DNA of 64,000 bases from Nitrospira sp. (GTDB taxonomy: Bacteria > Nitrospirota > Nitrospiria > Nitrospirales > Nitrospiraceae), in the NCBI GenBank assembly GCA_009594995.1, contig VOPR01000002.1, positions 1 to 64,000 on the forward strand, given 5' to 3'. The notes beneath the pieces were generated by a model. The model was not told where the DNA came from and ran no database searches. It worked only from the letters and a program-made list of their open reading frames with translations. A program made the translations under genes and the position numbers. Below, in pieces: positions 1 to 64,000 of the stretch. Within the stretch, counting starts at the first letter, position 1. Every line of letters starts with the position of its first letter.

Positions 1-205
1 TGTCCGGCAGTACACGCTGTATCTGAACGACGAGCTCGTTGACCTCTCCAAGCCGGTCGTCATCACTACCGACGGACAGCCTTCATTCGAAGGCGTTATC
101 ACGCCACAGGTCGAGACGCTCTTGCGGCAGGCTCGTCATAGGCACGATCCTGCGCAGCTCTTTCCCGCCCAATTGACTCTGCCCGTGCCCCAACGGTCCT
201 CATGA
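1..205 (+). CDS. C-terminal end of an alpha/beta-hydrolase-like protein (5' part outside window)
   Basis: An open frame enters from the left edge at base 2 and stops at TGA 203-205, giving about 67 residues. The visible tail carries LNDELVDLSKPVVITTDG followed by a run ending in LLRQARHRHDP. This 'VDLxKPVxVxxNG ... LLxxAxxRxDP' pattern resembles the extreme C-terminus of prolyl-oligopeptidase or esterase-type alpha/beta hydrolases. That resemblance is from memory, and the catalytic part is not in the window. The stop overlaps the start of the next gene (ATGA), so the two are probably co-transcribed. Confidence 0.45.
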   Translation, partial: VRQYTLYLNDELVDLSKPVVITTDGQPSFEGVITPQVETLLRQARHRHDPAQLFPAQLTLPVPQRSS

Positions 206-1011
206 CCCGGGCCGGAACGGCGGTTCGCCGAACGGGCGTGGCGGCCTTCGCGATCATGGCCGCAGTCGCATTGCTCGTGTCCCCTGGGCAAGCTGAACCG
301 GACCGATGCTCTCTGCTCTCGCACCATGTCGGCCTGCTGTTTCCTCTGGATCAGGTTGACGCGGCCTGGCGCTGCCGGATTGAACCGATTATCACGCATT
401 ACACGACGGCCAACCGGGTCGGACCGGAACGCACCCCGTTGCCGGAGTCGGTGTACCTTTATCTTCTAGATCATCCGGTCATGGCCGCCGCCTTGGTGAA
501 TCGTCTTGACCTCGGGTTGTATAAAGCCGAGCTACGAGGCACGCAGGAGTTTTGGGCGACCGACGGCGAAGGCACAGAGGGTGTCGTGCGTGTGCTCTAT
601 CAGGATCGCGCCACAAGGATCTATTACGTGGAGGGGACCCATGACGGACGATTTCTTCCTCGGGTCAGCGGAAGAGCGGTGGTCTTACTCAGGTTGCAGC
701 CGCTGACGGACAATCGGGGTGTCGAATCGATCGACAGCACCATGGTGTCGTACCTGCGGCTCGACAACCGATTTTTTTCGGGTCTGTTGTCGCTGCTTCG
801 TCCGTTGATCGGTAATGTGGTGAACCGGCAAATCATCAAAGCGTTTGATGCAGCCCGCCGCCTGGGCGGTGCGATGCGGGAACATCCCGAGCAAGTCCTC
901 TTCGAGGCGACGGATCCGCCGGGCCTCCCGGACGAGGAGGTCGCCTTCTTGAAAGGCGCGATCGCCGGCCTGCACAATCACTCTCGGGCACCCCAGCCCG
1001 CGCCACAATGA
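202..1011 (+). CDS. exported protein of unknown function
   Basis: 269 residues. The N-terminus has several arginines, then a hydrophobic segment (about residues 13-27) ending in SPGQAEP, which reads as a Sec signal peptide with cleavage after QA. I recognise no domain in the rest, which is mixed alpha/beta in composition with a helical, Arg/Leu-rich C-terminal third. The ATG overlaps the stop of the upstream hydrolase-like gene by four bases, and the MFS transporter starts 7 bases downstream, so the three look like one operon. The product is probably periplasmic or envelope-associated. Function unknown. Confidence 0.75.
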   Translation: MTRAGTAVRRTGVAAFAIMAAVALLVSPGQAEPDRCSLLSHHVGLLFPLDQVDAAWRCRIEPIITHYTTANRVGPERTPLPESVYLYLLDHPVMAAALVNRLDLGLYKAELRGTQEFWATDGEGTEGVVRVLYQDRATRIYYVEGTHDGRFLPRVSGRAVVLLRLQPLTDNRGVESIDSTMVSYLRLDNRFFSGLLSLLRPLIGNVVNRQIIKAFDAARRLGGAMREHPEQVLFEATDPPGLPDEEVAFLKGAIAGLHNHSRAPQPAPQ

Positions 1012-1018
1012 GAGGCTC

Positions 1019-2194
1019 ATGACGACGTCGCGTAGTTTTTTTTATCTCTGTACCCTCGGCGTGTTCTGTTTCATCAGCTACAACCTCGTGCGCATGCCGG
1101 TCCTGGCCCTCTTCGCGGAATCTCTTGGCGCAGGGCCGGAGCGGATCGGGTTGATCGTGTCCGTGTCGACGATTACCGGCGTGTTGCTGAAATTACCTTC
1201 CGGTGCCCTCTCGGATATCTACGGGCGGAAGATGCTGTTGCGAATCGGTGTGGTGGCGTTCGGACTGCCTCCCTTCATTTACCCGTTCATATCCGATCTC
1301 AATGCCTTGACGGCCTTGCGCTTTGTGCATGGCCTGGCGACGGCTATTTTCGCCCCGAGTGCCTTAGCCACTGTGGCTGATCTCTACAAAGAGCGGCGCG
1401 GTGCGGCGATGGGAACCTACACGGCCTGCACCCAGTCCGGCTCTCTCCTAGGCCCGTTTCTGGGCGGGTGGCTGGCCCATGCAGCCGGGTTTTCCACTGC
1501 GTTTGTGACGGCCGGAGTGTTCGGGTGCATCGCGATCCTGATTTTCTTCAGCCTCCACCTGGACGAGCCGCCCCCGCGTGTGCGCGAGAAGGGGCTCGCG
1601 CCGGTGATGGCGGAAATGGGGAAAGGCTTTCTCGCGGTCGCACGAAACCGGAAAGTGCTGATCACCAGTTCTACCGATGCCGCCAAGATGATTGCCAACG
1701 GTGCGCTGATGGCGTTCTTGCCGCTCTATGGCTTGTCTGTCGGGTTGAACGCCGGTGAGGTAGGTTTATTGTTCAGCGTACAGGCGGTCACGTCGTTTCT
1801 GTCCAAGCCGGTTATGGGCCGGGTGTCGGATCGGATCGGACGGCAGCCGTTGATTGTGACCGGCCTGGTCATTTGCGCGGCGACATTCATTTCCATGCCC
1901 CACGTCGGATCGTTTGCCATCCTGTTGTTGCTATCCTCCGGCTTCGGGTTCGGGGAGGCGGTGGTCTCGTCCTCATCGGCTGCGCTGGTTGCCGACAGCT
2001 CCGAGTTCAAACGGCTGGGTGCGGGGATGGGGATGCAGGGGACGGTCATGGACATCGGGCATGCCAGCGGTCCGCTCTTGGCCGGTTTTTTGATCGCCCA
2101 CGCCAGCTACCAGGGGGCGTTTGCGGTCATCGCCGGGCTTCAGATTCTTGCGGCCGTCGCCTTCTGGGCGACGATGAGAACCATCGCGCGGTAG
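1019..2194 (+). CDS. MFS transporter
   Basis: 391 residues with about 12 hydrophobic segments. Loop 2-3 carries the MFS motif A form GALSDIYGRKMLLR (about residue 62). A related copy, GRVSDRIGRQPL, occurs in the second half, as expected for the duplicated six-helix MFS fold. The length is normal for a drug- or metabolite-exporting family member, and nothing in the sequence fixes the substrate. It follows an exported protein by 7 bases and probably shares its transcript. Confidence 0.9.
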   Translation: MTTSRSFFYLCTLGVFCFISYNLVRMPVLALFAESLGAGPERIGLIVSVSTITGVLLKLPSGALSDIYGRKMLLRIGVVAFGLPPFIYPFISDLNALTALRFVHGLATAIFAPSALATVADLYKERRGAAMGTYTACTQSGSLLGPFLGGWLAHAAGFSTAFVTAGVFGCIAILIFFSLHLDEPPPRVREKGLAPVMAEMGKGFLAVARNRKVLITSSTDAAKMIANGALMAFLPLYGLSVGLNAGEVGLLFSVQAVTSFLSKPVMGRVSDRIGRQPLIVTGLVICAATFISMPHVGSFAILLLLSSGFGFGEAVVSSSSAALVADSSEFKRLGAGMGMQGTVMDIGHASGPLLAGFLIAHASYQGAFAVIAGLQILAAVAFWATMRTIAR

Positions 2195-2196
2195 TG

Positions 2197-2202
2197 TATA
2201 AT
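2197..2202 (+). promoter_or_regulatory. possible -10 element for the small membrane protein/ribE unit
   Basis: A perfect TATAAT lies just after the MFS stop codon and 57 bases before the ATG of the 35-residue protein. I see no good -35 match at the usual distance (the bases there are ATGAGA), so this is suggestive only. Confidence 0.3.
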
Positions 2203-2259
2203 GCCGCCGCCTTTTCCTGACGGGAGCACAGTACATTTTTCACAAGGAAGCAGCGAAGG

Positions 2260-2367
2260 ATGGATACGGACTTTATTGAAACACTTCAGCGCGGAATTGC
2301 CATCGTGGGCGGGGTCGGACTCCTCGGGTTTTGTCTCTATCTCCTGAAGACGCACAAGGGGGCATAA
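2260..2367 (+). CDS. 35-residue single-span membrane protein
   Basis: A short frame from ATG 2260 to TAA 2367 sits between the MFS gene and ribE. The product starts MDTDFIETLQRG, has one hydrophobic helix of about 18 residues rich in Gly, Val and Leu, and ends with the positive tail KTHKGA. That charge pattern suggests an N-out/C-in or simply membrane-anchored micropeptide. An AAGGAAG ribosome site at 2244-2250 supports translation. Only three bases separate its stop from ribE, so it is probably translated with it. Function unknown. Confidence 0.6.
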   Translation: MDTDFIETLQRGIAIVGGVGLLGFCLYLLKTHKGA

Positions 2368-2370
2368 GCC

Positions 2371-3027
2371 ATGTTCAGCGGCATTGTGGAAGAGATGGGC
2401 GCGGTCTCGGTTCTGAATAAGGGCTTGGCCGGCACGCGGCTCACCATCATTGCCTCGACGATCATGAGTGATCTGACCATCGGCGCCAGCGTGAGCGTGA
2501 ACGGCGTCTGCCTCACAGCTGTCACCAGGAGCGATCACGATTTCTCGGTCGATGTCTCGCCGGAAACGCTCTCCGTCACGACCCTCGGCAGCCTCATTTC
2601 CGGCTCGCCGGTGAATTTAGAACGCGCGATGAAATTGAACGAGCGCATCGGCGGGCACATGGTGTCCGGGCATGTGGATGGCATCGGCGCCCTCCGCAGC
2701 CGGCATCAGGACGGGAATGCGTTGGTCCTGGAAATTGAGGCGCCGAAAGATATTCTGCGCCTGTGCGTCGGGAAGGGATCGATCACCGTGGACGGCATCA
2801 GCCTGACGATCAATGAGGTGACCGAACGCTCCTTCCTCGTTGCAATCATCCCGCACACGGCGAAAGTGACGACGCTCGGGCTGAAACAGGTGGGCGACAA
2901 GGTCAACCTGGAGTCGGACCTGATCGGCAAGTACGTTGAAAGGCTATTACAGGAGCGTGGACTCCTTCCCCCGAAGCCCACGCCGGTCATCGACAAAGAT
3001 TTTCTGCAGCGTCGGGGATTGATCTGA
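2371..3027 (+). CDS. ribE: riboflavin synthase alpha chain
   Basis: 218 residues, the usual length. The enzyme dismutates two 6,7-dimethyl-8-ribityllumazine molecules to riboflavin in the cytoplasm. The protein is two tandem lumazine-binding barrels. The first begins with the hallmark MFSGIVEEMG and includes SVNGVCLT. The second includes GGHMVSGHVDG and the matching ITVDGISLTIN. The C-terminal helix mediates trimer formation in the family. No other rib genes are adjacent, and I see no FMN riboswitch upstream. A palindromic repeat element begins directly after the stop. Confidence 0.97.
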   Translation: MFSGIVEEMGAVSVLNKGLAGTRLTIIASTIMSDLTIGASVSVNGVCLTAVTRSDHDFSVDVSPETLSVTTLGSLISGSPVNLERAMKLNERIGGHMVSGHVDGIGALRSRHQDGNALVLEIEAPKDILRLCVGKGSITVDGISLTINEVTERSFLVAIIPHTAKVTTLGLKQVGDKVNLESDLIGKYVERLLQERGLLPPKPTPVIDKDFLQRRGLI

Positions 3028-3150
3028 CAGGATGCTGAGAAAGCTCGCCAGCGGCCTTCTCGCATCGCGCAGACTCTTTTCGTAGCTCGAAGGATACCCG
3101 TCGATCCTTCACTTGGTGCGGCCTGCCAGGACAGCCTTTTAAGCAGCCTG
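3028..3150. repeat. dispersed palindromic element, copy A
   Basis: The element starts immediately after the ribE stop, with CAGGATGCTGAGAAAGCTCG followed by CCAGCGGCCTTCTCGCATCGC. It ends with an imperfect inverse of its start (AGGACAGCCTTTTAAGCAGCCTG). The same head and tail recur in the element at 12287-12503. Both copies lie between convergently transcribed genes, so a bidirectional terminator or REP-like role is plausible. The two copies are diverged. Confidence 0.65.
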
Positions 3151-3194
3151 TGTTGTGAACGGTCAAGGCACTCTAGGATCTGCGGGTTCCCCGC

Positions 3195-3713
3195 CTACTT
3201 CACCAGAAATCCCTTGGAGTCCTCGCCGGAAGCTGTCGTGACGGTCATCATGGCCATGCCTTTGCGTCTGCCGGTCGGCACGGTCGCCGTGATCTGCGTA
3301 TCGTTGACGAATGTGAAGGTTGCGGGGTAACCGGGACCGAAGGACAGTGATCGCAGGCAGCCGGCCGGACCGAAGCCCTTGCCGGAGATCGTCACTTTCT
3401 CGCCGGCCTTGCCTTCATCCGGTGTGACCGATTGAATCTTGGGGGCCTCGCCGAAACAGGCTTGGGCCTTCGCGGCGGTTTCCGCCGAAGCATATTTGGG
3501 CGCCGGGCCTTTGGAGCTTGCGGATGCCGCCTTCTGGCCTCCGCTCTTCGCGACCGACTTTTTCTCCGGCGCTTTTTTTGCCGCCGGGGCGGAAGTCTGG
3601 TCTGCCGGTTTCTTGACCTCGTCCGCTGCTATGGCGGGAGCAACACCCCCCAGCAGCATGAGTCCCATGATCGTGGACCACAGAACACCTTGCGTTTCAC
3701 TCTGCCTTTGCAT
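3195..3713 (-). CDS. exported IPT/TIG-domain protein
   Basis: 172 residues from the ATG at 3713, chosen because GGAGG lies six bases upstream; a TTG 21 bases further out lacks a site. Residues 1-30 form a signal peptide ending AIAA. A lysine/alanine/proline-rich linker follows (about 30-70), typical of a flexible periplasmic or wall-spanning tether. The C-terminal 85 residues form an IPT/TIG immunoglobulin-like fold (IQSVTPDEGKAGEKVTISG, then GFGPAG and TATVPTG). The role is probably binding or structural in the envelope; the partner is unknown. Confidence 0.8.
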   Translation of the reverse strand: MQRQSETQGVLWSTIMGLMLLGGVAPAIAADEVKKPADQTSAPAAKKAPEKKSVAKSGGQKAASASSKGPAPKYASAETAAKAQACFGEAPKIQSVTPDEGKAGEKVTISGKGFGPAGCLRSLSFGPGYPATFTFVNDTQITATVPTGRRKGMAMMTVTTASGEDSKGFLVK

Positions 3714-3768
3714 GACCGGCCTCCATGCACACAATAATAGATGACGTTACGACTGAGCTCGAATCGGC

Positions 3769-5658
3769 TCAGTCTTCAATCGTGGAGATATCGCCCACGT
3801 CCTGTCCCAACTCCTTCGCTTTGAGCACCCGGCGCATGATCTTGCCGGAGCGTGTTTTCGGCAACGATGGCACGATATCGATTTCCTGCGGCACGGCGAT
3901 TTTCCCCAACTCTTTCAGCACATGGTCTTTGAGCGATTGCACCAGCTCTTTCGAGTCCTGATAGCCCTGCTTCAAAATGACAAAGGCCTTGATTGCTTCA
4001 CCGGCGGTGCGGTGCGGCTTGCCGATCACCGCGGCTTCCGCCACGGCATCGTGACTGACCAACGCGCTTTCGACTTCCGCCGTCCCGATGCGGTTGCCCG
4101 CGACCTTGATCACGTCGTCCGCGCGCCCCATGAACCACATGTACCCGTCGTTGTCTTTCCGGCAGACATCGCCCGCCGTGTAACAATTGGGAATGGTATT
4201 CCAGTAGACCTTATACCGATCTGGATCCTTGTAAATGGTGCGCATCATCGACGGCCAGGGTTTCTTGATTACGGCAAAGCCGCCGGCATTGCTCGGCAAA
4301 CTGTTCCCTTCCTTGTCCACCACGTCGGCTTCAATGCCGAGAAACGGCCTGGTGGCCGAACCGGGCTTGAGCGGAACGGAGGGCAGGGGGGTGACCAGGA
4401 TGGAACCGGTTTCGGTCTGCCACCAGGTATCCATGATGGGTTTGTCGCTGCCGGTCACGCGATAGAACCATTCCCAAGCTTCCGGGTTGATCGGTTCACC
4501 GACGCTGCCGAGAATACGCAGGGTCGAGAGATCGTATTTCTTGGGCCAGTCTTCCCCGTACTTCATCAACAGCCGGACGGCCGTCGGTGTCGTGTAGAAA
4601 ATCGAGACGCCATAGCGGGCGATGAGATCCCACCAGCGTCCGGGGTTGGGGTAATCAGGCTTGCCCTCGGCCATGAGAATCGTCGCGCCGTTCAGCAACG
4701 GCCCATAGACGATGTAACTGTGTCCCGTCACCCACCCGGGATCGGCGACGCAGAAATAGACGTCGTCTTCCTTCAGGTCGAACACATATTTCGTCGTGAT
4801 GTAGGTGCCGACCATATAGCCGCCATGAACGTGGACGACGCCCTTGGGTTTTCCGGTGGTGCCGGAGGTGTACAAAATATAGAGCGGTGTTTCGGCGTCA
4901 AGCGGTTCTGCTGCGCAGACGGCGCTCTGCTCTTTCAGCCAGTCGGCCCAATCGACTTCTTTCGGCGCGGTGAGCGCGACCCCGAGGGCATCCCGCCGCA
5001 CCACCACGACTTTTTCCACGGAGGGACAGGTTTGCACGGCCGCGTCGACCACAGGCTTGAGTGGAATTGTTTTGCCGCGGTCATAGCCCACGTCGGCGGT
5101 GATGACGAGACGCGCTTCCGCATCCTGGATACGGCTCGCAAGGGCGGGTGCGCTGAATCCTGAGTAGACCACGCTATGGATCACGCCGATGCGCGCGCAG
5201 GCCAGCATGGCGACGACCTGCTCGGGAATTTTGGGTAGATAAATGGTGACCCGGTCGCCCTTCTTCAGTCCCATGGCTTTGAGCGCATTGGCGCAACGGT
5301 TGACCTGGCGTAACAGTTCTCCATACGTGAAGATGCGTTCTTCGCCGTTCTCGCCGACCCAGATGATGGCGACCTTGTTGCGGCGCCAGCTGTTCGCGTG
5401 GCGGTCCAAGCAGTTGTAGGCAATATTGCAGGTCGCGCCGACGAACCATTTTGCCCAGGGGTAATTCCATTCGAGCACCCGGCTCCACGGCGAGAACCAA
5501 TCCAGTTCCTTGGCCACGTTGCCCCAGAACGCTTCCGGATCGGCAATGGAGGCCTTGTAGGCCTCGTCATAATCCTGAATATGAGCCGCCGCCTTGGTGC
5601 GCGCGGATGGCTGAATGACACGTCCTTCTTTGAGTAGGGTATCGATCTTGTCGCTCAT
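3769..5658 (-). CDS. acs: acetyl-coenzyme A synthetase (AMP-forming)
   Basis: 629 residues from ATG 5658; an ATG nine bases earlier sits only one base from GGAGG, so the inner one is preferred. The enzyme makes acetyl-CoA from acetate, ATP and CoA through acetyl-AMP. Visible signatures are the adenylation loop YTSGTTGKPKGVVHVHGG, the TWWQTETG motif, and the C-terminal PKTRSGKIMRR. The lysine of the last (about residue 606) is the catalytic residue and the known acetylation target in the family. Length and domain order are those of a full Acs. The gene stands alone on the minus strand. Confidence 0.97.
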   Translation of the reverse strand: MSDKIDTLLKEGRVIQPSARTKAAAHIQDYDEAYKASIADPEAFWGNVAKELDWFSPWSRVLEWNYPWAKWFVGATCNIAYNCLDRHANSWRRNKVAIIWVGENGEERIFTYGELLRQVNRCANALKAMGLKKGDRVTIYLPKIPEQVVAMLACARIGVIHSVVYSGFSAPALASRIQDAEARLVITADVGYDRGKTIPLKPVVDAAVQTCPSVEKVVVVRRDALGVALTAPKEVDWADWLKEQSAVCAAEPLDAETPLYILYTSGTTGKPKGVVHVHGGYMVGTYITTKYVFDLKEDDVYFCVADPGWVTGHSYIVYGPLLNGATILMAEGKPDYPNPGRWWDLIARYGVSIFYTTPTAVRLLMKYGEDWPKKYDLSTLRILGSVGEPINPEAWEWFYRVTGSDKPIMDTWWQTETGSILVTPLPSVPLKPGSATRPFLGIEADVVDKEGNSLPSNAGGFAVIKKPWPSMMRTIYKDPDRYKVYWNTIPNCYTAGDVCRKDNDGYMWFMGRADDVIKVAGNRIGTAEVESALVSHDAVAEAAVIGKPHRTAGEAIKAFVILKQGYQDSKELVQSLKDHVLKELGKIAVPQEIDIVPSLPKTRSGKIMRRVLKAKELGQDVGDISTIED

Positions 5659-5823
5659 GGGTCCCATGCCTCCACAAAACGCGGGCCTTCCGGCGCGCGG
5701 TTCAATCGTCTACGGCATTATGCGGATGGGGAGGAGGAACTGCAACCCTTCAGGCTGCGCCGAGGTCCCGTCGAAAAGCGGGCATTGGCCGCATGGGACA
5801 AGGTCGGACGCGGGGCGCCTTTC

Positions 5824-5853
5824 TTGACAGTCGGGATGGAGCGAGGGTAGGCT
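5824..5853 (+). promoter_or_regulatory. sigma-70-like promoter for the caspase-fold gene
   Basis: TTGACA (5824-5829), an 18-base spacer and TAGGCT (5848-5853) lie about 30 bases before the start at 5885. The -35 is perfect and the -10 matches four of six positions. Confidence 0.5.
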
Positions 5854-5884
5854 GAGCGCTGCATTTCACTGGATCATCGCCTTG

Positions 5885-7270
5885 ATGTACTCGCCGATCG
5901 CACCCCGTTTCCCGCGGATGATTGCCTGCCTGGTGGCCCTCTGCGCCGTCGGACTCTCCACTGATTCTTCGCCTGCCCATGCCCAGGCGGGAAAGCCGGA
6001 GGGGCTCTATTACAAGTCGTGGGCGGTCGTGGTCGGGGTGGAGAACTATCTCGTCGCGCCGAAAGTGCCCGGCGCGTTGGAGAGCTCGCATGCGGTGGCC
6101 GCGGTATTGCGTGGACTCGGCTTCGACGAAGTCATCGAATTGCAGGATAAGGAAGCCAGTTCGAGACGCCTGCTTCAGATTCTTAACGACTATCTCCCGC
6201 GCAAAGTGGGGCGCCAGGATCGTGTGGTGTTCTTTTTTGCCGGGCATGCCGGGGTGACGCAGGACTCTCAATCCAAAGATCTGGGCTTTGTGGTGCCCTG
6301 GGATGCTCAGCTCAATAATCCGGCCAAAGCCATTTCCTTGGATCAGCTCAAAGAGTTCAGCCGGCGGTCTGCCTCCAAACATATTCTGCTGCTGTTCGAT
6401 GCCAACCTGCGCGGCTGGGACGTGACGGCTCCGCAACCGCTGTCGTTAGAAGGACGCTTATCGCCGGAAAACGATACTGAAAAGCGATCCGTCCAAGTGC
6501 TCACCGCCGCTGAAAAAGAGGAAACGGTGGGCCGCGCTCCCGGGCAGAGTCCATTTGTCACGGCGCTGGTTGCCGGCTTGAAGGGTGCGGCGGATCTCAA
6601 CAAGAACGGCTGGGTGATGGCCAGCGAATTGGCGGCCCAGGTGAAGCAGGACGTGGAGCGCGAGACCAACGGCGCACAACATCCGCAGTTCATTCAACTC
6701 GAAGGCGATGGAGACGTCATCCTCGTCGAAGGGCGCAAGGAACTGTTTCTGCTCGGGAAGGAACCGAGCACGGAAGCAGACCGGATGAAGGAAGCCCGCG
6801 TGCAATACGAGCAGGCATTCGCGTTGTTGCAGCAGCAGAAGTCTGCAGAAGAAGCCCTGGAACGCCTCAATCGCGCAATTACGTACGATCCGTCCTTCGG
6901 AGACGCCTATGTGCTGAAGAGTTACATCCGGTTGGAAGTGCTGCCCGACCTGGAAGAGGCACTGGCGGCGGCTCGCGCGGCGGTACAACATGCGCCGCAG
7001 AATCCGGATTCCCATTACTCGTTGGCACTGGCCCTTGAGAAGAAGGGCCAGTACCAGGAGGCTGAGCGGGCCATGCAGCAGGCGCTGGCTGTGAACCCCG
7101 CCTATACTGATGTGTACTTCTCTCTGGGCATCCTCTACGCCGACCGGTTGAACGAGCCGCAGAAGTCCGTCGACGCGTTCCGTCGGTATCTGGAGTTGGG
7201 CGGTCAAAGCGAACGCGCGACTCACGCCGTTCAAGGTAACTCTGCCCCCGGTGAAAAACCCGCTCCTTAG
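5885..7270 (+). CDS. exported caspase-fold (peptidase C14-like) TPR protein lacking the catalytic Cys
   Basis: 461 residues from the ATG at 5885. A signal peptide ends at AHAQA (about residue 35). Residues 40-280 resemble the caspase p20 fold: the start WAVVVGVENY, the His strand FFFAGHAG (His121) and the following ILLLFDANLRG. Active C14 members have D-A-C-x-S-G at this last site. Here the cysteine is Asn174, and I find no cysteine anywhere in the mature part. The protein is therefore probably a non-proteolytic scaffold. Residues 300-445 hold three or four TPR units (for example DSHYSLALALEKKGQYQEAE). It lies just upstream of the lipoprotein block and may belong to the same envelope process (inference). 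Confidence 0.85.
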   Translation: MYSPIAPRFPRMIACLVALCAVGLSTDSSPAHAQAGKPEGLYYKSWAVVVGVENYLVAPKVPGALESSHAVAAVLRGLGFDEVIELQDKEASSRRLLQILNDYLPRKVGRQDRVVFFFAGHAGVTQDSQSKDLGFVVPWDAQLNNPAKAISLDQLKEFSRRSASKHILLLFDANLRGWDVTAPQPLSLEGRLSPENDTEKRSVQVLTAAEKEETVGRAPGQSPFVTALVAGLKGAADLNKNGWVMASELAAQVKQDVERETNGAQHPQFIQLEGDGDVILVEGRKELFLLGKEPSTEADRMKEARVQYEQAFALLQQQKSAEEALERLNRAITYDPSFGDAYVLKSYIRLEVLPDLEEALAAARAAVQHAPQNPDSHYSLALALEKKGQYQEAERAMQQALAVNPAYTDVYFSLGILYADRLNEPQKSVDAFRRYLELGGQSERATHAVQGNSAPGEKPAP

Positions 7271-7437
7271 TCCTTTCCTCCTCCTTTCAGATATCCCAGT
7301 CCGATCTTCAATGCCCGACGGGTAATCTCGGGCCAACGCACCTGCGGATATTCCGCCAGCACGGCGGCGGCCTTCGGGTCCTGAATGTCGAGTTGGACGA
7401 CCCGGATAATGCCGTCTTCAATCTGAACGTCTGCCAT
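7267..7437 (-). CDS. small conserved-looking protein of unknown function
   Basis: 56 residues starting MADVQIEDGIIRVVQLD and ending YLKGGGKD. The ATG at 7437 is preferred because GGAG precedes it by nine bases; the ATG 18 bases upstream has no site. Composition is balanced, with no signal peptide or membrane helix, so the product is probably cytoplasmic. Its 3' end overlaps the convergent caspase-fold gene by four bases. No family recognised. Confidence 0.55.
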   Translation of the reverse strand: MADVQIEDGIIRVVQLDIQDPKAAAVLAEYPQVRWPEITRRALKIGLGYLKGGGKD

Positions 7438-7517
7438 GTGTTTCGTCTCCTTCATGGAATACTGTGTAAAACGCTCTCGTCGCGAGCGATGTCGTCAACC
7501 GAAAAGCAGGTTCCGCG

Positions 7518-7546
7518 TTGACAGTGTTAGGGGTGCATGTTAGCAT
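7518..7546 (+). promoter_or_regulatory. sigma-70-like promoter of the lipoprotein block
   Basis: TTGACA (7518-7523), an exact 17-base spacer and TAGCAT (7541-7546) lie about 125 bases upstream of the first lipoprotein start at 7673. This is among the best promoter matches in the window. Confidence 0.6.
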
Positions 7547-7672
7547 AAAACCTGGTTTTTTCGCGCAATTGTGTCTCGTCACCAATTGAACCACACACGT
7601 CGATCTTCCAATATCTTGCCGCGTACAGTCGAGCCATCAGCTCTCACAGGGGTCATACCAAGGAGGAATCGT

Positions 7673-8239
7673 ATGAGTAGAGTGGAGGGGGCTTTGTCGA
7701 AGTTCACCGGGAGCGCACTGGCGCTCGTACTCCTCATCGGACTGACTGCATGCGGTGGTCCTCCGAACTGGGTGAAGAAGGGATCCGGGGCGTTCAACGA
7801 GAAAAGCGATAAGTCCTTCTACGGGGTTGGTTCGGTGGTCGGTGTCCGCAATGAACCGTTAGCCTGGGACACGGCGGAGAACCGGAGCCGCGCGGAAATT
7901 GCCAAGACCTTCGAAACCTATACCGCTTATTTGATGCGCGATTACGCGGCCTCGACGACGGCCGGCGATTTTTCCCGCAACAGTGAAGAACAGAATATCG
8001 AGCGGGCGGTGAAGACGTTCTCTGCGGTGACTCTCAACGGCGTCAAGCCGATGGATCGGTACAAAGACGAGAAATCCGGCACCTACTACGTACTCACCAA
8101 GCTCAGTCTCGAAGATATGAAAAACAACCTGGAACAGGCGAAAGAACTCAATAGCCAGGTCCGGGACTTTGTGCGAAAGAATGCCGACCGGTTGTTCGAC
8201 CGTCTGGAGAAGGAAGAAGACAAGCGGGCGACGAAGTAA
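7673..8239 (+). CDS. LPP20-family lipoprotein
   Basis: 188 residues. The ATG at 7673 has a strong AAGGAGG seven bases upstream, so the longer 222-residue frame is an artefact. The signal peptide ends with a lipobox (LIGLTAC), giving a lipid-anchored mature protein. The mature start PPNWVKKG, then KSFYGVGSV and repeated polar helices, matches the LPP20 type, in which a small alpha/beta domain faces the periplasm. It is the first gene of a block with LpoB-like, COG3014-like and second LPP20-like lipoproteins, about 40 bases before the LpoB-like gene. Exact role unknown. Confidence 0.8.
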   Translation: MSRVEGALSKFTGSALALVLLIGLTACGGPPNWVKKGSGAFNEKSDKSFYGVGSVVGVRNEPLAWDTAENRSRAEIAKTFETYTAYLMRDYAASTTAGDFSRNSEEQNIERAVKTFSAVTLNGVKPMDRYKDEKSGTYYVLTKLSLEDMKNNLEQAKELNSQVRDFVRKNADRLFDRLEKEEDKRATK

Positions 8240-8277
8240 TCACGGCATGGTCGGGGCAGTTGTCAGGAGGAGCGAGC

Positions 8278-8907
8278 ATGATTGAGTGGCGGAATCATTC
8301 TTTGAGCCGAACAGTTGCGACGATGCTGTTGGTTGGATGTGCCGCCGCCGTCAGCGGGTGTGGCCATGAGACCAAAGTGACGCGCGTCGATACGGGCGTG
8401 GTTACCGACCTCAGCGGGCGTTGGAACGATACGGACTCCCAAATGGTGGCCGAGGCCATGGTCAAGGAAGCCTTAGGCAATCCCTGGCTCGGCAACTTCA
8501 CCAAAGGCAAGAATCGTCAGCCTGTCGTCATCGTCGGGACGGTGCTCAACAAGAGTCACGAACATATCAATGTGCAGACGTTCGTGAATGATCTGGAACG
8601 TGAATTGACCAATTCTCAGAAAGTGACCTTTGTCGCTGCCAAAGGGGAACGCGACGAGGTGCGTGAAGAGCGCCGTGAACAGGCCGTCCATGCTCGCGAA
8701 GACACGCAAAAGGCGCCCGGCAAGGAAGTCGGCGCCGACTACATGATGCGCGGGAGCATCGCCACCATCCTCGACGAGCAGGATGGCGCCAAGGCGGTCT
8801 TCTACCAGATCGATCTGGAAATGGTGGATATGGAAAACAACGTGAAGGCCTGGTTCGGACAGAAGAAGATCAAGAAAGTCGTCGAAAAGAAACGAACGAT
8901 TTTTTAG
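8278..8907 (+). CDS. LpoB-type penicillin-binding-protein activator lipoprotein
   Basis: 209 residues from ATG 8278, preceded by AGGAGG; a TTG six codons upstream is unlikely. The lipobox is AVSGC. The mature part has the LpoB pattern: VTDLSGRWNDTDSQMVAEAM, then RQPVVIVGTVLNKSHEHINV, and the late GADYMMRGSIATI. In Enterobacteria LpoB stimulates the peptidoglycan synthase PBP1b from the outer membrane. Whether this homologue activates a PBP is inferred from family alone. It lies between two lipoprotein genes and is followed by a clear terminator hairpin. Confidence 0.85.
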   Translation: MIEWRNHSLSRTVATMLLVGCAAAVSGCGHETKVTRVDTGVVTDLSGRWNDTDSQMVAEAMVKEALGNPWLGNFTKGKNRQPVVIVGTVLNKSHEHINVQTFVNDLERELTNSQKVTFVAAKGERDEVREERREQAVHAREDTQKAPGKEVGADYMMRGSIATILDEQDGAKAVFYQIDLEMVDMENNVKAWFGQKKIKKVVEKKRTIF

Positions 8908-8945
8908 CCCGACGTATTCTGTTGAGACCCCATCTCCCATCGACC

Positions 8946-8975
8946 ACGGCCTCCCCTCAGGGAGGCCGTTTCATT
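8946..8975 (+). terminator. rho-independent terminator after the LpoB-like gene
   Basis: A perfect 10-base-pair stem (8946-8955 with 8960-8969, ACGGCCTCCC/GGGAGGCCGT) with a CTCA loop is followed by TTCATTTC. It may attenuate rather than end transcription, because the block continues 20 bases later in the same orientation. Confidence 0.7.
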
Positions 8976-8996
8976 TCTCGCCCCGCCCTGGCAGCC

Positions 8997-10418
8997 ATGT
9001 GTTGGGGCTTGTTATGGCTGCTGTCCGGCTGCGGGTTGTCCGGCAACCATTACCTTCTCATCGACCAGAGTCTGGTCGCACACGACCCTCGCCAGGCAGA
9101 TGCCATCATGGCGCAAGCGGAGTCCGAATACGGATCACGCAATCGCCTCCTGTACAGCATGGACCGGGGGATGACCCTCCATCTGGCCGGCGAGTACGTA
9201 CAGAGCAATTCACAGCTTGAGCTGGCGGCACAGGAAGTCGAACGACTGTACACGCGCACGATCAGGACGGAAACCGCCGCGTTTCTGACCAATGACAACA
9301 TGCTGCCGTACGAAGGCGACCCGTATGAACATGTGATGATCAACATCATCAAGGCGCTGAACTATGCGGCCATGGGGCAGTTGATGGAGGCCGTCGTCGA
9401 GGCGCGGCAGATCGATCACCGGCTGAACGTGTTGTCCGACAGCGCAAAAGAAAAAGACGGGTATCGCGAGGATGCGTTTGCTCGTTACCTGACCGGCCTG
9501 TTGTACGAATCAACCGGCGATCTCAACAATGCCTTCATTGCCTATCGGAAGGCCTTCGAAATTTACGAGGCGACGAAGGGCTGGGCGCGCACGCCCATGC
9601 CGCCGATGCTTCGTGAGGATCTCCTGCGGACGACGAATGCCCTGCATATGACGACCGAGTTTGAGGAGTACCGGCGCCAGTTTCCTGAGACGCATTGGGT
9701 GCCCCGGGAGGAGCAGCCGAACCTCGCCCAGGTGGTAGTGATCGGCTATAATGGCCGCGCGCCGCGCAAGGAAGAAGCCTTCCTCGACATCCCGATCAGT
9801 CTGAGCGCACTACAGTTGGTGCTGTTGAATCGGGGTGTCATCCATGCGTCGAATCGCCAGGAGCGCCGCGCGGCGGACAGTGTGCTGTATGGCCTGAACG
9901 GACGTGTTGTGCGTGTCGCGTTGCCCAAATTGGTGCCGCAAAAAACGCAGATCATGCATGAGGCGGTGACTCTGGTGCCTCGAGAAGGCGCGCCGATCTC
10001 CGCCAAATCTGAGTTGGTCTACAACGGGACGGCGCTGGCGGAACGGTCTCTGTCAGATCGGCTGCCGGGCATCACCACGAAAGCGCTCGCCCGCGCCGCG
10101 GTGAAATTTGCGGCAGCTGAGGCTGCCACACGTGGGTCGCAACATGCGGTCAACAAGGGCGACGCACCGTGGGTCGGGTTGCTGGTGGGAGTGCTCGCGC
10201 ATGGGCTGGCCATCGCGTCGGAAGTTGCCGATACCAGAAGCTGGCGCACGTTGCCGGATGAGATTCAGATTTCCCGCCTCTGGGTGCCGCCCGGTGAATA
10301 TGAAAGCCGCATTCAGGCCGTGACGCGACAAGGCGGCGCGCTGCAGACAGGTCCCTCGCATCCATTGGTCCTGCGCGCGGGGCAAACGATCTTCCTGATC
10401 GAACGAGTGATGTTATGA
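8997..10418 (+). CDS. COG3014-like TPR lipoprotein
   Basis: 473 residues from ATG 8997, with a very short lipoprotein signal (LWLLSGC). A TTG at 8922 would give 498 residues and a positive N-region but would put the terminator stem inside the gene, so the start is uncertain. The mature part holds tandem helical repeats: a region with HLAGEYVQSNSQLELAAQEV, a conserved-looking NDNMLPYEGDPYEHVMIN, and a TPR pair near YLTGLLYESTGDLNNAFIAY. These match the COG3014 family, which often neighbours LpoB and LPP20 genes. The C-terminal 200 residues are beta-rich. The role is in the envelope but otherwise unknown. Confidence 0.75.
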   Translation: MCWGLLWLLSGCGLSGNHYLLIDQSLVAHDPRQADAIMAQAESEYGSRNRLLYSMDRGMTLHLAGEYVQSNSQLELAAQEVERLYTRTIRTETAAFLTNDNMLPYEGDPYEHVMINIIKALNYAAMGQLMEAVVEARQIDHRLNVLSDSAKEKDGYREDAFARYLTGLLYESTGDLNNAFIAYRKAFEIYEATKGWARTPMPPMLREDLLRTTNALHMTTEFEEYRRQFPETHWVPREEQPNLAQVVVIGYNGRAPRKEEAFLDIPISLSALQLVLLNRGVIHASNRQERRAADSVLYGLNGRVVRVALPKLVPQKTQIMHEAVTLVPREGAPISAKSELVYNGTALAERSLSDRLPGITTKALARAAVKFAAAEAATRGSQHAVNKGDAPWVGLLVGVLAHGLAIASEVADTRSWRTLPDEIQISRLWVPPGEYESRIQAVTRQGGALQTGPSHPLVLRAGQTIFLIERVML

Positions 10419-11554
10419 GGTCATTCATGCGCATCCTGACGGATCGAGGGGGACGAGCCGGTCTGGTTGCACTGGCCTTGCTGGTGTGTGCCGGATGCGG
10501 ATGGTTGGGCGGATCATCCCGTCCGTCCTGGATCGACGGCAACAGCACCCAGTTCCCTTCTACGCAATATCTCGTGGGCGTGGGCCAGGCGGATTCGCGC
10601 CCTCAAGCCACGGAACAGGCCTATGCGGCCGTCTCGAGAATTTTCAAGGCGGAGATCACGGCGCAGGCGAAGGATTGGGAATCGTACCTGGTGGTGGAAA
10701 CACGCGGGCACACGAACACGGAACGCCGGTTGACTCTCGACAATGTCACGCGTGTGACCACGGACAAGGTGCTGGAAAATGTGCAGGTTCTGGATACTTG
10801 GTTTGACCAAAAGGCGCGACAGTACTATGCTCTGGCAGGCATGAACCGGGCGCAAGCGGAATCAGCGATGGTTGAACGCCTCACGGAGCTCGATCGGACG
10901 ATTCAAACGGAAGTGACCGAAGCGCATCAGACTCAGGATAAGCTTTCACACGTGCGTAATCTGAAACGGGCCGCCAAGAATCTGGTTCTCCGCGAAGCCT
11001 ACAATGCCGATCTGCGCACGATTCGATCGAGCGGGCAGGGCAATGCGGCTGCCTATCGAGTGGCTGATTTGATCGCTGAACTGGAACAGTTTCTAGCCGC
11101 GAACATGGGGATGGCGGTAGAAGTAGCGGGCGAGCAGGCGGAGCCGCTTGAGCGGGCACTCATGGATGGCCTCACGCAGGAAGGGTTCTCCGTTGTGGGT
11201 CATGGCCGCGGCGCCGGTGCCTCTCCGGCAGAGTTGTTCATCAAAGGAACCGTGCGGATGTGGCCGATCGAGGTGCCTGATCCCCAGTTCCGGTATGTTC
11301 GATGGTGCACGGACGCAGTGATTGAAGAGATGTCGACCCACCGTGTCATCGGCGCGGTATCGAAAGGCGGGAAAGAAGGGCATGTGACGGAACGCGAGGC
11401 TGCGGCCAAAGCCGTTCGCGTCATGCAGCAGGAATTTTCGTCCGATCTGGCCCATGCTGTGGCGGCGCATGTGTATGGGGAGACTGAACTATCGGTGTCG
11501 ACCGCTGCGCCGTCCGGTTGTCCAAGAGAGGCGGCCCAGCCGCCTAGTCGTTAG
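10415..11554 (+). CDS. second LPP20-family lipoprotein, long form
   Basis: 379 residues overlapping the COG3014-like stop by four bases (ATGA). An ATG four codons later is also possible. The lipobox is LLVCAGC. Residues 35-130 repeat the LPP20 layout seen at 7673 (RPSWIDG, then TQYLVGVGQADS and a series of A-rich helices). Residues 140-220 are charged helices, and 230-350 form a second alpha/beta domain (AELFIKGTVRMWPIEV). It is roughly twice the length of the first LPP20 protein. The overlap implies coupled translation with the COG3014-like protein. Function unknown. Confidence 0.75.
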   Translation: MRSFMRILTDRGGRAGLVALALLVCAGCGWLGGSSRPSWIDGNSTQFPSTQYLVGVGQADSRPQATEQAYAAVSRIFKAEITAQAKDWESYLVVETRGHTNTERRLTLDNVTRVTTDKVLENVQVLDTWFDQKARQYYALAGMNRAQAESAMVERLTELDRTIQTEVTEAHQTQDKLSHVRNLKRAAKNLVLREAYNADLRTIRSSGQGNAAAYRVADLIAELEQFLAANMGMAVEVAGEQAEPLERALMDGLTQEGFSVVGHGRGAGASPAELFIKGTVRMWPIEVPDPQFRYVRWCTDAVIEEMSTHRVIGAVSKGGKEGHVTEREAAAKAVRVMQQEFSSDLAHAVAAHVYGETELSVSTAAPSGCPREAAQPPSR

Positions 11555-11588
11555 CAGCTGCAATCAACCACAGGAGAGAGGAGCGGGG

Positions 11589-11837
11589 ATGCGTAAAACA
11601 GGGACCCGGAAGGCGGGCGAACCAGCCGGCGGCGGACGCCGGCTATCGAGCCAGGCAATGAAAAAACGGTTGCGCGAGCGGCTGAGCACAGATACGCAGC
11701 AGGTGCTGACGAGCGACATCGTAAGCATTTTTCGCAAGCAGGGCTACTACGAGGAATTGCCGCTGGATGAGTTGCAGGATCGCCTTTCCAAACTCCAGTC
11801 GCCGCTGGCCGACAGTCTCTTGAAGGGGAGGGTATAG
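11589..11837 (+). CDS. small basic protein paired with a PIN-domain protein
   Basis: 82 residues from ATG 11589, with a purine-rich site (AGGAGAGAGGAG) upstream. The first 35 residues are Lys/Arg/Gly-rich and probably disordered. Residues 40-80 are helical (QQVLTSDIVSIFRKQGYYEE). It ends one base before the PIN-domain gene, the spacing typical of antitoxin-toxin pairs, but it does not look like the usual AbrB, RHH or Phd antitoxins. An antitoxin role is inference from position only. Confidence 0.6.
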   Translation: MRKTGTRKAGEPAGGGRRLSSQAMKKRLRERLSTDTQQVLTSDIVSIFRKQGYYEELPLDELQDRLSKLQSPLADSLLKGRV

Positions 11838-11838
11838 G

Positions 11839-12282
11839 ATGCCCTATTACTATTTTGATTCCACGGCACTGGTCAAGCGCTACAGCATGGAACGCGGCAC
11901 TCGTGTGGTCAACAAACTCATGGTGAAGCGCGGCAAGGTGGCCATTCTTCCCATGTGGAGCGTCACGGATTTTTATTCGGCCTTGTCCGTCCGCGCACAG
12001 CAGGGGGAAATTACCCGGGACGATTGCTATTCGGTGTTATACAAGTTCGAGATGGAAGCCTCGCAGGGACTTTTTCAGTTTATTTCTCCGACGATGGATA
12101 CCTATCTCGCGGCGAAGGAATTGATCCTGGACTACCCGGCGCTGCGTTCGCCGCAGCTTCTACACCTGGCCTTAGCCCTGGAACTGAAACCGCTTCGGCT
12201 GACGGTCGTCAGTGCGGATAAACAGCTGTTGGCAGCCTGCCGTCCCGCCGGGTTGCACATCATCAATCCGGAAGACGACTAG
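11839..12282 (+). CDS. PIN-domain (VapC-like) protein with an incomplete acidic site
   Basis: 147 residues. PIN domains are Mg-dependent ribonucleases using three or four acidic residues. Here the first is clear (YYFDSTALVKRY, Asp7), the second position has Asp44 (VTDFYSAL), and the fourth is Asp127 (TVVSADKQLL). The third site, normally Asp in 'LxxxDxLHLA', reads SPQLLHLA, with Gln106. Activity may be reduced or lost. The gene follows the 82-residue protein by one base, suggesting co-expression. It ends at a palindromic element. Confidence 0.8.
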   Translation: MPYYYFDSTALVKRYSMERGTRVVNKLMVKRGKVAILPMWSVTDFYSALSVRAQQGEITRDDCYSVLYKFEMEASQGLFQFISPTMDTYLAAKELILDYPALRSPQLLHLALALELKPLRLTVVSADKQLLAACRPAGLHIINPEDD

Positions 12283-12286
12283 CCGG

Positions 12287-12503
12287 GCAGGATGCGGAAA
12301 CAGCCCGCCGCCGGCGTTCTCGCATCGCTCAGAGAGCTCAACGTACCGCAAGGGTACGCCTCGCCTTCTCGCATAGCTGCGGCCTTGCCGGACAGACTGT
12401 TTGCGCATCCTGCGGGCGAAATGTTTGCTCTCGCAGGGTGCTCATGCGGGTGAGCCTTGGAGCGATGCGAGAACGAAGCTGGCGGCCTTTTTCAACGGCC
12501 TGC
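12287..12503. repeat. dispersed palindromic element, copy B (compound)
   Basis: The left part (12287-12415) repeats copy A at 3028: GGCAGGATGCGGAAACAGCC, then GGCGTTCTCGCATCGCTCAG, and a tail with GGACAGACTGTTTGCGCATCC. A second arm at 12461-12503 (AGCGATGCGAGAACGAAGCT through TTTTTCAACGGCCTGC) is the inverse of the head. The arms could fold into a large stem. It fills the gap between the convergent PIN and 199-residue genes, so it may terminate both. Confidence 0.7.
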
Positions 12504-13102
12504 TAGTCTGGGCAGTGGAACTCGCCCATCATTGACGCCAACACAATGGCCCAGTCATCGGTCGTCTGCCGGATGGCGGTCAGTCGAGGCGAGGCGCTGT
12601 CAGGTCGATCCGTAGGCGGTGTTTCGGCGAGGGCGTCTTGAGCGTGTTGCAGTTCGAGGTGGGCTAGCTGAAGACTCCCGCAGACGCCGGCTGACGCGGG
12701 GAGTTCCCCTCCGGCTCGACGGAACAGCGCGACGGCCCGGTATCCATGTTCCTGCGAGCGATAGAGATGTTCTGTCGTCTTGAACGTCCGTCGCGGGGCC
12801 GCCTCTGTCTGTCGCTTCGCAAGTTGCGCCGCCATGAGCGCCGCACGTCCCATGCTCATCGCAGCCCCTTCAGCGTCGTCATTCCCCATAGCTTCCTCCG
12901 CTTTCGTGCGAAGGCGGTCGAGCTCCGCTTCTTCCCCCAGCACTTGAGCCTGTCCGGTCCCCGCGACACAGAGCAGCAGCGCGAGTGTCAGGGCCTGGAA
13001 TAAAGCGACGTTCCAGGGACTGGCCTGGGTGCCGATGCAGGCGCGACGAGAGGTGTCGCCTACTGCACGTGCTCCCAGGTATCGATTTGCTTGATGCTCC
13101 AA
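12503..13102 (-). CDS. exported helical protein of unknown function
   Basis: Up to 199 residues. The only plausible start is a TTG at 13102, inside the end of the HEAT-repeat gene (43-base overlap), so translation may be coupled. A hydrophobic stretch (ALFQALTLALLLCVAGTGQA) looks like a signal peptide with cleavage after GQA. The mature part is helical and Ala/Arg/Glu-rich, with AEEAMGNDDAEGAAMSMGRA and later LQLAHLELQHAQDALAE, compatible with short TPR-like hairpins. No family recognised. Because the start is weak, the first 35 residues are doubtful. Confidence 0.6.
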   Translation of the reverse strand: MEHQANRYLGARAVGDTSRRACIGTQASPWNVALFQALTLALLLCVAGTGQAQVLGEEAELDRLRTKAEEAMGNDDAEGAAMSMGRAALMAAQLAKRQTEAAPRRTFKTTEHLYRSQEHGYRAVALFRRAGGELPASAGVCGSLQLAHLELQHAQDALAETPPTDRPDSASPRLTAIRQTTDDWAIVLASMMGEFHCPD

Positions 13103-14136
13103 TTGACGGCTTCCTTCAATTTCACGAGGTTCGGGTCGGAATCGTTTTCATGCACGCGGTAGAGGGATTTCTGAAGCGTGAACAGCGGTTCATAGGCTCG
13201 CATGTCCGGCAGTTTTCCAAGCGCCCAGGCGACTTCTGTTTTCACCGCCACATCATCAGTATTCAGCGTCTCCAGCAGGGGATCCACGATGGTAAAGTCG
13301 CCGTGCAGCGCGCCGACAATCCCCAGGGCTTTGGCAGCCGGGGCGCGTAAATCCGGCGCGCCGCTTTTCATCGTCTTGATCAGGACTGGAATCGTATCCT
13401 TTTGACCGATGTTACCGAGCGCCAGCGCTGAGGCTTTGGCGATGCTGCGATCGGGCCCGTTCAGTCCGTCCAACAACCGCGGAATCGCCTTCACGGAAAA
13501 CAGTTCCCCGAACAAGGCTACCAGTTTCACCTTACGCGCGATGGGGGTCTTCGGATCGTCGTAGAGACGGAACAGCCGCGCTTCCTGTCCCCATTCCGCC
13601 GTGATGAGGGCCGGAAAATCGTACTCCTCGAGGCGGGACTGCAACTTGGCCATAGCAAACGTCGTCGGGTCGCCGGCTTTGGCGAGCGCCGCGGCTGCTT
13701 GAGCGTCGTCGAACTCCGTGCGAACTTCCTTGCGCCAGGCCATCTTTTTCCCATTGAGCAGATACCCAAGCTGACAGGCCGGTCCCTTCCAGATTCTGGA
13801 CGGCGCATCGGGAAGGTCGGCATCGCTCCCCATTGTCGTGGTGCCTTCCCAGGTCTTTCGTTGTTCGCATTTGATCTTCAGCTCAGCATCGTGTGGTTGT
13901 GTAGGGTCGGTAACGGGGGTGTAATCGAACTCTTTCATGCGAGTCGCGACGACATCGGCCAGCGGACCGGCATCGATGTTCCCCTTGTCCGAGAGGGCGA
14001 GGACCGTAATCAACACACGGTCGATGTGTTCCAGCTGATTTTTTTGTTCCACGGTCAGGGATTCGCGGCGAGCCCAACTCGGGTCGCTCAGCACGAGCAA
14101 CAGTCCGAGGGTGACGAACGAAAGGAGGCATCTCAT
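13060..14136 (-). CDS. exported HEAT-repeat protein
   Basis: 358 residues from ATG 14136, with GGAG five bases upstream (the frame extends 12 codons further without a site). The signal peptide is MRCLLSFVTLGLLLVLSDPS, ending WA. Residues 25-190 are an unrecognised domain with SDKGNIDAGPLADVV and QLGYLLNGKKMAWRKEVRT. Residues 195-330 contain HEAT/PBS-lyase-like helical pairs (KAIPRLLDGLNGPDRSIAKA, SALALGNIGQKDTIPVLI), generally a protein-binding surface. It precedes and overlaps the 199-residue exported protein. Role unknown. Confidence 0.75.
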   Translation of the reverse strand: MRCLLSFVTLGLLLVLSDPSWARRESLTVEQKNQLEHIDRVLITVLALSDKGNIDAGPLADVVATRMKEFDYTPVTDPTQPHDAELKIKCEQRKTWEGTTTMGSDADLPDAPSRIWKGPACQLGYLLNGKKMAWRKEVRTEFDDAQAAAALAKAGDPTTFAMAKLQSRLEEYDFPALITAEWGQEARLFRLYDDPKTPIARKVKLVALFGELFSVKAIPRLLDGLNGPDRSIAKASALALGNIGQKDTIPVLIKTMKSGAPDLRAPAAKALGIVGALHGDFTIVDPLLETLNTDDVAVKTEVAWALGKLPDMRAYEPLFTLQKSLYRVHENDSDPNLVKLKEAVNWSIKQIDTWEHVQ

Positions 14137-14214
14137 GTCGGCTCCGTTCTGATGAAAGGACGATGATTGCAACGCCTGGCGTCACTCTATACAACCAGTT
14201 CCGGCGGTTGCAAG

Positions 14215-14244
14215 TTGCGCCGGCTCCAGGGCCATCCGTATAAT
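14215..14244 (+). promoter_or_regulatory. promoter placing the transcript start at the proC ATG
   Basis: TTGCGC (14215-14220), an 18-base spacer and a perfect TATAAT (14239-14244). Only six bases (CGCGCC) separate the -10 from the ATG at 14251, so transcription should begin at or next to the A of the start codon. No ribosome site is visible, which suggests a leaderless mRNA. Confidence 0.55.
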
Positions 14245-14250
14245 CGCGCC

Positions 14251-15081
14251 ATGTTCACAGGAACACAGATGGCGTTTATCGGCGGCGGCAACATGGCGGA
14301 GGCCTTGTTGGCCGGGCTGCAGCGTCAGGGGCTGGCTACTCGCGAGCAGCTCATCGTCAGTGATCCTCACCCCGTGCGGCGGAATCTCCTTGTCGAACGA
14401 TTCGGCGTGACGGTCACAGCCGACAACCGGACTGGGGTGCAAGGAGCGGATATCATTGTGCTCTGTGTCGAGCCGCAGGTCCTCGATGCCGTGCTCGAAG
14501 AGCTTGCGCCGGCTCTCCAGTCGAATCCGCTCGTGATGTCGGTCGCGGCTGGCTATCCCATCTCTCGTATGCGTGACCATCTCAAGTCCGTGAACAGATT
14601 GGTCCGTGCCATGCCGAATACGCCCACGATGATCGGCGAGGGTGTGACGGCGCTGAGCCTGACGCAGGGGCTTTCGCCTGAAGATTCCGATCGGGCGCGG
14701 TGTCTGTTTGAATCCGTCGGCAAGGTGGTTCTGGTGGAAGAACGGTTGATGGATGCGGTGACGGGGCTGAGTGGAAGCGGGCCAGCCTACGTCTTCGCCA
14801 TGATCGAAGCCCTGGCAGACGGGGGCGTATTGGTGGGGTTGCCCCGGTCCACCGCGCAGGTGTTGGCGGCGCAAACGCTGGCCGGCGCGGCTCGCATGAT
14901 CATCGATCAGGGAGAGCATCCGGGTCTGTTGAAAGACCGGGTCGCCTCGCCGGGTGGCACCACGATTGCGGGGCTCTATCAATTGGAGCAGGGGCGACTG
15001 CGGGCGACTTTAATTTCGGCCGTGGAAGCAGCCACAGAGCGATCAGCGGAATTGGGGAAGTCGGAGAGCCATCATCTCTAA
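14251..15081 (+). CDS. proC: pyrroline-5-carboxylate reductase
   Basis: 276 residues, the family length, from ATG 14251. It catalyses the NAD(P)H-dependent last step of proline synthesis. The N-terminal Rossmann motif is MAFIGGGNMAEALLAGL, followed by VRAMPNTP (substrate/cofactor loop). The C-terminal dimerisation domain shows the ProC signature DAVTGLSGSGPAYVF and GGTTIAGLYQLEQG. The longer frame upstream is non-coding, because a perfect -10 box lies six bases before this ATG. Confidence 0.96.
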   Translation: MFTGTQMAFIGGGNMAEALLAGLQRQGLATREQLIVSDPHPVRRNLLVERFGVTVTADNRTGVQGADIIVLCVEPQVLDAVLEELAPALQSNPLVMSVAAGYPISRMRDHLKSVNRLVRAMPNTPTMIGEGVTALSLTQGLSPEDSDRARCLFESVGKVVLVEERLMDAVTGLSGSGPAYVFAMIEALADGGVLVGLPRSTAQVLAAQTLAGAARMIIDQGEHPGLLKDRVASPGGTTIAGLYQLEQGRLRATLISAVEAATERSAELGKSESHHL

Positions 15082-15096
15082 CAAGGAGTACGTCTC

Positions 15097-15291
15097 GTGC
15101 AATATTGGGTGAAAGTCGTGTTTGCCGACAATCAAGAACTGCTGGTGAAGGATGCGATTCGCCATACTATCAGCGAGGACATGGAAGTGCTGGAAGTAGA
15201 TTCGGCCAAAGAGGTTATCATTGTGCCGATGAAGCAGATTAAGTACATCGCCTGTGATGCCACCGTGTTTGCGCAAAAGGCAAAAGGGTAG
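15097..15291 (+). CDS. 64-residue protein of unknown function
   Basis: Starts with GTG at 15097 behind AAGGAG at eight bases, 15 bases after proC, so it is probably in the same transcript. The product (MQYWVKVVFADNQELLVKDA...) looks like a compact beta/alpha domain, with a middle EVLEVDSAKEVIIVPMKQIK strand pair. No signal peptide or membrane helix. Its last 53 bases overlap the 3' end of the convergent SDR gene. No family recognised. Confidence 0.7.
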   Translation: MQYWVKVVFADNQELLVKDAIRHTISEDMEVLEVDSAKEVIIVPMKQIKYIACDATVFAQKAKG

Positions 15292-16411
15292 GAACTTCAC
15301 AGATCTTTGTTTTCGCTTTGGGGGGCGTTCCGAATCCAGGTGAAGGAACAAAGGGCCGGCTGGCCGTTTGAGACCTAAACGGGTGGCGTGTTCTCGACCG
15401 GGAGGCTTCTTCTTCCAAATACTTCGCAGGTTCTGCTTGTTCTTCAAAATACTGTCGATACCAGGCCACGGTACGTTTAAGACCTGTTACAAAGCCGTGC
15501 GTCGGTTGCCAATCGAGCATTTGCTTCGCCTTGTCCGATGAAAGCTCGATATGCGGGATTTCAGCTCGGCTGTTTTCATTCACGATCGGTTCAAAAGGCG
15601 CATCAAGGAGTCGACAGATCTGACGAACGATGTCCAATACCTTCACGCGCTCGCCATATGAGAAATTGAATGCCTCTCCTGAAAGGTTGGCATCGGCCGA
15701 CAACTTTTGAGCAAGGAGCAATTGCACGTCGACGGCATCCTCGATGTACAGAAAATCGCGTGTAAATTGCCCGTTTGATCGTAGAGTCGGAGCCTCTCCC
15801 TGCATGATGCTTTGCACGACGCCGGGAATGAGGCGGGTAAAATTGAAGTCGTAGCCGCCAAAATAGTTTCCGCACCGGGTAATCGCGACGGGCAGGTTGA
15901 AAATTTTCCCATACGATTGGGCTGCGAAATCCTGAGACGCCTTTGCCGTTTCGTAGGGATGTAGGGGCTTCAACGGCATGTCTTCGCGGTAGGGCACGGG
16001 CTGGCTGCCATACACCTTATCGGTCGAACTGATGACAGAGACGCAGTGTGGGCGCTGCTTTCTAAGAAACTCCAGGATCTGCCATGTACTGAGGGCGGAC
16101 GATTTAAAGCACTCCAACGGTTCTTCAAGGACACGGCCGACATCCGCCCCGTAGGCTGCATGAAAAAAGAAGTCGATCGGATAGCGCTCGAAGATGGATT
16201 GAATCACGGCCTCATCGGCCACACTGCCCCATTCGATCGAGACGCGGACATCCAAGGCTTCCTTGAAAAACTGCGATTCCGGTTTGGGCGAACGTACCAG
16301 TGCGACGACGTGGGCACCATCATCTACTAGGCGACGTACAAGCCACCCGCCGAGGAAGCCGGTTGCTCCTGCCACCAACACGGTTTTTCCATGCCAAAAA
16401 GTTGAAGTCAT
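15239..16411 (-). CDS. NAD-dependent sugar-nucleotide epimerase/dehydratase (extended SDR)
   Basis: 390 residues. The Rossmann motif VLVAGATGFLGGWL and the catalytic groups SSTDKVYG and HPYETAK (Tyr-x3-Lys) are those of extended SDR enzymes. WHGKTVLVAGATGFLGGWLV is closest in style to CDP-glucose 4,6-dehydratases, but the exact substrate cannot be assigned. About 335 residues fit the family. The last 55 (SRSRTRHPFRSQTASRPF...) are Arg/Pro/Ser-rich, look unlike the fold and run antisense to the end of the 64-residue gene. No other polysaccharide genes are adjacent. Confidence 0.85.
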   Translation of the reverse strand: MTSTFWHGKTVLVAGATGFLGGWLVRRLVDDGAHVVALVRSPKPESQFFKEALDVRVSIEWGSVADEAVIQSIFERYPIDFFFHAAYGADVGRVLEEPLECFKSSALSTWQILEFLRKQRPHCVSVISSTDKVYGSQPVPYREDMPLKPLHPYETAKASQDFAAQSYGKIFNLPVAITRCGNYFGGYDFNFTRLIPGVVQSIMQGEAPTLRSNGQFTRDFLYIEDAVDVQLLLAQKLSADANLSGEAFNFSYGERVKVLDIVRQICRLLDAPFEPIVNENSRAEIPHIELSSDKAKQMLDWQPTHGFVTGLKRTVAWYRQYFEEQAEPAKYLEEEASRSRTRHPFRSQTASRPFVPSPGFGTPPKAKTKICEVPTLLPFAQTRWHHRRCT

Positions 16412-16737
16412 CTGTTAGTCAAGCAATGGTCGCTTGTAGTACGTTCATTTTATAAAACCGACGGAACGCTGATCCTGCAGAACGAGGCATCCGGCCTACT
16501 CCCTCAAGGATATCCGCATTTTGAAACGCGGAGCCTAGTATGAACCCCGGTTAACCACGCGCCTCTTCGCCATCGTCTAAGTCATTTCATAGACTTCGAA
16601 GATTCCCAGGCTCACGTATGCGTCTTTATAGTTCATAGAGCTGAAAGGGGGAACTCGTAAACCCCGAATGTTTGTGTCGATAAATTACCAGGGAATAACG
16701 AGGGAAAAGAAAAGACTGCTGTCGTGATGAACGCTGA
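16412..16737. other. intergenic, no gene seen
   Basis: 326 bases between two minus-strand genes, more AT-rich than the surroundings. I find no open frame with a ribosome site, no tRNA and no clear terminator. It should hold the promoter of the SDR gene, but no convincing -35/-10 pair stands out. Confidence 0.5.
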
Positions 16738-17382
16738 CTAGGAGGGTGCTAACATTCCGTGCGTGAGTGCATATTTGATCAGGTCTGCAGTGGTCCGCAG
16801 CCCAAGTTGGTCCATGGTATGGGCTTTGTGAAACTCCACGGTTCGCGTGGAAATCTTGAGTCGCCCCGCAATCTCCTTCACCGTCCGGCCCTCGGCTAGT
16901 AGTTGCAACACCTCGCGCTGGCGAAAGGTGAGAGGTTTTTTGCGTCTTGGTTGATTCGACCCGGTAGCGAGCAGGGTCTCAATGAGGTCACTCGCGATCA
17001 GCGGAGTGATGTACGTGTGGCCTGCCCACACGGACTTGATCGCCTGCTCCAGCTCATCGACGGCCGACCGTTTCAGCAAATAACCTGATGCGCCGGCTTC
17101 AAACGCCGAGCGTACATATTCGACATCGGCGTGCATCGTGACGAAAATAACCTTGATCGAAGGCAGCAGCTTTTTGAGTTGTAGCGCGGCATCGATTCCG
17201 TTCAGTAACGGCATCGACACATCCAGAATGACGATATCGGGTTGGGTCTGTTTCGCAGCCTCAATCAGCGCTCGCCCGTCTTCGACCATCCCGACGAGGT
17301 TGCATTGATGCTCAAGAATGCGCCGGAATCCTTCGAGCACTAGTGAATGATCATCGGCCAGGAGTACGCGCGGTTTAGGCAT
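16738..17382 (-). CDS. NarL-family response regulator
   Basis: 214 residues from ATG 17382 (AAGGGG upstream); 23 earlier codons of the frame belong to the kinase gene it overlaps by 8 bases. The receiver domain (5-120) has the acidic pair ADD, the phospho-acceptor Asp54 (VILDVSMPLLNG), Thr in VTMHAD and Lys in YLLKRSA. A linker leads to a LuxR-type HTH at about 145-205 (LTFRQREVLQLLAEGRTVKEIAGRLKISTRTVEFHK). It is the transcriptional output partner of the overlapping HisKA_3 kinase. Target genes unknown. Confidence 0.95.
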   Translation of the reverse strand: MPKPRVLLADDHSLVLEGFRRILEHQCNLVGMVEDGRALIEAAKQTQPDIVILDVSMPLLNGIDAALQLKKLLPSIKVIFVTMHADVEYVRSAFEAGASGYLLKRSAVDELEQAIKSVWAGHTYITPLIASDLIETLLATGSNQPRRKKPLTFRQREVLQLLAEGRTVKEIAGRLKISTRTVEFHKAHTMDQLGLRTTADLIKYALTHGMLAPS

Positions 17383-18541
17383 GCGCCACCCCTTGCAGAG
17401 GAATCTGAATCTGGATATGGGTGCCTTGCCCCGGCGCCGTGACGACCTCAAGCGTTCCGTGGACCAGCCGCAACCGTTCTCTCATGCTCACCAACCCGAG
17501 GCGTGGCCGCGATTGTTCGATATGCTCGAGATCGAACCCCAGACCGTTGTCACGTATCGACAGACTGATCATCTCCTCCTCGCAAATCAGTTCCACCTCC
17601 ACTTCAGTGGCTTGAGCATACCGCGCGACATTGTTCAAACTTTCTTGTGCGATCCGATAGACACAGGTTGAGAGGTCGGGAGGTAGGCAATTGACCGGAT
17701 CCTGATGAACGTAGAGCGCTTCCAGACCCGTACTCGCAGAAAAATCATCCACCAGCCGTCGCACCGCTTTTATCAATCCCAGGTCGTCCAAAATTGAGGG
17801 ATGGAATCGATACGCTAATTGCCGGACATCATCCGAGACCTTGCCCAAGCGTTGGGTGATGGACCGTGTCATATCCCAAATGGCCGGTAGATCGCTCATC
17901 GCATCTTTTTCAATCCGCCGGAGATCCATTGCCAGCATCGCCAAGCGCTGATTGACGTCATCGTGCAGGTCGCGCGCAATCCGGCGGCGGTCCTCTTCTT
18001 GAGCCGTGAGAAGTTGCCCTGCGAGCGCCCGCAGTTCCTCCTGACTCCGTCGTAGCTCTGCTTTCCTCGCTCGAAGCGAGATTTCGCTTTCTCGTAGCGA
18101 TCTCTCGGTCTCTCGCCGTTCGCCGATCTCTTCAACGAGCGCCTCATTGACCAGTGCGAGTTCGTACGTGCGTTCTTGCACACGGACCTCCAGCTCATCA
18201 TGGGCTTTTCGGAGCGCCTCCTGGTTCTTCCGGTGTTGCAGAAAATAGGCAACCGGGCCCCAAATGGCGGTGAGCGAAAGTAATCGACCGCCGATACCTA
18301 CCCAGACAGGTAGATTGGGGAAGGTAGGGCCCAGGAAGATATCGATCAGGGCCAGAACGGAACAGATACTGGCTGCAATCAGGGGAGTGTTTCGCCCCGG
18401 CAAGGATAAGGACAGCACCACGAGACCGCCATACAACACGCCGTTACCCACACCTAGCGGGAGGTAGAGATCCAAGACGAAGAGACAGACACCCAGGAGA
18501 ATAATCGTGAGGAGTAGAAATCTGTGGGGTGGGGGACGCAT
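17375..18541 (-). CDS. membrane sensor histidine kinase, NarL/DesK type
   Basis: 388 residues from ATG 18541; a TTG 32 codons upstream is less likely. Four hydrophobic segments (about 8-25, 33-48, 53-71, 81-100) form a MASE-like membrane sensor with little periplasmic sequence. A long coiled coil (103-180) leads to a HisKA_3 dimerisation domain, RRRIARDLHDDVNQRLAML, with His193 as phosphorylation site. A HATPase domain follows (N-box AQESLNNVARYA, G-box DNGLGFD). It overlaps its cognate regulator gene and diverges from the KaiC-like gene. Signal unknown. Confidence 0.93.
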   Translation of the reverse strand: MRPPPHRFLLLTIILLGVCLFVLDLYLPLGVGNGVLYGGLVVLSLSLPGRNTPLIAASICSVLALIDIFLGPTFPNLPVWVGIGGRLLSLTAIWGPVAYFLQHRKNQEALRKAHDELEVRVQERTYELALVNEALVEEIGERRETERSLRESEISLRARKAELRRSQEELRALAGQLLTAQEEDRRRIARDLHDDVNQRLAMLAMDLRRIEKDAMSDLPAIWDMTRSITQRLGKVSDDVRQLAYRFHPSILDDLGLIKAVRRLVDDFSASTGLEALYVHQDPVNCLPPDLSTCVYRIAQESLNNVARYAQATEVEVELICEEEMISLSIRDNGLGFDLEHIEQSRPRLGLVSMRERLRLVHGTLEVVTAPGQGTHIQIQIPLQGVAHA

Positions 18542-18843
18542 AGAAAAGTGATTATCCTCTTTTCGTTGCGGAGGCCGCAACTCGCGCGTCAACTGTCTGA
18601 GACGTTCTGAGAAGTGTGGTGCTGCTCTGTCCACCAACCAGAGAACATGACTGATCTTTCACGAAGAGAAACGAATTGGCTCTCTCTGGCCTCCTATGGA
18701 CGCCCAGCTACCATCTACCATCGACAGGGCAACTAGGGGTTCTTCTAGTCTGATCCGTAATTTCTCAAGCTATACTACGGTTTAGAACAGTTCCCTGCTC
18801 CAGTTCTTGACCAATGTATAACTCACTCATTTGAGGCCGGACC

Positions 18844-20358
18844 ATGACTGATCGCTCCATGCAGTTCGACAAACATTGTGCAACGGGAATAGATGGGTTG
18901 AATGAGATCCTCGGCCAGGGTTTACCGTCCAACTGTTTGTATTTGGTGCAGGGCGACCCGGGATCGGGCAAGACGACATTAGCGCTTCAATTTCTTCTCG
19001 AAGGTGTGCGTCGCGGGGAACCCACCCTCTATATCACCCTCTCAGAGACCAAAGAAGAATTGCTGAAGGTCGCTCGTTCGCATGGGTGGTCACTGGACGC
19101 CATCGCATTATTCGAATTGTCGGCGATTGACTCTCTCATTCGGCCGGAAGCGCGAACCACGGTTTTCCACCCTTCGGAAATTGAGCTGACAAAAGTGAGC
19201 GAACTCTTGCTGGAAGAAATTCGGCGCATTCAGCCGACGCGGATCGTCTTCGATTCACTGTCCGAGTTTCGGCTGATGGCTGAAACTGCATTGCGGTATC
19301 GGCGGCAGCTGATGAACCTGAAGCAGGAGCTGATGAAGCACAACACCACCGCTCTGCTATTGGATGACCGGATGGACAATAGCCAGATCAGCGGAGACCC
19401 TCATGTGCTGAGTCTGACGCATGGCGTGATTGAAATGGAACAGTTGTCGCCTGACTACGGCCGGTCCCGGCGAAGGCTGCGTGTCCTGAAGATGCGCGGG
19501 ATGCGATTCCGTGAAGGGTATCATGATTACAGTATCGAGACGGGCGGGTTGCGCGTGTTTCCTCGGATTATCGCCTCAGATCATCGCGTTGATTTTTCGC
19601 CCCACGCTGTTTCGAGCGGCAACCATGAGTTCGACGATCTTCTCGGCGGCGGGCTCGATCGCGGCACCACAACCCTCATCATGGGTCCAGCCGGAACCGG
19701 AAAGTCCACGCTCGCCATCCAATATGCGGCACAAATGGCGCATCAAGGTGAATCGAGCATCCTGTTTGCGTTCGACGAGATTCGAGGCATCGTCCTGGCA
19801 CGCGCCACAGCGGTCGGGTTGGACATCGCGCGGCATGTTGAGACGGGCCGCATCGATGTGCAGCAGGTGGACCCCGCTGAACTCTCCCCCGGGGAGTTCG
19901 GCATGCGCATCCGTCGGGCCGTGGAAGATGGGTGTAAGCTCGTCATCATCGACAGCCTCAATGGATATCTAAACGCCATGCCTGGTGATAAGTATCTCAT
20001 CAACCAGCTGCATGAAATGTCCTCGTTCCTCAACCAAAAGGGCGTCGTGACCATTCTCATTCTGGCCCAATTCGGGCTCGTTGGTCAGGCTGAGGCCCCG
20101 TTGAATCTCAGCTATCTCGCTGACACGGTGGTGAGTGTGCGATTTTTCGAAGCAGCCGGGGCAGTCAGACAGGCTCTCTCGGTGATCAAAAAACGGAGTG
20201 GTCGTCATGAAAAAACCATTCGAGAGTATCAGTTGGTGTCAGACGGCGGGTTGCGCATCGGCGCACCGCTGAAACAATTTCAAGGCGTCCTGACCGGAAC
20301 CCCCACCTTTTTTGGTGCCATCGAGGAGATCATGGAGCACCCCAATGGTGCGAAATAA
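18844..20358 (+). CDS. double-domain KaiC-like RecA-superfamily ATPase
   Basis: 504 residues; ATG 18844 has GAGG seven bases upstream. Two RecA/KaiC domains are present. The first has Walker A GDPGSGKTT (37-45) and Walker B TRIVFDSLSE. The second has Walker A GPAGTGKST (281-289) and CKLVIIDSLNGYL. The end shows the family pattern SYLADTVVSVRFFE and KKRSGRHEKTIREY. By eye, the position of the cyanobacterial phosphosite Ser431 is Ser and that of Thr432 is Tyr. No kaiA or kaiB is nearby, so a clock role is not implied. The gene overlaps the following hybrid kinase by 14 bases, which suggests the ATPase works with or modulates that kinase. Confidence 0.93.
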   Translation: MTDRSMQFDKHCATGIDGLNEILGQGLPSNCLYLVQGDPGSGKTTLALQFLLEGVRRGEPTLYITLSETKEELLKVARSHGWSLDAIALFELSAIDSLIRPEARTTVFHPSEIELTKVSELLLEEIRRIQPTRIVFDSLSEFRLMAETALRYRRQLMNLKQELMKHNTTALLLDDRMDNSQISGDPHVLSLTHGVIEMEQLSPDYGRSRRRLRVLKMRGMRFREGYHDYSIETGGLRVFPRIIASDHRVDFSPHAVSSGNHEFDDLLGGGLDRGTTTLIMGPAGTGKSTLAIQYAAQMAHQGESSILFAFDEIRGIVLARATAVGLDIARHVETGRIDVQQVDPAELSPGEFGMRIRRAVEDGCKLVIIDSLNGYLNAMPGDKYLINQLHEMSSFLNQKGVVTILILAQFGLVGQAEAPLNLSYLADTVVSVRFFEAAGAVRQALSVIKKRSGRHEKTIREYQLVSDGGLRIGAPLKQFQGVLTGTPTFFGAIEEIMEHPNGAK

Positions 20359-22399
20359 GGTCGAGGAGCGCATCCTTATCCTCGCGCCCATCGGTCAGGA
20401 TGCTCCGGCCATGGCCTCGTTGCTCACCTCGCAAGGATTGAACGCCGTGGTGTGTGGCACGCCCCTGGACACCTGCCATCAACTGGAGATGGGGGGTGCC
20501 GTCCTGGTGGTGACAGAAGAATCGCTGGAGCTACCCCAGATTTCCATTTTGCTCAAGCATCTGAAGACGCAACCCCCGTGGAGTGAGTTGCCGATGATCG
20601 TGTTGACTCGAGGAGGGGAATCTCGATTGGCGCGTCTGCTTGATCTGGTCGCTGAGGCGGCCGGCAGTATCACCTTGCTTGAACGGCCGATAGGGGAGTC
20701 TACCCTGATACGCTCCATCGAAGTGGGCCTGCGGTCGCGACGGCGTCAATATCAGGTGCGAGATCTACTCGAGCAACAATCCCTCTCCCAGAATCAGCTT
20801 CGTGAATCGGAACAAGAATATCGAACTCTTTTCGAGTCGATCGACCAGGGGTTCTGCACGATCGAAGTGCTGTTTGATGAGCATGCTCAGCCCAACGATT
20901 ACCGCTTCCTCCTCGTCAATGCGGCGTTTGCCGGGCAGACAGGTCTTCAAGGGGTGGTGGGTCGGCGTATCAAGGAAATCGTTCCCAAACATGAGGAACA
21001 TTGGTTTCAGATTTACGGGAAGATCGCCACCACAGGGGAGCCATTGCGGTTCGAGAAAGAGGCGAAGGAGCTAGGCCGCCATTACGAGATCTATGCCTGG
21101 CATATCGGCTCCCCATCGCAACGAAGAGTGGCGGTCCTGTTTAACGACATCACGCAACGGAAAGCGTCGCAGGTGCGACTCGAGCAGTTTGCTGAAGAAC
21201 TGGAGCGAAAGGTTTTTGAGCGCACGCATGAGTTGGTCTATTCTCAAGAGCAGCTGCGAGCACTGGCCACGCAGTTGAATCTCGCCGAACAACGGGAGCG
21301 GACGAGGCTGGCTGCCGAACTCCATGATCATCTGGCTCAAATGTTGGTCCTGGTGCGGTTGCGGTTGGGGCAGGCCAAAGTCGGACCCCTCGCGCATTCC
21401 ATCCAAATGATCAAGCAAGCCGAAGACGTGGTGAATGAATCCCTGACCTACACGCGAAATCTGGTGGCGGAACTCAGTCCGCCGGTTCTCCATGAATTCG
21501 GACTGTTTACCGCGTTGCGCTGGCTCGGCGAGCAGATGCAGCGCTACCACCTGAATGTCGCAGTGCGCATCGATGCGCCGGACGAACTGAGGTTGCCTGA
21601 AAATCAGGCCGTGCTCGTCTTTCAATCCGTTCGAGAACTGCTCCTGAATGCGGTGAAACACGCCGGGTCCAAGAGAGCTTCGGTCATCGCAGCGGCTGGA
21701 GAAGGACTGCTCAAAATTGTCGTGGCTGACACAGGTGTAGGATTCGATCCGATCACGTTGACATCGCAACGGTCGGCTGCGATGTCTTCCAAATTCGGCT
21801 TGTTCAGTATTCGACAGCGGATGGAGGCGTTGGGGGGACGCTTAGAGTTGTATTCAAAACCCGGTGAGGGAACCAGAGCGACCCTGATGTTGCCGTTATC
21901 AAACCCCGTGGAACAGGCGAAACATAGTTCTTTGCCAAAGGTCTTGCCGCCTGAAGATGGAGGAGGGGTCTCAAGTTTCGGTGGGCGTAAGTCGGGCCCC
22001 TATCGAGTGCTTGTTGCCGATGATCATGCGATGGTTCGACAAGGACTCTGTCTGATGCTGGGTGCCTGTGCGGATATTGAAGTCATTGCTGAGGCATCCA
22101 ATGGACAAGAAGCCTTCGAGTTGGCGAAGAAACTTAAACCCTCGGTGGTCGTCATCGATATCAATATGCCGTTGATGAACGGAATTGAGGCCACTGCGCT
22201 GATCCGAGCCTCGCTCCCGGAGACCATCGTGATTGGTATGTCGGTCAACGCCTCAGCCGATAATCAAGAAGCCATGCGAACGGCCGGTGCGTCTACTCTG
22301 CTGCCTAAAGAAGCCGCAGGGGATCAACTCTATGGTGCGATTCAGGCTGCAATGAAAGGCCCGGTCACACCACTCGGCACTGTCAGTAGTCCAGCGTAA
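20345..22399 (+). CDS. hybrid sensor kinase: pseudo-receiver, PAS, HisKA_3 kinase, receiver
   Basis: 684 residues from ATG 20345, with GGAG seven bases upstream, inside the end of the KaiC-like gene. Residues 8-130 look like a receiver fold without a phospho-Asp (AVLVVTEESLE at the usual site). Residues 155-275 form a PAS domain (EYRTLFESIDQGFCTIE). Then come a coiled coil, HisKA_3 (RTRLAAELHDHLAQML, His327), HATPase (N435 in ELLLNAVKHA; DTGVGFD) and a C-terminal NarL-type receiver (VLVADDHAMVRQG, acceptor Asp605 in VVIDINMPLMNG) with no HTH. No membrane helix, so cytoplasmic. It is closely similar to the kinase/receiver half of the protein at 55375. Confidence 0.93.
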   Translation: MVRNKVEERILILAPIGQDAPAMASLLTSQGLNAVVCGTPLDTCHQLEMGGAVLVVTEESLELPQISILLKHLKTQPPWSELPMIVLTRGGESRLARLLDLVAEAAGSITLLERPIGESTLIRSIEVGLRSRRRQYQVRDLLEQQSLSQNQLRESEQEYRTLFESIDQGFCTIEVLFDEHAQPNDYRFLLVNAAFAGQTGLQGVVGRRIKEIVPKHEEHWFQIYGKIATTGEPLRFEKEAKELGRHYEIYAWHIGSPSQRRVAVLFNDITQRKASQVRLEQFAEELERKVFERTHELVYSQEQLRALATQLNLAEQRERTRLAAELHDHLAQMLVLVRLRLGQAKVGPLAHSIQMIKQAEDVVNESLTYTRNLVAELSPPVLHEFGLFTALRWLGEQMQRYHLNVAVRIDAPDELRLPENQAVLVFQSVRELLLNAVKHAGSKRASVIAAAGEGLLKIVVADTGVGFDPITLTSQRSAAMSSKFGLFSIRQRMEALGGRLELYSKPGEGTRATLMLPLSNPVEQAKHSSLPKVLPPEDGGGVSSFGGRKSGPYRVLVADDHAMVRQGLCLMLGACADIEVIAEASNGQEAFELAKKLKPSVVVIDINMPLMNGIEATALIRASLPETIVIGMSVNASADNQEAMRTAGASTLLPKEAAGDQLYGAIQAAMKGPVTPLGTVSSPA

Positions 22400-22564
22400 G
22401 ACCGCAATGGTGCGTTCCTGCTCCCACCCTCGATAGTCTCAGTTAGCGCAACAATCGTTATACGTCTCTTGGGTAGATTAACGCCTCCACAAGGGAGATC
22501 CCTAGTCTCTTACTCTCCGGTCTCCCTGTACATTGTGACAGGTATTTGGGGAAAGGAGAGCTGT

Positions 22565-22732
22565 ATGAATAACATCGTCTTGGTCATTCTCGTCCTGTTG
22601 CTTCTGGGTACGCTGCCCACGTGGCCCTATAGCAGTGGCTGGGGTTACTATCCATCAGGTGGCCTGGGCCTTCTCCTTTTGATCGTACTCGTCCTCGCGC
22701 TCAGTGGAAGACGAGGCGTCCTGAAAAGCTAG
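22565..22732 (+). CDS. DUF3309-type small hydrophobic protein
   Basis: 55 residues from ATG 22565, with GGAG six bases upstream. Two hydrophobic segments (IVLVILVLLLLGTLP and GLGLLLLIVLVLALSG) flank a Trp/Tyr/Gly/Ser loop (TWPYSSGWGYYPSGG), the pattern of DUF3309 proteins. These are small membrane proteins of unknown function, common in soil and water bacteria. The gene stands alone, with about 165 bases on either side. Confidence 0.8.
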   Translation: MNNIVLVILVLLLLGTLPTWPYSSGWGYYPSGGLGLLLLIVLVLALSGRRGVLKS

Positions 22733-22905
22733 GTGAGACCAGTCGTGCGGAGTTCGGGTTGTCACCCCGCAGATGAGGCGCAGAATTGCGCAGCTGCTCT
22801 CGAGCTCTTCGCACATTTTCGAATCGACGCGTGAAATCCGAGCGACTCGTGGACGGGCCTTTCCTGGGCATAGGCCATAGGTGGGCGTTGGAGGAGTACA
22901 GCACC

Positions 22906-25056
22906 ATGGAATCTGGCATCATGACGGAAGTGCTTGAGGGGCGCCCCACGCCACGCGGTGCCACATGGGACGGGCAGGGAACCAATTTCAGCCTGTTCTC
23001 CGCTCACGCGACGAAAGTCGAGGTGTGTATTTTCGACGCGACCGGGGAAAAGGAAATCGAACGTGTGTCTTTGCCCGAATACACCGATCAGATTTGGCAC
23101 GGCTATCTGCCCGGCGTCCGTCCGGGGACGCCCTATGGGTATCGGGTCCATGGTCCCTATGAGCCTGCCGCCGGGCATCGCTTTAATCCAAATAAATTGC
23201 TGCTCGATCCTTATGCCTATGCCCATATGGGCGAGCTGCAGTGGAATCCGGCGCTGTTCGGCTATCAGATGGAGTCCGGTGATGATCGAACGTTCGATGA
23301 GCGTGATAGTGCGCCGTTCATGCCCAAGTGTACGGTGGTCGATCAGAACTTCGATTGGTCGGGTCCGCGAGATCGCAAGGCCGTTCCGTGGGATGACACC
23401 ATCATCTACGAAATGCATGTGCGGGGTTTTACGAAACGCCACCCGGCGGTGCCGCCTGCTCTCCAAGGCACCTATGAAGGCCTGGCGACCAAGGAGGTTC
23501 TGACGTATCTGCAAGCGCTGGGGGTCACCTCCATTGAGCTGCTGCCGATCCACACCTTTGTGAATGACAGTCACCTGCTGGACAAGGGGCTGACTAATTA
23601 CTGGGGGTATAACAGTATTGGCTTTTTCGCGCCGGATCCGCGGTATGCCGCGAATCGGCCTGATAGCGTTCGAGAATGCAAAGAAATGATTGCCCGCCTG
23701 CATGACGCGGGCCTCGAAGTTATTCTGGACGTGGTTTACAACCATACCGCCGAGGGCAACGAACTCGGTCCCACGCTGTCCTTCAAAGGCATCGACAATG
23801 CCAGCTATTACCGTCTCCAGTCCGAGCAAAACCGCTATTACATTAACGATACGGGGACCGGAAATACCTTAAATTTGAGCCATCCCCGCGTCATTCAATT
23901 GGTAACCGATAGCTTGCGGTATGCCGTGCAACAGATGCACGTGGACGGGTTCCGTTTCGATCTCGGGACAATTCTGGCACGCGAGCCGAACGGCTTCGAC
24001 AATCGAAGCGGGTTTTTGAAGGTGTGTAGTCAGGACCCCGTGCTGGCCACGGTGAAACTGATCGCCGAGCCTTGGGATTGCGGTCCCGGGGGGTATCAAG
24101 TGGGGGGATTTCCTCCTGGGTGGGCCGAGTGGAACGACAAGTTTCGAGATGATGTGCGCGATTTTTGGCGCGGCGAGCTGGCTGCCACAAATCTGGCGGA
24201 TCGGCTCTGTGCGTCGGCGTCTGTCTTCAATCATCAAGGCCGGCGGCCATGGTCCTGCGTCAACTTCGTCACAGCGCACGATGGTTTCACGCTGCACGAC
24301 GTGGTGTCCTTTAACGACAAGCATAACGAAGCGAACGGGGAGGAGAACCAGGACGGCTCTTCCACCAATCGGTCATGGAATTGTGGCGCCGAAGGGCCGA
24401 CGGAAGATGCGGCGATCAACGTGTTGCGTGACCGCCAAATGCGTAACCTCATGGCGACGTTACTGCTCTCTCAAGGAACGCCCATGGTGCTGGCGGGCGA
24501 TGAATTTGGCCGCACCCAAGGCGGCAACAATAATGCCTATTGCCAGGACAACGAGATCAGCTGGGTGGATTGGTCTCTGCTCGACACACGCTCATCCCTG
24601 TTTCGATTCGTCCAGCAACTGATTGCCTTCCGTCACCATTATCCGATTTTGCGGCGCAATCTTTTTTTGACAGGGCAGCCTGCCGAGGATTCCGACGTTC
24701 GGGACGTGACCTGGATTAACGCCAATGGCGGGCCGATGGAGGAGCAGCACTGGACCGATACGACGATCCATTGTTTTGGGATGTTATTGGACGGCCGGGC
24801 TCCGACGACCGGGCTCCGCCAACTGGGGAAAGATGTGACCGTGCTGGTACTCATCAACGGCCACCATGAGCCTGTTCAATTTACGCTGCCCAGCTGTGTC
24901 GGTGCGTCAGAATGGTCACTCCTGCTTGATACCAACCTGCCGGAAGGTCTACAGGATCAAACCTTTCAGATGGGAGAGCAGTACTTGCTCACGGATCGTT
25001 CGTTGGTGCTCCTGGTGTTGGGAGCGAAGAAGGCGGCGGATGTGCTTCCCGGTTAG
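22906..25056 (+). CDS. glgX: glycogen debranching enzyme GlgX
   Basis: 716 residues from ATG 22906 (GGAGG eleven bases upstream; an ATG five codons later is possible). The N-terminal CBM48-like domain (GRPTPRGATWDGQGTNFSLF) precedes a GH13 barrel. Catalytic residues by motif are Asp352 (DGFRFDLG), Glu388 (IAEPWDCG) and Asp459 (FVTAHDGF). Also present are the GlgX-type segments YNSIGFFAPDPRYA and VVYNHTAEGNELGP. The enzyme hydrolyses alpha-1,6 branches left by glycogen phosphorylase. Length and order fit GlgX/TreX. No other glg gene is adjacent. Confidence 0.96.
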   Translation: MESGIMTEVLEGRPTPRGATWDGQGTNFSLFSAHATKVEVCIFDATGEKEIERVSLPEYTDQIWHGYLPGVRPGTPYGYRVHGPYEPAAGHRFNPNKLLLDPYAYAHMGELQWNPALFGYQMESGDDRTFDERDSAPFMPKCTVVDQNFDWSGPRDRKAVPWDDTIIYEMHVRGFTKRHPAVPPALQGTYEGLATKEVLTYLQALGVTSIELLPIHTFVNDSHLLDKGLTNYWGYNSIGFFAPDPRYAANRPDSVRECKEMIARLHDAGLEVILDVVYNHTAEGNELGPTLSFKGIDNASYYRLQSEQNRYYINDTGTGNTLNLSHPRVIQLVTDSLRYAVQQMHVDGFRFDLGTILAREPNGFDNRSGFLKVCSQDPVLATVKLIAEPWDCGPGGYQVGGFPPGWAEWNDKFRDDVRDFWRGELAATNLADRLCASASVFNHQGRRPWSCVNFVTAHDGFTLHDVVSFNDKHNEANGEENQDGSSTNRSWNCGAEGPTEDAAINVLRDRQMRNLMATLLLSQGTPMVLAGDEFGRTQGGNNNAYCQDNEISWVDWSLLDTRSSLFRFVQQLIAFRHHYPILRRNLFLTGQPAEDSDVRDVTWINANGGPMEEQHWTDTTIHCFGMLLDGRAPTTGLRQLGKDVTVLVLINGHHEPVQFTLPSCVGASEWSLLLDTNLPEGLQDQTFQMGEQYLLTDRSLVLLVLGAKKAADVLPG

Positions 25057-25093
25057 CCGTGACGTGAGGCTCCTTCGGTGAACCCATCGCCTG

Positions 25094-25245
25094 TCACATT
25101 CCTCCGCGTCTCACGAACTTGAGATGAATCACTTGTTGCGCGGCGAGCGCTCGCACCAGGTCGAGGTGTGCAGGTTTCCGCCAAGACCATCGAACAGCCG
25201 TTCGCCGCCTCCAAGGAGGGTTGGAACGAGGTTGATCTCCCACCA
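25094..25245 (-). pseudogene. decayed 3' end of a DHFR/RibD-C-like reductase gene
   Basis: On the minus strand, one frame reads EINLVPTLLGGGERLFDGLG. A different frame continues ALAAQQVIHLKFVRRGG to a stop at 25094-25096. Together these match the usual end of DHFR-like (RibD C-terminal) proteins, 'xELxLxxVPVLLGGGERLFD ... VTHLxFxVVR'. A frameshift near 25150 separates the halves, and no N-terminal part is present upstream. The rest of the 352-base gap between glgX and the next gene (25057-25408) shows no other coding signal. Confidence 0.6.
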
Positions 25246-25408
25246 GCGGTTCCATGGATTCCTGGCATTCCAAGAACCGGGACAATGTACCGAGCTGGGT
25301 CATTCGGATAGCGACTGATGGCGAAGAATCGTCTTGGATCTTATGAAGAAGTGATTGTCAGGCAGACGGGTGAGAATAGACGACCGGAAGAAGAGCAGGC
25401 CTCACCAC

Positions 25409-26641
25409 TTACACCCGGTCTCCGATCGGGTCCCATTCGTGATCCCGTTCCACGGCGCCGATCAAGCGTTCGAAAATATCCGGAATCGCGCCCGTGACCC
25501 GGCTCCAGTTCGAGATCATCGGCACGCCGAGCGGGTCTTCGAGAAACGCCTCGGTGGCGATTTTCATGCCCTTCAGAAATACCTCGACGGCCATCCGTTC
25601 CGCATGCCGGTCGAACTGCAAGCTGTTGATGGCGGCATCGTTCTGATACCGCGTGATGGCTTCCTGGGCCGACTGTAGATAGGTTGCCCGCAAGGTTTTG
25701 AGTACGGCTTCCGACAGCACCACGCCTTCGCTGGCCAAATTTCGAAACAGCGACTTCGTGATGTCCACGCACATTTTCTGAAGCCCCTGTTCGGCATTGT
25801 CCGCCGACAACCCCTGGTGCTTATGTTCGTAGGCGTCGGCGATATCGGCCTGACAAATCCGCCTGAGCGCGCAGTTGCGGTAGATCTCGGACAGCACGCC
25901 GACTTCCAATCCCCAATCGCCGGGCACACGGTTGATCCAGGCAAGGTCGCGCACCATCGCAAATTCGCCGGCCAGCGGGTACCGGAAGCTGTCGAGAAAA
26001 GTGAGCAATGGATGGGCGCCGGCCACTTGCTGGAGACTTCGGATCAGCGGAGTGAAATACAGTCGTGTCACCCGGCCGTGCAGGCGATTGGTGACCCGGC
26101 TGTAGTAGCCCTTGCAGAATTCGTAGCCAAGATTGGTGTTGACGATGGGGTAGCAGAGTCTCGCGAGATATTCCCGGTTGTAGCTGAGGATGTCACAGTC
26201 ATGGAGCGCGATGACGTTGCTTTCTCCGCGCGCCAGCACGTAGCCGAAGGCCATCCAGCAGCCTCGCCCTTTGCCTTGGAGTCCGGTGTCGAGTTCGGCA
26301 TGGGCCAATAGTTTGAGAATGTCCTGAATACCCGCTCCGTCGTTCCAGACGATTCGGACCCGTTGCGGCAGCACAGAAAAAAACTGTTTCGCCAAACGAA
26401 ACTCCAGCGCCGAGGCGCGGTCCAGGGAGATGACGATCTCATTGACGTAGCGGATGTCTTTCAGGACCTGGACGATGTGTTTCAGTGCAGGGTTTTCCAA
26501 CTCGGAGTACAGCGAGGGGAGGACGAGGGCGATCGGGTTTGAGGCCGCATGCCGTTCCAACTCCTTCTCCAGTTGCTCGAGATTGGAGTTGCCCAGGCGA
26601 TGCAGGACGGTCACGAGACCGTTTTGATGAAAATCCGACAT
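25409..26641 (-). CDS. glycosyltransferase of the glucosyl-3-phosphoglycerate synthase type
   Basis: 410 residues from ATG 26641, with GGAGGG directly upstream. The GT-A fold shows a nucleotide-sugar metal site, ALHDCDIL (Asp148/Asp150), a KGRGCWMAFGY segment and a late GDWGLEVGVLSEIYR. This matches GpgS/MpgS-like enzymes (GT81), which transfer glucose or mannose from an NDP-sugar to 3-phosphoglycerate on the way to the osmolytes glucosyl- or mannosylglycerate. No phosphatase partner is adjacent. The sugar preference cannot be read from sequence. Confidence 0.8.
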   Translation of the reverse strand: MSDFHQNGLVTVLHRLGNSNLEQLEKELERHAASNPIALVLPSLYSELENPALKHIVQVLKDIRYVNEIVISLDRASALEFRLAKQFFSVLPQRVRIVWNDGAGIQDILKLLAHAELDTGLQGKGRGCWMAFGYVLARGESNVIALHDCDILSYNREYLARLCYPIVNTNLGYEFCKGYYSRVTNRLHGRVTRLYFTPLIRSLQQVAGAHPLLTFLDSFRYPLAGEFAMVRDLAWINRVPGDWGLEVGVLSEIYRNCALRRICQADIADAYEHKHQGLSADNAEQGLQKMCVDITKSLFRNLASEGVVLSEAVLKTLRATYLQSAQEAITRYQNDAAINSLQFDRHAERMAVEVFLKGMKIATEAFLEDPLGVPMISNWSRVTGAIPDIFERLIGAVERDHEWDPIGDRV

Positions 26642-26768
26642 GTTCCCTCCTGTAAAGGGCTGGAGAGGATGGTTGATAGCCAATATCCAGCGCGGCAGGG
26701 AACGATTCCATCGCTGGATGCGGACACCGACCGGGCTGGTAGATGAATCTGTTGAGAGGAGGTCGCTG

Positions 26769-28070
26769 CTACTGAGCCGGAGGCATGGCTTTGCTCGTCA
26801 CGACCGACTTCACGATCTTGGCTCGTTTCACGGACTCCAGAAAGCGATCCGGAGGCTCCGGATTCGGCAAGTTCACTTCAACGGAATACCAGCCCGACTT
26901 CATCGGTCCCTTCTTGATACCGTTCAGTTCCTGAACCAAATCCTCGATGCTCTTCTCGGTGGTGCCGTCCTGAAATGCGACCCAGAACATGAAGGCCTGG
27001 CGGTCTGCTTCACGAAGCCCGTCAGCAACGGGGACTACGGTCGGCGCAGGCGTCTCCTTCGGCGCGTCGCTCTTCGCCAGGACCGTCGACTTGGATGACG
27101 CATTGGCCTTGGCGACTTCGAGGGAGGTCAGCGCCAGGCGGGCGTGCAACTCCCGATTGCGGCTTTCCAGCAGCGCGACTTGCTTGATCAACGTTTCATT
27201 CACCGATTTCACCGACTGCAGATCCTGCCGCACCAGTTCGCGATCCGCCTCCACCGCGTTGACGGCGACCTTCATCCCTGTTTGCACTTCCTGCGCGACG
27301 TCGGTCTTCACGGTCTTGAGGTCTTCCTGCACGGCGACGACCTGGGCATTAAGCTTTTGCTGCGTATGGGCGACGGTATCGATCAGCGCATTCAATTGCG
27401 CGATTCGATCCTGCTCGGAGCGCGAGACGGCCACGGCTGCCGTCTGGGCTTCCACCAACTGGGCGAGCTGTTGATGCACCTGATCGATCTGGTCCTGTGT
27501 CGATTGCCGCGCGGCCAGTTCTTCTTCAAGCTGATGGGCGCGATCCTCCGACCCGATCCAACTGGGGATCCGTTCAGCCAGCAGCGCAATGACTCCTACG
27601 GCCAGGACGACTTGCGCAAAGGCAGTGGTCACACTCCACACCGGGCTGCCCTGTGTCGAAACCACGGCCGTTCCTGCCGGAAAGCCGATCGCCGTGGCCA
27701 TCTGGGACCACCAGCCAGGGGTGGTCTCATATTGCACTCGGAGAGAACCGCCGTCGAAATGGTTCTGAACATGGAGGGTCAGGCTGCCCTTGCCGACGGG
27801 GACCCGCACGCTCTTCTGGCCGGCTTCGGGGGCCACACAGCCTCCGATCAGCACACCGGACTCGCTTCGGAGTTCGAGGTGTTGAATGCTCCGCTCGCGG
27901 GCGGTGTAGGCGAAGGACGGATCGCTCTGCGCGCAGTTCAGCGTGCCGATGCGCTCGTGGTTGACCAGAACCTGGAGAAACCCGGGGCGTTCTTCCGCCG
28001 CGCGTCGAGGTTGGTCATCCAGGGCGTCAAGCAGATGTGCGCGATAGTCGTTGAGCTCTGGTGCTTCCAT
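26769..28070 (-). CDS. single-span membrane protein with long coiled coil
   Basis: 433 residues from ATG 28070 (GGGGAGG eight bases upstream), overlapping the preceding sigma-like gene by 44 bases. Residues 1-120 form a soluble domain (ELNDYRAHLLDALDDQPRRA; later SVRVPVGKGSLTLHVQNHFD). One membrane helix lies at about 144-166 (TAFAQVVLAVGVIALLAE). Residues 172-325 are a Gln/Glu/Ala-rich coiled coil, followed by a Pro/Lys linker and a small C-terminal domain (FMFWVAFQDGTTEKSIEDL). The layout suggests a transmembrane regulator of the sigma-like protein (inference). No family recognised. Confidence 0.7.
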   Translation of the reverse strand: MEAPELNDYRAHLLDALDDQPRRAAEERPGFLQVLVNHERIGTLNCAQSDPSFAYTARERSIQHLELRSESGVLIGGCVAPEAGQKSVRVPVGKGSLTLHVQNHFDGGSLRVQYETTPGWWSQMATAIGFPAGTAVVSTQGSPVWSVTTAFAQVVLAVGVIALLAERIPSWIGSEDRAHQLEEELAARQSTQDQIDQVHQQLAQLVEAQTAAVAVSRSEQDRIAQLNALIDTVAHTQQKLNAQVVAVQEDLKTVKTDVAQEVQTGMKVAVNAVEADRELVRQDLQSVKSVNETLIKQVALLESRNRELHARLALTSLEVAKANASSKSTVLAKSDAPKETPAPTVVPVADGLREADRQAFMFWVAFQDGTTEKSIEDLVQELNGIKKGPMKSGWYSVEVNLPNPEPPDRFLESVKRAKIVKSVVTSKAMPPAQ

Positions 28071-28989
28071 GGTTCCGTCCTCCCCGATCGCCTCCAAAGA
28101 GAGCTAAGACGCCTCCCTTTTTCAGCGGATGTATATGGAGATTGACTTGCGGCTTCAACCCGCTGCTGACCTCGGCTTGCCGGTGATCTGCGACTTCCAG
28201 AAAACAATCACGGCAGAATGCCAGATGCCAGACGCGATAGTCGTGGCCGTAGTCATCGTGAAAGAGTTGCCCCCACTTCTGTTCGGACAAGCAGGGGTAA
28301 TGTTCCGGTTCACTCTTGCGATAGTGCGACTGCAGCACGGGCATCAGCCGATCGACCTCATGGTTGAGATGATCGGGCCTGGTGCGTAATTCCTGCTCCA
28401 GCACTTCTATTTCAGATACGCTTAACCCGGTTTCGTTCATCGTGCGTTGCCAGCCAGATTGGCGCCACCGCTCGAAGTTCTTATAGACCCGCTGACTTTC
28501 GGCCTGTCCGAAGCCCAGGAGCTTCACCACATGGGCCTGGCTGAACCCATAGAAGTGATAAAACAGGGCGATCAGGGCATCGCGGCTGACGACCGCGCGA
28601 GAAGCCAACCCGTCGAGAAACCGCCCCACCGGTGTCAGCAACTCCTTGTGGTAGCACAAGGGGTCCGGCTGACTGAATGATTTGGCGATCAAACTGTCCA
28701 GGAGAAAGAACGGGCGGCAGGGCACTTCGGTGCGACCGAAGACCACAAATCGCTCCACCAACTCATAGCCCCAACGAAGCGCCAGCTTTTCATGCGTGAT
28801 GTCGTCGCCCCATTGATTCGTTTCACGAAGGAATCGCTTGGTTTGACTCGTCGCGCGATCCAGCAATTCCGGCAGCGATTTCGTGACCAGCTCATCAAAC
28901 TCGCGTTCCGTGGTCACGACATTGTTGAGTCGTGCAGAAAAAATCTGGCCGTCCCGCATCGTCTTTCCATCCGGCATCTTAGTCGACAT
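28027..28989 (-). CDS. sigma-region-4-like DNA-binding protein
   Basis: 320 residues from ATG 28989. Residues 136-180 (RDALIALFYHFYGFSQAHVV, then LLGFGQAESQRVYKNFERWR) resemble a sigma-70 region 4 helix-turn-helix, with the 'RxALxLxYxxGxSxxxVAxLLG' spacing. I do not see a convincing region 2. The C-terminal third carries Cys and His residues (YPCLSEQKW, VWHLAFCRDCFLEVADH) that could bind a metal. The end overlaps a membrane coiled-coil gene, an arrangement like sigma factor followed by anti-sigma, but neither assignment is proven. Probably a cytoplasmic regulator. Confidence 0.6.
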   Translation of the reverse strand: MSTKMPDGKTMRDGQIFSARLNNVVTTEREFDELVTKSLPELLDRATSQTKRFLRETNQWGDDITHEKLALRWGYELVERFVVFGRTEVPCRPFFLLDSLIAKSFSQPDPLCYHKELLTPVGRFLDGLASRAVVSRDALIALFYHFYGFSQAHVVKLLGFGQAESQRVYKNFERWRQSGWQRTMNETGLSVSEIEVLEQELRTRPDHLNHEVDRLMPVLQSHYRKSEPEHYPCLSEQKWGQLFHDDYGHDYRVWHLAFCRDCFLEVADHRQAEVSSGLKPQVNLHIHPLKKGGVLALFGGDRGGRNHGSTRAQRLSRTSA

Positions 28990-29179
28990 AGTGGCGAATT
29001 CCCCAGCAAATGACAATTCGACAAGTCCGCTTCTAGAAGACCACATTTGTCTATGGGGGGTCAATGGGGGGAAAGGCCTAAACCCGCACTGTATCAGGGT
29101 GAAACAGGCCTATGGCCGAAGCCGGACTGAGCGTGTGAGCGGGGATGCCGGAACTGCTGAGGTAGCTGCCTAACCCCGG

Positions 29180-30832
29180 TTAGGGACGATCGGTTGAGAG
29201 CCGTTTGGCCAACCGTTTTGCCAGTCGCATCATAGCCGGGGAGCGGTCTGCCGGGTCCAGTAAGACGTTGATGACGTAGGGTTGGCTGGGATCAGCCAAG
29301 GCCTTGGCCAGGGTCTCGACGAATTCCCCATGGGTGGCCACCCGGGAGCCCTGTCCACCGCCGATCAGTTCGCAGATCCGTTCGTATCGCCATTCGTGAA
29401 TGTCGTTGAAGGGGCCTTCGAGGATCTCGCGTTCGGTGGAATAACCGTGGTTATTCAAGACAATAACCACCGGGGCCTGGCGGTATCGAACGGCGGTAGA
29501 CAATTCTGAGCCAGTCATCTGAAAGGCGCCGTCTCCCACGAGGACAATCGGTCGGAGGGTCGAATCGGCAAAGCCGGCACCAATGGCCGCAGGGACGGCA
29601 AAGCCCATCGACGTATAGTAGGCGGGTGATAGAAACTCAAAGCGGCGGTGGACGTGGAGGTCGACGGAGGCGAAGAGTGACTCGCCCACATCGGCGATGA
29701 CGAGCGTTTTTTCCTGCAACACTGTGTCCAGGTGACGGAATACACCCTGCAGGCTGACGGAGGCCTGCGCTGGGGGCATGGGGTCCTCCGGTTTCAGCGG
29801 CGCCGGCAGCTGCGGGGTGGGGAATGAAGGTAGCGGCGCATTGGCGAGGCCCTTCACGAAATCCTCGAACAGAATGGAGTCGTACCGGTGGTGCTTGATG
29901 GCGACGCGATCCGCCGTGGCATGAATGGTATGGCCATCCGAAAACAGGGCGCTGCGGGCGTCCAAGTCCTCCACGTCCGACAGGATCGAGCCGAGGATCA
30001 GCAGGCAATCAGTCTGGTTGACGAACTCCTTCACTTCGTCGCGGGCCACCAACCCGCTATACACGCCGACATAGAGCGGATGGTCTTCGCGGATGATCGA
30101 TTTGCCGAGCAGGGTCGAGGCGATCGGCACGTTCAACCGTTCGACGAGCTTTGTCAGTTCGTCGTGGAGGCCGAAGCGTCCCACTTCAGCGCCCGCTAAA
30201 ATCACCGGACGTTTGGCCGACTCCAACATCGTGCGCACTTCAGTCAGGGCTTCGCTCAACGCGGCACGGTCGGTAGGTTCGTCGACGGCGCTGTGCTTGT
30301 GCGACGTATAGGCCAATGGCACATGCACCATGTCGCGCGGGATTTCGAGATAGATGGGGCGTCGATACCGCAACAATGCCGCGAAGGCGCGATCCATTTC
30401 ACGCTCCGCCGTGACCGGGTCTTCGAGGCTCACTGCTGCGACCGTCATTTTTTCGAACACTTCCCGTTGCGTCGAGAACTCACGCACCATGTGATGAAGG
30501 TACGGGTTGCGGGCTCGCTCCGACAAACCAGGCGATCCTGTCAGCAACACGACCGGTGACCGTTCCGCATAGGCGCAGGCGATGGCGTTGACCGTATTCA
30601 GCCCGCCGACACAGTACGTGACGCAGAGGGCGCCGATGCCGTTGATGCGCGCATAGGCGTCGGCGGCGAAGCCGGCGCAATCCTCACGGGTGGTAGCCAC
30701 ATGTTGAATAGGCGAGGATTCCATCAGTTTGTACAAGCCTAGAACGTAGTCGCCGGGAATGCCGAAGATGTGGCGGACTCCCAGGCGATGAAGCCGATCC
30801 AAGACTGCCGTTCCAATGGTGTGTGTGGTCAT
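29180..30832 (-). CDS. thiamine-diphosphate-dependent 2-oxoacid decarboxylase
   Basis: 550 residues from ATG 30832. The N-terminal TPP-binding domain has the catalytic Glu50 (ATTREDCAGFAADAYAR). The middle domain is DHS-like, and the C-terminal domain has the TPP motif GDGAFQMTGSEL (433-444), ending VVIVLNN. The order matches pyruvate/indolepyruvate/phenylpyruvate decarboxylases, which convert a 2-oxoacid to an aldehyde and CO2. VRHIFGIPGDYVLGLY near the start is typical of that subgroup. Acetolactate synthase is a less likely alternative, as the FAD-site residues are not obvious. It diverges from the RlmI-like gene across about 200 bases. Confidence 0.9.
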   Translation of the reverse strand: MTTHTIGTAVLDRLHRLGVRHIFGIPGDYVLGLYKLMESSPIQHVATTREDCAGFAADAYARINGIGALCVTYCVGGLNTVNAIACAYAERSPVVLLTGSPGLSERARNPYLHHMVREFSTQREVFEKMTVAAVSLEDPVTAEREMDRAFAALLRYRRPIYLEIPRDMVHVPLAYTSHKHSAVDEPTDRAALSEALTEVRTMLESAKRPVILAGAEVGRFGLHDELTKLVERLNVPIASTLLGKSIIREDHPLYVGVYSGLVARDEVKEFVNQTDCLLILGSILSDVEDLDARSALFSDGHTIHATADRVAIKHHRYDSILFEDFVKGLANAPLPSFPTPQLPAPLKPEDPMPPAQASVSLQGVFRHLDTVLQEKTLVIADVGESLFASVDLHVHRRFEFLSPAYYTSMGFAVPAAIGAGFADSTLRPIVLVGDGAFQMTGSELSTAVRYRQAPVVIVLNNHGYSTEREILEGPFNDIHEWRYERICELIGGGQGSRVATHGEFVETLAKALADPSQPYVINVLLDPADRSPAMMRLAKRLAKRLSTDRP

Positions 30833-31031
30833 AGGTCTCAGCTGCTCCGTTGTGTGTCGCCGGTCGCGTTGCGGTCTTCTCGCAGCAAACCATAGGTGTC
30901 CGGGAAGGTCAAGCGCGCGCATGATCGTGACGCACGGTTGCTTCGTGGCGTGATTTCAGGCACCCTCGTGAGCCTTTGCATTGCCTCACTACCATGTCAG
31001 TCAACACCGTGACCCTGGATTGATAACAAAC

Positions 31032-32228
31032 ATGACACAGCCTGCGACCGGTTCCACCGCAAGAGTCCGTCTGACTGCCGAACGAGAAGGCCCGCGGTAT
31101 TACGGCCATCTTTGGGTGTTCGACAGCAATGTGGCCGAGGTGCTCGGCACCCCCGCTGCCGGCGACCTCGTCGATGTCTACACCCATCAGAAACGATTTT
31201 TCGGCCGCGGCCTGTACAACCCCCATTCAAAAATCCGCATTCGTCTGCTGACCTTTCAGGATGAACCGGTCGACGACGATTTTTTTGCCAGACGAGTCCG
31301 CGCCGCTGCGGCTCTGCGGCAGACCGTCGCCACTCATACCAATGCCTGTCGTCTCGTGCACGGCGAAAGTGATCTCCTCCCTGGTCTGGTCGTGGATCGG
31401 TTTGCAGATGTGGCGGTGATGCAAACGCTCGGGTACGGCATGGATCTGCGAAAAGAGTTGTTGGGAGAGTTGTTGGTGCAGGAAGCGGGCGTGAAGACGG
31501 TCTTTTTGCGTAACGACGCCAAGAGCCGGACGCTGGAAGGTCTCGCGCTGTCCAAAGGGTTTCTGCGCGGTGACGGGGCCACGAGAGTCAGCATTCACGA
31601 GGGGAAGGCCCAGTTTACGGTCGACATTGCGGAGGGACAGAAGACCGGATGGTTTTGCGATCAGCGCGAGAACCGGCTGGCTGCGGCAGTCTATGCCAAG
31701 GGGAAGCGCGTGTTGGAAGCGTTCTGCCATACGGGCGCGTTCGGTATGCAGGCGGCGCTGGCGGGCGCGCAATCGGTGGAAGGGTTGGATGTGAGTGCGG
31801 CGGCCGTGGCGCTGGCTCAGGCGCATGCCGAGCAGAATCAGGTGGCTGCGAGCTGTCAGTATCGGCAGGCCGATGCTTTCGAGGAGTTGCGGGCGCTTGA
31901 ACGAAATAATCAACGGTATGACCTGGTGATTCTCGACCCACCGGCTTTTGCCCGCAGCAAGAAGGCGGTGCCTCATGCTCTGGCCGGATACAAGGACGTG
32001 AACCTGCGCGGCCTTCGTCTCCTTCAGCCAGGGGGCGTGCTGGTGACCTGTTCCTGCTCGCAGCCGATCAGCGATCACGATTTCTGGATGATGCTCCAGG
32101 CTGCGGCACGGGATGCCAACCGGCAGATCCGTTTGCTGGAACAGCGCGGGCAGGGGCCCGACCATCCGGTGCTCGCGGGGATGCCGGAAACGCGATACCT
32201 GAAATGTTTCATCGTGCAGGTGTTCTGA
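31032..32228 (+). CDS. RlmI-like 23S rRNA 5-methylcytosine methyltransferase
   Basis: 398 residues from ATG 31032. An N-terminal PUA-type domain (VRLTAEREGPRYYGHLWVF, DVYTHQKRFFGRGLYNPHS) is followed by a THUMP-less middle domain and a Rossmann SAM domain. Motif I is VLEAFCHTGAFGMQAALAGA and motif IV is LVILDPPAF. A TCSCSQ motif fits the nucleophilic cysteine site. RlmI modifies C1962 of 23S rRNA in E. coli, and the specificity here is inferred. A GATAAC lies four bases before the ATG and no ribosome site is visible. Confidence 0.92.
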   Translation: MTQPATGSTARVRLTAEREGPRYYGHLWVFDSNVAEVLGTPAAGDLVDVYTHQKRFFGRGLYNPHSKIRIRLLTFQDEPVDDDFFARRVRAAAALRQTVATHTNACRLVHGESDLLPGLVVDRFADVAVMQTLGYGMDLRKELLGELLVQEAGVKTVFLRNDAKSRTLEGLALSKGFLRGDGATRVSIHEGKAQFTVDIAEGQKTGWFCDQRENRLAAAVYAKGKRVLEAFCHTGAFGMQAALAGAQSVEGLDVSAAAVALAQAHAEQNQVAASCQYRQADAFEELRALERNNQRYDLVILDPPAFARSKKAVPHALAGYKDVNLRGLRLLQPGGVLVTCSCSQPISDHDFWMMLQAAARDANRQIRLLEQRGQGPDHPVLAGMPETRYLKCFIVQVF

Positions 32229-32232
32229 GGCA

Positions 32233-34242
32233 ATGATGCGCGACCAGGACGCCCCGACGGAGCCCGTGGACGCGCCGCTGGTTCCGGCTTCCGTGTCGCT
32301 GCCGGAGATCACGCCGAAAGCGGTGGTTCTGTCGATCCTGCTGGCTGCCGTTCTCGCGGGAGCCAATGCCTATCTGGGCCTGTTCGCCGGTATGACGGTG
32401 TCTGCGTCGATCCCAGCCGCCGTCGTCTCCATGGCGGTGCTGCGGCTCTTCCGTCACTCCAATATTCTCGAAAACAATATCGTGCAAACCGCCGCCTCCT
32501 CTGGTGAGGCGTTGGCGGCCGGCGTCATCTTTACCATTCCGGGGTTGGTCCTCATCGGCTATTGGTCCACCTTCGACTATTGGCAAACGTTCACGGTGTC
32601 GCTTGTCGGCGGGGTACTGGGCGTGTTGTTCACGATTCCCTTGCGCCGAGCATTGATCATCCATGCGCGACTGCGTTTTCCGGAAGGGGTGGCGACGGCG
32701 GAGGTGTTGAAAGTCGGCGCATCCTCCGAGAAACAAGCGGGCGGCAGGGTTCGCCTTTTGTTAGGCGCGGCGGCGCTCGGGGGCGGGTGTAAATTTGCCG
32801 AGGGAGGGTTGAAGCTCTGGAGTGAGTCGTTAGAAGGGGTGCTGCAGCTCGGCCGTTCGACATTCTACGGAGGGCTGAATCTTTCTCCCGCCTTGGTCGC
32901 CGTCGGATACATCATCGGCCTCAACACGGCGCTGGTCGTATTTCTCGGCGGTGCAGTCGGCTGGCTGGTGCTCCTGCCGTTGTATCAGGTGCTCGTTGCC
33001 GCGCCGGATGCCGTGACCGGTGTGGCGGCGGCGAAGACCACGTGGAGCGGGCAGATCCGCTACATCGGCATCGGCGCGATGCTGGTGGGCGGAGTGTGGA
33101 CCCTGATTCAGGTTCGAGGACCGATCCTGCAGAGTCTTCGGCAGTTAGTGGCGATCTATGGCACTCGCCATGACGCTCGCTCGGGTTCGGCGCTGTTGCG
33201 CACTGAGCGTGACGCGGGTGTTGCCTGGCTCATCGGTCTCACTGGGGCCTCCCTGATTCCTATGGTGCTGCTGTACCAAAGTCTGTTGGGTCAGAACCTA
33301 TTCGGTGCGGTGGGGTTGACGTTTCTGATGGTCGTGACGGCCTTTCTCTTTTCTGCCGTCGCCGGATATATGGCCGGCCTGGTCGGCAGTTCGAGCAATC
33401 CGGTCTCGGGTGTCACGATTGCCACCATTATGCTCGCGGCGCTGCTCCTGTTGGGAATATTGGGGCAGGGAAATCCGGCCGGTCCGGCTGCCGCATTGCT
33501 GGTGGGGGCGGTGGTCTGTTGTGCTGCCGCGATGGGCGGTGACAATCTTCAGGATTTGAAAACCGGACATCTGGTGGGCGCTACGCCTTGGAAGCAGCAG
33601 GTGATGCAGGTCATCGGTGTGGCGACCGGAGCCGTGGTCATCGTGCCGGTGCTGTCTCTTTTGCAGGCGAAGTATGGAATCGGCGAAGTCACAGCCGGGC
33701 ATCCCCATCCCCTCAGCGCGCCCCAGGCGACGCTCATGGCGAACCTTGCCAACGGAGTATTCGGAGGTTCATTGCCCTGGCACCTGGTCGGGGTCGGCAT
33801 GGTGCTGGGTGTGGTGGTGATCGGACTGGATGCGAGGCAGGCGCGACGGCAGTCCGCCCTTCGTTTTCCTGTGTTAGCCGTGGCGCTGGGTATGTACCTG
33901 CCTCTCAAATTGTCGGCGGCTGTCTTCTTCGGCGGGGTGCTGGCCGAGTACGTGCGAAGGCGCCGACCATCTTCGGAGACCTCCACGGAGGACGGAGGTC
34001 TTCTTTATGCCGCCGGATTGGTCACTGGTGAAGCGCTGGTCGGTATTCTACTGGCACTTCCGATTGCGCTGAGTTCTGTCTGGCCCTCGCTGGCGGGAGA
34101 TCCCTTCCAGCTGTTTGCCGTTCCGCCAATGGGCGGCTGGCCCGGGCTCGCAGCGCTCATACTTGTGGGCCTGTTGCTCGTGCGCTCGGCTCAATCAACA
34201 GCTGGCGCCGTGGCTGCTCGTAGGTCTCTGAACGGAGAGTGA
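32233..34242 (+). CDS. OPT-family oligopeptide/metal-chelate transporter
   Basis: 669 residues, four bases after the RlmI-like gene (AGG then ATGATG). About 15 hydrophobic segments. Characteristic OPT patterns include GANAYLGLFAGMTVSASIPA, NIVQTAASSGEALAAGVIFT and FPEGVATAEVLK. The prokaryotic OPT length is typical. Family members import oligopeptides or metal-siderophore complexes by proton symport; the substrate here is unknown. Located in the inner membrane. Confidence 0.93.
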   Translation: MMRDQDAPTEPVDAPLVPASVSLPEITPKAVVLSILLAAVLAGANAYLGLFAGMTVSASIPAAVVSMAVLRLFRHSNILENNIVQTAASSGEALAAGVIFTIPGLVLIGYWSTFDYWQTFTVSLVGGVLGVLFTIPLRRALIIHARLRFPEGVATAEVLKVGASSEKQAGGRVRLLLGAAALGGGCKFAEGGLKLWSESLEGVLQLGRSTFYGGLNLSPALVAVGYIIGLNTALVVFLGGAVGWLVLLPLYQVLVAAPDAVTGVAAAKTTWSGQIRYIGIGAMLVGGVWTLIQVRGPILQSLRQLVAIYGTRHDARSGSALLRTERDAGVAWLIGLTGASLIPMVLLYQSLLGQNLFGAVGLTFLMVVTAFLFSAVAGYMAGLVGSSSNPVSGVTIATIMLAALLLLGILGQGNPAGPAAALLVGAVVCCAAAMGGDNLQDLKTGHLVGATPWKQQVMQVIGVATGAVVIVPVLSLLQAKYGIGEVTAGHPHPLSAPQATLMANLANGVFGGSLPWHLVGVGMVLGVVVIGLDARQARRQSALRFPVLAVALGMYLPLKLSAAVFFGGVLAEYVRRRRPSSETSTEDGGLLYAAGLVTGEALVGILLALPIALSSVWPSLAGDPFQLFAVPPMGGWPGLAALILVGLLLVRSAQSTAGAVAARRSLNGE

Positions 34243-34270
34243 GGCGGCGTGCAGTGATCGTGAGGTGGCG

Positions 34271-34741
34271 TTAGTCGCTGGGCGGCTCAAAATGTCCCGG
34301 CGGGCGGGATTGCCAGGGCACCGTGGCCTGTTTGGACTGTTTCACGAGACTCCGTAGGCTCACCTCCGCCGCACGCAGGAGTTTTGGCTCTCCGCTCTGC
34401 AAGAGGGCGGTGAGGAGCACGTAGAGGGTTCGGTCGTGCCCGGCTGCCAGCAGCACTCTCTCCAGGACCGGATCGCCTCCGGTCAGGGTAGAAAGGGGGG
34501 CCGGTTCTTCGTCGTCGTCCTTGCAGAGCAGGTCGAATTCCGTGGGGTGGATGAAGAGCCAGGGGAGGGGGATCTTCAGGGCGCCGGCCAGGGCTTCCAG
34601 GGTCGAGGCACTGGGATCAGCCTGTTCCGACTCCAGCGATTCCAGGAGAGAGGTAGCGATTCCGGCTCGTTCTGCACAGGCCTGTTCAGAACATTTTTGA
34701 GACACCCGCCATGCTCGAACCAGGCTTCCGATGTGTGGCAT
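34271..34741 (-). CDS. XRE-family HTH regulator
   Basis: 156 residues from ATG 34741. Residues 5-60 form a helix-turn-helix of the XRE/Cro type (LVRAWRVSQKCSEQACAERA, then GIATSLLESLESEQADPSAS, TLEALAGALKI). The HTH is followed by PLPWLFIHPTEFD and a helical C-terminal part (LERVLLAAGHDRTLYVLLTA) that may bind a ligand or dimerise. The frame extends 12 codons further, but a -10 box lies six bases before this ATG, so the longer form is unlikely. Target unknown. Confidence 0.85.
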   Translation of the reverse strand: MPHIGSLVRAWRVSQKCSEQACAERAGIATSLLESLESEQADPSASTLEALAGALKIPLPWLFIHPTEFDLLCKDDDEEPAPLSTLTGGDPVLERVLLAAGHDRTLYVLLTALLQSGEPKLLRAAEVSLRSLVKQSKQATVPWQSRPPGHFEPPSD

Positions 34742-34747
34742 GGTGCG

Positions 34748-34777
34748 ATAATACTGTATCCCTTTCCGGCACTGCAA
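34748..34777 (-). promoter_or_regulatory. promoter placing the transcript start at the XRE regulator ATG
   Basis: On the minus strand, TTGCAG (34777-34772), an 18-base spacer and TATTAT (34753-34748) are followed by six bases (CGCACC) and the ATG. The layout is nearly the same as at proC. The mRNA is predicted to be leaderless. Confidence 0.5.
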
Positions 34778-34916
34778 CGTGACTTTTTTGAGCTTCCTTA
34801 CATACTTGTCTGCAACATCAACATGTTACGATCCATTCTCCTAGGTAGAACAAAGGCGTCCAAATCGGGTAGAATGAGGCGTTCTTATTGATATCCCCAG
34901 CGAGGAGGATCAGCCG

Positions 34917-35258
34917 ATGTTAGGAACCGACATTCGCGGCATTATGGCCGAAGAGGAAGAAGTCCAGCGACGGCAGGAAGCCTTGCAGTCGTTGATGTCG
35001 ATGCGGGAGAGGCTGCTGCGTGAATCCTTGGAAGCGCGGATCAAGCGGGCACGTGGAACGGGAGATTGGACAAACCTCTCTCCTGCGGAATGTGCCAGTA
35101 TTTACAAAGAGGAACGCGTTCACCTCCGTGCTCAATTGGAGCGACTGAAAGCCGAGCGCGATCGCACGCGCGGCAAGCTGTCGGCTCTCAAGCGAGCCAA
35201 GGTGCGCGCGCAACGTATCCGTGCGGCGGAAGCTGCTTCTGGCAAGAAACGCAAATAG
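34917..35258 (+). CDS. highly charged helical protein of unknown function
   Basis: 113 residues, ATG 34917 behind GAGGAGGATC. Almost entirely Lys/Arg/Glu-rich helix (RQEALQSLMSMRERLLRESL; LRAQLERLKAERDRTRGKLS), with a short NLSPAECASIYKEE break around residue 55 and a basic tail GKKRK. This suggests a coiled coil that could bind nucleic acid or ribosomes, but no family is recognised. It precedes the SPOUT methyltransferase in the same orientation by about 70 bases. Confidence 0.7.
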   Translation: MLGTDIRGIMAEEEEVQRRQEALQSLMSMRERLLRESLEARIKRARGTGDWTNLSPAECASIYKEERVHLRAQLERLKAERDRTRGKLSALKRAKVRAQRIRAAEAASGKKRK

Positions 35259-35269
35259 GTAGATGTCGA

Positions 35270-35298
35270 GGGGGTCCGGCTGATTCAGCGGGGCCCCC
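35270..35298 (+). terminator. GC-rich hairpin after the charged helical protein
   Basis: GGGGGTCC (35270-35277) pairs with GGGCCCCC (35291-35298), including one G-T pair, and a smaller inner stem is possible. No T-run follows, so it may only be a weak or factor-dependent terminator. Confidence 0.3.
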
Positions 35299-35327
35299 TG
35301 GCACGTTCGCCTCCTTTCTGAGTTACT

Positions 35328-36146
35328 TTGACCTCCACACTTCGCACCGTCTCCCGCAACTTCCTCTCGCACATACGGGATGTGATCAAGACCAAACGCA
35401 CGCGTGACCGCGAGCGGGTGTTCGTGCTCGAGGGAACGAAGCCGATTGTGGAACTCTTGCAGTCGTCTCCCAATCAGTTGGTTTGCATCGTGGTCTCTCC
35501 AGGTTTTTTCGAGCGTCAACCACCGGAGATCAAGGATCTCTTACTGAGCAGTGGCTGTACCGTGTATAGCTGTCCGGATGAAACGCTGGCCCAGTTGTCC
35601 CATCTCGACACGTCCAGCGGCGCACTGGCTATCGTGCATCAACCCACCTGGGACCAATCCGCCATATTGGCGCAACCCCGGATTTTCGGCTTGTATGGCG
35701 ACATGCTGCAGGACCCGGCGAATATCGGGACGATCATTCGAACCGCAGCGGGACTCAATGTCAGTGCCTTGTGGATGGCACCACATTCCGTCGATGTGTT
35801 TAATCCGAAAGTCGTGCGGGCGACCGCCGGCAGCCTCTTTCAGCTTCCGATCTTTTCTCAGACCAGCATTGAAAGTCTGCTCAGTTCAGGGTGCACCATC
35901 ATGGCGGCTGATGTGGAGACCAGCGCCGACACGGTTCCCATACGATCGATTCAGGCCATTCCGGCACGAACCATCGTGGCGATCGGGAGCGAAAGTCGGG
36001 GCTTGTCGGAAGCTGTGCTCAACGCTGCCACGCTGCGCTTTACTATCCCTCTCAAACCGGGGGTCGAATCTCTCAATGCCGCGACCGCTGCCGCGATTGC
36101 CCTCTTCCATCTCTCAGGACTGCCGACCGAAACCGCTCAGAGTTAA
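35328..36146 (+). CDS. SPOUT (TrmH/SpoU-type) RNA 2'-O-methyltransferase
   Basis: 272 residues. The frame opens with TTG 35328 and has no in-frame ATG before the conserved start, so the N-terminus is uncertain by a few residues. A substrate-binding domain (VFVLEGTKPIVELLQSS) is followed by the SPOUT knot: GLYGDMLQDPANIGTIIRTA (motif 1), VAIGSESRGLSEAVL (motif 2) and SLNAATAAAIALF (motif 3). Family members methylate ribose in 23S rRNA or tRNA using SAM; the target here is not assignable. Confidence 0.9.
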   Translation: MTSTLRTVSRNFLSHIRDVIKTKRTRDRERVFVLEGTKPIVELLQSSPNQLVCIVVSPGFFERQPPEIKDLLLSSGCTVYSCPDETLAQLSHLDTSSGALAIVHQPTWDQSAILAQPRIFGLYGDMLQDPANIGTIIRTAAGLNVSALWMAPHSVDVFNPKVVRATAGSLFQLPIFSQTSIESLLSSGCTIMAADVETSADTVPIRSIQAIPARTIVAIGSESRGLSEAVLNAATLRFTIPLKPGVESLNAATAAAIALFHLSGLPTETAQS

Positions 36147-36304
36147 GCCCGCGGCCGGTTCGGGGCCTGCTGATGTTCTGAGCAACGCCTCTTCGAAAAT
36201 TCCCGACTGCTGCAAGGCGTCGGGCACTGCGACTCCTTCCTTTTTCTCTTCCATTTCCTTTACGATGCCTTGAGACGTGGTGCTCTGATCTAAGACGAGG
36301 ACGG

Positions 36305-37666
36305 ATGAAGGCGAAGACGACGTTTCATTGCCAAGCGTGCGGGCATCAGGCTCTGCGATGGCTCGGCCGTTGCCCCGATTGCGGTGGTTGGAACACCCTC
36401 AAGGAAGAGCGGTTGCCGGCGGCTCCAAAAGGCCGCCAGGCCATGCCCAAAACGGCCATGGCGGTTGCGACTCCGATTTCCGAGATCGAAATCGTCGGTG
36501 AGCCCAGGCACAGCACAGGCATGGGCGAATTTGACCGAGTGCTGGGCGGAGGGGTGGTACCCGGTTCGGTCATGTTGATCGGCGGCGATCCAGGCATCGG
36601 GAAGACGACCCTCCTGTTGCAAGCGCTCCCGCTGCTCGCTGCACCGGGCGAACAGGTGCTCTATGTTTCCGGCGAGGAGTCGCCCCGGCAGATCAAGATG
36701 CGGGGACAGCGTCTCGGGATCGACGGCAAACACCTGTTGATCCTTGGCGAGACGTCGCTCGAACAGATTTTGAAAGCGATTCAGGAGATTCAACCGGTGG
36801 CAGTGGTGGTGGATTCCATTCAAACGGTTTATACGGAGCAACTCACCTCCGCGCCGGGCAGTATCAGCCAGGTGCAGGAAGTGGCCGGCCAGTTGATGTG
36901 GTTCGCCAAGCGGAGCAACGTGCCGGTGTTCATCATCGGGCATGTCACGAAGGAAGGCGCCATCGCCGGCCCGCGCTTGTTGGAACATATCGTCGATACG
37001 GTGCTCTATTTCGAAGGCGACAAGAGCCACAGTTTTAGAATTTTGCGGGCTGTGAAAAACCGGTTTGGGTCGACGAATGAAATCGGCGTGTTTGAAATGA
37101 AAGACGGCGGGCTGGAGGAAGTCAGTAACCCTTCCGAATTGTTTCTTGCCGAACGTCCTCAACGCAGCACCGGTTCCGTGGTGGTGTCCAGTCTGGAGGG
37201 AACGCGGCCGATTCTGGTCGAGCTGCAGGCGCTGGTGTCGAGCACCAATTATCCCATGCCCAAGCGGATGGCCAATGGCGTGGAAGCGAACCGTCTCTCG
37301 CTATTGCTCGCAGTGATGGAAAAACGCCTGGGCATGCACCTCTCCGGCCAGGATGTCTATGTGAATGTGGTCGGTGGCATCCACATCGACGAACCAGCCA
37401 TCGACTTGGGCATCGTGGCTGCCGTGACCTCGAGTCTGCGCGAGAGCCCCATCGATTTCAGCACGCTGTTGATGGGGGAAGTCGGGCTTGGCGGCGAGGT
37501 GCGGGCGATCAGCCAGGCTGAGTTACGTATCCGCGAAGCGGCGAAGATGGGCTTCAAGCGTTGTCTGTTGCCCGAGCGGAACGTGGCGAAGCTCGATCCG
37601 GTGGACGGCATTGAATTGATCGGCATTCGTGAAGTCGGCGATGCGCTGGATGCGGTGCTGGCGTGA
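36305..37666 (+). CDS. radA: DNA repair protein RadA
   Basis: 453 residues. The N-terminal zinc finger has Cys9, Cys12, Cys23 and Cys26 (CQACGHQA, CPDCGGW). The RecA-like core has Walker A IGGDPGIGKTTLL and the RadA-specific KNRFGSTNEIGVFEM. The C-terminal Lon-protease-like domain includes GGIHIDEPAIDLGIVAAV. RadA is an ATPase that drives branch migration during recombination repair. Full length. The gene overlaps the next lipoprotein gene by four bases and heads the run radA, lipoprotein, tsaB, rimI. Confidence 0.97.
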   Translation: MKAKTTFHCQACGHQALRWLGRCPDCGGWNTLKEERLPAAPKGRQAMPKTAMAVATPISEIEIVGEPRHSTGMGEFDRVLGGGVVPGSVMLIGGDPGIGKTTLLLQALPLLAAPGEQVLYVSGEESPRQIKMRGQRLGIDGKHLLILGETSLEQILKAIQEIQPVAVVVDSIQTVYTEQLTSAPGSISQVQEVAGQLMWFAKRSNVPVFIIGHVTKEGAIAGPRLLEHIVDTVLYFEGDKSHSFRILRAVKNRFGSTNEIGVFEMKDGGLEEVSNPSELFLAERPQRSTGSVVVSSLEGTRPILVELQALVSSTNYPMPKRMANGVEANRLSLLLAVMEKRLGMHLSGQDVYVNVVGGIHIDEPAIDLGIVAAVTSSLRESPIDFSTLLMGEVGLGGEVRAISQAELRIREAAKMGFKRCLLPERNVAKLDPVDGIELIGIREVGDALDAVLA

Positions 37667-38529
37667 AAGTCGTCGGCGGTCGTAAGAATCACGTGAAACG
37701 AACGAGCTATCTGATTTCCTTCTTTCTGCTGTTGTCCGTCTTCTTTTCGGGCTGCGCGCTCTTTGGTCCAACTGATACCGTTCCACTGAAAGAGGCGACC
37801 GCTGAACAGTTGATGGCGTTGCTGCAGGAGCAGGCTGACGAGGTCCGCACCATCAAGGGGCTCTTCAGCGCAAAGATCACCGGCGGCATCCTGCCGATCG
37901 GCCAGCGCATCCAGGGCACCGTCTTTTATGAACGTCCCAATGCCATCAGGCTGCGCGGCTTCTCAGCGGTCGGGAGTGAGATATTTGAATTTGTACAAAT
38001 TGAGGATCAATTCAAGCTCCGGCTTCCGACCATGGGACGTGAAGTCACGGGACGACCGTCCGAGGCCGATCAGCTTGGTCAGCTCACGCGCCCCTTTCAA
38101 CTGAGCGTCTGGGCGATGAGCGGCATTATCGGCACACGGGTGGTCGGAACAAACGAGCAGGTGCGATTGGCGGAAGAAGGCAACCGCTATCGGCTGGAGG
38201 TGATGACCGCCTCTGGCATGAACGGCACGGCTCCGTTTGTAAGCCGGCGGATCTGGTTTGATCGTCGTAATCTCCTGGTGGTGCAAGAAGAGCGTTTGTC
38301 GCCGACGGGCGAGATTGAGGCGACGATGCAGTTCGACGACTACCGGGCAGTCGGGGGCGTTGATGGCATACCCGCTTCAAACGGACAGGCCTCTGCGGCC
38401 GATAAGCGGATCATGCGGCCGTTTGCCATTCGCATGACCGACGGGCAAGGCTCCGGGAGCCTGCAGGTCACGTTTCATGAATTGGTGCCGAATGAGCCCA
38501 TCAAGCCGGGTGAACTTGGACGAGTATGA
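37663..38529 (+). CDS. LolB/DUF4292-like outer-membrane lipoprotein
   Basis: 288 residues from GTG 37663, overlapping the radA stop; a GTG ten codons later is an alternative start. The lipobox is VFFSGC. The mature protein is a beta-rich half-barrel (TIKGLFSAKITGGILPIGQR, IQGTVFYERPNAIRLRGFS, then RRIWFDRRNLLVVQEE). This is the layout of LolA/LolB-like or DUF4292 lipoproteins, which carry hydrophobic ligands or lipoproteins to the outer membrane. It overlaps tsaB by four bases. Assignment is by fold pattern only. Confidence 0.75.
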   Translation: MKVVGGRKNHVKRTSYLISFFLLLSVFFSGCALFGPTDTVPLKEATAEQLMALLQEQADEVRTIKGLFSAKITGGILPIGQRIQGTVFYERPNAIRLRGFSAVGSEIFEFVQIEDQFKLRLPTMGREVTGRPSEADQLGQLTRPFQLSVWAMSGIIGTRVVGTNEQVRLAEEGNRYRLEVMTASGMNGTAPFVSRRIWFDRRNLLVVQEERLSPTGEIEATMQFDDYRAVGGVDGIPASNGQASAADKRIMRPFAIRMTDGQGSGSLQVTFHELVPNEPIKPGELGRV

Positions 38530-39350
38530 AGGCGCATCCGGATCAATATGTGTTGGCGATCGATACCGCCACGGCCTGGCAGAGCGTCGCGTTGCTGCGA
38601 GGCGAGCGCGTGCTGGCCCTGGTCGAGCAGGATGCCGACGGGTCACACGCGCGCTCGCTGATGGGGGCCATCGATCGTGTCTTGCGGGAGAGTAGCCTTT
38701 CGCTGAAGGACCTCCAGGGCCTGGCGGTTTCGATCGGTCCTGGATCGTTCACCGGACTCCGCGTGGGGCTTGCCACCATGTTGGGATTTCGCGCGGTACT
38801 GGGTACCCCGATCGCCACGGTGCCGACACTGGAGGCCATGGCCTGGAATCTGCGCGATGCGAAGGGCCTGTTGGTGCCAATCCTGAAAAGTCGGCACAAC
38901 GAAGTGTATTGGGCTGCGTACGAGTGGCTGCCCGGGTCGGGCTTGCAGACCCGCATGGTCGAGCAGGTGGGGCCTCCGTCGTCAGTGGCCAGGGCCATAC
39001 AGGCTGGTGGTGCCTGCACAGTCTTTGGTGACGGATGGCAAGCCTATGGACAGGCCATTCGGCAGGCCATTGAGGCCGTTGTTGGACAGGTGAAAGAGGT
39101 CGCGCCCGAACAACAGCGTCCGTCGGCCATCAGTATCGGTCTTGCCGGAAGAATGCGCTTGGAAACGAATCAGGGGCCGGGCGAGGAATTGGTTCCGCGG
39201 TACGTACAACGCACTGAAGCGGAAGTGAAGTTCGATGAACTCCAGGGTGTGTCGGCGCTCGAGCGGCGGCGACAGCGTGTCGCAACCAAGCTGGCACAAG
39301 GGCGCAGGCGAGCCAGCTCAAAAGGCGCCGATCCGCGGGCAGGCAAGTAG
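38526..39350 (+). CDS. tsaB: tRNA threonylcarbamoyladenosine modification protein TsaB
   Basis: 274 residues. The ASKHA-fold start VLAIDTATAWQSVALL and the signature SIGPGSFTGLRVGLATMLGF identify TsaB (YeaZ), the dimerisation partner of TsaD in making t6A37 of tRNA. The C-terminal 40 residues are an unusually basic tail (RRRQRVATKLAQGRRRASSK), beyond the normal fold, that could contact RNA. rimI follows by 26 bases, a common pairing. Confidence 0.93.
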   Translation: MKAHPDQYVLAIDTATAWQSVALLRGERVLALVEQDADGSHARSLMGAIDRVLRESSLSLKDLQGLAVSIGPGSFTGLRVGLATMLGFRAVLGTPIATVPTLEAMAWNLRDAKGLLVPILKSRHNEVYWAAYEWLPGSGLQTRMVEQVGPPSSVARAIQAGGACTVFGDGWQAYGQAIRQAIEAVVGQVKEVAPEQQRPSAISIGLAGRMRLETNQGPGEELVPRYVQRTEAEVKFDELQGVSALERRRQRVATKLAQGRRRASSKGADPRAGK

Positions 39351-39376
39351 GCAATTGATGGAGAGTTCGCTCTAAA

Positions 39377-39901
39377 ATGCCGCCAGATTCGGTGATCATT
39401 GAGCCGGCGACGGCCGAGGTGTTGGATGAAGTGTTGGCCATCGAACAGGCTTGCTTCTCGGCCCCCTGGACGCGCAAAATGTTGGCAGCCGAACTGTCCG
39501 GCAATCAATTTGCGCACTTTCTGATCGCAAAGTGTCCTGACCCCCGGTCGGGATCCCTTGCTGTGGCTGGCTATTTTTGTTTTTGGGTCGTTTTTGAGGA
39601 AGTGCGGTTGATGAACCTGGCGGTGCTGGCTCCGTTTCGCCGGCAGGGCGTGGCGACCAGGCTGGTCTGCACGGCATTGCGAACCGGGTTGCAGCGCGGG
39701 GCGAGTCGGGCGATGTTGGAGGTCCGTGCTTCCAATCAGGAGGCGCGGAGTCTTTATGAACGCTTGGGGTTTCGTCAGACGGCGACGCGGGCACGGTATT
39801 ATGTGAACCCTGAGGAAGATGCGGTGCTCATGGAGATGGCACCGCTACAAGTCAGTGCGTTGTGCGGTCAGCCTGGGGCATCAGTATCGGGAAACGGGTA
39901 A
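39377..39901 (+). CDS. rimI: ribosomal-protein-S18-alanine N-acetyltransferase
   Basis: 174 residues. GNAT fold with the acetyl-CoA loop FRRQGVATRL and the RimI-typical start IEQACFSAPWTRKML, plus LEVRASNQEARSLYERLGF. RimI acetylates the N-terminus of S18. The last 20 residues are extra. The position beside tsaB supports RimI over other GNATs. Confidence 0.9.
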   Translation: MPPDSVIIEPATAEVLDEVLAIEQACFSAPWTRKMLAAELSGNQFAHFLIAKCPDPRSGSLAVAGYFCFWVVFEEVRLMNLAVLAPFRRQGVATRLVCTALRTGLQRGASRAMLEVRASNQEARSLYERLGFRQTATRARYYVNPEEDAVLMEMAPLQVSALCGQPGASVSGNG

Positions 39902-39947
39902 CACGACGGTCATCCACGAACGTATGTAGTCAACCAGGAGGTGCGAC

Positions 39948-40163
39948 ATGCAGACGGAGACGGCGATCACTGAGCGGTTACGGCGATCCAACACAGAATT
40001 CCGGGCCCTTGAAGAATCTCACCATCGCCTCGATGCGGAGCTGGCAGATTTACAACGCCGGCATGTGCTCACGCCGGCGGAAGAAGTGCTGAAGAAACAA
40101 CTGCAAAAAGAGAAACTGGCCACGAAGGATAAGATCGCCGAGTTTATTCGAACCTCGCGCTGA
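39948..40163 (+). CDS. DUF465 (YdcH-like) small coiled-coil protein
   Basis: 71 residues from ATG 39948, with AGGAGG upstream. A short antiparallel coiled coil (RLRRSNTEFRALEESHHRLD, then LKKQLQKEKLATKDKIAEFI) is typical of DUF465, a widespread family of unknown role. It lies between rimI and tatC. Confidence 0.85.
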   Translation: MQTETAITERLRRSNTEFRALEESHHRLDAELADLQRRHVLTPAEEVLKKQLQKEKLATKDKIAEFIRTSR

Positions 40164-40263
40164 CGAGGATCGATGGGGCTCCGTGCCAGGCTTGTCTTGC
40201 CGGCCCCGCCGGGCAGGGCAAGGCTGAGCGGGCGGAGTATCTCGGCGTTGGTTCAGACAGGGA

Positions 40264-41034
40264 ATGCTCGCACCACTGGCCGCCCATATTCAGTCGCTCA
40301 AGAAGCGGCTGCTGATCATCGCGGTGACCTTGGGGGTCGCGTTTGCGACGGCGTTCGCCTACTCGACCGAGATGGTTGCCTGGCTCAATCGCCCCTTCCC
40401 CAATCAGCTGGTGTTCTACGGACCGACCGAGGCCTTGTTCGCCTCCATCAAAGTGTCGTTTCTGGCAGGCATCATTTTGAGCCTGCCGATCGTGTTCTAC
40501 CAGTGCTGGAAGTTTATCGAACCGGCGTTGCTCCCTCAGGAGCAGCGCTGGGCAATTCCGATTCTCCTGCTGGCCGCGCTGCTGTTTGCGTTAGGGCTGA
40601 TCTTTTGCAATCTGGTCATCCTGCCGCTCGTCATCGACTTCTTCGTGAGTTTCGGTATGGATCGTGACATTACTCCAGCGCTGGGGGTGGGAACCTATAT
40701 CGACTTTAACGTGAAATTCCTGCTGATCTTCGGGTGTGCCTTTGAACTGCCTCTGGTACTGACCCTGTTGTCGCGGGTGGGTGTCGTGTCGGCGGCTGTG
40801 CTGGCCCACTACCGCAAACATGCCATCATGGCGGCGTTGATCATTTCGGCCATTGTGACGCCTGACGCCACGCTGTTCACCATGTTGCTGATGGCGGTCC
40901 CGCTCATGGTACTCTATGAGATCGGCATCATTGGCGCAAAGATCTTCGGGCGGTCCGCGGGGCCGGCACCTGACATGAATCTGCCTCTCGATCCTGATAT
41001 CCCCATCGGTACCGCCGGTCATCGCGTTCGATAA
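40264..41034 (+). CDS. tatC: Sec-independent translocase TatC
   Basis: 256 residues, six hydrophobic helices. TatC signatures are FYQCWKFIEPALLPQEQR in the first periplasmic loop and the conserved glutamate in GCAFELPLVL. The usual HLxELRxR start is HIQSLKKRL here. TatC recognises twin-arginine signals and, with TatA, exports folded proteins. No tatA/B is in the window, so they must be elsewhere. The ribosome site (AGGGA) is close to the ATG. Confidence 0.95.
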   Translation: MLAPLAAHIQSLKKRLLIIAVTLGVAFATAFAYSTEMVAWLNRPFPNQLVFYGPTEALFASIKVSFLAGIILSLPIVFYQCWKFIEPALLPQEQRWAIPILLLAALLFALGLIFCNLVILPLVIDFFVSFGMDRDITPALGVGTYIDFNVKFLLIFGCAFELPLVLTLLSRVGVVSAAVLAHYRKHAIMAALIISAIVTPDATLFTMLLMAVPLMVLYEIGIIGAKIFGRSAGPAPDMNLPLDPDIPIGTAGHRVR

Positions 41035-41068
41035 TCGGCGTTCACAATTTTAGAAGGGTGATCAAGCT

Positions 41069-42145
41069 ATGCTACGTCATATGGTGGTGTTGACGGCGCT
41101 GACGGTCGGCAGTCTGCAGGGATATGCCCAGGCCGAATCCTTCCCGGTTGGAAATGAAAACGGCGGGCAGCTGAAACTCGAACAGGGCCACCCAGGGCAA
41201 GACCCGTCCACGCCGGCCGATATCGGCAATACGAGCATTCAAGCCTTGGCGGCTGGAGCCGGAGGCGTGATCTATGCGGGATCCTTCGGTATGGGGATTT
41301 TTCGAAGCAGCGATCGTGGCGGCACCTGGACATCGGCCAACGAGGGATTGACTGATCCCTTCGTGCTCTGTCTCACCACTGCCAAGGACGGAGCGATTTA
41401 TGCCGGCACGTTCCGCGGCGGGGTGTTCCGTTCCCGCGATGCGGGCAAGACGTGGCAGGCACTCAATAAGGGCCTGAAGCGGCTCGAGATCAAAGTGCTG
41501 ATGATGGACGCCAAGGGACTGTATGCCGGGACCGGCGACGGTGTGTACCTGTTGAATGCGGCTCAGGATCAGTGGAAGGTCGTGACCACCGGGCTGGACG
41601 AGATTCTGGTGCACGCGTTGGCCCGGACGAATGATGGCACGTTATACGCGGGAACTTCCGGCAAAGGCGTGCATAGTTACAAGGAGCGCTCGCCGGGATG
41701 GACCCGCCTGCAGCAGGGACTGAAAGACCACGAAGGCTTGGTGGAGAATTTTATTCGCGTGCTGGCCGTCGATAAGGAGCAGGGTGTCTACGCGGGCACG
41801 TTCGACGGCGGAGTCTTCCGCAGCGGCGACGGCGGTAAAACCTGGCTGCCGATCAGCCGGGCCTTGCCGAACGATTCGATTCGCGGCCTCATCAGCAACG
41901 AGCGCGGCGTCTATGTCGCCACGGGGCGGGGCATTTTCAAGACCATCGATAAGGGGCGGCAATGGATGCCGTTGAACAAAGGGCTCAGCAATCTGTCGGT
42001 GCAAGTGTTGATCGAGGGTGACAAGGGTGGCTTCTACGCCGGAACGAGTTCCGGGGTGTTTCGCAGCGATGACGACGGCCTTACCTGGACGGCAGTCAGC
42101 CAGGGATTGGAAGGCGAGAGCGTCGCGCCCTTCAAGTTTAACTGA
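41069..42145 (+). CDS. exported BNR/Ycf48-like beta-propeller protein
   Basis: 358 residues. The signal peptide ends GYAQA. At least six repeats of about 45 residues follow the pattern 'xIYAGTxxGGVFRSxDxGKTW', for example AIYAGTFRGGVFRSRDAGKT, GVYAGTFDGGVFRSGDGGKT and GFYAGTSSGVFRSDDDG. This is the sortilin/BNR-type propeller (as in Ycf48/HCF136 and sialidase-like proteins). It is probably a periplasmic binding or assembly factor. No catalytic sialidase residues are evident. Confidence 0.85.
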   Translation: MLRHMVVLTALTVGSLQGYAQAESFPVGNENGGQLKLEQGHPGQDPSTPADIGNTSIQALAAGAGGVIYAGSFGMGIFRSSDRGGTWTSANEGLTDPFVLCLTTAKDGAIYAGTFRGGVFRSRDAGKTWQALNKGLKRLEIKVLMMDAKGLYAGTGDGVYLLNAAQDQWKVVTTGLDEILVHALARTNDGTLYAGTSGKGVHSYKERSPGWTRLQQGLKDHEGLVENFIRVLAVDKEQGVYAGTFDGGVFRSGDGGKTWLPISRALPNDSIRGLISNERGVYVATGRGIFKTIDKGRQWMPLNKGLSNLSVQVLIEGDKGGFYAGTSSGVFRSDDDGLTWTAVSQGLEGESVAPFKFN

Positions 42146-42162
42146 GTAGGAAAGGATATGAG

Positions 42163-42672
42163 ATGACGGCACAAACCGGTTCGCCACAAGCAACAATTAC
42201 CGTGACATCCAAGAATGAGCCCTGGGGCCAGATCGTGCTTCGATTTTTCCCCGACGTCGCACCCAATCACGTGAAAAATTTCGTAGATCTGGCGAAGAAG
42301 GGTTTCTACAACGGCACCACGTTTCACCGCGTGATTCCAGGTTTCATGATTCAGGGCGGCGATCCCAACAGCAAGAATCCCGACCGTGCGTCGCACGGCA
42401 TGGGCGGTCCCGGCCACAATGTGAAAGCCGAGTTCAACAGCAAGCCGCACAAGCGGGGCACCCTGTCCATGGCGCGGGCCAACGATCCGGACAGCGCGGG
42501 ATCGCAGTTCTTCATCTGCGTCAACGACGCCAATTTTCTGGACTTGCAATATACGGTGTTCGGCGAAGTGCAGAGCGGGCTCGATGTGGTGGATAAGGTC
42601 GTCGGGTCCAAGCGCGACGGGCGGGACAATCCGCTGGAGCGCATCGAGATGACCGTCACTATCGCAGAGTGA
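42163..42672 (+). CDS. cyclophilin-type peptidyl-prolyl isomerase
   Basis: 169 residues, ATG 42163 behind AAAGGA. Contains the cyclophilin active-site blocks FHRVIPGFMIQGGDP (catalytic Arg and Phe) and SAGSQFFICVND. No signal peptide, so cytoplasmic. It catalyses proline cis/trans isomerisation during folding. Confidence 0.96.
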   Translation: MTAQTGSPQATITVTSKNEPWGQIVLRFFPDVAPNHVKNFVDLAKKGFYNGTTFHRVIPGFMIQGGDPNSKNPDRASHGMGGPGHNVKAEFNSKPHKRGTLSMARANDPDSAGSQFFICVNDANFLDLQYTVFGEVQSGLDVVDKVVGSKRDGRDNPLERIEMTVTIAE

Positions 42673-42705
42673 TGGGCGAGAAACGTACAACGTGACAAGT
42701 CACAC

Positions 42706-43425
42706 GTGAAGGGAGAAGGTTCAAAGAGGGCGCGGCGGGTCCGCCGACCTTTCACGTATTACTGTGTGTCTGTCGTGTTGGCCGCAGCGGCGTTCGCCGC
42801 TGCGGGCTGCGCCATTCCCCAGGTCCCGTCGCGGACCGTCTACGAAGACCCGGTGAATTTCGTGCGGCTTGAGTTGGATGCCAACGTGCTGCCGGAATGG
42901 CCGCCGGGGCATTTCACGCATCCGGCTCAGTTTTCCCACGAACAGGTGCGGCGGGTGTTGATGGGCCTTACGGTGCAGGAACATCAGACGTCGCTCCAGC
43001 GCTGGATCGCGGGCGAATCACGACGGCTGCCCATGTTCCGCGATGCGGAGATCATGATCCTGGTGCCGCAATTGGTCGAAGCGTTGCGGTTAGCGCGGGA
43101 GAATGAGCGGGTCACCTACTATCTGAGCCAGCCTCAGACCTCGGTGAAACGTACTATCACGTCGGGCGGGCTCTATGTCCGGGGCACCGAACTCCATTTC
43201 ATTTTGGGGAACTGGCAGACCGTCTACGGCATTCCGGCCTATGGGATGATCTACGATCGACGGTACCCGATGAATCCGATCATCTCGAAAGGGTTCGATT
43301 TGTTTTTCGACCTCGATCAGGCGCGGGTGCATCAATCCACCAGCATTTGGGATTGGCTCCTGGCCAACTCCAAAGATGAACTCGTGATCGACCTCGCCAT
43401 CGTCTTTCCCGGCCAGCCTATCTGA
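42706..43425 (+). CDS. lipoprotein of unknown function
   Basis: 239 residues from GTG 42706; a GTG at about codon 22 (CVSVVLAAAA) is another possible start, since no strong ribosome site is visible for either. The N-region RARRVRRPF, hydrophobic AAAAFAAAGC and the lipobox cysteine indicate a lipoprotein. The mature sequence (HEQVRRVLMGLTVQEHQTSL; TSGGLYVRGTELHFILGNWQ) is beta-rich and shows no family I recognise. It ends the plus-strand run, and convergent efflux genes follow. Confidence 0.7.
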   Translation: MKGEGSKRARRVRRPFTYYCVSVVLAAAAFAAAGCAIPQVPSRTVYEDPVNFVRLELDANVLPEWPPGHFTHPAQFSHEQVRRVLMGLTVQEHQTSLQRWIAGESRRLPMFRDAEIMILVPQLVEALRLARENERVTYYLSQPQTSVKRTITSGGLYVRGTELHFILGNWQTVYGIPAYGMIYDRRYPMNPIISKGFDLFFDLDQARVHQSTSIWDWLLANSKDELVIDLAIVFPGQPI

Positions 43426-43473
43426 CCTCGCCGTCGCTAGTGACTCGTCTCTCGAAATGCTGCGTCATGTCTG

Positions 43474-44904
43474 CTAGTACGCTGCTCGCGGGCCTTCCGG
43501 TTGGTTTGCTGTGTCAGGAGGACGGGGGCTGGTGGAAGCGCGGCTCATCAAGAGAATCCGGCCTGTGTCGTCGCCTTGCGAGGTATAGGCCAGCGTGACT
43601 TCCGCGATTTTATAATCGTACTGAGTCTCCGCCAAGCGCGTTTGCGCCGCGGTGAGCGCCACCTCCGACTGCGTCACTTCCACCACCGTTCCCAATCCGA
43701 GCTTATAGCGCTGTTTGGAGAGTTGGAGCGCTTCCTGTGCCGTCCTGACCTGCTCTTCCGCCAGGGTGATCTGTTGCGCGAAGGTGAGGGTGTCGAGATA
43801 GGCATTGGTCACCTGCTGGGTCAACGCCTGTTCGATGTTGCTGGTCGCCGCGGAGGCGGCCTGCCGGTTGGCGTTAGCCTCCACCACCTGGTTTTCGATC
43901 AGGAATCCCGTGAACAGCGGCATGGAAACCATGGCACCCGCCATCCACCATCCCCCGGTCTGCTGGTTCTGACGCGGATCAAAGGGATCGAAGGTGCCGC
44001 CGCTGGCAATCGCCGAGACGGTGGGCATGTACTGGCGTTTGGTTGCGGTCAGTCGCGCATCAGCGGAAGCAGTCTGTTCCTTCGCTCGCTTCACCTCCGG
44101 ATGCGAGAGGCTTTCGTTGATCAGGGTCTCCAGCGTTTTCTGCGGACGCACGGCCACTGAAATATCCTCCAGTACGTAGTCGTCGGCTCCGGCAATGCCC
44201 ATCGTCCGGTTCAGATCGGCAAAGCTCCCTTTCAGGTCGTTCCGGCTTCGTACCAAAAGCGATTGCGCATTGACCAGCTCCACATGGGCGAGGTCGAAAT
44301 CGAGCTTGGATTTCAATTGTTGGCGATAGAGGGTTTCGATCTGCCCGGCGATGATCCCGCGTTCCCGCACCGTCTCTTCCGCAATCTGCACCAACCGATG
44401 CCGCTTCAGGCTGTTCAGATAGGCCCGCTGCACATAGAGCAGCACCAACGCTCGCCTGGCGCTGACATCCTGTCCCTGCGCGCGTTCGGCCAGCTTGCTC
44501 GATTCCACCAAATTGCTCGTGTAACCGAAGTCGTAGATGCGTTGGTTGGCGATCACGCCGCCGGTAAAAGTGGTCTGGTTTTCGCGCAACAATCCGCCGC
44601 CGATCAGGAAGCGCGGATTGCTGACCCCGGCGCCAGCGACCGTGTTGGCATTCGCATAGACCTGGGGATAGTACAACGAGCGGGCCTGTTCGGTGCGCGC
44701 TTCCGATGCCTTCAAATTGGCCTGGCCTTCGATCAGCATCGGGTGATTCTTCACGGCAATCTCCACGGCCTGTTGCACGCCGAGAAAACTGCCTCGGGAC
44801 AATGATATTGGCTGCTCCGTCTCGGCTGCGCGTGCGAGCGGGGATGCTGCCAACGACAACGCAGCCAGCATCATGACTGTTGTGTGAGGCCATAGATGTC
44901 TCAT
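43474..44904 (-). CDS. TolC-family outer-membrane efflux protein
   Basis: 476 residues, ATG 44904 with GGGAG seven bases upstream. Signal peptide (LAALSLAASPLARAAE). Two homologous halves of long Gln/Ala/Leu-rich helices (LKASEARTEQARSLYYPQVY; ASAATSNIEQALTQQVTNAY) with QSEVALTAAQTRLAETQYD near the end, the TolC pattern. It forms the trimeric outer-membrane channel for the pump encoded upstream. The start overlaps the membrane-fusion gene by four bases. Confidence 0.93.
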   Translation of the reverse strand: MRHLWPHTTVMMLAALSLAASPLARAAETEQPISLSRGSFLGVQQAVEIAVKNHPMLIEGQANLKASEARTEQARSLYYPQVYANANTVAGAGVSNPRFLIGGGLLRENQTTFTGGVIANQRIYDFGYTSNLVESSKLAERAQGQDVSARRALVLLYVQRAYLNSLKRHRLVQIAEETVRERGIIAGQIETLYRQQLKSKLDFDLAHVELVNAQSLLVRSRNDLKGSFADLNRTMGIAGADDYVLEDISVAVRPQKTLETLINESLSHPEVKRAKEQTASADARLTATKRQYMPTVSAIASGGTFDPFDPRQNQQTGGWWMAGAMVSMPLFTGFLIENQVVEANANRQAASAATSNIEQALTQQVTNAYLDTLTFAQQITLAEEQVRTAQEALQLSKQRYKLGLGTVVEVTQSEVALTAAQTRLAETQYDYKIAEVTLAYTSQGDDTGRILLMSRASTSPRPPDTANQPEGPRAAY

Positions 44905-46205
44905 GGGCGATCTCCCTGTTTCTGAGGAGTTCCGTTCGATGCCGGCGCGGCTGTCGGCAGGGGCGGCGTGCCCCCCGGCGCGCGCCGTTCAAATTTCTGC
45001 TGAGACAGTTTGGCGTCCGGCAGGTTGAACGGCGAGGCCACGACCGGCATGCCTTCCAGCAACCGCCGCTTGCCCACCGCGACCACATCTTCGTCGCCTC
45101 GTAACCCGGAGGTGATTTCGATCCATCGGCCGTCGCTGATGCCGGTCTGGACCGCGACCGGCTTGGCCTTGCCTTCTTCGATGATAAAGACCGACTTTCC
45201 TTTGGGTGTGCTGATCACCGCCTGCGGCGGAACGACGAGGGCCTGCGGAATCTCGCGCAGGCCGAGCGCCACCTCAGCGAACGTGCCGGGACGAAGCGCA
45301 TGGTCTGCGTTGGGCAAATCGATTTCGATTAAGAGGCTGCGTGTCGCCGGATCGAGCGCCATGGTGGAACGCGTCACGACACCGGTAAACGAGCGGCTCG
45401 GCAGTTCGGTCACCTTGATGGTTGCCGTGGTTTTGCCGGGAACGATCCACGGGCTGTCATCCTGCGGCACGTTGGCATAGATGCGGACGGTGTTGAGATC
45501 CATGATCGTAAAGAGTGGAATCGCGCTGGTCGCCGAGGAGGTGGCGATTTGAATCAGCGAGCCGGGATCGGCGAATCGCGCAGTGACGATGCCGTCGTAG
45601 GGCGCGCGAACTTTGGTGTAGTCGCGCATAACGACGCGCTGTTCCATGAGATGCCGGGCGCCTTGATAGGTGGCTTCGGCCACATCCACGTCCTGCTTGG
45701 CGATGACGTCCGGCGATTCTTTCCACACCTTGGCGAGCCGCTCATAGGTCAGCTTTTTGATTTTGTAATCCGACACCGCCTGCTGGTATTGCTCTTCCAC
45801 TTCCGGCGCATCGATCACGGCCACGATTTGATTCTTCTTCACGGCATCGCCCTTGTCCGGCCCGATCCATTTCAGGTAGCCGGAGACCTTGGCGTAAAGT
45901 GTTGTTTGATAGAGCGGAGACACGTTGGCGGGAAGCTTGACGGTGTACACAAGGTCGCGTTTGGTCGGCTTCGTCACCTGGACATCGACCGGCGCACTAT
46001 CCGGCACAGCCAGCGTATCCTCGGATGGCGGAGGTGCGGTGGCCGCTGCGGGTGATGCAGGGGGAACCGGTTGGCCGACTTCGTGAATGTCGCGCCAATA
46101 GAGCAGGCCCCCGATGATCAGCACGAGCACAATCGCCATTGCGACCCAGCGGGTTTTCCGACGCGTGGCCCTGACGGGACGGAGAGTCGTTGACGTTTCG
46201 TCCAT
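44901..46205 (-). CDS. RND efflux periplasmic adaptor (membrane-fusion) protein
   Basis: 434 residues. One N-terminal membrane helix (WVAMAIVLVLIIGGLLYW), a Pro/Ala linker, then the HlyD-type barrel and lipoyl halves (TLYAKVSGYLKWIGPDKGDA, VRAPYDGIVTARFADPGSLI) around a helical hairpin. The beta-barrel part includes PQAVISTPKGKSVFIIEEG. It bridges the inner-membrane pump and TolC-type channel. The Pro/Ala-rich C-terminal 40 residues are probably disordered. The start overlaps the RND stop by one base. Confidence 0.94.
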   Translation of the reverse strand: MDETSTTLRPVRATRRKTRWVAMAIVLVLIIGGLLYWRDIHEVGQPVPPASPAAATAPPPSEDTLAVPDSAPVDVQVTKPTKRDLVYTVKLPANVSPLYQTTLYAKVSGYLKWIGPDKGDAVKKNQIVAVIDAPEVEEQYQQAVSDYKIKKLTYERLAKVWKESPDVIAKQDVDVAEATYQGARHLMEQRVVMRDYTKVRAPYDGIVTARFADPGSLIQIATSSATSAIPLFTIMDLNTVRIYANVPQDDSPWIVPGKTTATIKVTELPSRSFTGVVTRSTMALDPATRSLLIEIDLPNADHALRPGTFAEVALGLREIPQALVVPPQAVISTPKGKSVFIIEEGKAKPVAVQTGISDGRWIEITSGLRGDEDVVAVGKRRLLEGMPVVASPFNLPDAKLSQQKFERRAPGGTPPLPTAAPASNGTPQKQGDRP

Positions 46206-49200
46206 TAAATGTCCTCCGGAGTCGCGGGAGCGGTGGTCGAGATGGGCGCACGTTCCCGTCGGATCAGTACCAGGCTGTGCATCACGGGCACGACCAGCAG
46301 TGTCATGATCGTGCTGACTGCCAATCCGCCGACCACCGCGCGGGCCAGGGGCACCATCGTTTCATTACCTTCGCCGAAGCCGAGTGCAAGCGGCAGCAGG
46401 CCTAGAATCGTCGCGAGGGCCGTCATGAGAATGGGCCGGATGCGCCGGCGGCCGGCTTCGATCACGGCATGTTCGGCAGTTGATCCATTGCGCACCATGC
46501 GGTTGGCAAAATCGACCAGCAGAATACTGTTCGATACCACGATGCCCATCATCATGAGCGTGCCGATCATCGATTCCACATTCACCGACGTGTTCGTCAG
46601 ATGCAGGGTCAGCACCGTGCCGATCCAGCCGAGAGGCACGGCCACCAGAATGATGAGCGGATCGATGAACGAACGAAACAGGGCGACCATCACGAGGTAA
46701 ATCAGCACCACGGCCAATGGCAGGGCAAGCGCGAAATTCTGAATCGCCCCCCGCATGTTGGCCACTTCGCCGCGCAGTTGTACGGTGACGTCTTTCGGCA
46801 GCTGGATGCCGGCCAGCACCTGTTCGATGTCTTTGGCGACGTGGCCGAGGTCGTTCCCGACCGGGGTGACCAATACGTTGATCAAGCGCGAGAGGTCGTA
46901 ATGGTCCACCGAATCGGGACCGGTCTTGAACTTGAGCTGGGCCAGGTCGCGCAGCAGCACGGGCGGCCCACGCCGGTCATCGCCGGAGGCGTAATAGCCA
47001 CTCGTGAGCTCCATCTGCCGCCCGGCGAACGGCGTGTTTTGCAGCGCGAGCGTTGAGCCTTGCATGCCGCCCCCTGTGAGGCTGGAGGTCGGCAGCAGGG
47101 GCGTGCGTGCGCCGATGATCGGAATGTTCAGCAGATCTTCTGTCGTGGTGAGTGATTGCTCCGGGTACTGCGCCAGCAGGAAATACCCGTTGGCGGTTTT
47201 GGGGTCCAGCCAGTAATTCGGCGAGAGTGCTAAATTTGAGCTGATACCGGTGATCACGTCCACGACGACACGATTCTGATTGATCCCGTAGTAGGCGGCT
47301 TTGGTGCGATCCACATCGATATGTAGCTCGGGGTAACTCTTGCCCTGCTTGATGCGTACATCGACCGTGTCGGGCACCTGGGCAATCTGTTGCTGGATCT
47401 GTTCCGCCACCGGCCTGATTACGTCGAGGTTCGGCCCTTTGACCTGAATGTCGATCGGCGCCTTCAGGCCGAAGTTCAAGACGTCGCTGATGATACCGCC
47501 GGTTCGAAACGCGACCTCCACGCCAGGCAGCGAAGCCTTGAGCTTACTGCGCAAGAGCGCAATGTAATCTTCTGTATGGCCTTCGTGGCCCGTGATCAGA
47601 TTCACGAGCACGAACGCGGTATGGTTACCGGTGTTCGGCGCAAACCGTGCGGCATCACCGAAATAGAGGCCGGTGTTCGAGATCACTTCCTCCAAATCCG
47701 TTTTCGGAATCGTGTCGTGCACCAGTTGTTCGATCTGCGCCACGATGGCCGTGGTCTTTTCAATTCGCGATCCTTCCGGAGCGGTGACCAGCATGGTGAA
47801 GTTCCCCGCGTCGACCTTCGGGAAGAATTCGGTGTGGAGCCGCGGAATCAAAAACGCACCGGTGCCGAGGAGCGCGAGGGCGGCGATCCCGATCACTATC
47901 GGTTTGAACCGCAAACCGCTCCTCAGCAGTGGTTCGTAGATGGCGAGCACATAGCGGAACCAGCCCTCGTCGGCCGAGGCGTCATGTTCGGGAGACTTGC
48001 CGTGCCCGGTCTGATAGAGCCAGGCCAGGACGACCGGCGTCACCGACATGGAGACCACATAGTCGGCCAGCATGGCAAAGGCGACCGTCATGGCCAGCGG
48101 CACGAACAGGTACTTGATGATGCCGGTAAAAAACATAATCGGCAGGTACACGATCAGGATGCACACCGTCGCGACGAGAATCGGGAGTGTCAGCTCCATC
48201 GCGCTGTCTTCCGCCGCCGAGCGGCCGTCCTTGCCCATTTCCAAATGCCGATGCAGGTTTTCCTGCACCACAATGTTGTTGTCCAGCAGGGTGCCGATCA
48301 CCAACGCTAATCCGCCCAAGGTCATGATGTTTACGCTTTGACCGGTGAGGTAGAGCGCGACCAACGCGACGGTGAGCGAGAGGGGAATGGCCAGGCCGAC
48401 CACCAGTGCGGCTTTCACGCTCGCGAGGAAAATGAAAATCATCAACCCGGCCAGTCCCGCGCCAAGCAACCCCTCTTTTTGCAGATTGGCGATGGATTGG
48501 CGAATGTAGAGCGACTGGTCGTAGAGAAACTTCACGGCCGTCCCGGCGGGAATCTCGGTGAGTGTGTGCAGTTTGGCGCGAATGCCATCCGTGACTTCCA
48601 GCGTGTTGGCGCCTTCCTGTCTGGTGATGGGAATATAGGTCGCCTCGCGGCCATTCACGCGCACGATGGAGGTCTGTACGGCGGCACTGTCGGCGGCAGT
48701 GCCGATGTCACGAATCAAAACCGGCGTGCCGTTGATGATTTTGATCGGCAAGTCGTTGATCTTCTCCACTACGTCCACGAGGCTGTTGGAGTACACGTAG
48801 TAGTCGAGGTCGCCGATCTTGATATCGCCAGCCGGGATGATGGCGCTTTGCTGGTTGAGTGCATTGACGACGTCGGAGGGTGAAATGCCCCGCGCGAGGA
48901 GTCGTTGCTGATCGAGAAACACAGTGATCTGCCGGACCTTGCCGCCAAGCGGAGGGCCGAAGGAAATTCCGGGAATGGTGGCGATCTGCTGACGCACATT
49001 AAAGTAGGCCAGGTCGCGAATTTCCTTGGGCCCGAGTGTATCGCTGGCAATGGAGAGGTAGCCGACCGGCAGACTGGAGACGCCGAACTTATAGACCGAA
49101 GGCGGGTACACCCCGGGCGGCAGCAGGCGAATGATGCTATAGGCGAGGCTGGTCAACTCGGATTGCGCCGCATCGATGCCGTAGTCCGGCTGAAAGAAGA

Positions 49201-49474
49201 CCTTGATGTAGCTCATGCCGGCGAGCGATTGTGACTCGATATGTTCGACATAACTCGCTTCCACAAACCGCTGTTCCATCTTGAGGGTGATCGCCCCTTC
49301 CATCTCGCTCGGGCTCATGCCGCGATAGAAGGTCGTGACCAGAATCGAGGGCAGCTTGATTTCGGGAAAGATGTCCACGCGCATCTTCTGATACGACACG
49401 CCGCCAAGAATCAATGCGATCATGCAGAGCGCGAAGACGGCGTAAGGATTCTTGAGCGCGGCGCGGGTCAACAT
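46205..49474 (-). CDS. RND efflux permease with altered proton-relay residues
   Basis: 1089 residues with two six-helix halves and large periplasmic loops, the AcrB/MdtB class. In TM4 the AcrB Asp-Asp pair (407/408) aligns with Asp398-Asn399 (GTLLDNNIVVQEN). In TM10 the AcrB Lys940 position is Ser981 (GIVVSNSILLVDFA). The first Asp remains, so the pump may still use proton flow but with an altered relay. It overlaps the receiver gene by seven bases and the adaptor by one. The substrate cannot be predicted. Confidence 0.95.
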   Translation of the reverse strand: MLTRAALKNPYAVFALCMIALILGGVSYQKMRVDIFPEIKLPSILVTTFYRGMSPSEMEGAITLKMEQRFVEASYVEHIESQSLAGMSYIKVFFQPDYGIDAAQSELTSLAYSIIRLLPPGVYPPSVYKFGVSSLPVGYLSIASDTLGPKEIRDLAYFNVRQQIATIPGISFGPPLGGKVRQITVFLDQQRLLARGISPSDVVNALNQQSAIIPAGDIKIGDLDYYVYSNSLVDVVEKINDLPIKIINGTPVLIRDIGTAADSAAVQTSIVRVNGREATYIPITRQEGANTLEVTDGIRAKLHTLTEIPAGTAVKFLYDQSLYIRQSIANLQKEGLLGAGLAGLMIFIFLASVKAALVVGLAIPLSLTVALVALYLTGQSVNIMTLGGLALVIGTLLDNNIVVQENLHRHLEMGKDGRSAAEDSAMELTLPILVATVCILIVYLPIMFFTGIIKYLFVPLAMTVAFAMLADYVVSMSVTPVVLAWLYQTGHGKSPEHDASADEGWFRYVLAIYEPLLRSGLRFKPIVIGIAALALLGTGAFLIPRLHTEFFPKVDAGNFTMLVTAPEGSRIEKTTAIVAQIEQLVHDTIPKTDLEEVISNTGLYFGDAARFAPNTGNHTAFVLVNLITGHEGHTEDYIALLRSKLKASLPGVEVAFRTGGIISDVLNFGLKAPIDIQVKGPNLDVIRPVAEQIQQQIAQVPDTVDVRIKQGKSYPELHIDVDRTKAAYYGINQNRVVVDVITGISSNLALSPNYWLDPKTANGYFLLAQYPEQSLTTTEDLLNIPIIGARTPLLPTSSLTGGGMQGSTLALQNTPFAGRQMELTSGYYASGDDRRGPPVLLRDLAQLKFKTGPDSVDHYDLSRLINVLVTPVGNDLGHVAKDIEQVLAGIQLPKDVTVQLRGEVANMRGAIQNFALALPLAVVLIYLVMVALFRSFIDPLIILVAVPLGWIGTVLTLHLTNTSVNVESMIGTLMMMGIVVSNSILLVDFANRMVRNGSTAEHAVIEAGRRRIRPILMTALATILGLLPLALGFGEGNETMVPLARAVVGGLAVSTIMTLLVVPVMHSLVLIRRERAPISTTAPATPEDI

Positions 49475-49902
49475 TGGGCGGCCATTCGTTGCGTGCAGTT
49501 ATGTTCCAGCCAGAATTTCCAGATGTGGAGGGATAGGGTCACGAGGTCGTCGAACTGTCCGGGTTTCACCACATAGCCGTTGGCGCCGGCCTGGTAGCAG
49601 GCACGGACATCCAAGGCATCGTCGGAGCTGGTCAGGATCACCACCGGAATATGCGCCACGCGCGCATCCTGTTTCAGTTGCTTCAGGATCTCCACGCCTC
49701 GTTCGCCCCGCAATTTGAGATCGAGCAGAATCAATGCCGGCTCATCATTCTGTAAGTGATCATTAAGATATGCGGTGGCCACGCGGCTGTTTTCAGCGAT
49801 ATCCAGGCGGCCACTGTAGCCGGCCTGGGTGAGCGCCTGGCGAAACAATTCACATTCGCCGGGGCTGTCATCAATCAACAGAATGGAGGAAGCGTTTGGC
49901 AT
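49468..49902 (-). CDS. stand-alone receiver-domain protein heading the efflux operon
   Basis: 144 residues. CheY-like receiver: acidic pair IDDS, acceptor Asp in ILLDLKLRGERG (about residue 61), Thr in ILTSSDD and Lys in GYVVKPGQ. There is no DNA-binding domain. The pattern 'LLIDDSPGECELFRQAL ... GYVVKPxxFDDLVTLS' is that of Rcp1/CheY-type single receivers, usually partners of bacteriophytochrome-like kinases. It overlaps the RND gene start by seven bases, implying coupled translation of pump and receiver. Confidence 0.92.
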   Translation of the reverse strand: MPNASSILLIDDSPGECELFRQALTQAGYSGRLDIAENSRVATAYLNDHLQNDEPALILLDLKLRGERGVEILKQLKQDARVAHIPVVILTSSDDALDVRACYQAGANGYVVKPGQFDDLVTLSLHIWKFWLEHNCTQRMAAQC

Positions 49903-50111
49903 GTTCAGTAGTAAAGCAGGGAATATGCCGGATGCACCATGAAGAGTTGGCGGTGGATGAATAGTGTTAAGTATGAATGAGTTGCGATGTACGTCTTGCG
50001 CAAAGGAGGAGGGGGGAGGCGCGCTCGACGCGGGGATGCTTAGGGAGAAATTCCAGAGTGGAGAAGGAAAAATTCCAGAGGATGGTTAGCCCGTGAATCA
50101 GATCCAACGCC

Positions 50112-50336
50112 TAGTCGCGGGTGGCGTCTCATTTGATCGGTCGCGTACTTACCATGTTCAGTGTGGAGTCGATGGCGTCGGCTATGGCAGGCATGACAGG
50201 TTTTGGCTGGGTGGCCGATGCAATTGGTCCCGCTGCGAGTATGATGGATCTGGGCCTCGTGTTGCTACTCACTGCGGCGGTGGCGCTGCCTTGTGCTCGC
50301 TGGGCCTGTCCAATTCCTGTAGCGCAAGCATCATGA
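50112..50336 (+). pseudogene. C-terminal remnant of an MFS transporter
   Basis: An open stretch from the TAG at 50112 reads SHLIGRVLTMFSVESMASAM, then AGMTGFGWVADAIGPAASMM, and ends at TGA 50334-50336. This lines up with the last two helices of the intact MFS protein just downstream (SGMVGRVMAVYTAMATATSM, AGMSVFGWMTESFGSVASMI). Nothing upstream matches the remaining ten helices. It is either a paralogue decayed by deletion or the leftover of a partial duplication. Confidence 0.65.
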
Positions 50337-50428
50337 CTCGTGCGAGAGGAAGGACGATGCGTGGAACAATTCTTGGCGCCTTCCATTCCGCTTGATCCTT
50401 CTCCTGCGGCAAACGTTTATACTGAGGT

Positions 50429-51682
50429 ATGGCTCAAGCCCATCGGTGGCTGCTCACACGCGACTTCAGTCTGATGTGGTGGAGCCAGGTGTTGTCTCAG
50501 GTGGCTGAAGGCATCAGTAAGCTGGCCTTACTGTGGTTCGTCTATGCCGTGACCGGATCGCCGCTGAAGACGACCGTTATCGGCCTTCTCCAAACGCTGC
50601 CGCCGATTCTGTTCGGGCCATTCATCGGGGTCATTGTCGATCGCCTTCCCAAGAAAGCCATTCTCATCGGGAGCGATGTCGCGCGAGGGTTGTTGATCGG
50701 CCTGATTCCTTGCCTGGTATCGATTGAAAATTTCACCGTTGGATCACTCTACGTATTGACCTTCCTCTTTGGTGTCGCCACGGCCGTCTTTGTGCCGACA
50801 CTGTCGTCGGCCGTTCCCTTCATGGTCGCCCGCCCGCAATTTACGGCGGCGAATGCGCTCCTGCAGAGCACGACCAGCCTCGGCATTATTATCGGACCGG
50901 CCGTGAGCGGACTTGGGATTGCCTTTTCCGGATCGCAGGATGTGCTCTGCCTGAATGCGCTGACCTACTTCGCATCCGCTGCCTGCCTGTTGCCGATCCG
51001 GTTGCGGGCGACGGAAGAGGTGGCGGATGCTGGCGTCGGTTGGAAACCTTTCATCCGACATCTGCTCGAAGGCCTGCGATATGCGTTTCTGACCCATCGC
51101 ACGTTACTAATCCTGATCGTCCTCGCGTCGATCTACACATTCGGTAGCGGTGCTTTCACCACACTGTTTCCTGTATTCGGGCGCCAATTGCTGGGTCTCG
51201 GCCCGGTCGAAGTCGGATATCTCTGGTCGTGGTTAGGCGTGGGGTTGCTGTTGTCATCGCTGGGGCTGATCCGACTGAGTGAGTGGGATCTCAATCGGCG
51301 CCTCGTCGCGATCACGGTCTCCTGCGTGCTCGCGGGACTAGCCCTGGTCGGCCTGACATGGACGAATGATTTTCGCATAGCTGCTGTCTGTGTGACCTGT
51401 ATCGGAATCGGCTTCGGTGCCTGGACTCCCATTGCCTGGGGCATTATTCAGGAACTTGCTCCATCGGGCATGGTGGGCCGCGTGATGGCGGTCTACACTG
51501 CCATGGCGACCGCCACCTCTATGGCCGGCATGAGCGTGTTCGGGTGGATGACGGAATCGTTCGGATCAGTCGCCAGCATGATCGGCATCGGCGGGGTGAT
51601 TTTCCTTTTGGCTATGGGCACGGCCTGGTTTGGGCAGAGGATTGGTGATGCAAAAATGGCAGAGGCGGGAAAGGAAGTGTAA
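50429..51682 (+). CDS. MFS exporter (EntS-like, MFS_3 type)
   Basis: 417 residues with 12 hydrophobic segments. The first part (LLTRDFSLMWWSQVLSQVAE, GVIVDRLPKKAILIGSDVAR) is typical of the MFS_3/enterobactin-exporter-like group. It probably exports small hydrophobic compounds or siderophores; the substrate is not assignable. TATACT lies five bases before the ATG and no well-spaced ribosome site is seen. Confidence 0.9.
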   Translation: MAQAHRWLLTRDFSLMWWSQVLSQVAEGISKLALLWFVYAVTGSPLKTTVIGLLQTLPPILFGPFIGVIVDRLPKKAILIGSDVARGLLIGLIPCLVSIENFTVGSLYVLTFLFGVATAVFVPTLSSAVPFMVARPQFTAANALLQSTTSLGIIIGPAVSGLGIAFSGSQDVLCLNALTYFASAACLLPIRLRATEEVADAGVGWKPFIRHLLEGLRYAFLTHRTLLILIVLASIYTFGSGAFTTLFPVFGRQLLGLGPVEVGYLWSWLGVGLLLSSLGLIRLSEWDLNRRLVAITVSCVLAGLALVGLTWTNDFRIAAVCVTCIGIGFGAWTPIAWGIIQELAPSGMVGRVMAVYTAMATATSMAGMSVFGWMTESFGSVASMIGIGGVIFLLAMGTAWFGQRIGDAKMAEAGKEV

Positions 51683-51994
51683 GTAGCACAGGTTACTCCG
51701 ATCCCGCCTCATGCACAATGGTCTCAGTGCTCTTTGATTGCCATCACCCGCTCAATAGACACTCCCAAGGTATGCTCTGGAGTGGAAGATCAGGGTGACC
51801 ATGCAGGTCTTCCTCTAATCTCGGACAGGACAAGCCTCCCACGGTTTCGGAAAGAAGTCTGAGACATGCTGCCGACGGCGTTTGCGTCTCCTTCAGCCCC
51901 ACCGTATTCCTGAGTAAGTCAACCTTCCAACTGTTGCGGTTTCGTTGTTGGCCTTTTGAACTTCCTGTTTGCAGAGAGAGTATTCAGTAGTGAG
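51683..51994. other. intergenic between convergent genes, nothing recognised
   Basis: 312 bases between the MFS exporter and the convergent protease. No open frame with a ribosome site, no clear hairpin-plus-T terminator, and no match to the palindromic element. Confidence 0.5.
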
Positions 51995-52804
51995 CTAGAG
52001 AGTAATGCCGTAGCTTTCGTTGAAGAACGCGGCCGTAATGTATGCCTCACTGGGGTAACCAAAGCCTTGGTCGCCCCAGCCGGTTCCCCAACTGTTGCGA
52101 ACGATGAATCGGCCGTCGGTGCGATATCCAACCAGGCAGACGCAATGGCCTCCCCGCACGGTGTTTGACTGGAAGTTGTCAATCTTACCCTGTGTCTGCG
52201 ACGCATGATCCCAGGAGGCATCGACATTCAGCGCCACGAGGACGGGCCCGTTGGATGCGAGCCAGGCTCGCCATTGAGTGAAATTCTTCAGCATATTGAC
52301 GTAGTTCGCACATTTGCGCGTTGAGGCGGCGGCGTAAAATGTATTCTCGCTTCCCGTGTACATCTTCGTTTGCAGGTTAAACGGAAGCAACGAATCCAGC
52401 ACCACCCCGTACTTGCGGCAGATATCCAATGCGGCTTTCAGACTCGTGCCTGCCTCCTCGATAAAGGTTTCCGGTCGGGTAATAAATTCATCGGTTTCTT
52501 TCGAAGCCATCCAGGTGAAGCGTGGAGAGAGCAGCTCATTCTGTGCCAGTTTGCCGGCTTTCACTAAGTGGTAGCGCATGACCCCGTCGGTCGAACCCCA
52601 TCCTACACAAGACCCCGTCGACCCCTGATCACCGATCTTCCACCAGGCGGCCCGCAAGTCCTTGCTAGGGGGAGGAGCCGCTACTGCACCCAGCATTCCG
52701 GCATGTACGGCATTCTCAAATTTCCAGTCTCTCTCGGTGTTGCGGGACGGAACGACATTGCAGATGCGATGCGTTTGCCGTGCGGAAGTCTTCTTTGTGG
52801 CCAT
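51995..52804 (-). CDS. papain-fold (C1A) cysteine peptidase without signal peptide
   Basis: 269 residues from ATG 52804, with AGGAGG nine bases upstream; 28 upstream codons of the frame lack a site. Catalytic residues are clear: Gln60 and Cys66 (GDQGSTGSCVGWG), His220 (RGGHCVCLVGY) and Asn237 (VRNSWGTGWGDQGFGY). The N-terminal 50 residues (MATKKTSARQTHRICNVVPS) are basic and too short for a papain propeptide. No secretion signal, so probably cytoplasmic or exported non-classically. Such proteases are scattered among bacteria; the substrate is unknown. Confidence 0.9.
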   Translation of the reverse strand: MATKKTSARQTHRICNVVPSRNTERDWKFENAVHAGMLGAVAAPPPSKDLRAAWWKIGDQGSTGSCVGWGSTDGVMRYHLVKAGKLAQNELLSPRFTWMASKETDEFITRPETFIEEAGTSLKAALDICRKYGVVLDSLLPFNLQTKMYTGSENTFYAAASTRKCANYVNMLKNFTQWRAWLASNGPVLVALNVDASWDHASQTQGKIDNFQSNTVRGGHCVCLVGYRTDGRFIVRNSWGTGWGDQGFGYPSEAYITAAFFNESYGITL

Positions 52805-53491
52805 GGCAGTTGTCCTCCTGAAATTAATGATAACCGATTGAGAGCTGTACCCTTTTCGCGGGAGTTCACGTGCACTGAACCCGGGCAAGAGTTGAAACGA
52901 TGGCGCGAGTCGTACTCTTACTTACAAATATGCAAATTCTCTCTTGTCCTGCTGCGCCGGGTCTTTAGAACTGTATCGGCACTGCCAGTCCCAAAGGCGG
53001 TTTCATTGACAGTGAGCGGGCACTCGCATCTCGTGAGTTCTCAACTTCTCATGGTAAAGCCCATCCGGACGATGATGAGAGTGCCTGGCAACGGAATACG
53101 CTTTGCCTGAGAATAACTACGGAGCCCAGCTCACGTCCAACTACGTTCAGAAGTAAGCAAAACTCCTGCCGTCTCTGCTGGTTGTGATTTCAGGCTATTT
53201 GAGAGGTGCCTGCAACTCGCAACCCGTTTCCGAGTATCAAAAGCGATACTGTCCCGTATCCATGTAGATACTCAGACGTCTCGATTGCATTGACTGGATT
53301 GGATTCGGGAGCAACACCACCATGGGAAAGTGAGTACTACGGCTGGATTCCGGCACTCCGTCGACTAGCTGTGATCCTCCTGTCCAGGGCTTCTCCTAGT
53401 CCATCGGTTCGCCGGGCAGGGGTATGCTCAATTGTAATGGGTCCGTCGTAAGGACATCTTGCGAAAAATCCGATCAACAGGAGGGGCGAAC
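52805..53491. other. large intergenic region, no gene supported
   Basis: 687 bases between divergent genes. Frames here are short, lack ribosome sites and have unlikely composition. A TTGACA at 53006-53011 has no matching -10. GGGTATGCTCAATTGTAATG near 53430 could contain a -10 for the downstream exported protein, but is weak. Confidence 0.5.
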
Positions 53492-53995
53492 ATGTCAAAG
53501 TTTTTCATCCATGCACTAATCGTCTTGGCGGTAGTCGGGTCGAGTGGTCAGTTCGCCGGGGCTGATGAAGGATCCGCGAAAAGCCATCACCAGCATTTAC
53601 AGGGTGTCGTCATCGACAAAGCGGGAACACTTGCGGTGAAAGTCCCCAGCGGCAGCACCTATCAACTCAATGAGAACCGTTCTGAGCGCCATGGCCATGC
53701 CATGCCCAAGGTAGGAGAGGAAGTGACGGTCGTGATCGATGAAAACAATATGGTGCTCGAAGTGCATCCGAAGGGGACGGAAGGGAAGCATCGGTTTGTG
53801 ACCGGCGAAGTCGTCTCCATCGGAGTCATGCAACACGAGATCACGTTGAAGACAGCCAAAGGGGAACAAAAGTTTGCGATGGAGAAGCAGGACCTGTCGT
53901 CCTCCATCAAGGATGGCACGCGGGTCCGGGCCGAGTTGAACGAAGCCGGGAGCATCATCGACGTCCATCCCGAGAAATCCGGCGCGGGTCATTAA
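53492..53995 (+). CDS. small exported beta-rich protein of unknown function
   Basis: 167 residues from ATG 53492 with AGGAGG eight bases upstream. The signal peptide ends QFAGA. The mature part has a His-rich start (KSHHQHLQGVVIDKAG), then two related beta modules: GTLAVKVPSGSTYQLNEN followed by VTVVIDENNMVLEVHPKGT, and HEITLKTAKGEQKFAME followed by AELNEAGSIIDVHPEKS. This internal repeat suggests two OB- or SH3-like domains. No family recognised. Confidence 0.8.
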   Translation: MSKFFIHALIVLAVVGSSGQFAGADEGSAKSHHQHLQGVVIDKAGTLAVKVPSGSTYQLNENRSERHGHAMPKVGEEVTVVIDENNMVLEVHPKGTEGKHRFVTGEVVSIGVMQHEITLKTAKGEQKFAMEKQDLSSSIKDGTRVRAELNEAGSIIDVHPEKSGAGH

Positions 53996-54071
53996 GGCGC
54001 GAAAGGGTAATTATCGGAATGCTGCTCTAAGATTCTTTGCACTAGAGGCGAGGTTGTCGGATTGGAAGGGG

Positions 54072-54584
54072 TTACTTTTCTAATCCGGCAGCTGAGCTCT
54101 GCTTCTCCTCAAAGGTGCCCGTGCCGCAGCCTAAACCTCCATACATCATCCCGAAGAAGCCACAGTAAGCTCCAGCTTTGAAGGCCCAGTCTCGACGCGT
54201 GGCCTGCTCGATCCGGCCGTCATGAACAAGAAATGAAACATATTGCGTGCCGACCGGAACCATCGCCGGCAGGGGGACAATGACGAGATACAACACCATC
54301 CCGGACCATCGTAGGCCGCCGGTCTTGTAGATCCATTCTTCTTTTCCGTCCTCGCGGGATTCGATATGGTCCGGCTCACCCCATTGCGTTCGGAGCTCTT
54401 TGGCCGTCTTGAGATCTGTTTCCGTCCCTGCTTTGGGTAGGTCGATTGCGCCTCTGGCCTGGTCGATCTTCGGGTGGTCGCTGGATTCGGTGCGGGTGCC
54501 GAGCGTCCAGGCGCCGAGTCCGACGCAACCGTGGAGCGCGAAGACCGCGGTGATGGAGAGTATCGTGGAGAAAGTTTGCCGCAT
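54072..54584 (-). CDS. lipoprotein of unknown function
   Basis: 170 residues from ATG 54584. The signal peptide ends in the lipobox FALHGC. A region WGEPDHIESREDGKEEWIYK resembles the SmpA/OmlA-type motif 'xxxGxPxxxxxxxGxxxWxY', found in small outer-membrane lipoproteins that help assembly. A hydrophobic segment (SGMVLYLVIVPLPAMVPVG) follows. The C-terminus is Gly-rich (GMMYGGLGCGTG). The assembly role is only a resemblance. Confidence 0.75.
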   Translation of the reverse strand: MRQTFSTILSITAVFALHGCVGLGAWTLGTRTESSDHPKIDQARGAIDLPKAGTETDLKTAKELRTQWGEPDHIESREDGKEEWIYKTGGLRWSGMVLYLVIVPLPAMVPVGTQYVSFLVHDGRIEQATRRDWAFKAGAYCGFFGMMYGGLGCGTGTFEEKQSSAAGLEK

Positions 54585-54730
54585 ACAATGGTCCTTTCTT
54601 GAACAAGTCAGGATCGAACCTTACTCAGATAGCCGTCGCAATACAATGCGGGCACATTCCCGTCCCCCTCCCAAGGTAGGATACCGCTTGCCCTGCCGGC
54701 TAGGTAGGATCCGCCCACACGGAGGTTGTG

Positions 54731-55111
54731 GTGGCGCCTCGTCGGTATGTTCGGACCTACTACCGGTTTCCCCTCAACTATCCTGTCATTTTCGGCGGAG
54801 CGCCTTTTGTCGGCGAAGGTGTCCTGAGCAACCTATCATTGAAGGGCTGCTCGGTGACCTGCGATCGGGAGGTGCTTTGTGGCAGTGAGGTACGAGTGAG
54901 TATGCTCCTGAATCATGAGCCGCCGGCCCTGCCGGTTGAGCTGGGCACCATTAAGTGGGTGAAGGGCAATCAATTCGGCGTGGAGTTTGTGCGCGTGCCG
55001 GTTGAGACTCAACAGCGACTGAATCATCGATTGCGAATTGAATTGATTGAATGGCTGGAGCAACGCCATCGCCACAGTCACTCTTCAGACTCGCCTCGCC
55101 AGGATAATTAG
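54731..55111 (+). CDS. PilZ-domain protein
   Basis: 126 residues. GTG 54731 lies five bases after GGAGG; an adjacent GTG at 54728 is too close. The PilZ c-di-GMP motifs are RRYVRTYYRFPL (Arg-rich switch) and NLSLKGCSV (the D/NxSxxG element), followed by a six-strand barrel (LGTIKWVKGNQFGVEFVRV). No other domain, so it is probably a diffusible c-di-GMP effector. Confidence 0.85.
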   Translation: MAPRRYVRTYYRFPLNYPVIFGGAPFVGEGVLSNLSLKGCSVTCDREVLCGSEVRVSMLLNHEPPALPVELGTIKWVKGNQFGVEFVRVPVETQQRLNHRLRIELIEWLEQRHRHSHSSDSPRQDN

Positions 55112-55374
55112 CCGTTCCTCACCCTTCAGATGTGAATCCTTCCGTCTTATTTCAGTACGACATCCGGTTCGCCGGTTTCCGATTCACCAACATCTGCCAT
55201 TGGGTAAGGGGGTTACCGTCGCGTCTTCACCCTCGCGGCCGGTTCTGGAGCATCGACAAACCGGATGGTGGTGTATCACGGGACATTCCTGTACACTACG
55301 CGCCTTAGTAGAAGGTACGGCGCCTCGTGCGCAAGGGCGCTCTGTTTTCTAGAGAGCCAATTCATCGCTCGCCG

Positions 55375-58300
55375 ATGGAGCCTATGGCTTCCGATCCGCT
55401 CCCGTCAGATCCGATACCACCGAATCAGGCCCCTCCGGGGGCGCTTACCTGGTGGTCCCGACTTGCCGAATGGAATCCCACGCTGCTGACGGTGGCCGCA
55501 CTCGCGGTGGCGACCGGGTTACGCATGGCCCTGACGCCCATATGGGGATCAGGATATACCTTCATCACCTACTACCCCGCCATTATGTTCATTTCGGTGG
55601 CCAATGGCTGGCGCCATGGCATCGGCGCGACGCTGATGTCGTCGGTGTTGTCGGCCGTCCTCTTTTTCAAGGAGGAATCCACGCCTCGTGAACAAGAAAT
55701 GGCCCTGGCGCTGTTCATCGCGGCCAACCTCATTATCGTCTCCTTGTCTGAAGCCGTGACGCGGGCACGTCTTCGCGCGCAGGCGGAGACATCAATGGTG
55801 CGCGCCGAGGAACATCAGTTGCGTTTGGAAATGGAAGCGCGAGCCAAGGCGGAAGAGCGGGTGCGGGCCAGCGAGCGGCAGATGCAGTTTGTGACGGACC
55901 ATGCGCCGGTGCTCATCGCTCAGTGCGGTACCGATGGCCGGTACCGGTTTGTGAATCAGCAATATGCCGCGCTCCTGGGACGGACACCCGAAGATCTCGT
56001 CGGTCGCCATCCTCGAGATGTGTTGAGACCCGAAGCCTACAAGCATGCGGCGCCGTTCATGAAAGAGGCGCTCTCCGGGCGGCGGGTGAAGTTTGATCAG
56101 CATTTACCAGGCTCGGCTTCTGCGGGACGCTTGCTGCAAGTCGCTTACGCGCCGGAGTTCGACGAGCGTGGAGCCGTGACGGGGTTCATTGCGGCCATCA
56201 GCGACATTACCGAGCGCAAGCAGGCCGAGCAGGCAAGGGCCACGCTGGCCGCCATCGTCGAATCCTCGGAGGATGCCATCGTCAGCAAAGACCTGAACGG
56301 GGTCATTACCAGCTGGAATCGAGGGGCCGAACGATTGTACGGGTACAGCCGGCAAGAAGCGGTCGGCCGATCGGTGACATTGGTGATCCCTGAAGAACGG
56401 CTCGACGGAGAGGCGCCTATTCTCGAGCAGATCAGGCGAGGGGAGGCCGTTCCGCAATATGAAACGGTGCGGCGGCGCAAGGACGGCACGCTCATTGATA
56501 TTGCCCTGACGGTGTCGGCCATACGCAACGACGAGGGACAGATCGTCGGGGTCTCAAAAGTTGCCCATGACATCACTGAGCGCAAGCGGGCCGAGGCCGC
56601 ATTGCGTGAGAGCGAGGAACGGCTGCAGCTGTTTATTGAACATGCGCCGGCGGCCATTGCGATGTTTGATCGAGAGATGCGGTATGTGGCGGTGAGTCGG
56701 CGCTGGCTGGCCGATTATGGGTTACCGGAAGACATCCTTGGGCAGTCTCACTACGCTCTATTTCCCGAGGTGCCTGAGCGGTGGCGGGCAGCGCATCAGC
56801 AGGGACTGGCGGGTATCGTCGCACGGGCCGAAGAAGATTGTTTCGAACGAACAGACGGGACGGTGCGCTGGCTGCGGTGGGAGATCCGCCCCTGGCGTGA
56901 CAAGGTCGGCGGCATCGGCGGCATCATCATTTTTGCCGAGGATATCACGGCGGGCAAGGTTGCCGAGGATGCGCTCCGGGAAAGCGAGGCGCAGCATCGG
57001 GCGACTTTCGATAACGCGGCGGTCGGCATTGCGCATGTGGGGCTTGACGGCCGGTGGCTACGATGCAATGACGCCCTGTGCGCTCTTACCGGATACTCCC
57101 GCGAAGAACTGCTGACCAAGACCTTTATGGAAATTACCCACCCCGACGATGTCGAACCCGATTGGTCTGCCGTCCGCCGGTTGGTGGCCGGCGAGATTGA
57201 GACCTTTTCCATCGAAAAGCGCTATATCCGGAAAGACGGTACGCCGATCTGGGGGCATCTGACCGTGTCGTTATTGCGCGACGCGCAGGGCCGCGCGGAA
57301 CATTTCATTTCGATCGTTCAGAACATCCAGAGCCGTAAAGAAGCGCAAGCACAATTGCGGCAGTTCGCCGACGATCTGGAGCGGCGTGTCGAAGAGCGGA
57401 CCAGAGAACTGGCCGACTCGCAGGACAAACTGAGAGCGCTGACGACCGACTTGAATCTGACGGAGCATCGCATCCGGAAACAACTTGCGACTGATCTGCA
57501 CGACTATCTCGCGCAGCTCCTGGTTCTAAGTCGTCTTAAGCTGGGACAGGCCAAATTGGAAGACGTCACGCCTGCGGCGGCGCAGGCGATGACGGAGGTC
57601 CAAGAGGTCATGGATCAAGCACTGGCCTATACACGGACCCTGGTGGCACAACTCAGTCCGCCCATTTTGAATGAATTCGGGCTCCTCATGGCCTTGCGGT
57701 GGTTGGCCGACCAAATGCAGCGTCAGCTCACCGTGTCATTGGACTTGGAGACTGAGGTGTTGCCGTTATCCGAAGAACAGTCGGTGCTGCTGTTCCAATC
57801 GGTCCGCGAACTGCTGATGAATATTGTAAAACACGCGGGCACGGCTGAGGCTCGAATTGCGGTGTCCCAGTCCGGAGGGGTCCTTCGCATCACCGTCTCG
57901 GATCCGGGAACCGGCTACGATCCAGTAGCGGCGGAAGCGAGACTAGAGCCGGGTTTCGGGATTTTCAGCATTCGCGAACGCATGAAGGCACTTGGTGGAG
58001 GCTTCGAAATGCATTCCGCTCCAGGGGAGGGGACGACGGCCATTCTGCAGTTGCCGCTCGAGCATCAGGGCGGCATGCCTGCGGAGCGGACCGGCCAACC
58101 TGGAGTGGGGAGCGAGCCTGATGAGGCGGTATCGGGACCAATCGAACCGGGATTGTCGGAATTGGTTCGCGGTCCCTCACTTCATTCGTCTCCGAAGATC
58201 CGGGTCTTGCTGGTGGATGATCATCAGATGTTGCGCCAGGGCCTTCGAACGATTGTGAACGGACATCCACGGCTGGAGGTCGTCGGCGAGGCTGGCGATG

Positions 58301-58566
58301 GTTTGGAAGCCATCGAATTGGCCCGTGTCTTTAAGCCGGACGTCGTGGTGATGGATGTCAATATGCCCCGGTGCGATGGGGTCATGGCGACGAAGCGCAT
58401 CAAGGAAGAATTCCCGGAGATGAAAATCCTGGCGCTCTCCATGCACAACTCTCCTGACATCGTGGAGCGTATGAGACAGGCGGGAGCCTGGGGGTATCTT
58501 ACCAAGGAGAGCGCCGGGGGCCAGCTGTGCCGGGCAATCGTCGAAGCGACAAAAAGTGAGTCGTAA
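55375..58566 (+). CDS. large hybrid sensor kinase: membrane DUF4118-like, four PAS, HisKA_3 kinase, receiver
   Basis: 1063 residues from ATG 55375; a GTG at 55327 with GAAGG upstream is an alternative start. Residues 35-125 hold three or four membrane helices (YTFITYYPAIMFISVANGWR), as in DUF4118 proteins. PAS domains lie at about 165-280, 288-405, 411-530 and 536-656. HisKA_3 has His709 (RKQLATDLHDYLAQLL). HATPase follows (ELLMNIVKHAG; DPGTGYD). The C-terminal NarL-type receiver has acceptor Asp994 (VVMDVNMPRCDG) and no HTH. It is paralogous in its catalytic half to the protein at 20345. Confidence 0.93.
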   Translation: MEPMASDPLPSDPIPPNQAPPGALTWWSRLAEWNPTLLTVAALAVATGLRMALTPIWGSGYTFITYYPAIMFISVANGWRHGIGATLMSSVLSAVLFFKEESTPREQEMALALFIAANLIIVSLSEAVTRARLRAQAETSMVRAEEHQLRLEMEARAKAEERVRASERQMQFVTDHAPVLIAQCGTDGRYRFVNQQYAALLGRTPEDLVGRHPRDVLRPEAYKHAAPFMKEALSGRRVKFDQHLPGSASAGRLLQVAYAPEFDERGAVTGFIAAISDITERKQAEQARATLAAIVESSEDAIVSKDLNGVITSWNRGAERLYGYSRQEAVGRSVTLVIPEERLDGEAPILEQIRRGEAVPQYETVRRRKDGTLIDIALTVSAIRNDEGQIVGVSKVAHDITERKRAEAALRESEERLQLFIEHAPAAIAMFDREMRYVAVSRRWLADYGLPEDILGQSHYALFPEVPERWRAAHQQGLAGIVARAEEDCFERTDGTVRWLRWEIRPWRDKVGGIGGIIIFAEDITAGKVAEDALRESEAQHRATFDNAAVGIAHVGLDGRWLRCNDALCALTGYSREELLTKTFMEITHPDDVEPDWSAVRRLVAGEIETFSIEKRYIRKDGTPIWGHLTVSLLRDAQGRAEHFISIVQNIQSRKEAQAQLRQFADDLERRVEERTRELADSQDKLRALTTDLNLTEHRIRKQLATDLHDYLAQLLVLSRLKLGQAKLEDVTPAAAQAMTEVQEVMDQALAYTRTLVAQLSPPILNEFGLLMALRWLADQMQRQLTVSLDLETEVLPLSEEQSVLLFQSVRELLMNIVKHAGTAEARIAVSQSGGVLRITVSDPGTGYDPVAAEARLEPGFGIFSIRERMKALGGGFEMHSAPGEGTTAILQLPLEHQGGMPAERTGQPGVGSEPDEAVSGPIEPGLSELVRGPSLHSSPKIRVLLVDDHQMLRQGLRTIVNGHPRLEVVGEAGDGLEAIELARVFKPDVVVMDVNMPRCDGVMATKRIKEEFPEMKILALSMHNSPDIVERMRQAGAWGYLTKESAGGQLCRAIVEATKSES

Positions 58567-58630
58567 CCGGGGAGATGAGTAGGCTAGCGTGATGCTGTCA
58601 GCACGAGTGAACGGGGAACGCGCCTCGTAG

Positions 58631-59011
58631 TTAGTGGGTGGTCTTGTCCTGCATCAATTCTTGCGCAATGACGTCGAAGATTTTGTCGGCGACCAGTTCT
58701 TTGGGAAGGAAGGCGTTTGCACCGACCGCGAGCAGTGCCCCCTCGACCTCTCTGCTGGTATGGCAGGACATGCCGATCACGACGGTCTCCGGCAATAGGG
58801 CTCGAATTCGGCGAGTCGCCTCAACCCCGTCCATTCGTGCCATGCCGACATCCATCAGGACCACGTGGGGCCGAAGGGTCTGCGCCATCTGTGCGGCGGC
58901 GATGCCATCGCCTGCTTCGCCGGTGACGCGAAAGCCCTGCCGCTTGTTCAAGATCGCTCGTAACGTGTCTCTCAACTGCAGATTGTCATCCACGACGAGA
59001 ATGTCGATCAC
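58631..59011 (-). CDS. single-domain NarL-type receiver protein
   Basis: 126 residues. Receiver with the pair VVDD, acceptor Asp in VLMDVGMARMDGVEATRRI (about residue 54), Ser in GMSCHTS and Lys in FLPKELVAD. There is no output domain. It is convergent with the large hybrid kinase, whose receiver is of the same type, so it may accept phosphate from it (inference). Confidence 0.92.
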   Translation of the reverse strand: MIDILVVDDNLQLRDTLRAILNKRQGFRVTGEAGDGIAAAQMAQTLRPHVVLMDVGMARMDGVEATRRIRALLPETVVIGMSCHTSREVEGALLAVGANAFLPKELVADKIFDVIAQELMQDKTTH

Positions 59012-59122
59012 GAAGCACCTCCGTCGGTGAAGCTGAAAGCTGCAGGTTTCAGGCTAGCACAAGTCAAGAATTCCGCGAACGATATTGTGGAAGTTGCCCG
59101 ATGATAGGTGGCCAGCCTCTCC

Positions 59123-59151
59123 TTGACGCACTTCCCGTCTCCGTGTAGGGT
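59123..59151 (+). promoter_or_regulatory. sigma-70-like promoter of the phosphofructokinase gene
   Basis: TTGACG (59123-59128), an exact 17-base spacer and TAGGGT (59146-59151) lie about 108 bases before the ATG at 59259. Confidence 0.45.
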
Positions 59152-59258
59152 CGCACGAAACGCAGCGTTGGCGGGGAACCGAGACCTATGACGGTGGAAG
59201 TCTTGGCAGATCGGACATCGCAGGAGACTGTTGAGAGTCCAGAGGAGCAGGGGAGAAC

Positions 59259-60524
59259 ATGGGGACGAGTGAACAACGACCGGTGGTGGGAATTCTTGTC
59301 GGCGGAGGGCCGGCGCCTGGTATCAACAGCGTGATCGGAGCAGCGACGATCCGCAGCATCCTCGGCGGCTGCGAGGTCATCGGCATTCAGGACGGATTTA
59401 AGTGGATCATGGACGGCAACACGAGTAAGGTCCGTCGCTTGTCGATCGAGGACATCAGCCGCATCCACTTCAGCGGGGGCTCCTGTCTCGGCACGGCGCG
59501 CGCCAATCCCACGCAGAAGACCGAGCATCTCGATGCCTGCCTGGCGAGTCTCCAGAAGCTGGGTGTGACCAGGCTGATTACGATCGGCGGGGATGATACG
59601 GCGTTTTCTGCGCTGAAGTTGGAGCAACGGGCCAACGGACGGCTGCAAGTGGTGCATGTGCCCAAGACCATCGACAACGACCTCGATCTGCCGCACGGAA
59701 TTCCCACGTTCGGATTCCAGACGGCCCGCCATATCGGCGTCGAGCTCGTCAAAAGTCTGATGGTCGATGCGGAGACCACCTCGCGTTGGTATTTCGTGGT
59801 GACGATGGGGCGCAAGGCGGGACACCTGGCCCTCGGAATCGGCAAAGCCGCCGGGGCGACCTTGACGATCATTCCCGAGGAGTTCCGCCACAAGCCCATT
59901 CGTCTGAAGACCCTGGTTGATATTCTGGTGGCGGCCTTCATCAAGCGGCTCGCGGCGGGCCGCTCCGACGGTGTGGCGGTCCTTGCGGAAGGGCTGGTCG
60001 AATTTCTCGACCAACAGGACTTGAACGGATTGGAGGATGTCGAGCGTGACCAGCACGGGCATGTGCGCCTGGCCGAGGTCAACTTCGGCGTCCTGTTGAA
60101 GCGAGCCGTGGAAAAGGAGCTGCGTACCTTCGGCGTGAAGACCACCATCGTTGAGAAAAACATCGGGTATGAACTGCGGTGCGCGGACCCGATTTCCTTC
60201 GATATGGAATATACGAGGGATCTCGGTTATTGCGCGGCGCAGTTTCTCCTGGACGGTGGGACTGCGGCGATGGTGTCGATCCAAAACGGCCGGTTTATAC
60301 CGATCCCGTTCGGCGAGATTCTGGATCCTGCCACGGGCCGCACCCGCGTGCGCATGGTGGATATCGAGTCGGAGTCTTACACCATTGCTCGCCGATACAT
60401 GATTCGACTCTCTCCCGAGGATCTGAGTCAGCCGCAAGAGGTGGTGCGTCTCGCGACCGCAGCAGGGCTGGCTTCGGACGATTTTCGCACGCGATTCGAG
60501 TATCTGATGGGGAAAGATGTGTAA
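59259..60524 (+). CDS. 6-phosphofructokinase, pyrophosphate-type signature
   Basis: 421 residues. PFK fold: GGPAPGINSVIG at the start, then TIGGDDTAF (Asp112/Asp113), PKTIDNDLDLP (Lys136, catalytic Asp139) and MGRKAGHLAL. In the family, GGDD together with a Lys before TIDND marks PPi-dependent enzymes, while ATP enzymes have GGDG and Gly before TIDND. PPi use is inferred from these residues. It converts fructose 6-phosphate to the 1,6-bisphosphate. The aldose epimerase gene follows in the same direction. Confidence 0.92.
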   Translation: MGTSEQRPVVGILVGGGPAPGINSVIGAATIRSILGGCEVIGIQDGFKWIMDGNTSKVRRLSIEDISRIHFSGGSCLGTARANPTQKTEHLDACLASLQKLGVTRLITIGGDDTAFSALKLEQRANGRLQVVHVPKTIDNDLDLPHGIPTFGFQTARHIGVELVKSLMVDAETTSRWYFVVTMGRKAGHLALGIGKAAGATLTIIPEEFRHKPIRLKTLVDILVAAFIKRLAAGRSDGVAVLAEGLVEFLDQQDLNGLEDVERDQHGHVRLAEVNFGVLLKRAVEKELRTFGVKTTIVEKNIGYELRCADPISFDMEYTRDLGYCAAQFLLDGGTAAMVSIQNGRFIPIPFGEILDPATGRTRVRMVDIESESYTIARRYMIRLSPEDLSQPQEVVRLATAAGLASDDFRTRFEYLMGKDV

Positions 60525-60574
60525 GGCAGCGGTGCACCCGATCATCGGCCCACAGGGCTCAGAGATAGTTGAGT

Positions 60575-61528
60575 ATGACACCTCGCGCGACGCCTGATAC
60601 GGAAATCTCGCTCGCCTTTGAGAACCAACGCGCGGTGCTGTCGCCTTGGGGGGCCTCATTGCGCCGCTACTTTCTGGTGGAAGGCGGTGGCGGGGAACAC
60701 GATCTGGTCTGGGGCTATTCGGGCGGCGCGCAAAAGAAGGGCGGGCAGGGCGATGTGCTGATTCCCTTTCCTGGACGAGTAGCGGAGGGGCGCTACTCGT
60801 TTGACGGGCAGACGTTGCAGCTCGAGCGAAACGATAAGGAAGGGCCGAATGCGATCCATGGCTTTGTCCGCACTTTGCCATGGTCTGTGCTGGAGCTCGA
60901 CTCCAACCGGGTTGTCTTTGAGGTTCGTCTGAATGCTGCCGCTTATGGGCCGCGCGGCTATCCCTTCTCACTCGCGATTCGTGTCACGTATAGTCTGGAT
61001 GCGCAGGGGCTGACCTGCATGTTCTCCGTGCTGAATGTCGGCCGGCAAGCGGCGCCGGTCGGGGTCGGCTTCCATCCCTACTTCACCGTCGGGACCCATC
61101 TCGTCGATGAGGCAGAGGCAAAAATTCCTGCCGCCGGGTACCTTGAGTTCAACGAGCGGCTTGCGCCGACCGGCAGGGTTATGCCGGTGAAGGGAACCGC
61201 GTTGGACTACCGGGACTTTCGCCTCGTCGGCGAACGCCGCTTCAACCACTGTTATGTTGAGTTGGATCGTGATGCGGCGGGAATGGCCACGGCGTCACTC
61301 CGCCATCAGGAGAGTGGCCGTCTCATTGAAGTGGTGATGGATCGCGCCTTTTCAGCGATCGTGGTCTACACCGGCGATGCGATCGCGGATGCCCCTCGCC
61401 GGGCTTTGGCGATTGAGCCGATGACCTGCGCAACGGATGCCTTCAACCACCCGGAATGGGGCTTAACACGACTGCTCCCGGATGAGACGTTTACCGGCCG
61501 CTACAGGGTGAGCAGCCACACGAGCTGA
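60575..61528 (+). CDS. aldose 1-epimerase-like protein
   Basis: 317 residues from ATG 60575; the frame begins two codons earlier with TTG. Galactose-mutarotase fold: LIPFPGRVAEGRYSFDG, the catalytic His pair (IHGFVR; GFHPYF) and a late acid in AIEPMTCATDAFN. It interconverts anomers of aldoses, or of hexose 6-phosphates in the YeaD branch. It sits 50 bases after the PFK gene, so it probably shares its transcript. Confidence 0.9.
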   Translation: MTPRATPDTEISLAFENQRAVLSPWGASLRRYFLVEGGGGEHDLVWGYSGGAQKKGGQGDVLIPFPGRVAEGRYSFDGQTLQLERNDKEGPNAIHGFVRTLPWSVLELDSNRVVFEVRLNAAAYGPRGYPFSLAIRVTYSLDAQGLTCMFSVLNVGRQAAPVGVGFHPYFTVGTHLVDEAEAKIPAAGYLEFNERLAPTGRVMPVKGTALDYRDFRLVGERRFNHCYVELDRDAAGMATASLRHQESGRLIEVVMDRAFSAIVVYTGDAIADAPRRALAIEPMTCATDAFNHPEWGLTRLLPDETFTGRYRVSSHTS

Positions 61529-61592
61529 CGAGTCCCGCCTCTGATTTCCATGGCTCCGTTCTCAGCATGGCCTCGAGACCCTGCTTTCACCG

Positions 61593-63359
61593 TTACGACG
61601 CAGTCGTCGATTCAATGATGCGAAAGCGTACCTCATCGACCTGGGTATAGGCCGACGTCTCTTCGCCTGCGAACAGCCCGCATCGATAGAGGCCGGTCGC
61701 CCATCCATCGGCCGGCCGTGGGAGGACGAAATAGCCGGATTGATCATTCGTGGACATGATGAGGTGGTCCTGCGCCACGGCTGCCTGCGCCCCGGCCAGC
61801 TCGGCGGTCTCTTTGAAACAGCGTGCGGTCAGCGGCACCTCATCGTACGAGGCGGTGACTAGGCTGAAGACCAGGTAGACGTCCTGTGTGCTGGTGAAGG
61901 TGATTCCCGGATCCAGCGGAATGAAGTCATGGGCGCCGGTGGGTGAATCATCCCGCATGACTTTCTTGGCCGGAATGACGAATCGGAACCAGGCAAAATC
62001 TGCATCCCGGCCGACCAGTGAAGCCGCTGCGTCTAATGTGTTCTGCGGCTTGAGGGCCTCAACGGCCTTGGCAGCCAATTCAGCCTCCGAGGAGCGCGTC
62101 GGAGCGGCGGACTTGGCAGGAGCAGCATGGGCCGCAGCTTCGGCTTCAGCCTCGACCTGCTTCGCAAATTCTGGAACGTGCGAACGAATCCTCTCCAGCC
62201 ACTGCGTCAGCGCGGCTTTATTCAGTACCCGGGTTCCGGACGGGAGTTGAATTTCTTTCGTCGATTTTTCAAACTCCACCGTCGCGTCGTAGAGGGTTTT
62301 GAATTGGATGTAGGCGTCTTCCCAGCGTTCCAGCTCAACCAGGCATTGACCCATGCGAAACGCCGTGGTGGTGTGCTCTTCATCGGTCGGGTCAAACTCC
62401 GATCCCGTTTGTGATAGCGCGACCGCTTCTTTGCAGCGGCCAAGTCCCATAAGGATCAAGCTCAAGTGCCGACCCGCAAGTGGATCCATCGGATTGAGGC
62501 GCAAGAGTTCCCGATAGATCGGTTCAGCTTCCTGAAATCGCCCCGCCTCGAAGAGTCGATATCCCTCTGCACGAATCATCGACCAGTCGCGGAGTTGTTT
62601 CGGGCTGGCATCCGGCGTCATGACCGGGGCAAAGCGTCGGCCCCGCTCCGTCGACCCAAAGAACACGGTGAGCAGATTCTTGGCCGACAGGTCGAGCGGT
62701 GACCCAGGCGTGACCCGTTCCAACACGAAGTGGACGTCGCGTTCCGCGCCTTCGTAGTCCAGAAGATCAAAACGCGCCCGGGCCATCGCCAATCGCCAGT
62801 TGAGCATATCCGGCCCGAGTGTCACGGCCTGTTTATAGGCCTCGAACGATTCCTCTAGACGGTCAAGTTTCCGGAGCTCTCGCGCCAACCGCAAATGGAT
62901 CAGGGGGTTGTCCGGATCAATAGCGGCAATGCGTTGCAGTTCCGTGACCGCCTCTTCAACCTGTCCGGATCGCACCAGCACGCTCCATTTGGCCCATCGC
63001 ACATCCAGCGCGGCGGGAATACGCGCCAGGACGGTGTTGTAGGATTCAAGGGCGGCTTCGGTGTGCCGCGATGTGGCTAACATGTCGCCGCGGAGATGAT
63101 AGAGCGCAAGGGACTGGGGATGGTCCTGGATGCCCTGCTCAAGAATGCCGAGGGCCAAATCTATTGTGCCCTGCTCCCAGGCCGTTTTGGCATGTTGGGC
63201 GACCTGGCTTTCCGAGCGGAGCGTCGACTCGCTTGCCAAGGCTACGGCTTGGGCCCCCATCACCATCAAAAAGAGATACGAGAATATTCTAAGGCGACGA
63301 GGCCAGGCATCTATCGCAGCGTCTCGAACGGAGCTAGTGACCCATCTCTGTATGATCAT
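61593..63359 (-). CDS. exported TPR-repeat protein
   Basis: 588 residues from ATG 63359. An N-terminal hydrophobic stretch (IFSYLFLMVMGAQAVALASE) is a signal peptide or anchor. Residues 55-330 contain about seven TPRs (GTIDLALGILEQGIQDHPQS; GRFQEAEPIYRELLRLNPMD). An Ala/Glu-rich linker (about 400-450) leads to a beta-rich C-terminal domain (PLDPGITFTSTQDVYLVFSL; GWATGLYRCGLFAGEETSAY) resembling an Ig-like or DUF3859-type fold. Probably a periplasmic scaffold; the partner is unknown. Confidence 0.8.
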   Translation of the reverse strand: MIIQRWVTSSVRDAAIDAWPRRLRIFSYLFLMVMGAQAVALASESTLRSESQVAQHAKTAWEQGTIDLALGILEQGIQDHPQSLALYHLRGDMLATSRHTEAALESYNTVLARIPAALDVRWAKWSVLVRSGQVEEAVTELQRIAAIDPDNPLIHLRLARELRKLDRLEESFEAYKQAVTLGPDMLNWRLAMARARFDLLDYEGAERDVHFVLERVTPGSPLDLSAKNLLTVFFGSTERGRRFAPVMTPDASPKQLRDWSMIRAEGYRLFEAGRFQEAEPIYRELLRLNPMDPLAGRHLSLILMGLGRCKEAVALSQTGSEFDPTDEEHTTTAFRMGQCLVELERWEDAYIQFKTLYDATVEFEKSTKEIQLPSGTRVLNKAALTQWLERIRSHVPEFAKQVEAEAEAAAHAAPAKSAAPTRSSEAELAAKAVEALKPQNTLDAAASLVGRDADFAWFRFVIPAKKVMRDDSPTGAHDFIPLDPGITFTSTQDVYLVFSLVTASYDEVPLTARCFKETAELAGAQAAVAQDHLIMSTNDQSGYFVLPRPADGWATGLYRCGLFAGEETSAYTQVDEVRFRIIESTTAS

Positions 63360-63615
63360 GGTGGGTGTCTCTCGTGACAATGAAGGGTACTTCCATCCTG
63401 GTCTTCGATTAGAGGCATGGTACGACCGAAGGATTCGCTTCCTCAGGAAGCGAGCAGGAAAGACTTTATCTTACTGTATGAATGCGCGTTTCTGCGAGGT
63501 CGCCAGCCTGGCTGTGTTCCAGCCGGCCACCGGATGCGTGACTGGACAGCGGCTGCCTCAGCCGACGAGTGTTATGAGGATCGTTGACGTCACAATAAAG
63601 AGGAGTCGAATCGGC

Positions 63616-64000
63616 TCACCGTACGTTGACGAACCGGCCTTGAGCCATGGCCCGCAGTTGGTTGATGTCCTCGCTCCGGGTGACGGACAACGGCACGGTG
63701 TGGGTGAGTTCTTCGATCAGGAGGTCGGTCGTTAACGGTTGCTTGTGGTGCAGCGCGCGATAGAGGGCGGCGACCACGGCCTGCTCGATTTCAGAGCCGC
63801 TGAATCCGTGGCTGGCGGTCACAATTTTGGAAAGATCGAATTTCGTGTTGTCTTGCTTCCGGAGGCCAAGGTGGATGTTCCAGATGGCGGCGCGTTCGCC
63901 CTCATCCGGCAGGTCGACAAAGAAGATTTCATCGAACCGGCCTTTGCGCAATAACTCGGGCGGCAGGGACGTGAGATTGTTCGCCGTCGCCACGACGAAC
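63616..64000 (-). CDS. C-terminal end of a Ycf46-like AAA+ ATPase (5' part outside window)
   Basis: 128 residues enter from the right edge. FVVATANNLTSLPPELLRKG, followed by RFDEIFFVDLP, is the sensor-1 and arginine-finger region of AAA+ proteins of the Ycf46/FtsH-related type. The lid domain follows (SHGFSGSEIEQAVVAALYRA). Walker A and B lie beyond the window. The extreme C-terminus (INQLRAMAQGRFVNVR) is typical of that group. Confidence 0.88.
   Translation of the reverse strand, partial: FVVATANNLTSLPPELLRKGRFDEIFFVDLPDEGERAAIWNIHLGLRKQDNTKFDLSKIVTASHGFSGSEIEQAVVAALYRALHHKQPLTTDLLIEELTHTVPLSVTRSEDINQLRAMAQGRFVNVR

Follow-up and report, generated by a model that had tools for sequence, protein, structure and literature searches.

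An exported pseudo-orthocaspase conserved across a family of Nitrospira, predicted to be a periplasmic binding module without catalytic activity

The window analyzed here is a stretch of 64,000 nucleotides from Nitrospira sp. (contig VOPR01000002.1, positions 1 to 64,000), in which an open reading frame with an ATG start (5885–7270, forward strand) encodes a protein of 461 aa. Our analysis suggests that this protein is a Sec-exported dead orthocaspase, which would already have been fixed when the GTDB Nitrospira family had its common ancestor and probably persists as a non-catalytic binding module in the periplasm. Taken separately, it is very likely that the window protein is dead as a caspase and does not cut by the caspase mechanism, and there is a slightly better than even chance that the dead domain is a binding module, as its conservation suggests. 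Within the window's GTDB family, 165 of the 175 genomes have the gene (111 of the 114 good ones), and no orthologue was detected outside the family among 246 genomes drawn across the phylum, where the best matches are at most 34% identical. A true gene loss was considered for genome G006 and rejected, as its contig begins between the gene and the first LPP20 lipoprotein gene (LPP20a), which makes an assembly break likelier. The gene and its product are laid out as follows:

5885–7270, forward strand: exported pseudo-orthocaspase with C-terminal TPRs, 461 aa (ORF reading, Pfam C14 and TPR matches, AlphaFold2 model and fold match)
5885–5983, forward strand: Sec signal peptide, residues 1–33, with cleavage likely after AHA33 (from reading the sequence; predicted cleavage site)
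5984–6022, forward strand: N-terminal segment of the mature protein, QxGxPEGLYYKSW, residues 34–46, a family hallmark by alignment
6002–6733, forward strand: predicted caspase-fold domain, residues 40–283 (VIA-align Z 23.3 to MALT1)
6242–6253, forward strand: GHAG, residues 120–123, with His121 kept (121 of 121 distinct sequences)
6398–6415, forward strand: DANLRG, residues 172–177, in which Asn174 (AAC, 6404–6406) replaces the nucleophile Cys (aligned to the DxC of active relatives)
6593–6628, forward strand: EF-hand-type loop D-x-[ND]-x-N-G-x5-E, residues 237–248, a putative Ca2+ site (family alignment)
6773–7237, forward strand: TPR region, residues ~297–451 (Pfam TPR matches, predicted helices)

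The window protein matches Peptidase_C14 (PF00656, Pfam) at residues 45–271 (E 5e-11, 43.1 bits vs. a cut-off of 21.4), and its AlphaFold2 model, built from a 57-sequence alignment (A1; mean pLDDT 83), was superimposed by VIA-align on the MALT1 paracaspase with an rmsd of 2.5 over 205 residues. The profile match and the predicted fold, which both extend through the p10-like part (residues 200–283), identify the protein as a member of Peptidase_C14 with a predicted caspase fold. Pfam TPR models match at ~300–440, and the predicted model contains four helical hairpins beyond residue 320. The preliminary description, made from the letters of the sequence, had proposed a pseudo-caspase of caspase fold with three or four attached TPRs, and both proposals agree with the Pfam matches and the model, in which the fold is intact and about four hairpins can be counted. 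NCBIfam returned sub-cutoff matches alone for the window protein, and a sequence search against solved structures returned TPR proteins alone among the matches listed.

The description had also noted a retained GHAG motif, Asn174 in the place of the nucleophile and a mature part devoid of cysteine, all of which the sequence confirms. The only cysteines of the window protein are residues 15 and 20, both within the signal peptide; they are not conserved in the family (many homologues lack them), and they sit in the hydrophobic stretch with no fit to the lipobox pattern [LVI][ASTVI][GAS]C at the cleavage site. On its own, the Cys-poverty of the mature protein is unremarkable, because the mature parts of the neighbouring LPP20a, LpoB and TPR lipoproteins are likewise free of cysteine beyond the signal/lipobox region.

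We collected relatives from whole genomes and GTDB contigs and compared 121 distinct family sequences. Position 174 is occupied by Pro (39), Ala (36), Asn (27), Gly (16), Ser (2) or Glu (1), and by Cys in none of them; the expectation that Asn would be conserved at this site thus fails, as the residue is a clade-dependent state and Asn is that of the window's own genus. The complementary expectation, that no homologue would possess an intact Cys, holds: a nucleophile at a shifted position was ruled out, since only 2 cysteines occur among the 24,209 residues of the mature parts of 57 homologues. Active relatives (at most 34% identity) retain GH and DxC, and the other C14 homologues from the same genome set with both sites aligned keep H..C, except for a second pseudo-caspase family described below; the broken dyad is thus no chance feature. 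In a tree of 107 caspase domains, calculated with site 174 excluded, a single branch (SH-aLRT 99) separates the 82 pseudo-caspases from the remaining domains, and among these 82 site 174 has changed at least 9 times. The single branch and the absence of Cys from every homologue therefore indicate that the nucleophile was lost once, ahead of the radiation of the GTDB family, and was never regained, the site having drifted since without reversal. We also considered Asn174 as an alternative, self-cleaving nucleophile; this was ruled out, as Ala and Pro are each commoner at this site and Gly occurs there too.

The substrate-binding side of the machinery appears to have decayed as well. The S1 pocket of a Trypanosoma brucei metacaspase is flanked by two Asp residues whose high conservation in pseudo-orthocaspases has been reported (PMC6426788); residues 67 and 172, which we equate with Asp95 and Asp211 of TbMC2 from the alignment with active relatives and from PMC6426788, are Asp in 82 and 94 of the 121 sequences, respectively. 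The window protein has Ser67 and Asp172: Asp67 is replaced by Ser in its genus, and Asp172 by Asn in other clades. This erosion of the S1 acids suggests that the peptidase machinery is relaxed as a whole, and together with the loss of the nucleophile it argues against peptidase activity after Arg/Lys. The features of an active orthocaspase are thus not found, the His-Cys dyad being broken in 121 of 121 sequences and the paired S1 acids incomplete. What is found is a predicted p20-type caspase-fold domain with a substituted dyad residue, i.e. a putative pseudo-orthocaspase.

The most conserved stretch of the family is the N-terminal motif, as G36, P38, L41, Y42, Y43, S45 and W46 are present in 120 of the 121 sequences, the remaining one being incomplete; the QxGxPEGLYYKSW segment was found in none of the active relatives inspected. 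The EF-hand-type loop has D237, N241, G242 and E248 in 121/121, and a DxNxDG..E loop is also found in most active relatives; calcium binding by residues 237–248 is possible. In the 57-sequence alignment S45, K165, H166, R201, Q204 and W178 are invariant. His121 is one among about 70 invariant columns, and the groove is no more conserved than the remainder of the caspase domain. In the second pseudo-caspase family the His is usually replaced as well (by R, N, Q or S), which suggests that its retention in the first family has been selected and is not forced by the fold.

Such conservation could indicate that the protein is still an enzyme, one that catalyzes a new reaction by means of His121 and either a metal or a different nucleophile: His121 has stayed invariant despite the drifting Cys site, as have the six residues listed above. 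Ala, Pro or Gly at position 174 in most homologues, the absence of a conserved Ser/Thr at the nucleophile site and the erosion of the S1 acids speak against this explanation, and we regard it as improbable. A related idea, in which His121 and its surroundings have become an active site or ligand site of a new, non-protease type (e.g. a transferase or ligand-sensing centre) with a core place in the cell envelope of Nitrospira, we likewise consider a long shot.

In the binding-module reading that we prefer, the dead orthocaspase goes back to the common ancestor of the GTDB Nitrospira family, in which it was fixed, and Sec export would lead to residence in the periplasm, a location that fits the signal peptide. 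Since the single loss of the nucleophile, purifying selection has held the fold, His121, the N-terminal motif of the mature protein and the EF-hand-like loop. The dead domain may bind a protein or peptide through the old groove (His121 and neighbouring conserved residues), the invariant N-terminal segment may help to hold a putative conserved envelope partner, and the TPRs would add a second binding surface in most species.

Purifying selection on the gene is strong. Against 13 same-genus homologues, the median dN/dS of the whole gene is 0.078; the caspase domain has 0.062, the TPRs have 0.043 and the signal peptide has 0.51. The lost catalytic residue, and stops in a few MAG copies in the stretch first taken (e.g. 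L066, L104), might point to a pseudogene in decay or to an artefact of annotation, but the frame is open in nearly all of the 165 genomes, dN/dS is 0.08 and the predicted fold is intact. The selection analysis had already refuted this reading, and its probability is negligible. The preliminary description saw a periplasmic scaffold or sensor in the pseudo-caspase with its attached TPRs. The idea that the TPRs are the essential scaffold does not survive comparison: in three separate subclades the proteins end at three different places shortly past the caspase domain (open frames of 303–370 codons), no residual TPR sequence is detectable downstream, and dN/dS of the caspase domain is 0.09–0.12 in the two TPR-less subclades measured. 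Since purifying selection still acts on the caspase domain of subclades that have no TPRs, the dead domain is the retained part and the TPRs are accessory.

A catalytically dead homologue might also act as a c-FLIP-like regulator or decoy, controlling by pairing those orthocaspases of its cell that are still catalytically competent, and many Nitrospira genomes, including that of the window, do encode C14 proteins with an intact His-Cys. Against this, the pseudo-caspase is the sole C14 homologue at E≤1 in G030, G033, G188 and G109 (completeness 99–100%), in a search that is non-exhaustive, as it missed known pseudo-caspases in G034 and G082, although active C14 proteins usually score higher. 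Since these four near-complete genomes show no other C14 homologue, an obligate regulatory role of this kind is unlikely, and we give the explanation in general little credence.

The preliminary description further proposed the downstream lipoproteins as partners of the protein. The neighbourhood consists of:

3769–5667, reverse strand: acs-like gene, divergent upstream neighbour, which remains next to the pseudo-caspase also at loci without adjacent lipoproteins
7267–7437, reverse strand: conserved convergent gene for a 56-aa protein (MADVQIEDG...), between the pseudo-caspase and the lipoproteins (locus comparison)
7518–7546: promoter-like, sigma-70-like site TTGACA-17-TAGCAT, just before the lipoproteins
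7571–11554, forward strand: separate unit of four lipoproteins (Pfam; context)
7571–8239, forward strand: LPP20-like lipoprotein (Pfam)
8260–8907, forward strand: LpoB-like lipoprotein (Pfam)
8922–10418, forward strand: TPR lipoprotein (Pfam)
10415–11554, forward strand: LPP20 lipoprotein (Pfam)

Synteny of the pseudo-caspase with the lipoproteins is kept in most loci, as would be expected if it were a scaffold or sensor that works with the LPP20, LpoB and TPR lipoproteins. However, in most loci the conserved convergent gene intervenes, and the lipoproteins are preceded by their own promoter-like site. The two also occur apart: in sister families f2 and f3, acs, the 56-aa gene and the lipoprotein cluster are present without the pseudo-caspase, and conversely in L090, L098 and L100 the pseudo-caspase adjoins acs with no lipoproteins downstream. 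A paralogue in L103 and L108 sits with multihaem cytochromes instead. A common operon was ruled out by the convergent gene, the promoter-like site and the separate occurrence, and the partnership is doubtful. As f2 and f3 have the flanking genes without it, the pseudo-caspase was most likely inserted later. The 56-aa gene accompanies the pseudo-caspase in 163 of 176 loci and is also found in the sister families without it. Its product (MADVQIEDGIIRVVQL...), which has no match in Pfam, is about 70–100% identical across Nitrospira, with its gene divergent from the LPP20/LpoB lipoprotein cluster, and is apparently an undescribed conserved small protein.

The divergent paralogue just mentioned, from N. 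moscoviensis (L103) and UBA5699 (L108), starts 12 bases past a multihaem cytochrome gene. It belongs to a gene run (L103:649–7299; same layout in L108) that also encodes two multihaem cytochromes c, an EB_dh (ethylbenzene dehydrogenase-type) haem protein and a TPR protein. This neighbourhood would fit a periplasmic factor that helps redox complexes to assemble or mature, but it is limited to this paralogue, and some f2 and f3 genomes carry the nitrite oxidoreductase beta subunit gene (nxrB) without the pseudo-caspase, so the protein is not needed for that enzyme. We consider the redox role a poor bet and the cytochrome neighbourhood a lead, not the general context. The presence of nxrB in f2 and f3 without the gene also implies that the pseudo-caspase is not required for nitrite oxidation. 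Co-occurrence gave no support for a link with nitrite oxidoreductase either: it does not discriminate, since nxrB is present in the gene-less sister families and absent from many MAGs.

Pseudo-orthocaspases are an already established kind of protein, which account for 858 of 9,994 orthocaspases, 90% of them in Alphaproteobacteria or Cyanobacteria; those with an FS dyad (Rhizobiales) carry C-terminal TPRs, and HA dyads have been reported (PMC6426788). The Nitrospira protein resembles them (PMC6426788; SyOC of Synechocystis, PMC7889975) in its p20-type domain without the His-Cys dyad, in the C-terminal TPRs that some of them possess, and in the Asn that YN variants have at the same site. It differs in that the His is always kept and the Cys site alone drifts, in that it often lacks one or the other of the two S1 Asp residues for which high conservation was described in those proteins, and in its Sec signal peptide and its presence in about 165 of the 175 genomes from a single Nitrospirota family. 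It is the retained His, the drift of the Cys site and the erosion of the S1 pocket that this lineage adds. The caspase domains of active exported Nitrospira orthocaspases (e.g. L125, L131, L250, L252) are at most 34% identical to that of the pseudo-caspase. Most of these orthocaspases likewise have the DxNxDG..E loop and an export signal at the N-terminus, but they keep GHG, the D-x-C site and Asp67 of the S1 pocket and have neither the QxGxPEGLYY motif nor the same arrangement of TPRs. MALT1 and plant metacaspases (PDB 3uo8, 6w8s) share the fold (Z 22–23), but are catalytically active, eukaryotic and 15–19% identical.

In the literature on Nitrospira and caspases or peptidase C14 the sole relevant find was a 2012 survey (PMC3501461), and nothing was found on this protein. 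The available portion of that survey gives a dyad conservation of just 57% in Nitrospirae and does not describe the Nitrospira pseudo-caspase family, which offers an explanation for this figure as given there. The family extends pseudo-orthocaspases, hitherto mainly tied to photosynthetic lineages, to nitrite-oxidising Nitrospira. It also provides a clean natural example of a pseudo-enzyme: the protease domain lost its nucleophile a single time and was then conserved family-wide, with TPRs discarded several times, and the role of the dead domain could be tested without confusion by an active copy, as some near-complete genomes apparently have no other caspase homologue.

A tandem duplication of the pseudo-caspase was found at L095:6001–9441 and L218:4061–7594, two loci that may stem from the same organism, and both copies have Pro at the nucleophile site. 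The second exported pseudo-caspase family of Nitrospirales is independent (L098:7403–9274, L090:7376–9253, L100:7403–9274, L229:1138–2994, L237 and L238) and is also represented in the genome of the window, by a copy that a contig end cuts short (G000:C19:69354–69848, L231). These are long proteins, mostly with a lipobox, with a weak CARDB match in L098 and a C-terminal caspase domain that has R..S, N..S, Q..M, S..A or H..G instead of His-Cys. Like the first family, these CARDB-type lipoproteins (L229, L098, L237, L238, L231) are exported and have a caspase domain with a lost dyad, but they form a separate clade, most lose the His too, and they have a long N-terminal lipoprotein part and no TPRs that we could see. 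In L090, L098 and L100 the second-family gene adjoins the first pseudo-caspase in convergent orientation.

The lipoprotein cluster itself (two LPP20-family members, the LpoB-like and the TPR lipoprotein) is conserved across Nitrospirales families f1–f3; a literature search on LPP20, LpoB and COG3014 found nothing useful. Beside it, a PIN-like ORF (11839–12282) and a small upstream ORF (11454–11837) look by their sequences like a toxin/antitoxin pair, which holds its place next to the cluster across the family, an unusual constancy for a toxin-antitoxin pair.
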